Virus record (IMG/VR): IMGVR_UViG_3300028283_000030
Span: 1 to 24,394 of that record
Origin: a virus
DNA: 24,394 bases
Reading direction: 5' to 3' (one strand)
How positions within the stretch are numbered: the stretch's first letter is position 1; the number at the start of each line of letters is the position of its first letter. Position numbers and translations under genes: made by a program. Shown here one piece after another: positions 1-24,394 of this stretch. The notes below the pieces were generated by a model. It was not told the DNA's origin, did not search any database, and worked only from the letters and a program-made list of their open reading frames with translations.

Positions 1-408
1 GGCTACCAGAACACAGCCAATGGATTTCAGGCACTCTTCTACAACACCACAGGCTCCCAGAACACAGCCAATGGATTTCAGGCACTCTTCTACAACACCA
101 CAGGCTACCAGAACACAGCCAATGGAACGTATGCACTCCACTACAACACCACAGGCTCCTACAACACAGCCAATGGATTTCAGGCACTCCACTCCAACAC
201 CACAGGCTCCCGGAACACAGCCAATGGATATGCTGCACTCTACTTAAACACCACAGGCAGTTACAACACAGCCAATGGATTTCAGGCACTCTTCTCCAAC
301 ACCACAGGCTACCAGAACACAGCCAATGGAATGTATGCACTCTTCTACAACACCACAGGCTTCTACAACACAGCTAATGGAACTGCTGCACTCTACTCCA
401 ACACCACG
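1..408 (+). repeat. 51-bp tandem repeat array A (8 units, coding)
   Basis: Eight head-to-tail 51-bp units begin at 1, 52, 103, 154, 205, 256, 307 and 358, each starting ggc and carrying aacacagccaatgga. Each encodes 17 residues. Three dipeptide slots vary (after G, after NTANG, after AL); the rest is nearly fixed. The array may continue left of the window. Confidence 0.95.
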
Positions 409-1941
409 GGCATAAATAACCTTTCATCTGGCTACTATTCAGGTATTGGAGCAGAGAATACCGCTGAGAAATCAGTAACAGATTCCTACATGACTTTCTT
501 AGGTGCTTATGCTTCCAAACAGAATGCAGCAGAACTCACCAACGGAACAGCGGTAGGATATAACGCTAAAGTGTTACAGAGTAATCAGGTTGTTATAGGA
601 AACAGTTCTGTAACATCAGTAAAGACCTATGGAACAATCACAGCTCCAACAGTAGCATTGAGTAATTTAACCGATGGGTATATCCCCTATCACATTTCAG
701 ATGCAAGCGGATTAGGGAACTCAATTATTCAAGTTTCTGGCACAGACGTTACCTTATTCTCTACTTTCAAAGGTGCTAACTCGGATGGATATAACTTATT
801 CATTGGTGGTGGTGGTCAGTCAAGTGTGGGTGAGGTAGGGGCAAGTTATAAAGGCAGTTACAACACAGCCAATGGATATCAGGCACTCTTCTACAACACC
901 ACAGGCTACCAGAACACAGCCAATGGATCGTATGCACTCTTCTACAACACCACAGGCAACAACAACACAGCCAATGGAATGTATGCACTCTTCTCCAACA
1001 CCACAGGCTACTACAACACAGCCAATGGATATGCTGCACTCTACTACAACACCACAGGCATAAATAACCTTTCATCTGGCTTTTATTCAGGTATAGGTGC
1101 AGAAAACGCAGCAGAGAAATCAGTAACAGACTCCTACATGACTTTTTTAGGTGCTTATGCTTCCAAACAGAACGAAGCAGAACTCACCAATGGAACAGCG
1201 ATAGGTTATAACGCAAAGGTTCTTCAATCAAATCAGGTTGTTCTGGGAAATGATAACGTAACTACAACTTTATTGAAAGGTTCCGTAGGCATAGGAACAA
1301 CCTCTATTACCTCTGGCTACCTGCTTGATGTTAATGGGGCGATATATGGCAGAAAAACCTTAGCATTAGGCAACGAAGCCTACATTCTCCCATCCACAGC
1401 AGGAACAGCAGGGCAATGTCTTGTGATGAAAACTCCTGTTGGAGATAAAGTGATGGAGTGGTTTACTGCTTACAATGCTTCTGACTCAACTAAATTTCCA
1501 TGGATGTATTCAGGGGGCAAGGCGATACAAAGAGCAACCAAGCCTGTAATTATTTCTGATTCACTACGGGTAAACAGAACCATTGAATCCAGAGATTCTA
1601 TTTCAACATGGAAAGGGGTTAAGGTATATCATTCCAATATTTATCTTGCTTATGGTGCTTCGATTACTTTCTTCCCTTGGGCGCATGGATGGGGAACTAT
1701 TTCAATGTTTAGTCCTGCTGAGGGGGAGGGAGGTACATTTGCTCGTTTTCGCTTTGACCAATATGGGAAAATAACCCTGCTGTCTGACTGCACTTCTGAT
1801 GTTATATTGGGTGATGTTGACAAGTATCTTGATTTGATAGGACAGGTGGGTACAAGTCAGATTAAGATTAAAAATGGCATGAGTGATTCAAACGGTCACA
1901 TGATAATAGAAATTGTATATGCAATAGATGAGGCATTTTAA
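1..1941 (+). CDS. Tail fibre / trimeric adhesin-like receptor-binding protein (5' partial)
   Basis: The frame is open from base 1, so the start lies left of the window; 646 codons are visible before TAA. The N-terminal part is made of 17-residue units of the form G-xx-NTANG-xx-AL-xx-NTT (eight, then four more). Each block ends in a module starting GINNLSSG and ending in NGTAVGYNAKVLQSNQVV, which resembles the YadA/Hep-Hag head beta-roll of trimeric adhesins. A linker (LTDGYIPYHISDASGLG) and a GIGTT..LLDVNG motif, common in Bacteroidota phage fibres, follow. The C-terminal ~200 residues are unlike the rest and show no S74-type chaperone domain that I recognise. Likely an elongated trimeric fibre that contacts the host surface. 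Family-level function is well supported; the receptor is unknown. An alternative is a bacterial surface adhesin, less likely beside lysis genes. Confidence 0.8.
   Translation, partial: GYQNTANGFQALFYNTTGSQNTANGFQALFYNTTGYQNTANGTYALHYNTTGSYNTANGFQALHSNTTGSRNTANGYAALYLNTTGSYNTANGFQALFSNTTGYQNTANGMYALFYNTTGFYNTANGTAALYSNTTGINNLSSGYYSGIGAENTAEKSVTDSYMTFLGAYASKQNAAELTNGTAVGYNAKVLQSNQVVIGNSSVTSVKTYGTITAPTVALSNLTDGYIPYHISDASGLGNSIIQVSGTDVTLFSTFKGANSDGYNLFIGGGGQSSVGEVGASYKGSYNTANGYQALFYNTTGYQNTANGSYALFYNTTGNNNTANGMYALFSNTTGYYNTANGYAALYYNTTGINNLSSGFYSGIGAENAAEKSVTDSYMTFLGAYASKQNEAELTNGTAIGYNAKVLQSNQVVLGNDNVTTTLLKGSVGIGTTSITSGYLLDVNGAIYGRKTLALGNEAYILPSTAGTAGQCLVMKTPVGDKVMEWFTAYNASDSTKFPWMYSGGKAIQRATKPVIISDSLRVNRTIESRDSISTWKGVKVYHSNIYLAYGASITFFPWAHGWGTISMFSPAEGEGGTFARFRFDQYGKITLLSDCTSDVILGDVDKYLDLIGQVGTSQIKIKNGMSDSNGHMIIEIVYAIDEAF
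409..606 (+). repeat. Duplicated beta-roll module, copy 1 (copy 2 at 1057-1254)
   Basis: The 198-bp stretch after array A is repeated after array B, offset 648 bp. At protein level the copies differ at only a few residues (Y/F, T/A, A/E, V/I, I/L). At DNA level many synonymous sites differ, so this duplication looks older than the homogeneous 51-bp units beside it. Confidence 0.9.
853..1056 (+). repeat. 51-bp tandem repeat array B (4 units, coding)
   Basis: Four more copies of the same 51-bp unit start at 853, 904, 955 and 1006, in the same reading frame and followed by the same downstream module as array A. Confidence 0.95.
1057..1254 (+). repeat. Duplicated beta-roll module, copy 2
   Basis: Second copy of the module at 409-606, starting GINNLSSGFYSGIG. 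It is followed by a different sequence (NDNVTTTLLKGSVGIGTT) from copy 1. Confidence 0.9.
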
Positions 1942-1971
1942 TTATAAACCATAAAAACAAAAACAAACACT

Positions 1972-2364
1972 ATGAAAAAATCAATTTTAATTTTAGGAAT
2001 GCTGTTTATTGCAGCAATGGGATTTTCACAATCAGCTCTTGTTAAATCTTTTGAATGGAAAAGAGGGTTTACTGCTAACTACTGGGTGGCTATTCAGGTG
2101 ACTTATGACAACGTGCAGAACACTACTAATGTTACTATGGGGTTGTTTAAAGATGCCTCCATGTATAATGCAGTAAAAGATAGTGCAAATGTAATGCAGG
2201 AGAACATCCTTTCTCGCAGGGATGGATTTTACCTTTCAGGGCATATTGATGAAACGGCTATTCCTGCTGCAATAAAGGCTTATACAGGTCCTTCTTACAA
2301 TCGTCCTCCTATGGGAATGGGTAATAGTATTCCTAATTTTTTCTCTGATGCGGTGATTCAGTAA
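1972..2364 (+). CDS. Small secreted protein with signal peptide, unknown function
   Basis: 130 residues. The first ~20 (MKKSILILGMLFIAAMGFSQ) form a clear Sec signal peptide: two Lys, a hydrophobic core and an AxxxxxQ-type cleavage region of the kind usual in Bacteroidota. The mature part is polar with no motif I recognise and one Cys-free chain; the middle holds an NVQNTTNVTMGLF stretch suggesting beta strands. The leader is A-rich with no Shine-Dalgarno site. It sits between the fibre gene and another signal-peptide gene. It may be a periplasmic or surface factor of the infected cell, or a virion part that uses host export. Function is not known to me. Confidence 0.75.
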   Translation: MKKSILILGMLFIAAMGFSQSALVKSFEWKRGFTANYWVAIQVTYDNVQNTTNVTMGLFKDASMYNAVKDSANVMQENILSRRDGFYLSGHIDETAIPAAIKAYTGPSYNRPPMGMGNSIPNFFSDAVIQ

Positions 2365-2370
2365 AATTAA

Positions 2371-2403
2371 TTTGCTTTTGTAATAAAATATTCATTATAT
2401 TTA
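2371..2403 (+). promoter_or_regulatory. Possible Bacteroidota-type promoter
   Basis: TTTG (2371-2374), a 21-nt spacer and TATATTTA (2396-2403) approximate the Bacteroidota consensus TTTG-N19-21-TAnnTTTG, with one mismatch at the last base of the -7 box. It lies in the 65-nt gap just before the gene at 2430. Confidence 0.35.
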
Positions 2404-2429
2404 TAGCTCTAATTCTAATCTATAATTTT

Positions 2430-2762
2430 ATGAAGAAATTTGCATTAATTTTATGTCTTTCATTATTCTCTATGGAGCTTATGGCTCAGAAAATTGATAG
2501 TGCTGCTATTGTTAAAGCAGGGATGTCAAAGTTGATAAAGGACTATTCTACTGTATGTTATAACGATAGTGCAAAGGTGAATGTTCGTTGGTACACAAAA
2601 GGATCTGACACTATTGCACAGGAAGCAGCTAAAGAACCTCCTAAGGGATACACTTATCTTGAGCAGAAGGAAATGATGTTACATAGACCTTTTCAGATTG
2701 ATGGTTTCCTTATGTGGATTGTTGGCATTAAACCTCAACAGCCCAAAGAGTTGAAAAAATGA
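2430..2762 (+). CDS. Small secreted protein with signal peptide, unknown function
   Basis: 110 residues starting MKKFALILCLSLFSMELMAQK, a Sec signal peptide with likely cleavage near the MAQ motif. The mature ~90 residues contain YSTVCYNDSAKVNVRWYTKG and a TYLEQKEMMLHRPFQ stretch; I recognise no family. The stop overlaps the next start by 4 bp (ATGA), so it is translationally coupled to the lectin-like gene at 2759. A possible promoter lies just upstream. Two export-targeted proteins in a row next to the fibre suggest action in the periplasm or at the outer surface. Confidence 0.72.
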   Translation: MKKFALILCLSLFSMELMAQKIDSAAIVKAGMSKLIKDYSTVCYNDSAKVNVRWYTKGSDTIAQEAAKEPPKGYTYLEQKEMMLHRPFQIDGFLMWIVGIKPQQPKELKK

Positions 2763-3244
2763 AAACCTACACAATAAAGGAAGGGCGACATTATTGTGAA
2801 CCTACATTATTTGGGCTCCCTCTTCATTTTGCATTTAGTGATAGTGACATTACTTTTCGATTTAGATTAAATGCAAACTGCCTGTATGATGAAAGTAAAA
2901 TTATTCCGGGATGGAATAAGTTATATGGCTTCTCATCTATAGGTATTCATTCTAACTCTGTACGCCTATCATGGATTGTAATTGGAGGAAGATTGGTTGT
3001 AGGGTATTATGCTTATATTGATGGTAGGAGATTTGATGGAGATTTGATGATAATACAACCTAATACATGGTATACAGGCTTTTGTAAAGCTGATGGGTTG
3101 AATTACATTATGGGGGTAGACGGTGTTTCTAAGGCACTCCCCGGAGGAAAGAAACCTATTATTGCATATAGGGCGTTTCCTTATTTTGGAGGAAATAGCA
3201 CATCACCACAAACAATAACAATTGATATTGAAAAACTAAATTAA
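2759..3244 (+). CDS. Hypothetical beta-rich, possibly LamG/lectin-like phage protein
   Basis: 161 residues, no signal peptide or membrane segment. Alternating hydrophobic strands (ITFRFRLNANCLY, RLSWIVIGGRLVVGYYAYIDG) and an NTWYTGFCKADGLNYIMGVDG stretch recall concanavalin/LamG jelly-roll folds, where a W-Y-x motif precedes the last strands. This fold call is inference from pattern only. Coupled to the preceding gene (4-bp overlap) and 2 nt before the next. A small virion-attached carbohydrate-binding protein would fit the position between fibre and lysis genes. Confidence 0.6.
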   Translation: MKTYTIKEGRHYCEPTLFGLPLHFAFSDSDITFRFRLNANCLYDESKIIPGWNKLYGFSSIGIHSNSVRLSWIVIGGRLVVGYYAYIDGRRFDGDLMIIQPNTWYTGFCKADGLNYIMGVDGVSKALPGGKKPIIAYRAFPYFGGNSTSPQTITIDIEKLN

Positions 3245-3246
3245 CC

Positions 3247-3612
3247 ATGACGGATTCAATTATTTTATCTGCAATCGGATCAGCTATCTTGCTATTACTC
3301 TCACTCGCTGGATTTTTTATCAAAAGATGGATGGACAAAACAGAAGTAGCGGAAGATCGGGCGATGACTCTTATCGAAAAGATGAACGTCACTTTACAGA
3401 CACTCAATACCACGATGCTGGAAATAAATCACAACCTATTGTTGTATCAGGCAAAAGTGGATGCAACGATAGATAATATCAAGAGCAACATTAACGATCA
3501 CAAAAACATCTATATACGTGAGAAGAAGGTGGTCGATAAGTTACTCAGCGAACACGATAACGATATACAGGATCACACGATAAGAATTAGCATTTTGGAA
3601 AAGACAAAATGA
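3247..3612 (+). CDS. Single-pass membrane protein with coiled-coil domain
   Basis: 121 residues. One membrane helix at about residues 5-27 (IILSAIGSAILLLLSLAGFF) is followed by a basic RW/K stop-transfer and a long heptad-like helix (about 30-118: EKMNVTLQTLNTTMLEINHN...). The C-terminal end is IRISILEKTK. The layout resembles small phage membrane/coiled-coil proteins near lysis genes (i-spanin-like or hemolysin-XhlA-like), but no diagnostic motif is present. The stop overlaps the start of the CheY-like gene at 3609 (ATGA). Coupling to a receiver domain raises the possibility that the coiled coil is its partner. Confidence 0.65.
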   Translation: MTDSIILSAIGSAILLLLSLAGFFIKRWMDKTEVAEDRAMTLIEKMNVTLQTLNTTMLEINHNLLLYQAKVDATIDNIKSNINDHKNIYIREKKVVDKLLSEHDNDIQDHTIRISILEKTK

Positions 3613-3965
3613 TACTCATCGTAGATAATGACCTCGATTGGTTGTACACGGTTAGACTGTGGATGCAGTATGCTGGCATGGAATACAAGACGGTGGATAA
3701 CGGGTATAGTGCGTTGGAATTAATGTATAAGGTAAGATTTGATCTCGTCATTTTGGATTTGTTTATGCCTGTGATGAGCGGAACCAAACTTTGTGAATAT
3801 ATCAGAAGCAAATACCCTGCCGTGAAAATAATTATAATGAGTGGTATGGACAATAACTCATTATGCGGGTTGAAGTCCTACTGTACATTTTATCATAAAC
3901 CTTTGGAAGGTTCGGAATACTTAAAAATAATAAGGCATGAACTCGAAAAGAATATTGGTAGTTGA
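3609..3965 (+). CDS. CheY-like stand-alone response-regulator receiver domain
   Basis: 118 residues, one receiver domain with no output domain. Landmarks: acidic pocket at D6/N7/D8 (VDNDLDW), phosphoacceptor D50 in VILDLFMPVMSG, switch Ser78 in IIIMSG and conserved K97 in YHKPL. The usual DD acidic pair is D6-N7 here, which could weaken Mg2+ binding. Such domains accept phosphate from a histidine kinase; no kinase is in this window, so the donor would be a host kinase or the domain acts as a decoy. Overlaps the upstream gene by 4 bp and the related receiver at 3937 by 29 bp. By eye the stretch 3250-4300 uses more CG-containing codons than its neighbours, which may mean recent acquisition. Confidence 0.85.
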   Translation: MILIVDNDLDWLYTVRLWMQYAGMEYKTVDNGYSALELMYKVRFDLVILDLFMPVMSGTKLCEYIRSKYPAVKIIIMSGMDNNSLCGLKSYCTFYHKPLEGSEYLKIIRHELEKNIGS

Positions 3966-4296
3966 TGATCAGGAGATGTGGTTGACGTTGGCGGAAAAGT
4001 TTTTAAGAAACGCTGGCTACGAGTGTGATACAGCCATAAACGGGCTGAAGGCGATTGAGCTATTACAGACCACAACGTATGACCTTATAGTTGTTGATCT
4101 GTATATGCCTGTCATGTCAGGGATAAAAACACATGATTACATCAGATCAAAATACGACACCCCTATTGTAATAATGTCATAGGCTTTAAACGAATACGTC
4201 AGGAATCTTCCTTTTAAGCTGGCGTATCAGAAGCCTCTGATGATGACCGATTTTGTAAAATTGATTGATAAAATACTCGATGAAATTAGTTCTTGA
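3937..4296 (+). pseudogene. Second CheY-like receiver, interrupted by in-frame TAG at 4180-4182
   Basis: Codons 1-81 give a good receiver start: D10-D11 acidic pair, phosphoacceptor D54 in IVVDLYMPVMSG, and PIVIMS at the fourth strand. Codon 82 is TAG. Reading on in the same frame gives ALNEYVRNLPFKLAYQKPL... through to TGA at 4294-4296, which supplies the missing conserved Lys (QKP) and the last helix. The full 119-codon frame therefore matches a complete receiver, and the TAG falls where the family has a small residue after the switch Ser. The sequence is close to the receiver at 3609 (shared MPVMSG and YIRSKY), so the pair arose by tandem duplication. Either a recent nonsense mutation or amber read-through; as an 81-residue product it would lack the switch Lys. 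Confidence 0.75.
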
Positions 4297-4311
4297 ACGT
4301 GTATTTAAACA

Positions 4312-4779
4312 ATGTTTATGAAAGGAATAAAAGTAGTACAAGCAGCAATAGGAGAACTCGGATATTCAGAAAGTCCGAAGGATAGTAATATGCAAAAGTA
4401 TGGCTTCTGGTATAATATGAATGGGGTGGCTTGGTGTGCGATATTTGTTTCTTGGTGCTATAATCAGGCTGGAGTTTCCTTGGGATATATTGACAGTGAT
4501 AGGGGAATGCACTACACACCTTCTGCATTAAATCATTTTAAACTAAATAACGAGGTAGTCACTAGCCCATTACCCGGAGATATCGTCTTCTTTGATTGGC
4601 AAGGCGATGGGAAAGTAGATCATGTAGGATTGTTTCTACAAGACTACGACAAGATATCATTCTTCTCTCTTGAAGGTAATACAGCCGTTGGTGACAATTC
4701 CAATGGTGGGCAGGTGATGCTTCGTTTAAGACGATATAAAAACACTATCTTTGTTCATCCGAAGGTATTAAATGGTTAA
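4312..4779 (+). CDS. CHAP-domain endolysin (peptidoglycan amidase/endopeptidase)
   Basis: 155 residues. CHAP (NlpC/P60-clan) landmarks: Cys nucleophile C42 in AWCAIFVSWCY, PGDIVFFDW with catalytic His104 in KVDHVGLF, and the EGNTA acid/Asn motif at 121-125. One domain only, with no obvious cell-wall-binding module, usual for phages of Gram-negative hosts. No signal peptide, so release would need the holin-like protein encoded next (4803). Alternative start ATG at 4318 (MKGIKVV) gives a protein two residues shorter. It cleaves peptidoglycan at the end of infection. Leads a three-gene lysis cassette: endolysin, holin-like, spanin-like. Confidence 0.88.
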   Translation: MFMKGIKVVQAAIGELGYSESPKDSNMQKYGFWYNMNGVAWCAIFVSWCYNQAGVSLGYIDSDRGMHYTPSALNHFKLNNEVVTSPLPGDIVFFDWQGDGKVDHVGLFLQDYDKISFFSLEGNTAVGDNSNGGQVMLRLRRYKNTIFVHPKVLNG

Positions 4780-4802
4780 ATATTCACTTAAAACAAAACA
4801 AA

Positions 4803-5036
4803 ATGAGTACATTTTTAACATTAAACTGGAAAGATCTTGGTAAAGGTTTTCTGGTTGCAATTCTGGGAGCTTTATTGACTGGTGTTTATCAGGCATTACA
4901 GGCCGGAACTATTGCTTTTACATGGGTATTTTGGCAACCCATTGTCCTCACTGCTGCAACTGCAGGTATTGGGTACATCATTAAGAATTTCCTTACCAAT
5001 TCACAGGATCAGTTTGCTAAGCCAGAAATCAAATGA
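4803..5036 (+). CDS. Putative holin (two-membrane-segment small protein)
   Basis: 77 residues. Two hydrophobic segments, about 15-35 (GFLVAILGALLTGVYQAL) and 42-62 (WQPIVLTAATAGIGYII), are linked by a short loop and followed by a polar tail ending QFAKPEIK. Size, topology and position directly after the endolysin and overlapping the spanin-like gene by 4 bp fit a holin that opens the inner membrane. No sequence motif is diagnostic for holins, so the call rests on context and topology. Confidence 0.7.
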   Translation: MSTFLTLNWKDLGKGFLVAILGALLTGVYQALQAGTIAFTWVFWQPIVLTAATAGIGYIIKNFLTNSQDQFAKPEIK

Positions 5037-5644
5037 CCATTCGTGAAATCATATGGTTGGTTCTCATAGGTGCATTACTTACTGTATGCCTGTTTTTAGG
5101 CGTTCAGTCATGTTCCAAATCCAAGGTGATAGAAACTGTCACCTTGGAAAGGGACTCCTGCAGGAATGCCCCTAAGACCTCAGATACTGTGCATGACAGT
5201 ATCCCTGTATATGATACTACATGGATCAGGTTAAAAGGAAAGACAGTGTATGTTCATGATACTATTGTAAAATGGTGTCAGTCTTTCTTTGACAGTACAT
5301 ATAAATTTACAACTAAAGGTGGAAATGGAAGAATACATTATCGTATTGATGTAAAGGATTGTCAGGCAAGTATCCAGTTTCCAGAGATAATGTCACCCAA
5401 AGAGATTATTACTATTACCAATCATATAGATACATGCATTGATAAGAAGCCTGCTTATATTTCTAAAAATCATCTTGGTATAGATGCTAATTTCGCATTT
5501 AGAAACTTTAAAGAGTTTCCCGGTGGAGGAGTAGATGTATGGTGGACATATAAAGACAAATGGGGATTAAAGGGAGGAGGAATGTATTTACCACAGGTGC
5601 AAACAGGATTTGCAATTATAGGGGTGAAAGTATTTATAAAATAA
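5033..5644 (+). CDS. Membrane-anchored periplasmic protein, spanin-like
   Basis: 203 residues. A hydrophobic N-terminal segment (7-24) ends in VQSC at residues 24-27, which could be a loose lipobox or simply a membrane anchor. A Thr/Asp-rich region (SIPVYDTTWIRLKGKTVYVHDTIVKW) follows. The C-terminal ~55 residues look like amphipathic beta strands (GGGVDVWWTYKDKWGLKGGGMYLP). An inner-membrane anchor with outer-membrane-like strands at the far end is the layout expected of a single-protein spanin that fuses the two membranes, and the position third in the lysis cassette supports it. No direct motif evidence; an o-spanin lipoprotein is an alternative. Confidence 0.55.
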   Translation: MTIREIIWLVLIGALLTVCLFLGVQSCSKSKVIETVTLERDSCRNAPKTSDTVHDSIPVYDTTWIRLKGKTVYVHDTIVKWCQSFFDSTYKFTTKGGNGRIHYRIDVKDCQASIQFPEIMSPKEIITITNHIDTCIDKKPAYISKNHLGIDANFAFRNFKEFPGGGVDVWWTYKDKWGLKGGGMYLPQVQTGFAIIGVKVFIK

Positions 5645-5671
5645 TATTATACAATCAGCAATTAACTACAT

Positions 5672-6691
5672 ATGACCAGAAATTTGAAATTTGTAACAAC
5701 CTGTCCAACAGATACTTACTTTTCTTGGCAGGTACATTTATGGCTTGAGAGTTTAAAAGCAATAGGGCACTCAAATAAAGCAGTGATAATTTTATTCAGT
5801 CCTCTTGGAAGATCTGTTAATCCTATATGGGAAAAGATTCATGAACTATATCCTGAAGCAGAATTTCATACTTATGTAGATGATGGAACAGTAAATCCCT
5901 TTATAGGTACATATATCCCTATCCTTCGCTTGTATTGTATGAAGAAATATTGTGAAGAATTTCCAGAGATTAATAAAGATGCTGTATTTTATTGTGATAG
6001 TGATATTCTCTTTACAGAAAGATTTAATATAGATCATCTACTGAATGATGAAATTATTTACTTGTCTGATACCAATAGTTATATAAATGCCAGCTATTTT
6101 GATAGTAAAATAAAAGATGTTCTTCCTGAGAAACTTGAAGATTATAAAAAGATAGATGTACTTGATGAGGCTGCTAAGATTATAGGAATCAACAGACAAA
6201 TTTGTGAGAAGAACAATTTACATTCAGGAGGTACACAATATTTACTTAAGAATACAAATGCAGATTTTTGGGAAACTCTACTTAAGAAATGTATTCCTTT
6301 ATTATTATATTTAAGAGATGTTAATAAACAATACTTTGCTAATGAAAATAAAGGTTACCAGTCATGGACCTGCGATATGTGGCTGGTACTGTGGGAGTTA
6401 TGGAGAAGAGATCAAGAAACTAAAGTGGTAAAAGAGATGGAATTTTGTTGGTCCCCAGATCCCATTGAAAGATTACAAACAACTTCTATCTTTCATAATG
6501 CAGGAATAACTAATGAATTCATGGATGGTGTACCTTATTTCTATAAAGGGAAATACCATCTCGGGAGTAATCCATTAACAGATCCTCATCTACAAGTGGT
6601 GCTTAATAATGAGGAGTCTAAAAGAAAATGTACTTGGTTCTATGCTAATAAGCTCAATGAACTCGGTAAGAAATATCAAATTAATTACTAA
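5672..6691 (+). CDS. Glycosyltransferase, GT-A fold, peptidyl-galactosyl/arabinosyltransferase-like
   Basis: 339 residues. The N-terminus FVTTCPTDTYFSWQVHLWLESLKA resembles the sWQ region of peptidyl-serine/hydroxyproline glycosyltransferases. A DxD metal/nucleotide-sugar motif is in VFYCDSDILF (about residues 107-116), with NNLHSGGTQYLL and a late FHNAG as further GT-A-type motifs. Cytoplasmic, no signal peptide. It is a complete, free-standing gene between the lysis cassette and two Thr-rich virion-type genes. The substrate cannot be read from sequence: host surface glycan or the phage's own Thr-rich proteins are both possible. Confidence 0.75.
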   Translation: MTRNLKFVTTCPTDTYFSWQVHLWLESLKAIGHSNKAVIILFSPLGRSVNPIWEKIHELYPEAEFHTYVDDGTVNPFIGTYIPILRLYCMKKYCEEFPEINKDAVFYCDSDILFTERFNIDHLLNDEIIYLSDTNSYINASYFDSKIKDVLPEKLEDYKKIDVLDEAAKIIGINRQICEKNNLHSGGTQYLLKNTNADFWETLLKKCIPLLLYLRDVNKQYFANENKGYQSWTCDMWLVLWELWRRDQETKVVKEMEFCWSPDPIERLQTTSIFHNAGITNEFMDGVPYFYKGKYHLGSNPLTDPHLQVVLNNEESKRKCTWFYANKLNELGKKYQINY

Positions 6692-6709
6692 CAATCTAAT
6701 ATAAACAAG

Positions 6710-6895
6710 ATGATACCCAACAAACGTGATCTTAAGGCTTTTGTCAGATTGGACAAATCTGGCAGAATCGTTGCTGGCTCTTTGGTTCTTCGTAAGAAGA
6801 TGCCTAAGGCTGGCAAGTGGCAGGAAGTGCCAGCTTATGAATGTTGTGTTTTCACAACATCAACAACAACAACAACAATTAACTTGCGTCAATAA
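6710..6895 (+). CDS. Short KAFVR-domain protein with Thr tail (truncated paralogue of 7119 gene)
   Basis: 61 residues. The domain KRDLKAFVRLDKSGRIVAG...RKKMPKAGKWQEVPAYECC matches residues ~18-60 of the protein at 7119. It then enters a short Thr run (TTSTTTTT) and ends abruptly in INLRQ, with none of the C-terminal domain seen in the paralogue. An HNH gene begins 2 nt later. It looks like a duplicated or disrupted copy whose Thr linker and tail were lost around the HNH insertion. Possibly still made as a small capsid or fibre-associated protein. The conserved domain has no function known to me. Confidence 0.65.
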   Translation: MIPNKRDLKAFVRLDKSGRIVAGSLVLRKKMPKAGKWQEVPAYECCVFTTSTTTTTINLRQ

Positions 6896-6897
6896 TT

Positions 6898-7116
6898 ATG
6901 TCAAATGATTATATGAGAACCGCATTAGCTTCTCCTTGTTATTATTGTGGATATCCTTCTAATGGAGTAGATCGAATAGATAATTCTATAGGACATATTA
7001 TGACTAATTGTATTCCTTGTTGTCATACATGCAATGTTGCAAGAATGGATAACTTTAGTCATGAAGAAATGATAATTTTAGGTAAAACTATTAGAGAAAT
7101 TAAGTTAAAAAGATAA
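6898..7116 (+). CDS. Minimal HNH homing endonuclease
   Basis: 72 residues. The pattern CYYCG (C14, C17), GVDRIDN (D25), IMTNCIPCCHTCN (N37, C38, C41-C45, N46) and SHEEM is that of zinc-finger HNH endonucleases, where GvDR and NCxPCCxxCN hold the active site and zinc. It is very short: no NUMOD or AP2 DNA-recognition module. It lies between two paralogous KAFVR-domain genes, and the 9-bp string ataattatg occurs at both its borders (6892-6900 and 7113-7121), although these bases also form the stop/start signals. Likely a selfish element that cuts phage DNA to spread. Confidence 0.8.
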   Translation: MSNDYMRTALASPCYYCGYPSNGVDRIDNSIGHIMTNCIPCCHTCNVARMDNFSHEEMIILGKTIREIKLKR

Positions 7117-7118
7117 TT

Positions 7119-7694
7119 ATGGCAACAACAACAACAACCACCACCACTGCTATCCCGAGGAAGAGTGGTAAAAAGGACATGAAGGCTTTTGTCAGATACG
7201 ATGGACGAGGAGTAGCTGTTCCTAGTTCATTGATTTTGACAAGAAAGATGCCCAAAGTTGGAAAATGGATAGAAGTTGATGCTTATAAGTGTTGTCAACC
7301 AACTATTCCTATTACAACCACCACCACCACAACTACAGCAAGAGCTACCACTACCACTACAACCACTAATGTACCTGTTACCACTACCACTACAACCACT
7401 AATGTACCTGTTACCACTACCACTACAACCACTAATGTACCTGTTACCACTACAACCACTACCACTGCTTCAATTTATTATTACAATGTTCAAAAATATA
7501 TATCTGCTGATGCATTTTGTACAGCAGGGAGCATTGTTGATGTCACCTCTAGTGCTCCTGCCATTATTGGTAAATTCTACGATTCCTTAGAAGTAGCAGG
7601 CGAGGTTATTGAAGTATTAGCAACAGCTGTTTCAGGTGGTGTAAATTATACAACAACATTTGAAGGAACTTATAGAGATAATTGCGTACCTTAA
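7119..7694 (+). CDS. Thr-rich stalk virion protein with KAFVR domain and C-terminal head
   Basis: 191 residues in four parts: a Thr run (2-10), the KAFVR domain (18-60, KKDMKAFVRYDGRGVAVP...MPKVGKWIEVDAYKCC), a Thr-rich stalk (~65-118) with TTTTTTTNVPV repeats, and a C-terminal domain (~120-190, YYYNVQKYISADAFCTAGS ... TYRDNCVP) with two Cys. Fixed-length Thr stalks joining small beta domains suit fibres or decorations on a virion. The stalk is rich in possible O-glycosylation sites, and a peptidyl-GT-like gene lies about 0.4 kb upstream. No enzyme motifs. Virion role is inference. Confidence 0.7.
   Translation: MATTTTTTTTAIPRKSGKKDMKAFVRYDGRGVAVPSSLILTRKMPKVGKWIEVDAYKCCQPTIPITTTTTTTTARATTTTTTTNVPVTTTTTTTNVPVTTTTTTTNVPVTTTTTTTASIYYYNVQKYISADAFCTAGSIVDVTSSAPAIIGKFYDSLEVAGEVIEVLATAVSGGVNYTTTFEGTYRDNCVP
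7347..7445 (+). repeat. Three identical 33-bp tandem repeats (coding)
   Basis: Units at 7347-7379, 7380-7412 and 7413-7445 are identical at DNA level and encode TTTTTTTNVPV. A partial fourth follows. Exact identity implies recent slippage or selection for stalk length. Confidence 0.95.
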
Positions 7695-7705
7695 ACTAAT
7701 ATAAT

Positions 7706-8119
7706 ATGGGACAATCAATTTTTCCTGAGAACATGCTGAACAAAGCAGTTCCTTCTGATATGACATTGGAAGGGATTGCTTCTAAGCTAACGTACTTTCA
7801 TCTCCAACTCCATTTACTACATTGGCAAACAAATGGTTATGCCGAACATGTAGCAATGAACCTATATGACACTATTCATGATTTTACGGATAGCTATATA
7901 GAAAAATTGATGGGATATAGTGGAAGAAAAATTAAAGATCTTAAAATTCCATCTATAATATCCAATGCAAATGCATCCACCATTGTTAAAGACATTATTA
8001 GTTATTCGGAAGAATTAAGTAGATTTGCTAAAGCAAGTAATTACAGTGACTTAGATAATATGTCACAGGAATTATCTGGAAAGGCAGCACAAACTTTATT
8101 TTTACTGACTTTAACATGA
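7706..8119 (+). CDS. Dps/ferritin-like four-helix protein
   Basis: 137 residues, predicted all-helical. The stretch HLQLHLLHWQTNGYAEHVAM with H39, W40 and H48, then D55/D59 and E66 in YDTIHDFTDSYIEKLMGYSG, follows the Dps pattern (HW..xG..f..lH...d..yd...d.iaE). Dps proteins bind iron and DNA and protect against oxidants; whether this version forms a shell or keeps a ferroxidase site is not clear, since the ligands are only partly conserved. Phage ferritin-like proteins of this kind exist as families of unknown function. The stop overlaps the start of the GIY-YIG gene by 4 bp. Confidence 0.65.
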   Translation: MGQSIFPENMLNKAVPSDMTLEGIASKLTYFHLQLHLLHWQTNGYAEHVAMNLYDTIHDFTDSYIEKLMGYSGRKIKDLKIPSIISNANASTIVKDIISYSEELSRFAKASNYSDLDNMSQELSGKAAQTLFLLTLT

Positions 8120-8928
8120 GTTTGGATTATAGAAATATTGAGATAACAGAAGAAATATTTAATTCTCCAGAGTATACAGATTATAGAAAAGAGCAATTAA
8201 AGATTCTTCGTAATTGTGGTGTATATATTATAAATAATAAATTGAATGGACACAATTATATAGGAAGTAGTGTTAATATTAAGAAAAGATTTTCCACTCA
8301 TAAGACCGATCTAAGAAAAAATAAACATCCTAATAGATATTTACAACATGCTTGGAACAAATATGGAGAAGAAAATTTTGAGTTTATTCATGTAGAGAAT
8401 ATATCATATCCTGATCAAATTCGTAAGAGAGAGATAAAGAATATAACTTTATTTGGAGGAGATTATAATCTTGCTAAAGTAAATGTCAATGGAAAATTCT
8501 GTTATACTCAAGAGACTAGGGATAAAATAAGTATAGCAACGAAAGGAAAAAAGAAAAAACCTATATCAGAGGAGACGAGAATTAATATGAGAAACGCTAC
8601 TAAAAAAAGATATTTAAATGCAGAGTATCGTAGAAATCATTTATTAGCAAGACAAAAAATGAGAGGAAGTAACCATCAATATGCTAAGAAGGTATATCAA
8701 TATAGTATTGATGGAATATTTATCAAAGAATGGGGTTATATAGGAGAAACAAGAGAGTTAGGAATAGATTCTGCTCAAGTTTCCATGTGTGTAAAGGGAA
8801 AACACAAAACAGCATTTGGATATAGATGGTATCCAGAATTTTTAGGTAAGAAAATTGAGCCAATTATATTAACTAATCAGCAAAAAAGTAAAATAAAGAA
8901 TAAAACAATAAGAACAGAATGGAACTAA
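8116..8928 (+). CDS. GIY-YIG homing endonuclease with NUMOD modules
   Basis: 270 residues. GIY-YIG nuclease core: CGVYIINNKLNGHNYIGSS (GVY 35-37, YIG 48-50), R58 and H62 in KKRFSTHK, and a following ENFEF acid. Next come NUMOD3-like repeats (YTQETRDKISIATKGKKK, ISEETRINMRNATKKR) and a NUMOD1-like DNA-binding module (VYQYSIDGIFIKEWGYIGET ... GYRWYPEF). This is the full layout of a free-standing phage homing endonuclease, not inside an intron. It overlaps the Dps-like gene by 4 bp. Confidence 0.93.
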   Translation: MSLDYRNIEITEEIFNSPEYTDYRKEQLKILRNCGVYIINNKLNGHNYIGSSVNIKKRFSTHKTDLRKNKHPNRYLQHAWNKYGEENFEFIHVENISYPDQIRKREIKNITLFGGDYNLAKVNVNGKFCYTQETRDKISIATKGKKKKPISEETRINMRNATKKRYLNAEYRRNHLLARQKMRGSNHQYAKKVYQYSIDGIFIKEWGYIGETRELGIDSAQVSMCVKGKHKTAFGYRWYPEFLGKKIEPIILTNQQKSKIKNKTIRTEWN

Positions 8929-8950
8929 TATATTTACTCACACTATCTTA

Positions 8951-9244
8951 ATGGAAGTACATAGAAGAAACTTTCCTGAAATTTTACGTGATAATGATGA
9001 TGTGTTCCTATCAAAATTAATAGGTATCGTAGAATCGGTTGATGAGTTATCTTCTATGGAAATAACAAATACAGGACACTCTTACAGCTTCCGAATAGCT
9101 CCAAGTATCCCTAGATATTTGGAGCTTATTCTTTATGAAGTACTTAAATTCTGCAACATGTTTGGTATAAGATTAGAGTTAGGAAAGAGTATGAAGGTGT
9201 CATCTACGGTTAATTTTGAAATAGTGCTTGACAACACTAATTAA
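8951..9244 (+). CDS. Hypothetical protein
   Basis: 97 residues, not recognised. Mixed alpha/beta: an N-terminal helix (VFLSKLIGIVESVDELSSM), a strand pair (SYSFRIAPSIP), a hydrophobic helix (YLELILYEVLKFCNMFGI) and a final strand (VNFEIVLDNTN). No signal peptide and no catalytic motif. Its 3' end overlaps a promoter for the gene at 9276. Confidence 0.6.
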   Translation: MEVHRRNFPEILRDNDDVFLSKLIGIVESVDELSSMEITNTGHSYSFRIAPSIPRYLELILYEVLKFCNMFGIRLELGKSMKVSSTVNFEIVLDNTN

Positions 9245-9258
9245 TTTTATTATATTTG
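9227..9258 (+). promoter_or_regulatory. Bacteroidota-type promoter
   Basis: CTTG (9227-9230), a 20-nt spacer and TATATTTG (9251-9258) match the TTTG / TAnnTTTG consensus with one change in the upstream box. Transcription would start near 9265, about 11 nt before the ATG at 9276. It begins a cluster of very small genes. Confidence 0.6.
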
Positions 9259-9275
9259 CACACTAAATTAATTAG

Positions 9276-9509
9276 ATGTATATGGCATACGATTCAAATA
9301 AACACTATTCGTGGAAATCTGATGAACAATTCATGATTTCAGGACAGGAATTTGGTCTTATTCTTAACACCATAAGAGCAATTCTCTCTACAGAACAAGC
9401 ACAACATATTCTTCTTGCTGCAAGAACAGCTGATGTTCTTGAGAAATTAATGGAAAAGAATGTAGAAAGTGGTAAGGTGGTTGAAAAAGAACAACCTAAA
9501 ACAGAATAA
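9276..9509 (+). CDS. Small hypothetical phage protein
   Basis: 77 residues (75 from the second ATG at 9282). MAYDSNKHYSWKSDEQFMISGQEFGLILNTIRAILS... is followed by a helix and a charged tail (VEKEQPKTE). Mostly helical, soluble, no motif I can name. It has its own promoter and leads three further small genes, two of them Lys-rich. Confidence 0.6.
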   Translation: MYMAYDSNKHYSWKSDEQFMISGQEFGLILNTIRAILSTEQAQHILLAARTADVLEKLMEKNVESGKVVEKEQPKTE

Positions 9510-9511
9510 TC

Positions 9512-9586
9512 ATGACAGAAGATAAGAGGTGGATTCAGAAAGCAACGGCCTCTACGTTCAAAAAGATGAGTAAAAAGAAAAAATAA
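9512..9586 (+). CDS. Tiny basic protein (24 aa)
   Basis: ATG at 9512, 2 nt after the previous stop, to TAA at 9584-9586: MTEDKRWIQKATASTFKKMS then KKKK. The RWIQKA motif recalls short basic peptides often seen in phage late regions, but I cannot place it in a family. The tight spacing in an otherwise empty 98-bp gap and the Lys-rich end like its neighbours support translation. Confidence 0.5.
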   Translation: MTEDKRWIQKATASTFKKMSKKKK

Positions 9587-9607
9587 CTATTTAAAATAAT
9601 CATTATC

Positions 9608-9799
9608 ATGGCGACAAAAAAGAAAGCTCAGTCTGGAGCAGATGTTGGGAGTACCAAAGTTAAACAAGATACTACTAGTACAACCAAAGTAAGAGATATC
9701 CCTGTAATTGGGGCTTTAGTTTCATCCCCTAAGAAGAAACTTGGTGGAAAAATTAAGCCTAAAATGAAATGTGGGGGTAAGACTAAAAAGAAAAAATAA
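9608..9799 (+). CDS. Lys-rich small protein
   Basis: 63 residues, strongly basic: MATKKKAQSGAD at the start and KLGGKIKPKMKCGGKTKKKK at the end around a short hydrophobic centre (IPVIGALVSSP). Likely disordered and nucleic-acid binding, e.g. packaged with DNA, but this is inference from charge alone. Stop and next start overlap (TAATG at 9797-9801). Confidence 0.6.
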   Translation: MATKKKAQSGADVGSTKVKQDTTSTTKVRDIPVIGALVSSPKKKLGGKIKPKMKCGGKTKKKK

Positions 9800-9939
9800 T
9801 GAAAAGTGGAAAGCCTAAGTTGGCCCCTAAGATAGCCCCTCCCTCTAGGAAGAAACCAAATTTCATGAATGAAAATGTGCACTCTGACAGTAGAAAGAGT
9901 CCAATGCAACCTCTGAAAAAGAAAAGACTATCTAAATAA
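9799..9939 (+). CDS. Small basic protein (46 aa)
   Basis: ATG at 9799 overlaps the previous stop (TAATG) and the frame runs to TAA at 9937-9939. The product starts MKSGKPKLAPKIAPPSRKKP and ends PLKKKRLSK; it is Lys/Pro-rich, probably disordered. It is the third basic mini-gene in a row. Its last 12 bp overlap the 3' end of the convergent methyltransferase gene, so the two arms meet with no spacer. Confidence 0.55.
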   Translation: MKSGKPKLAPKIAPPSRKKPNFMNENVHSDSRKSPMQPLKKKRLSK

Positions 9940-10548
9940 GACAAGGAGCTTGTCATTATTCCATCCCGGAGAATGTTTAAGTTTATGATTGGCAAAGATA
10001 AATACTCCTGAGGAGTATTGTGAGGAGATTTGTTCTTCATAATATTCCTCTTTTGTGTTTATAAATATATCTTCTATTACAAGAACTCCTCCCGGTTTTA
10101 AGTGATTGTATACTCCCTTGATGACATTAATTTGATCAGGGAACTCGTGTGTGCTATCATCAATAATAACATCAAACATTAAATTCTTCATTCCTTCATC
10201 TATTGAAGAAATATCTTTAACATTCATTTTGACATAATTGATATTTAGCTTGTCAGAAATCGCATTTCTCAAGAAATTATCATCCCATTCATATCCCCAT
10301 AATTCAGCATTAGGAAAATATTCTCTCCAGCACTTCATTGAATTATTATTGAGAATTCCAATTTCACCTAATACAATTTTATCATTCCTGACACGAGAGA
10401 ACAATAAATCATAAATAGCAGTGTATGCATGTTTATGTAGAGAACTATCTTCATTATAGGGAGATTTGTCTGTAGGATATTTTATTCCTAGCTTACATAG
10501 ATCTGTAATGGATTCAGAACTATCTATTGTAATACTGTTCAGTTTCAT
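9928..10548 (-). CDS. Class I SAM-dependent methyltransferase (sugar O-methyltransferase-like)
   Basis: 206 residues. Motif I-like LGEIGI (60-65), acidic strand-2 end GYEWDD, FDVIIDDSTHEF (about 126-136, D130/D131/H134, metal-site-like) and LKPGGVLVIEDIF are those of Rossmann-type methyltransferases, close in style to macrocin-type sugar O-methyltransferases. It ends the glycosyltransferase cassette (overlapping stop/start with the gene at 10545), so methylation of a glycan made by that cassette is the natural reading. Ends in TAG inside the convergent gene's 3' end. Confidence 0.8.
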   Translation of the reverse strand: MKLNSITIDSSESITDLCKLGIKYPTDKSPYNEDSSLHKHAYTAIYDLLFSRVRNDKIVLGEIGILNNNSMKCWREYFPNAELWGYEWDDNFLRNAISDKLNINYVKMNVKDISSIDEGMKNLMFDVIIDDSTHEFPDQINVIKGVYNHLKPGGVLVIEDIFINTKEEYYEEQISSQYSSGVFIFANHKLKHSPGWNNDKLLVLFR

Positions 10549-11081
10549 CTTAGTGAATTATAAATGGATAATACTTTTGGAATGAAGAGGGGATTCTTAC
10601 TCTTCTTATAACACTCCTCTGCAAAAAGTCCATCCGCATTATATTTATCAATTTCCCATCGTGTATCTCCAATGCATTCTCTCTTTACAACAAAGTTATG
10701 ACTGTCTATGTAATTCAATCTTACAACATCTCCCTTTAGACGAAGAGAGCCATCTTTATTGATTTGAGAGAAAGAGATGAAGTCGTTTTCAAACTTCTCT
10801 ATCCTTCTCCATAGAAGATGATGTAATGTTGTGTCGTCATCATTGAAATAGACCCATCCATCATCTATGAGATCAAGGGCAAAATTACGTTGAGCATTCC
10901 CCACTTTACTATTTTCATCAGTGTGCAGATAATATTCGCACTTCTCCGGAAGATGCTTAGGAATACACATACCATCTATCACCACTATCCAACGAAAGTT
11001 CTCTTTTGGAATGTTTATACTCCGTTCTATGGCGGCAAGATTACCATATCTGACACAAGGGGTAATAATAGTTAGATACAT
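10545..11081 (-). CDS. Glycosyltransferase family 2-like protein (short)
   Basis: 178 residues. YLTIITPCVRYGNLAAIERS is a GT2-type start, followed by FRWIVVIDG, VGNAQRNFALD and a DxD-type motif in WVYFNDDDTTLHHLLW. A late DGLFAEECYKKS may hold the catalytic acid. At 178 residues it is short compared with usual GT2 domains (~220+), lacking an extended C-terminal part. Overlaps both neighbours by a few bases in a minus-strand glycan cassette. Sugar and acceptor unknown. Confidence 0.75.
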   Translation of the reverse strand: MYLTIITPCVRYGNLAAIERSINIPKENFRWIVVIDGMCIPKHLPEKCEYYLHTDENSKVGNAQRNFALDLIDDGWVYFNDDDTTLHHLLWRRIEKFENDFISFSQINKDGSLRLKGDVVRLNYIDSHNFVVKRECIGDTRWEIDKYNADGLFAEECYKKSKNPLFIPKVLSIYNSLR

Positions 11082-11740
11082 AAGCGTTCTTTATTAAGTT
11101 TGGACCAAATTGCTTCAGGAAATCTTTCATCCAAATGATCAAGATAGTATTTCTCCTCCTCTGTAAGATTTTCATCATTAAGATACCAAGGAATATGCCT
11201 ACATGCAAAATCTCCTCCTATTCTAACACTATCGTATCTATATCCTGCACTCTTGGCATCAAAGGAGAACGTCATATCTGTCACTCCATGGTACACATTC
11301 TCATCTTCAGTGGATCCCCAGCACACATTCTGATGAATCTTAATCTTCTCCTTAACTTCTCCCTCAGGAACATCATCAAGTCTTAGAACAAGACTCGCTT
11401 TTCTATTATATTTCTTATGCCAATACATAAGAATCTCCTGCCAATCTTTTGGCATATGGGGATTAAGTTCAAGATCAGCATCTGAGTAAATATAATAGTC
11501 TTCCTTACATTGAATAGAGTGGTAGGAATAGAAGAAGGTCCAACATCCTTTGTTTTCTCCCTGATAGATAATATTAACATCCCCCTTCACTTGTTTATAC
11601 CATTCAAGCAAAGGGGGATATGTAGAGGCGTTGTCAATAATGTTTATTCTACTATCTTCATTTAGACGAAATATATCTTCTACCATTTTCTTTGTGGTGG
11701 AAAGTCTGTTCCAGTTTGTAAGATAGATAGGGTAATTCAT
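11072..11740 (-). CDS. Glycosyltransferase family 2-like protein
   Basis: 222 residues. PIYLTNWNRLSTTKKMV, INIIDNASTYPPLLEWY, GENKGCW and DYYIYSDADLELNP (DxD) follow the GT2/GT-A order (nucleotide-binding strand, IDNxS, GNxG, DAD). HIPWYLNDENLTEEEKYYLDH near the end probably closes the site. Overlaps the gene at 10545 by 10 bp and the GT6-like gene by 4 bp. Likely adds one sugar in a multi-step glycan. Confidence 0.8.
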   Translation of the reverse strand: MNYPIYLTNWNRLSTTKKMVEDIFRLNEDSRINIIDNASTYPPLLEWYKQVKGDVNIIYQGENKGCWTFFYSYHSIQCKEDYYIYSDADLELNPHMPKDWQEILMYWHKKYNRKASLVLRLDDVPEGEVKEKIKIHQNVCWGSTEDENVYHGVTDMTFSFDAKSAGYRYDSVRIGGDFACRHIPWYLNDENLTEEEKYYLDHLDERFPEAIWSKLNKERLCI

Positions 11741-12498
11741 TCCACTGTCACTTTACCGTGTTGAATATTTATGTTTTTCTCTTTATACTTCAAGAGATCT
11801 TTCTTAATTTCAGAGACATTTAAGTTCATGTGACGAGGATCTCCTATTCCCCCTTTATCACTAATGACAAATGCAAAATCCTTACATGCTACAATTTTAT
11901 CTGGAGGATAGTAATGAAAGAAGGCATTGGAATATGCCTCATCGTGATTAGAAGGTTCGTAGTTCCATGCTAAGTCTACTCTTTGCCATTCTAACATAGT
12001 TTTGCAGAAGAACATCACCCATTCTTTAGACCCGCCCCAAAAAGCGCCATATGCGTAGCACTGAAATAGTTTAGTATCAAAAGGAACATATGCCTTACTT
12101 CTTGGGTTTCTCTCAAACCCTTTTACTTCTTTCATCCAATCCTGATCACCGTAATGTTGCCCAGCTACAGATTCTCCTAAGAACCATTCCTCTGTAAAAG
12201 GTTTATCTACATTGGTATCACTATCAAAATAATGGAGATAGTCAATCTCTTTATTTTCTAGTTTAAGAATAGAAGTAAATTTAAGATTCGTGCCTTCCAC
12301 CCAATTGCTATTTGTGGTGTAAATCCACTCCACTTCATATTTCCTCTCCTCTGGAAGATATATCCTAACATCTTCGTTAGAGAAGCAGAAGAATTTAATC
12401 TTCTGCTCCCCTGTATAGAATTGCATAAACCTCTTAATAAATCTTGCCCCAAGTACAACATATGCATTTGTACAGAGCACTGCGATTCCAATTTTCAT
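11737..12498 (-). CDS. GT6-family (ABO/alpha-1,3-galactosyltransferase-like) glycosyltransferase
   Basis: 253 residues. Landmarks of family GT6: WVEGTNLKFTSILKL, a DxD motif D92-S93-D94 in YLHYFDSDTNVDKP, AYVPFDTKLFQCYAYGAFWGG (136-156, matching the YxGAxxGG donor-site region) and NHDEAYSNAFFHYYPPDKIVAC (184-205, matching the HDExxxNxxFxxxxPxKxLxP acceptor/catalytic region). No membrane anchor, so a cytosolic catalytic domain. GT6 enzymes move Gal or GalNAc in alpha-1,3 linkage with retention. By my memory most bacterial GT6 proteins carry NxN where the animal ones carry DxD; this one has DxD. Starts a run of four overlapping genes ending in a methyltransferase. Confidence 0.85.
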   Translation of the reverse strand: MKIGIAVLCTNAYVVLGARFIKRFMQFYTGEQKIKFFCFSNEDVRIYLPEERKYEVEWIYTTNSNWVEGTNLKFTSILKLENKEIDYLHYFDSDTNVDKPFTEEWFLGESVAGQHYGDQDWMKEVKGFERNPRSKAYVPFDTKLFQCYAYGAFWGGSKEWVMFFCKTMLEWQRVDLAWNYEPSNHDEAYSNAFFHYYPPDKIVACKDFAFVISDKGGIGDPRHMNLNVSEIKKDLLKYKEKNINIQHGKVTVE

Positions 12499-12782
12499 AA
12501 TTCAACACAATAACTTCCTGACTGTAACTGAAATTGTCCTTGTAATCCATCATTTGAATATGTTACTTGTGGAAGAGGATTGTACCACGGCCACGTATAA
12601 GGATAATAAGGATATTCTTTAACAATAATGGGATTTTGCCAAGCTATTTGTGTATTTGTCTCCAGTTTGAATGTTTTCCATTCTCCGGGAAGAAGTCTAT
12701 CCAAAGCATCAATCAACTCACCAAGATTTACTGATTCTTCAATCTTGATTGTCTTATTTGTGGTGTCAAGAACTATTTTCAT
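12495..12782 (-). CDS. Hypothetical phage protein with aromatic Pro-rich stretch
   Basis: 95 residues. The first half (KIVLDTTNKTIKIEESVNLG ... LDRLLPGEWKTFKLETNTQI) looks like a small alpha/beta domain; then YPYYPYTWPWYNPLPQVTY, rich in Tyr/Trp/Pro, and a C-terminal strand (GQFQLQSGSYCVEL). No family recognised with confidence. It overlaps the GroES-like gene and the GT6 gene by 4 bp each, so is co-translated with both. Could be a small virion protein. Confidence 0.55.
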   Translation of the reverse strand: MKIVLDTTNKTIKIEESVNLGELIDALDRLLPGEWKTFKLETNTQIAWQNPIIVKEYPYYPYTWPWYNPLPQVTYSNDGLQGQFQLQSGSYCVEL

Positions 12783-13096
12783 GCTTTATCTGTTACTTTA
12801 GGATCATAAATAGGCTCGTTGTTCCAGACTATAGCAACGCTTAAAACATTAAGCATAACATACTTCTGTCCTTCAATTTCTACAAGACTTCCTTGTTGGA
12901 TATCTTTGACAGGAACATATACAATGTCTCCTTTTTTAATATCCTCTACTAATTCGCCCACCATAAACACTTCAAGCTTATCAGATTTAGCATAGTATTC
13001 CTGTGCTATCTCCTCTTTCAACTTCTCATCAATAATCACCTTCAAATCCGGAGGTTGTGGAAGGATGAGTAAAATTCTCTGTCCTCGTAGTTTCAT
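12779..13096 (-). CDS. GroES-like co-chaperonin-fold protein (putative)
   Basis: 105 residues. MKLRGQRILLILPQPPDLKVI recalls the GroES opening (p-l-x-DRVlV...), then a likely mobile-loop region, VGELVEDIKKGDIVYVPVKD (compare kvGDiVlf) and a final YVMLNVLSVAIVW like the GroES ending (eyLimresDilAiv). Phages such as T4 carry a GroES replacement (gp31) for capsid folding, which would be the role here, acting with host GroEL. The match is by pattern only and the usual glycine-rich mobile loop is not obvious. Overlaps neighbours on both sides. Confidence 0.45.
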   Translation of the reverse strand: MKLRGQRILLILPQPPDLKVIIDEKLKEEIAQEYYAKSDKLEVFMVGELVEDIKKGDIVYVPVKDIQQGSLVEIEGQKYVMLNVLSVAIVWNNEPIYDPKVTDKA

Positions 13097-13404
13097 AATT
13101 CTATATTTGTTAGTTTATAAAAATTCTCAATATCTTGTTTATCAGTGATGTATATTTCTGATTGGAACACCTGCATCTCTCTTTTAATAGATGTAACCCT
13201 TCCTTGTTTATTCTTAATTTCCACCTCAACAGGACGCTCATGTAAATCATCAAGAAGAATAAGCAGTCTTCCATCATCAAGTGAAACTGATCTAATAATT
13301 TTGTCAATGGAGATACTATCTCTGTATTCTTTGTATTGTGCTTCTTTTCCCTCTATTTGAAGAGGAGAGAGTTCTTTCCTCGTATAGAAATATTGATTTC
13401 TCAT
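13093..13404 (-). CDS. Hypothetical phage protein
   Basis: 103 residues, not recognised. YFYTRKELSPLQIEGKEAQYKEYRDS is charged and helical; the middle (IDKIIRSVSLDDGRLLILLDD) and end (VFQSEIYITDKQDIENFYKLTN) alternate strands and helices. No signal peptide or metal motif. Overlaps the GroES-like gene by 4 bp and follows the HNH gene by 10 nt. Confidence 0.6.
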   Translation of the reverse strand: MRNQYFYTRKELSPLQIEGKEAQYKEYRDSISIDKIIRSVSLDDGRLLILLDDLHERPVEVEIKNKQGRVTSIKREMQVFQSEIYITDKQDIENFYKLTNIEL

Positions 13405-13414
13405 ATATTTAGTT

Positions 13415-13705
13415 TTAATTGTTTGTAAATTTAATTGTTTTTCCCTTTATACCATAAACTAATTTCTTTGGTTTATGAACTTTCTTTATTTTATGAATAT
13501 CCTCATGACATCTTTTACAAAGCGTAATCAAATCTTTGTCTAGTGCTTCCCAAGGATATGTACCTGAATATTTAAGATGATGTACATTTAAGAGACCTAC
13601 TGCTCCGCATTTGACACATTTATATCTATCTCTTGCCAGAATTTTGTTTCTTTTAAACTTCTAACGAGGACTCTTTAAACATTCCTTATACTCTTCCTTG
13701 GTCAT
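13415..13705 (-). pseudogene. HNH endonuclease interrupted by in-frame TAG (13663-13661)
   Basis: ATG at 13705-13703 opens MTKEEYKECLKSPR, then TAG, then in the same frame KFKRNKILARDRYKCVKCGA, LNVHHLKYSGTYPWEALD, LITLCKRCHEDIHK and a basic tail to TAA at 13417-13415 (96 codons). CxxC (YKCVKC), VHHL and LCKRCHEDIH are the zinc and HNH active-site motifs. In many such HNH proteins the position after S-P-x is Trp (SPxW...R), so TGG to TAG is a likely one-base change. No Met follows the TAG before the zinc site, so without read-through only a 14-residue peptide is made. It starts 2 nt after the stop of the RepL-like gene, in the same operon. Confidence 0.8.
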
Positions 13706-13707
13706 TA

Positions 13708-14196
13708 TCAACAATCTTTACATCCTAATTCAATAATTGCTTTCAATGCTTTATTTCTATGAGATGTGGATCCTTTGAATGCATATCTTGGATTAATTTG
13801 ATACATTCCCTTTCCGTGAGTAGCTACAAGATTTGCTCCTTTTAATTCAGTAAGAGCATTTGCTACTGCACTTGTTGACATTCCTATTTTTTTAGCAATT
13901 AATGTTCTAGATCCACCACCTATTTCAAATGTTGTTTCAGAATCATAATTAGCCAATAAGTAAGCATATGTAGATTTTGCTGGATGAGATAAAGTAATAA
14001 AAATAGGAAGTACGTTTACATATAGTATCATAAACTCTTCCTTAGAGTTGGCAATATAACTATGCTTCTTTATATTCAAATCTACCAAAACTCCATCATT
14101 ATCAAATATTCTATCTCTTTCCATAAGACTTGTTTTTAAATAGCTTTGTTCATATCTCAGAGGAGGTTGATATTTTTGAGATTTTCTACGTGGCAT
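13708..14196 (-). CDS. Winged-helix RepL-like replication/regulatory protein
   Basis: 162 residues from the ATG at 14196 (an upstream TTG would add two). After a variable N-terminus, FITLSHPAKSTYAYLLANYD, SRTLIAKKIGMSTSAVANALTELKGANLV (helix-turn-helix about 98-124) and THGKGMYQINPRYAFKG (wing and NPxYxFKG end) follow the order of plasmid RepL initiators and related wHTH proteins. RepL-type proteins bind an origin next to or inside their own gene; the gap just upstream (14197-14435) has two large inverted repeats. Could instead be an autoregulator. Cys-rich C-terminus (GCKDC). Confidence 0.65.
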   Translation of the reverse strand: MPRRKSQKYQPPLRYEQSYLKTSLMERDRIFDNDGVLVDLNIKKHSYIANSKEEFMILYVNVLPIFITLSHPAKSTYAYLLANYDSETTFEIGGGSRTLIAKKIGMSTSAVANALTELKGANLVATHGKGMYQINPRYAFKGSTSHRNKALKAIIELGCKDC

Positions 14197-14212
14197 GATC
14201 AATAAAATTAAA

Positions 14213-14227
14213 ATTCGTTCTACGAAT
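14213..14227. promoter_or_regulatory. Small inverted repeat over a -7-like box, possible operator
   Basis: ATTCG-N5-CGAAT, 17 nt upstream of the RepL-like ATG, overlaps TATATTCG on the minus strand (14230-14223), which is one base off the TAnnTTTG box. A binding site for the wHTH protein over its own promoter is possible; weak evidence. Confidence 0.3.
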
Positions 14228-14270
14228 ATACGACATTATTCTAAATAATTTAGATAATTATAAAACTATT

Positions 14271-14330
14271 TTCTACACTTTCACAGGAGATATTCTATAC
14301 AGGTAGAAGATGGAGTGGGAAAGTGTAGAA
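14271..14330. repeat. Perfect 12-bp inverted repeat, 36-nt loop
   Basis: TTCTACACTTTC (14271-14282) pairs exactly with GAAAGTGTAGAA (14319-14330). It lies in the only large gap of the minus arm (14197-14435), directly beside a second, longer inverted repeat. Candidate origin or structured RNA element. Confidence 0.75.
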
Positions 14331-14333
14331 TGG

Positions 14334-14398
14334 AAATAGGATATATTTGAAGTTAACGTATTAATCTTAAATTCTTTAACTTCAAATATATCCTATTT
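14334..14398. repeat. Perfect 23-bp inverted repeat, 19-nt loop
   Basis: The left arm 14334-14356 (AAATAGG...AAGTTAA) is the exact reverse complement of 14376-14398 (TTAACTT...CCTATTT). Each arm holds TATATTTG, the Bacteroidota -7 box, so the two arms present it on opposite strands. No T-tract follows either side, so a simple rho-independent terminator is unlikely. The rest of the gap (14197-14435) is AT-rich, with a small palindrome CTAAATAATTTAG at 14241-14253; I see no gene in it. Confidence 0.85.
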
Positions 14399-14435
14399 CT
14401 TATGTTAGTCTATCATACTCCTCATTAATCTTTTT

Positions 14436-14795
14436 TTAATCTACTCCAAACAACTTCTTAGTTTCCACAATCTTCTTTGCATAACTCCCGGGATAGAATC
14501 CTCTGGTCTTTAAATCATGGCAAGCAAGGTCTAAAAGTTCGATATTTTTCTCCTCATAAGTGAGTTCAGGATGGCTTTGTTTTTCGATTTTATGATCAAA
14601 CATATAAGAACGAGGTTCACTGCCTAAATAGGCTCCACATATAACACAATAATGGGGCCTTTTGCTCCATATAAGTAAAAAGAGATCCTTCATCTTATCA
14701 ATACTCTCCTGATCCACCACTTTCCCTTTCTTCTTCAAGGGAGTCCATTTAAGAGGTTTCCTCTTAAACCTGCTGAATAATGACCTCTTCAACAT
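14436..14795 (-). CDS. HNH / NinG-like nuclease
   Basis: 119 residues from the ATG at 14795 (ATG 14816 adds seven and increases the overlap with recA). Basic N-terminus (LKRSLFSRFKRKPLKWTP, KKKGK) then YCVICGAYLGSEPRSYMFDH, KIEKQSHPELTYEEKNIELL and ACHDLKTRGFYPG. The C..C, D-H and C-H positions fit an HNH/zinc fold related to NinG recombination nucleases, with the second zinc half reduced to DLACHD (one Cys instead of CxxC). Position just downstream of and overlapping recA suggests a recombination role rather than a homing element, but both are possible. Confidence 0.65.
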   Translation of the reverse strand: MLKRSLFSRFKRKPLKWTPLKKKGKVVDQESIDKMKDLFLLIWSKRPHYCVICGAYLGSEPRSYMFDHKIEKQSHPELTYEEKNIELLDLACHDLKTRGFYPGSYAKKIVETKKLFGVD

Positions 14796-15765
14796 AGTCT
14801 GTCTTTTTAAGAGCATTAATCACCTTTCTCTTGATCTCTTCATACAATTCAGGGTTGTCATTCATTAGTTGTATAACGTTATCCATTCCCTGTCCTATTT
14901 TAGTCTCTCCATAATAAAAATAAGATGCTGCTTGTCTCATTATACCAAATTCAATAGCATAATCCATTACCTCTCTTTCCTTTGATATACCCACACCCCA
15001 TTGAATCTGAAACTTTGCCTGTCCAAAAGGCTTTCCAATCTTACTCTTAACTACATCTACAGTAGTCTTATTTGCTTCATGCTCTTTATCTCCAATCTTC
15101 CATATTTTCCATCTGGCATCTGCATAAAACTTTATAGCGTTTCCCCCACTAGTAATTGTTGGATCTCCATAACCACCTATATTGGAACGTGTTTGGCTTA
15201 TAATAAATAAGGTAGTTTTATGAATATTTAACAAACCTTTCACTTTCATACAGAATTTACTATTGTTCCTTGCTTGCAGACCTATAGTGCTATCTCCCAT
15301 CTCTCCATCAATAATAGCCTTAGGACAGGCAGCAGTTTGACTATCTATTACAACACATGATACTATATCTTTTTCGATCAATGCTAATACCATATTATAA
15401 CCTACTTCTTGAAAGTCAGGTTGATAGATCAATAAATCATCAGTATTTACACCTATAGCTTCTGCATATTTTTTGTCGAATGAATTTTCAAAGTCAAACA
15501 TTGCTACTTTCTTCTCTGGAAAAGCTTTCTGATATTCAGCAATTTGATGTAAACACAAGGTACTTTTGCCACTTGAGTTTTCACCAAACAACTCTATCAT
15601 CTTTCCAACAGCGGTGCCACCTATTTCCATGGCTTGATTTAGTTGTATGCTTCCTGTACTCACTATAGTAAGATCATTTATAGAAGCTCTTCCCATGCCA
15701 TATTTCCTTTCGAGTTCAGCAAGAATTGCTTCATTTCCTATTTTTTCAATCTTTTGTTTTGCCAT
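14764..15765 (-). CDS. recA: RecA recombinase
   Basis: 333 residues. Walker A GENSSGKST (61-69), catalytic Glu93 in FDFENSFD, Walker B CVVIDS (137-142), MGDSTIGLQAR (156-166), loop-2 region SNIGGYGDPTITSGGNAIKF and a conserved ADARWKIWKIG. Length is close to bacterial RecA, with an acidic/hydrophobic C-terminal domain kept. Pairs and exchanges DNA strands, here for phage recombination and repair, probably with the RecE-like nuclease at 18863. Preceded by the DnaA-like gene by 6 nt and overlapped at its 3' end by the NinG-like gene. Confidence 0.93.
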   Translation of the reverse strand: MAKQKIEKIGNEAILAELERKYGMGRASINDLTIVSTGSIQLNQAMEIGGTAVGKMIELFGENSSGKSTLCLHQIAEYQKAFPEKKVAMFDFENSFDKKYAEAIGVNTDDLLIYQPDFQEVGYNMVLALIEKDIVSCVVIDSQTAACPKAIIDGEMGDSTIGLQARNNSKFCMKVKGLLNIHKTTLFIISQTRSNIGGYGDPTITSGGNAIKFYADARWKIWKIGDKEHEANKTTVDVVKSKIGKPFGQAKFQIQWGVGISKEREVMDYAIEFGIMRQAASYFYYGETKIGQGMDNVIQLMNDNPELYEEIKRKVINALKKTDYVEEVIIQQV

Positions 15766-15771
15766 ATAATT

Positions 15772-16152
15772 TTATTTATCAAAATAATCACTAGTAATTC
15801 CAATTCTTAACAATATTTTACGAACAATGTTTTGATATTTACTCTCCATCTTGTAATGTTCATAGAACTTCATCTTAGAATGTATAACACTCGCATGATC
15901 ACGACATTTTCCATTTCTTCCTTGAAATCGCATAGCTATTCTAGTTTGAGTTTCATCTGTCAGTATTTTAGTAAGTGTTTGTAATATTTGTCTGGGCTCA
16001 AGATACGTTCTCTTCTGAGAAGAAGATGCTATTTCACTAAATGGGAGATTGAATTCACAACACACTGCATCCCGGATAATCTCAAAGGTTACCTTTTTAC
16101 CTAAAATAACAATTCCGGGATATGCCCAATATGAAACTTGGTCATTACTCAT
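15772..16152 (-). CDS. DnaA domain IV-like DNA-binding protein
   Basis: 126 residues. AVCCEFNLPFSEIASSSQKR, YLEPRQILQTLTKIL and CRDHASVIHSKMKFYEHY follow the C-terminal DNA-binding domain of DnaA (v...f.v...el.s.sRkr.....Rqia..L......s...IG..fg.RDHtTVlha). The RDHASVIHS signature at 84-92 is clear. No AAA+ ATPase part exists, so it is a stand-alone origin-binding or regulatory domain. Upstream of recA by 6 nt and overlapping the small gene at 16149. Candidate to recognise DnaA boxes in host or phage DNA. Confidence 0.8.
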   Translation of the reverse strand: MSNDQVSYWAYPGIVILGKKVTFEIIRDAVCCEFNLPFSEIASSSQKRTYLEPRQILQTLTKILTDETQTRIAMRFQGRNGKCRDHASVIHSKMKFYEHYKMESKYQNIVRKILLRIGITSDYFDK

Positions 16153-16349
16153 TTTCGTTTCTTCATTTCAGGATAACGAACATTTTCAAAATTATCAGTA
16201 TGTAAGACAAAACTAATCTCAAAACAATGTCCATTCCCATAAGCTTCAGCAAGTTTGGCCCTGCATATCTCTAATTCCTTCATATCCGGAACTATAATTT
16301 CAGTATCAAACTCACCCTTTACAAACACTTTAATAATTTTTATAGACAT
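16149..16349 (-). CDS. Small hypothetical protein
   Basis: 66 residues: SIKIIKVFVKGEFDTEIIVP, a helix (MKELEICRAKLAEAYGNG) and a strand (CFEISFVLH), ending basic (PEMKKRK). A small alpha/beta protein with no motif known to me. First gene after a terminator-like hairpin and coupled to the DnaA-like gene (4-bp overlap). Confidence 0.55.
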   Translation of the reverse strand: MSIKIIKVFVKGEFDTEIIVPDMKELEICRAKLAEAYGNGHCFEISFVLHTDNFENVRYPEMKKRK

Positions 16350-16374
16350 ATTTTTAGTTTTTAGTTTAAGGACG

Positions 16375-16405
16375 AAAAAGGAGATGAATATAAGAAATCA
16401 TCTCC
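16375..16405 (-). terminator. Rho-independent terminator (minus strand)
   Basis: On the minus strand GGAGATGA (16405-16398), a 10-nt loop and TCATCTCC (16387-16380) form a perfect 8-bp stem followed by TTTTT (16379-16375). An outer, slightly imperfect pairing (AGGAACGAAAA with TTTTCGTCCT) can extend the stem. It ends the unit finishing at 16427 and separates it from the DnaA/recA group. Confidence 0.75.
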
Positions 16406-16426
16406 AATTTTCGTTCCTGAATAATG

Positions 16427-16840
16427 TTAATTTTTAATAATAAGTTCATTAAAATGATTATCAATATACTCAACAGCAGCAAGCATTGCATAATGCTCAA
16501 CATCTTTTCTGTTAAGAAAATCCTGAGAAGATGTGTCCAAACATTTTCCTTTTGGGCAAACATAATAATTGAATATAACCCTATCTGTTTCAGGAACTTG
16601 TGAAATCACAATCCCAATATATACATGAAGACTGTCAAATATTTCAAACAGTGCTGCAGGATTTTTATCAATAATATTGATTAGAAGCTCATCATTAGCT
16701 CCTCTTTCCTTTATTGCTTTTTTAAAATCCTCAGGAACATCATCTGTCTTCGACATGTTCTCAATTAGTTTGTTTGTGAACCATTCCTTGATAACAGTAG
16801 TTACATTTGGATAGGTTTCTAATAATTCTTTTCCTTTCAT
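16427..16840 (-). CDS. Hypothetical protein
   Basis: 137 residues, helical and acidic: KGKELLETYPNVTTVIKEWF ... NDELLINIIDKNPAALFEIF, a central strand (VYIGIVISQVP) and YYVCPKGKCLDTSSQDFLNR, then a C-terminal helix. Two Cys in CPKGKC could bind metal but there is no second pair. Not recognised. Overlaps the gene at 16837 by 4 bp; last gene before a terminator. Confidence 0.6.
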   Translation of the reverse strand: MKGKELLETYPNVTTVIKEWFTNKLIENMSKTDDVPEDFKKAIKERGANDELLINIIDKNPAALFEIFDSLHVYIGIVISQVPETDRVIFNYYVCPKGKCLDTSSQDFLNRKDVEHYAMLAAVEYIDNHFNELIIKN

Positions 16841-17412
16841 ACAGTCTCCTTTTCTTTTTTCAAATATTGTTCTAACTTTTGTTCTGTTAATGTTTCATTT
16901 TCCTCATGATATCCTTCCCAATATTCAACATGCTCCATTAAATTAATGTCGAATTTATCTTCCCAGAAGTTCTTAAGATCATCTGTTTTCTTGAATATTC
17001 TCACCTGAAGAGAGATTTCGTCTCTCGACAAGCCATTTACCTTGATTTTTACTACCTTAGGAAATAAGGATTGAAATTCAGGAGAGGTCTTAGAATATTT
17101 AGATTCTCTGATTAGATTGAAATCACGACTAAATCTTGGATCCAGTTTATACACTACCACGACAAACCCACCTCTTTTATCATAATCCTCCAAAATATTA
17201 TTGGCTCTTTCATATTCAGAGTCTAGAAATTCCCGAAATCTATCAATGTTCTTCGGACGGAAGAGAAGGTAACAAGCATCTTCAAAATGCTCTTCTTGAG
17301 AGTCATCCTTTGCATATCCATTCAAAAACTCATTAGCATGAAGAACATTTCTATCAATCCCAAGAGTGGGTACGAAGAAGATTGAACATATGGTTTTCTT
17401 AATCTCTCCCAT
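16837..17412 (-). CDS. Hypothetical protein
   Basis: 191 residues. TICSIFFVPTLGIDRNVLHA, DACYLLFRPKNIDRFREFLD, GGFVVVVYKLDPRFSRDFNL and a Glu/Lys-rich C-terminal helix (about 160-190). Alternating strands and helices suggest one folded alpha/beta domain plus a coiled tail. No catalytic signature found. It starts 4 nt after the TAG of the small gene at 17416 and in the same frame as it. Confidence 0.6.
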   Translation of the reverse strand: MGEIKKTICSIFFVPTLGIDRNVLHANEFLNGYAKDDSQEEHFEDACYLLFRPKNIDRFREFLDSEYERANNILEDYDKRGGFVVVVYKLDPRFSRDFNLIRESKYSKTSPEFQSLFPKVVKIKVNGLSRDEISLQVRIFKKTDDLKNFWEDKFDINLMEHVEYWEGYHEENETLTEQKLEQYLKKEKETV

Positions 17413-17415
17413 ATT

Positions 17416-17601
17416 CTATTTCTTATATAGTTTAACTTCCACTCTCGGAAAAGCTTTATCTGGAAAAACTTTTTCCCAATACATGGATATACTTTTTATT
17501 CTATCTGTTGAAATGTCCATTTGTTTTAATGTTTTTAAAATTGTCTTAAAATCCTTATCATAAGGATACATTAAATCCTTCATAACACTATCTATATCCA
17601 T
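17416..17601 (-). CDS. Small hypothetical protein
   Basis: 61 residues from the ATG at 17601, which directly follows the stop of the upstream gene (TAATATG); longer readings from 17622 or 17688 would run far into that gene. The sequence is helical then extended: MDIDSVMKDLMYPYDKDFKT ... SISMYWEKVFPD, ending VEVKLYKK. Ends in TAG; TAG-AAT-ATG places the next gene in the same frame. Unknown function. Confidence 0.5.
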   Translation of the reverse strand: MDIDSVMKDLMYPYDKDFKTILKTLKQMDISTDRIKSISMYWEKVFPDKAFPRVEVKLYKK

Positions 17602-17602
17602 A

Positions 17603-17929
17603 TTACAATTTCCTCCATACATTATACCTAAGTTCCTTATCAGAAATGAAGGTGTTGGGGTCATCTGTAAACAGACGAAAAGATACACTATTATAATTAT
17701 AAATCAAATTATGACCTTTATCGTCTGTAATAATATCATTGTCCATAAGATTGATTATATCATCATATTCCACAACTATAGCAGGGATAGATGAAAGATT
17801 ACGTCCAAATTCTTTCATATTCATTTTATTTTCTACAAACATCTCGCTTCCATCTTTTAATATGAAAACTATTCCTGTTAATTCTGTATCAGACTTTTTA
17901 TATCCTAATTGTTCATTTTCATTTTTCAT
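17603..17929 (-). CDS. Hypothetical protein
   Basis: 108 residues: TELTGIVFILKDGSEMFVEN, MKEFGRNLSSIPAIVVEYDD, and a C-terminal FRLFTDDPNTFISDKEL. Acidic, soluble, no family recognised. Its start overlaps the end of the GIY-YIG gene by 11 bp, so it is expressed from the same operon, downstream of the RHH repressor. Confidence 0.6.
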   Translation of the reverse strand: MKNENEQLGYKKSDTELTGIVFILKDGSEMFVENKMNMKEFGRNLSSIPAIVVEYDDIINLMDNDIITDDKGHNLIYNYNSVSFRLFTDDPNTFISDKELRYNVWRKL

Positions 17930-18671
17930 AATTAATATTTGTTAATTTATATTCTTCTTCAAACATAAATATATATCCTTTATAAGTATTTCTGAGTCCA
18001 TTTAGAGTTCTCCACATACTTGCTCTAGAACCATCAATATATTTTGTAGCAGATTCCATATCTTTAAATTCATTTAATAGATTCATATTTGTATCATACA
18101 TTAGTATATTTCTTTTATGATTTATTACTCTAATAGAATAATTCTTAGTAGGATTATATTCTCTTTCATATACAAAAACAAAACCTTTACAATGACATCT
18201 AATTTTTCTGGCAACAGAAGATACAGAAGCTGAATTTGTATTTATTTCTTTTCCAGCCTCTTTACAAGAATCAAAACGTTTGATAAATATTCCTGTTGAA
18301 TCTAACATAACAACGGGAACATGTCTACATAACGAAGCTTTATCTACAGTAGATCGTAAAGATTTTCCTTTTCCATATGGATTAGTAGGTTGCATATTAT
18401 ATCCATATAAAGGGTTATGAGTTTGTAGGAGATTGCTCCAATAGTGTTCTTCTGAATATAAAAATTTCTTTTTACACTTTAATAATCTTTCATAAATAAA
18501 GTTTTCTTTTCCATATTTGTCATAGTCTTCTTGTAAATCTGGAATTCTATGTCTATGAAGTTTTAATTCAGAAAAATGAGCACTTTTTCTTTGATCTAAA
18601 TCAGTAGTTTGACCAACATATATTTTATTATTAATCAAACAAGTTAGTGTATATATTCCAGATCTACCCAT
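17919..18671 (-). CDS. GIY-YIG homing endonuclease with NUMOD modules
   Basis: 250 residues. SGIYTLTCLINNKIYVGQTT (GIY 5-7, YVG 18-20), R28 and H32 in DQRKSAHF, and ENFIYERL acid form the nuclease. Two NUMOD1-like modules follow: MLDSTGIFIKRFDSCKEAGK ... CKGFVFVYE, and MYDTNMNLLNEFKDMESATK ... YKGYIFMFEEEY. Its start overlaps the stop of the RHH gene by 8 bp (ATGGGTAG), so the repressor and the nuclease are translated from one message. Free-standing, no intron borders seen. Confidence 0.92.
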   Translation of the reverse strand: MGRSGIYTLTCLINNKIYVGQTTDLDQRKSAHFSELKLHRHRIPDLQEDYDKYGKENFIYERLLKCKKKFLYSEEHYWSNLLQTHNPLYGYNMQPTNPYGKGKSLRSTVDKASLCRHVPVVMLDSTGIFIKRFDSCKEAGKEINTNSASVSSVARKIRCHCKGFVFVYEREYNPTKNYSIRVINHKRNILMYDTNMNLLNEFKDMESATKYIDGSRASMWRTLNGLRNTYKGYIFMFEEEYKLTNINYEK

Positions 18672-18801
18672 TCTGTAACTCCTTTATAAGAATAGTACGA
18701 ATAAAAGAGGAGAGACTAAGTCCTAAAGACTTAGCTCTCTCCTGAAGTTGTTTCTTAAGCTCTAAAGAAACTCTAATTGTAATATCTTTTTCTTTTATCA
18801 T
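18664..18801 (-). CDS. Ribbon-helix-helix (CopG/Arc-type) repressor, 45 aa
   Basis: ATG at 18801-18799 to TAG at 18666-18664. The product has a beta strand (KDITIRVS), then LELKKQLQERAKSLGLSLSS and FIRTILIKELQNG: the strand, helix A, G-x-S turn and helix B of RHH proteins, with the alternating polar residues (T, R, S) that face the major groove. RHH dimers bind repeated short operators and usually repress their own gene. Directly upstream are a TATATTTG -7 box and a TTGTATA palindrome. The gene sits immediately before, and overlaps, a GIY-YIG endonuclease, which it may hold in check. Short enough to be missed by ordinary gene callers. Confidence 0.8.
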   Translation of the reverse strand: MIKEKDITIRVSLELKKQLQERAKSLGLSLSSFIRTILIKELQNG

Positions 18802-18803
18802 AG

Positions 18804-18820
18804 TTGTATATTTTATACAA
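18804..18820. promoter_or_regulatory. Perfect palindrome, candidate RHH operator
   Basis: TTGTATA-TTT-TATACAA lies 2 nt upstream of the RHH ATG and covers the expected transcription start. A third copy of the half-site, TATACAA, is at 18825-18831, 11 bp (one helical turn) from the copy at 18814-18820 and overlapping the -7 box. Such repeats fit a cooperative RHH binding site. Confidence 0.6.
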
Positions 18821-18828
18821 CAAATATA
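18821..18828 (-). promoter_or_regulatory. -7 box of Bacteroidota-type promoter (minus strand)
   Basis: TATATTTG on the minus strand (18828 to 18821), with ATTG 22 nt further upstream (18854-18851) as a weak -33 element. Start of transcription near 18814, about 13 nt before the RHH ATG. Drives the RHH/GIY-YIG operon. Confidence 0.6.
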
Positions 18829-18862
18829 CAACAAATATTGATAGATTTTACAATTATTAAAA

Positions 18863-19909
18863 TTATTTTCTCAATGGAACTACTCCATTCAATAAATAAT
18901 TTTCTCTACTAATTCCCCACTGATTTTCAATTTGAGACCATTTCAAATCCTCAATAATTGAAGAAACTCCTTGATAATAAGTTCCTTTATATTCAAAGCC
19001 TTCTTTGGCATCCTTAAGATCATCAAAAGTAAGTTGATAAATAAGAGGATTATAATAGTTTGTACTATCACAAACTATAAATGCTAAAGGTTGTATAGAG
19101 TATCCGGGATAATTTATATCTCTATAATATTGAATTGCTTTATGATATACAAACGCTTGTATATAGCTTTTTCTATATAAGAAATATTCCTTAAAAAACC
19201 CCTCCACAGACCAAGTAGTTTTTAAATCATAGGGTCTAATTACCTTATTATGAGTATCTATGATACACTTATCTATCATACTCTTCATCATCAAATCATC
19301 AATCTTATATCCTTCAATCTGTAACTGATTGTGAATTATCCATCTCTCACTATTGACTAGATTAACAATATCCTTTGTTACAAAGTTTGTCTTCAATTCT
19401 TCAACAATCTTCTCTGCATTGGTGACATCCAAGGTAGTCACTACCGTGAGATTATTTGTTCTCACCTTAAGAATTTCGTTGAAATATATCTCCGCATCAC
19501 TTCCTGCAAACTTTCCAATGACAGCTTCATATTTAATTTTAAATCCAGAAGCTACATACGCATCCTGAGAAATGTCTGCAAAATCACGCATAACAACGCC
19601 TTCTTCATTTGTTGCTTCTTTGGTATATTTATACAAAGCCTCAACGAACGAGAGCATTAATCCCGTTGGAGCAGATGCACAAGCAGACATATAGAAGCGG
19701 TTATCGAAAAATTCTGGTTCTAAAAGTAAGGTCTCCACGACAGTGCCAATCACCATCGCCTTTGTTTCCTCGTCTTCAATTTCCTCATTGAGCACCCACT
19801 TGCGATAATATTTTTTGCGGTTCTGTGCAAAATCCTTAAGCGAACTACTTGAATCTAAAGCAGTTGCACGATATTGAGATTCACTTGGTTTACTATTTCC
19901 TGTTATCAT
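18863..19909 (-). CDS. PD-(D/E)XK exonuclease, RecE/Cas4-like
   Basis: 348 residues. GTVVETLLLEPEFFDNRF (55-72) matches the GxxxHxxlLEPexF motif of DUF3799/RecE-like nucleases, with V-E-T in place of the usual His. D213 (MIDKCIID), Y-D228-L-K230 (PYDLKTT) and the following Q251 (YIQAFVYHKA) are the D, DxK and Q/Y-x-x-A active-site residues. Chews one strand of double-stranded ends for recombination, here probably feeding RecA. Last gene of its unit; the RHH promoter lies just downstream. A single-strand annealing partner was not found in the window. Confidence 0.8.
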   Translation of the reverse strand: MITGNSKPSESQYRATALDSSSSLKDFAQNRKKYYRKWVLNEEIEDEETKAMVIGTVVETLLLEPEFFDNRFYMSACASAPTGLMLSFVEALYKYTKEATNEEGVVMRDFADISQDAYVASGFKIKYEAVIGKFAGSDAEIYFNEILKVRTNNLTVVTTLDVTNAEKIVEELKTNFVTKDIVNLVNSERWIIHNQLQIEGYKIDDLMMKSMIDKCIIDTHNKVIRPYDLKTTWSVEGFFKEYFLYRKSYIQAFVYHKAIQYYRDINYPGYSIQPLAFIVCDSTNYYNPLIYQLTFDDLKDAKEGFEYKGTYYQGVSSIIEDLKWSQIENQWGISRENYLLNGVVPLRK

Positions 19910-19911
19910 AA

Positions 19912-20127
19912 TTATTTTAGTTTTTCATGAATATTAATTTCACTATCCCATTCTATTCCCTCTAAATGACTATCCAATACATGAATAGTTCCATCAGATT
20001 GAGTATTTCTCAGTGTAGTTATTACACGCATTTGTTGATCCTCATTACAAAGTATTTGTCTCACCTTGTTATCAGAGAATTTTCCAAATATGATAATGTT
20101 CTTAAGTGTTGGATTTTTCTTCTTCAT
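19912..20127 (-). CDS. Small hypothetical protein
   Basis: 71 residues from ATG 20127 (the longer reading starts at a TTG inside the upstream gene). MKKKNPTLKNIIIFGKFSDN, then IHVLDSHLEGIEWDSEINIH. Basic start, acidic end, two or three strands; not recognised. Two nt before the nuclease gene at 19909. Confidence 0.5.
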   Translation of the reverse strand: MKKKNPTLKNIIIFGKFSDNKVRQILCNEDQQMRVITTLRNTQSDGTIHVLDSHLEGIEWDSEINIHEKLK

Positions 20128-20140
20128 TCTTTTTAGATTA

Positions 20141-20572
20141 TTAACCTTCTCTATTTGATTCAAATATTCTTTCTAAATCATTCTCATTTATTCTATGAAA
20201 TAAATAATCTTCATTACATTCTATCCAATTAATCATACCTATCATTCTTATTCTTCTCTTTTTAAAATCATGAAGAGGAGTTCCTCTAAAATCACAAAGA
20301 ACAGAAGAAACTATTGTAGTAAGAATTGTGAAAATAGAGTAATCTTTCTCCATATATACAGGATTGCATAATTCCGCACCAGATTTATTTCTATTAGCAA
20401 CTATGGAATACATAAATCCCTCACCATACTGTCTCTTATATAGAAAATGTTTTCTAGTTGGTCCATCTGGAAAATAATCAGAAAAGCGATCTTTATCTTC
20501 CATTTCTACTTCTCCTATATATATCCAAATTTTGTCCCATTTATTTTCATTCCCTTCTTCTCTATTTTTCAT
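20141..20572 (-). CDS. Hypothetical protein
   Basis: 143 residues: KWDKIWIYIGEVEMEDKDRF, HFLYKRQYGEGFMYSIVANR, a hydrophobic helix (SIFTILTTIVSSVLCDF) and RRIRMIGMINWIECNEDY. No known motif. Overlaps the gene at 20569 by 4 bp. Confidence 0.55.
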   Translation of the reverse strand: MKNREEGNENKWDKIWIYIGEVEMEDKDRFSDYFPDGPTRKHFLYKRQYGEGFMYSIVANRNKSGAELCNPVYMEKDYSIFTILTTIVSSVLCDFRGTPLHDFKKRRIRMIGMINWIECNEDYLFHRINENDLERIFESNREG

Positions 20573-20883
20573 AAATAATCCTTTATTTTAGATTTTCTAA
20601 ATACCTCTGCATAAACTTTGGCCCATGGTTCAATCTTATTATATCTATTTTTTAGAATATTATAAATAATTTTATCTAAAGATGATTCATACCACTCTTT
20701 ATCAAAATAGATTAGTTCACAATTTTTTAGAAAATTATGTTTAATTTCTCTATTCTTGTTAAAGTCAGAAAGCTCTTTACATAATTCTAAATATCTGGAT
20801 TCCTTTCCTATAAATGAAACATTACAATGTTCATCAAAAGCAATTAATACCAATGATTCTACATATTTATTTTTCTTCTTCAT
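20569..20883 (-). CDS. Hypothetical protein
   Basis: 104 residues: YVESLVLIAFDEHCNVSFIG, KHNFLKNCELIYFDKEWYES, and a helical C-terminus (IIYNILKNRYNKIEPWAKVY). Small alpha/beta protein, not recognised. Fourteen nt after the MT-A70 gene; coupled to the next by ATGA. Confidence 0.55.
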   Translation of the reverse strand: MKKKNKYVESLVLIAFDEHCNVSFIGKESRYLELCKELSDFNKNREIKHNFLKNCELIYFDKEWYESSLDKIIYNILKNRYNKIEPWAKVYAEVFRKSKIKDYL

Positions 20884-20897
20884 TTTCCATGGGTTTG

Positions 20898-21449
20898 TTA
20901 TTTGGTTAATAACTCAATAGAATTTTCAATCTCATCTCCCCATACATCCCAACCTTCAGTTTGTTGACGAGCAAATAATTCTATTCTTGGAATATCTCCA
21001 CATAATTGTACTATTCTTTTTCTAACCTCATCTGGTTTTTGTGAGTGTCTTTCAATTGGTGTATTTACTATTGAGTGAATACCAGCATTTATTCTTTTAG
21101 GACTACCTCTTGTTGCTAGCAAACATAGTTCTGCATTTGCTCTTGTCCACCTACCCATTCCCCAAAAGAAACTATTTGCCTTTTTATTATTCTTTACCCA
21201 AGTAAAAGCAACAGTTTTATATTCAAATCCCCAAGATTTAATCAAATCAAAAACCTCATTAAGTTTTGGCATCGTTACCCATAGAAATAATATACAGTCT
21301 TTATCACAGATTTCTTTAATGTCTATTTTTGCAATATCTATGATATTCATTACATTATACTTACAACCTGCTCCTCTATTACCTGCAAGTGCCTTGTCTC
21401 TATAGATCCAAGGAGGATCTGCATAAATTATTTTATATTTCTTCTTCAT
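20898..21449 (-). CDS. MT-A70 family DNA N6-adenine methyltransferase
   Basis: 183 residues from ATG 21449 (a TTG at 21470 would add seven). KYKIIYADPPWIYRD with catalytic DPPW (11-14), KDCILFLWVTMPKLNEVFDL, FFWGMGRWTRANAELCLLAT, HSQKPDEVRKRIVQLCGD and RIELFAR...GWDVWGDE, the full MT-A70 order. The enzyme methylates adenine at N6 in DNA (phage members) with S-adenosylmethionine. Probably protects phage DNA from host restriction or marks it; no cognate restriction enzyme is encoded here. Confidence 0.92.
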   Translation of the reverse strand: MKKKYKIIYADPPWIYRDKALAGNRGAGCKYNVMNIIDIAKIDIKEICDKDCILFLWVTMPKLNEVFDLIKSWGFEYKTVAFTWVKNNKKANSFFWGMGRWTRANAELCLLATRGSPKRINAGIHSIVNTPIERHSQKPDEVRKRIVQLCGDIPRIELFARQQTEGWDVWGDEIENSIELLTK

Positions 21450-21466
21450 TTTCCGTGTTTTAATTT

Positions 21467-21835
21467 TCAACCATGTTCAAAGTTAGGTTCTCCTTCAAAT
21501 TCTGTTGCTATATAAAGAGGGATAATTACTTCTTCCATATCTTCAGTTTTTTCATTCCATTTAAAGATAGTTTGTGTTCCTGTTTTAACAGGATCTTTAG
21601 CAGAAACGGTTCCCATTACTCCACAGTAATGATTATATCTTTCACAATATCTCTTCTTTCCTCTTAGCCACGCTTTCCATTGCTTTAAATATTCCTTCAC
21701 AGAAACCACTAATACACAATCGAAATCTGAATCTTCATCGTTTTTAAAACCATGAGTTAAAAGATGAATATTCTTTCCAACCACTCCCAATATTTCTGTA
21801 TTGGGGCATTCCAAGAAAATTGTTATTTCTTCCAT
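21467..21835 (-). CDS. Hypothetical protein
   Basis: 122 residues: MEEITIFLECPNTEILGVVG, DFDCVLVVSVKEYLKQWKAW, a basic patch (LRGKKRYCERYNHYCGVMG) and VIIPLYIATEFEGEPNFEHG. The middle looks like a surface-exposed basic helix. Not recognised. Sits between the GIY-YIG gene and the methylase. Confidence 0.55.
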   Translation of the reverse strand: MEEITIFLECPNTEILGVVGKNIHLLTHGFKNDEDSDFDCVLVVSVKEYLKQWKAWLRGKKRYCERYNHYCGVMGTVSAKDPVKTGTQTIFKWNEKTEDMEEVIIPLYIATEFEGEPNFEHG

Positions 21836-21840
21836 ATTAT

Positions 21841-22734
21841 TTATCTTTTAAAAATATAATTTTGATAAGTTGATCCTCTTCTTAGATAAGTTCCTATTAT
21901 GCCTCTAGGTATATTTAATTCCTCTTCAGCGGTTCGTATAGAAAAATAACAACCAATAAGAGACATTGATTTATCATATACACAAAGAGGAGAATGTTTA
22001 GGAGTTAAATCTTCTTCCTTATATACCCATTTGAAACCATTACAAGAATAACTTATTCCACAAAGGACGTTTCTAATTGCTGATCTGCATATTGATAATT
22101 CTTTTGCAGCTATAGCGGAACTGTCCCATTTCTTAATAAAATTGTTGTTTAAATCATATTGTAATACTTTAGTTTTATGTTTATTTAAAATAGTTTCATA
22201 AGAATCTATATTATTAGTTTTAAAATTTCTCCACATAAATCCTCCTACTTCATATCGCTTGAAACCTCTGATACAAAATGCTATATCTGAACAAAGAACA
22301 TTGTTTTTTATAGCAGCTTCCATTATACTAGAATATTCTTCAATATATTCTCCATCTAACGAATATTTATAGGTTTTGATTCTTTTTTTCTCCGCATTTA
22401 ATCTTGAAGCTTTTACAAGTTTTCTTTTTATTTCTTTATTACATGTGACTATATTAGCTAATTCTCCTGTTTTTTCTATTATCCTTCCATATTTACGAAT
22501 TAAGTAAGTCTCTGCTTCTAAAGCTTCTCCTACAGTATCAAACTCACGTATTATATGTATCTTATAATCAGTTTCCTTGACTATTCTTTTCCATATAATA
22601 TTTCTTTCCTTTTTTCTAAAAGCTCTTTTATAAGTCTGCTTACGAGTTCTTTTATTACTATATTTGGTACCAATTCCTACATAAAATATAGTATTTGTAT
22701 CAAGTCTTACGTGGGTATATAAATAATATTCCAT
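21841..22734 (-). CDS. GIY-YIG-like homing endonuclease with three NUMOD1-like modules
   Basis: 297 residues from ATG 22734 (the longer reading begins at a TTG, 22764, within the inverted repeat). N-terminus MEYYLYTHVRLDTNTIFYVG is a diverged GIY-YIG core (YYLY ... FYVGIG), followed by KRAFRKKERNIIWKRIV and EAETYLIRKYG with the catalytic Glu. Three similar C-terminal modules (YKYSLDGEYIEEYSSIMEAA, LQYDLNNNFIKKWDSSAIAA, CVYDKSMSLIGCYFSIRTAE) each read as DNA-contacting NUMOD1 units. The inverted repeat 7 nt upstream of the ATG may control it. Confidence 0.85.
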   Translation of the reverse strand: MEYYLYTHVRLDTNTIFYVGIGTKYSNKRTRKQTYKRAFRKKERNIIWKRIVKETDYKIHIIREFDTVGEALEAETYLIRKYGRIIEKTGELANIVTCNKEIKRKLVKASRLNAEKKRIKTYKYSLDGEYIEEYSSIMEAAIKNNVLCSDIAFCIRGFKRYEVGGFMWRNFKTNNIDSYETILNKHKTKVLQYDLNNNFIKKWDSSAIAAKELSICRSAIRNVLCGISYSCNGFKWVYKEEDLTPKHSPLCVYDKSMSLIGCYFSIRTAEEELNIPRGIIGTYLRRGSTYQNYIFKR

Positions 22735-22740
22735 TGTGTC

Positions 22741-22768
22741 TATTTTGTCATAAAGATAAGACAAAATA
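22741..22768. repeat. Perfect 9-bp inverted repeat just before GIY-YIG start
   Basis: TATTTTGTC (22741-22749) and GACAAAATA (22760-22768), spacer 10 nt. The near arm ends 7 nt before the ATG at 22734 on the minus strand. Either an operator or a leader hairpin that hides the start. Confidence 0.65.
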
Positions 22769-22782
22769 ATAACACTACCAAA

Positions 22783-23148
22783 TTAATTATGGACCTTTTT
22801 ATGACATTTTTTACACAAACAAATCCAACCATCTTCAGAAAAAAGTCTCTCTACAAATAAAGGAAGATCTGCTGAACAATTCAATTTACCAGCTTCTTGA
22901 GAATGATGTGCCTCAATACTACGCTGTGGAAACCAATTTTTACAATCATTGCATTGAAACTCCCACTTTAATCTTTTGTTAGAGGATTGAGAAGGTCTTC
23001 TTACAGCTTTAATAGCATCTTGTCTAGGTTTCCAAAATCTAGTTCTATTTCGCAATGTAGATCTGATCATTTGCCAAAAAGCAGATTCTGTCATTGTACC
23101 ACCATTCCGTGTCCTAGGTACTCTGAACTTTTTAACTTTTCTTTTCAT
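22783..23148 (-). CDS. HNH endonuclease
   Basis: 121 residues. Basic N-terminus (KRKVKKFRVPRTRNGGTMTE), RNRTRFWKPRQDAIKAVRRP (a recurring phage-HNH lead-in), then FQCNDCKNWFPQRSIEAHHS (C..C and HH) and GWICLCKKCHKKVHN (C..CH..H), the HNH/zinc fold of McrA-like nucleases. Ends abruptly at HN. Likely a homing endonuclease. It starts about 12 nt after the terminator of the RIIB-like gene and ends upstream of the GIY-YIG gene. Confidence 0.88.
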   Translation of the reverse strand: MKRKVKKFRVPRTRNGGTMTESAFWQMIRSTLRNRTRFWKPRQDAIKAVRRPSQSSNKRLKWEFQCNDCKNWFPQRSIEAHHSQEAGKLNCSADLPLFVERLFSEDGWICLCKKCHKKVHN

Positions 23149-23160
23149 AATATAAAAATT

Positions 23161-23191
23161 AGGAGCTACAAAGATACACAGTGTAGCTCCT
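23161..23191 (-). terminator. Rho-independent terminator after the RIIB-like gene, with a -7-like box in its loop
   Basis: On the minus strand AGGAGCTACA (23191-23182), an 11-nt loop and TGTAGCTCCT (23170-23161) form a perfect 10-bp stem followed by AATTTTTA. The loop and arm also contain TATCTTTG (23176-23169), a full match to TAnnTTTG, so the same bases may start transcription of the HNH gene. Confidence 0.75.
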
Positions 23192-23199
23192 AATTTGTC

Positions 23200-24394
23200 C
23201 TATTGATTAACAATACGATTCTTAATAATCTCATTCATATCCCTTAAGGTATTAGCAATGTGCTTAATATCTACATTGGACATTTGAGGAATAGAGAAGG
23301 TATGTCTTTTCACTTCTTCCGTAAAGCTGGTATGAACATGCTGCTCAATATTAGCAAGACATTTCTCTTCAAAGATATCTCCAAGATTAGTGACATCAAA
23401 AGATTCATCATCAAGAATGTATTTGTCCTCTTCTGATAGAGTCATTGCAAAGAAGAATCTAGATACCCTAAGTTTACCCACTTCATTGAAAGGAACAGCA
23501 ACTGCGTCCATTGGCGATATAATCATCAGAATATCAGTGTCTCCAAAACTACGGTAGTCGAATTGCTTACTAGCTGCATGGATCCCCATAGAACAATTAC
23601 AGGTATTATCATCATCACACTCATTCCTTGGAATAGAAGCAATCTGCCCTACACGATAATCCATTTTATGTGTGTGGTCATCAGTATATCTATTCTCTTT
23701 CATATTAGGAAGCTCCTTATAGAGGGTGTCGAGATTTCCATATATGGATCCTTTAGAAGTACTGGTTACTTTATGCATTGAGTATTCACCATTTAACTCC
23801 TCAATCCTATAATCCTCAGGTTTCTTCTTCCATACAGCCTTAACATTATTATAAGCTGTACTAATCAAGTTGACAAGAGAACTGTTAAACTGATTGTTCA
23901 CTTTATACACTCTACGATAGGCAAAGAAATTTCCATGCCTGTCAATCTTCATATTATGATGAGAGAGGAAGGTATATAAATCTTCTGCTGATTGTGAATT
24001 GGGGTTCAAACAAGCCTTAAGCCAGAACTTCTTTAATGACGTATATTCTACATCATTAATTACATTCTGCTCCCAATTAGGGTCTATATAACCGGGAGTA
24101 AGATGTCTTCCAATAATCTCACTAAACCTTTTCACCAATAAGGGAGGAAGACTCCTTTGGATACCATTCATATAGATGCATTCTTCAGCCATCTCAAAGT
24201 CAGGAAAATGAATAACAGTCTGTATATCATTTCCATTAGGTTCAGGAATCTCTATTTTATCCAAAACACCCTCTTTTTCCTCTTCACCTCGCATAATATC
24301 AATAATCTCATCTTCCGTGGAGCAGTTTCTTACATCATTGAAATCATCCACCGTTGCTTCTGATTTATTAATCACACTCCCATCATGAAAGATA
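23200..24394 (-). CDS. rIIB-like: RIIB-like protein (probably 5' partial)
   Basis: 391 residues from a GTG at 24375; the frame stays open to the window edge (…IFHDGSVINKSEA), so the true start may lie outside. The core matches phage RIIB: LKKFWLKACLNPNSQSAEDL, LYTFLSHHNMKIDRHGNFFA (FL..n.mpi...G.f.aYr.V), YRVGQIASIPRNECDDDNTC and CSMGIHAASKQFDYRSFGDT with MIISPMDAVAVPFNEVGKLR. In T4, RIIB with RIIA acts at the membrane in exclusion and lysis timing; exact function is unclear. RIIA would be expected just outside the right edge. Ends in TAG, then a terminator. Confidence 0.8.
   Translation of the reverse strand, partial: IFHDGSVINKSEATVDDFNDVRNCSTEDEIIDIMRGEEEKEGVLDKIEIPEPNGNDIQTVIHFPDFEMAEECIYMNGIQRSLPPLLVKRFSEIIGRHLTPGYIDPNWEQNVINDVEYTSLKKFWLKACLNPNSQSAEDLYTFLSHHNMKIDRHGNFFAYRRVYKVNNQFNSSLVNLISTAYNNVKAVWKKKPEDYRIEELNGEYSMHKVTSTSKGSIYGNLDTLYKELPNMKENRYTDDHTHKMDYRVGQIASIPRNECDDDNTCNCSMGIHAASKQFDYRSFGDTDILMIISPMDAVAVPFNEVGKLRVSRFFFAMTLSEEDKYILDDESFDVTNLGDIFEEKCLANIEQHVHTSFTEEVKRHTFSIPQMSNVDIKHIANTLRDMNEIIKNRIVNQ

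Follow-up and report, generated by a model that had tools for sequence, protein, structure and literature searches.

We identified, in the leader of a phage repL gene, three phased 16-bp sites that probably form an iteron-like array bound by RepL, which would serve as a replication origin, as an operator of repL, or as both. The stretch analysed (24,394 nucleotides; hereafter, the window) has the gene content of a tailed phage, including structural genes, an endolysin, RecA/UvsX, an exonuclease VIII-like protein, a RIIB-like protein and homing endonuclease genes. The two inverted repeats noted in a preliminary description of this DNA were placed there between a RepL-like gene and the recA group, and they indeed lie back to back in a gap with repL on one side and HNH and recA genes upstream. 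Since the genes on either side of it are both read from the minus strand, this gap forms the repL leader, and a cis-acting control region of that gene is its best explanation. The same description called it the only large gap of the replication arm, which holds only if the 303-bp stretch at 13405-13707 is counted as a gene. This stretch (minus strand, directly after repL) has an HNH endonuclease-like frame (..KCVKCGAVGLLNVHHLKYSG..LCKRCHEDIH..) with one in-frame stop near its start, and appears to be a broken or shortened HNH gene. No tRNA was found in a scan of the region, blastn of the gap against phage records gave no match, and a scan of the viral collection retrieved no nearer relative of the leader, so that no close relative for showing its conservation was found.

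The protein encoded by repL belongs to the RepL family: it matches the Pfam RepL profile (PF05732; E 7e-7) with 29.3 bits against a curated cut-off of 20.3, bearing out its earlier naming, and 8 of 8 aligned homologues match the same profile. The family motif PhiNPx5G is present as INPRYAFKG; motifs of the NPx5G type were described in previous studies of the family (PMC5779722, PMC12089946). A structure model (overall pLDDT 76) places a winged helix at about residues 93-133, with values of 85-94 in these blocks. Fold matches of the model were weak and generic (MarR, CRP and CodY domains, and the plasmid initiator 4pta), with no nickase fold among the matches listed. Scanning the genome collection for RepL gave a single short, distant match.

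Table 1. Positions of repL and of the elements found in its leader
Feature	Position	Strand	Description
repL	13708..14196	minus	162 aa, initiator-like winged-helix protein
Promoter-proximal palindrome ATTCGTTCTACGAAT	14213..14227	none	holds TTCTAC at 14218-14223; candidate operator
Putative RepL site 3 (repL order), TTCTACACTTTCACAG	14271..14286	plus	outer unit in the small inverted repeat; 22-bp step to site 2
Putative RepL site 2, TTCTATACAGGTAGAA, palindrome	14293..14308	none	same dyad as the outer pair
Putative RepL site 1 (repL order), TTCTACACTTTCCCAC	14315..14330	minus	22-bp step to site 2; orientation opposite to site 3
Large hairpin, AT-rich	14333..14399	none	24-bp perfect arms 14333-14356 / 14376-14399, 19-nt loop
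Possible partial box copy TATGATAGA	14409..14417	minus	9 letters kept of the relatives' box TATRATARATAGAG; tentative

The smaller of the two repeats is, as first reported, an exact 12-bp inverted repeat (arms 14271-14282 / 14319-14330), and it turned out to frame a larger arrangement of three 16-bp units at steps of exactly 22 bp, in which a palindromic unit is flanked by two that are inverted to each other (Table 1). The half-site TTCTAC is common to the middle palindrome and the outer pair, and three of the six copies of TTCTAYAC in the window fall in the 60 bp of the array. The sites lie 75-135 bp upstream of the repL start codon, and their 22-bp spacing, about two helical turns of DNA, would put all three on one face of the helix. 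When the 36-bp loop was shuffled 100,000 times, a palindrome with 11 of the 12 half-site letters never appeared at the offset of site 2 and appeared anywhere in the loop only twice, a test that is partly after the fact, the half-site having been derived from this very sequence. A general triplet score for the array was weak (matched by 171 of 3,000 shuffles), and the case for three sites therefore rests on comparison with other repL leaders.

The layout of three sites upstream of repL is kept in three related records, with letters that differ from those of the window. In L001 (386+, 408+, 430-) and L013 (1853+, 1875+, 1897-) the steps are 22/22 bp and TACGCTTAAAAGTGTA, or a near copy of it, occurs twice directly and once inverted; in L005 (7430-, 7452-, 7476+) the steps are 22/24 bp and the site is the variant TACGCTATAAAGTGTA. 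Across these whole records (45-117 kb), repL is the only place where close matches to the sites cluster. The single-strand fold of the L001 array, with an outer stem formed by sites 1 and 3 and an inner stem by site 2, resembles that of the window. The consensus TACGCTTAAAAGTGTA and the window sites agree in nothing beyond TACACTTT, and a profile of the relatives' sites scanned over the window did not pick out the gap; the window sites are thus recognized by layout and not by letters. A search of viral contigs for the site pair of the window at its 36-bp spacing found none. Four relatives also carry, once per record and with up to 1 mismatch, the box TATRATARATAGAG (L001:322-335, L005:7344-7357, L010:1815-1828 and L013:1788-1801), located 183-219 bp upstream of repL and, in L001, L005 and L013, 64-65 bp before the first site. 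The possible partial copy in the window is 87 bp from the first site; its 9-mer is present at two places in the window, and the box can alternatively be aligned to an arm of the large hairpin. An additional contig with the box, L021, lacks a nearby repL and was judged a chance occurrence.

A wider survey covered 24 other repL leaders, spanning phages and plasmids of several phyla and including Staphylococcus (pNE131, pRIVM6519-1), Lactiplantibacillus, Arsenophonus, Moritella plasmids and Dulem virus 41. In each we looked for three similar 16-mers following one another at steps of 21-22 bp, and compared the score with those of 200 shuffles that preserve dinucleotides. In 17/24 leaders the triplet was matched by at most 1/200 shuffles (the Streptomyces leader L038, with a best spacing of 18 bp, is a weak case among these), and in two more by 2-3/200; those matched by none of the shuffles include plasmid pNE131, Lactiplantibacillus, Arsenophonus and Dulem virus 41. 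Five leaders had no significant triplet at 21-22 bp (L018, L024, L027, L032 and L036; by name L018, Campylobacter, SAP104B, Selenomonas and phage HS1). Among control leaders of other genes in phage loci, 6/120 reached 0 of 60 shuffles. Measured against these controls, the survey indicates that repL leaders commonly carry arrays of sites spaced by about two helical turns. The leader of pNE131 (L025) has two copies of TTTGTTCTAATTT 22 bp apart and, after another 22 bp, a palindromic third site of the GTTCTTTTTTTTTTAGAAC type, directly upstream of repL.

These results may be explained by a model in which the three sites at 14271-14330 are most likely bound by the winged-helix initiator RepL. Once bound, the protein would mark the DNA as a replication start or open it there, in the manner of an iteron-like origin, or would repress its own promoter, at which a further palindrome with the half-site TTCTAC is located, or would do both. 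This 15-bp palindrome, ATTCGTTCTACGAAT, carries a fourth TTCTAC and overlaps a degenerate -7 box, TATATTCG (14230-14223, minus), which is the best approximation in a leader that contains no perfect promoter pair. The established promoter consensus of Bacteroidota has the -7 box TAnnTTTG, and most of the Bacteroidota-type phage leaders have a promoter-like TTTG/TTG...TAnnTTTG pair within about 70 bp of the start codon, as does the repL leader of a Bacteroidota plasmid of Tunicatimonas. In L005 and L013 the -7 box is at -11 and is overlapped by a palindromic TACGYT...GYGTA-like site. Such promoter-like pairs in the leaders support both a host of the Bacteroidota type and autoregulation of repL, each of which we consider plausible on the basis of sequence.

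The sites could also be an operator only, binding RepL or another regulator as a repressor of repL, with replication starting elsewhere, for example inside repL; a pure operator with no origin function would present an identical picture. The additional palindrome over the likely promoter fits such a role, and phage P1 offers a precedent, as its lytic origin oriL is placed in an AT-rich stretch within the repL gene, where the start is postulated to be (PMC9948254). We regard this as possible but rather unlikely, because three phased sites 75-135 bp upstream exceed the needs of a simple operator, as does the single-copy box that the relatives carry 64 bp further up. GC skew, proposed earlier as a check for an origin, does not turn at the gap, as would be expected if replication started elsewhere; skew in the window follows gene direction, and in two relatives repL lies inconsistently, near the skew minimum in one and near the maximum in the other. 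A pattern search found no DnaA boxes in the gap; these boxes are common, not universal, in iteron-type replicons. The least stable 30 bp of the window leader, where an AT-rich unwinding element might be sought, are at -69 to -39 (-27.4 kcal/mol, against a window mean of -36.6), and their place varies among relatives. The array departs from the direct repeats of iteron-type replicons, with its outer sites in inverted orientation around a palindrome; an inverted site is also seen in L001 and L005. Of the three roles suggested in the preliminary description (replication origin, divergent promoter pair and structured RNA), a replication origin still appears the best, and its candidacy draws on the small three-site element and the other repL leaders rather than on the large hairpin.

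The large hairpin was initially reported as a 23-bp perfect repeat (14334/14376); it is perfect but one pair longer, starting at 14333, and its arms lengthen to 30 nt with two mismatches (14333-14362 / 14370-14399). These arms are, as had been stated, far beyond chance, since the longest perfect inverted repeats in the window (loop up to 30) measure 24, 15, 11 and 11 bp, and in ten shuffles of the whole window the longest was at most 11. The fold of the hairpin as single-stranded DNA reaches -21 kcal/mol (z -10). It is positioned between the possible TATGATAGA box and the first site, a stretch occupied in relatives by a 64-bp spacer that contains no equivalent hairpin; the conservation of the arms in related phages, suggested at first as a check, was thus not observed. 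Exact searches for the arms in viral and genome collections found no copies. Our guess, and the role we favor, is that of a cruciform or priming hairpin beside the RepL array: being AT-rich, it might extrude as a cruciform under negative supercoiling, or else fold in single-stranded DNA, in both cases aiding strand opening or priming.

Several other roles for this hairpin were considered. Its position 36 bp past the HNH stop codon, between two genes on the same strand, would suit an intrinsic terminator of the recA-HNH operon. This is improbable, as there is no T-tract after either hairpin, in agreement with the first description, and a terminator scan of the region made no call. The second-longest hairpin of the window (23156-23196, minus, 15-bp perfect, after the RIIB-like gene) is, by contrast, a conventional terminator followed by TTTTTATATT, so that this phage does use terminators with T-tracts. 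The perfect arms, missing in relatives, might also be what is left of a mobile element bounded by 24-bp terminal repeats. We find this very hard to credit, given that the arms are just 19 bp apart and occur nowhere else in the collections searched, and that the box-to-site distance (87 bp, compared to 64-65 in relatives) is not the 64 plus 67 predicted by an insertion.

Each large arm does contain, as previously noted, a -7 box TATATTTG (14342-14349, plus, and 14383-14390, minus), and this sequence agrees with the Bacteroidota consensus given above. The two boxes are oppositely oriented, as claimed, but they face each other, and neither has a TTTG partner (-33) 17-23 bp upstream. The window contains 6 copies of TATATTTG where 3.3 are expected, which is not above chance. 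The proposal of a divergent promoter pair therefore fails, and a promoter pair of either kind, convergent or divergent, with TATATTTG as its -7 boxes is extremely unlikely.

A structured RNA, in which both hairpins fold in a transcript running from recA/HNH into repL and protect, process or attenuate it, finds some basis in the flanking genes sharing one strand and in the minus-strand RNA of the gap, which folds far better than shuffles (z -7.6). The plus strand folds nearly as well (z -6.1), as expected of any inverted repeat, and no Rfam family was matched at the gathering threshold, with only generic miRNA-precursor matches when the threshold was relaxed. Moreover, the large hairpin has no equivalent in relatives, and the likely repL promoter of L005 and L013 lies directly against the start codon, which leaves the repeats there upstream of its transcript. 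We thus consider an RNA role unlikely, its predicted fold notwithstanding.

The iteron-like array that we prefer shares features with several known systems. The pSN2-family RepL replicons (S. epidermidis pNE131 and relatives) encode a protein of the same family, and the pNE131 leader has the 22/22-bp steps of the window (TTTGTTCTAATTT, TTTGTTCTAATTT, AATGTTCTTTTTT). These plasmids have been described as rolling-circle replicons with a dso and an ssoA and are held to replicate in this way, with copy control not known (PMC5703833), whereas the window belongs to a tailed phage with a 24-bp hairpin beside the array; no nick site was recognized in the gap, which was examined with no nick-site consensus to scan with. 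For pBAS2, another RepL plasmid, the mechanism was called unclear, with no single-stranded DNA and no obvious nick site observed (PMC5779722); one C. coli RepL plasmid was reported to have no iterons (PMC11389370). Rep_3 iteron replicons, such as staphylococcal pSK639 with its five 22-bp repeats upstream of rep (PMC5703833), resemble the window in having sites about two helical turns apart, upstream of and near the promoter of a winged-helix initiator that may be autoregulated. They differ from it in that the window initiator is RepL, its three sites include an inverted one and a palindromic middle one, DnaA boxes are lacking, and site letters in arrays of this type vary from phage to phage. 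The lytic replicon of P1 is likewise a phage replicon whose initiator is named RepL, a likeness by name, and an AT-rich element matters there (PMC9948254); its oriL is within repL, unlike the window array. On balance, the comparison suggests that the window array would act as an iteron origin or operator, in an inverted and palindromic arrangement that textbook iterons do not have.

In the open literature, subscription journals being outside the search, we found no account of repL leaders as generally carrying 22-bp site arrays. There is no settled view of how RepL initiates replication: plasmids of the pSN2 type are classed as rolling-circle although RepL is a small protein, and pBAS2 showed no nick site or single-stranded DNA. 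Phasing at 21-22 bp common to phage and plasmid repL leaders of several phyla leads to a concrete, testable origin model, and the array indicates which DNA to clone and footprint. A more far-reaching possibility, which we put forward only tentatively, is that the RepL family generally, from staphylococcal plasmids to phages with Bacteroidota-type promoters, is iteron-type (using 21-22-bp arrays upstream of its own gene) rather than, or besides, rolling-circle, with this phage adding a 24-bp cruciform-forming origin hairpin.

Among the remaining minus-strand genes of the window, 15772-16152, beside recA, encodes a 126-aa protein resembling a stand-alone DnaA domain IV (Bac_DnaA_C, E 3e-12) that has no AAA+ part, and 20898-21470, in the replication arm, is an MT-A70-type methyltransferase gene (Pfam E 9e-31).
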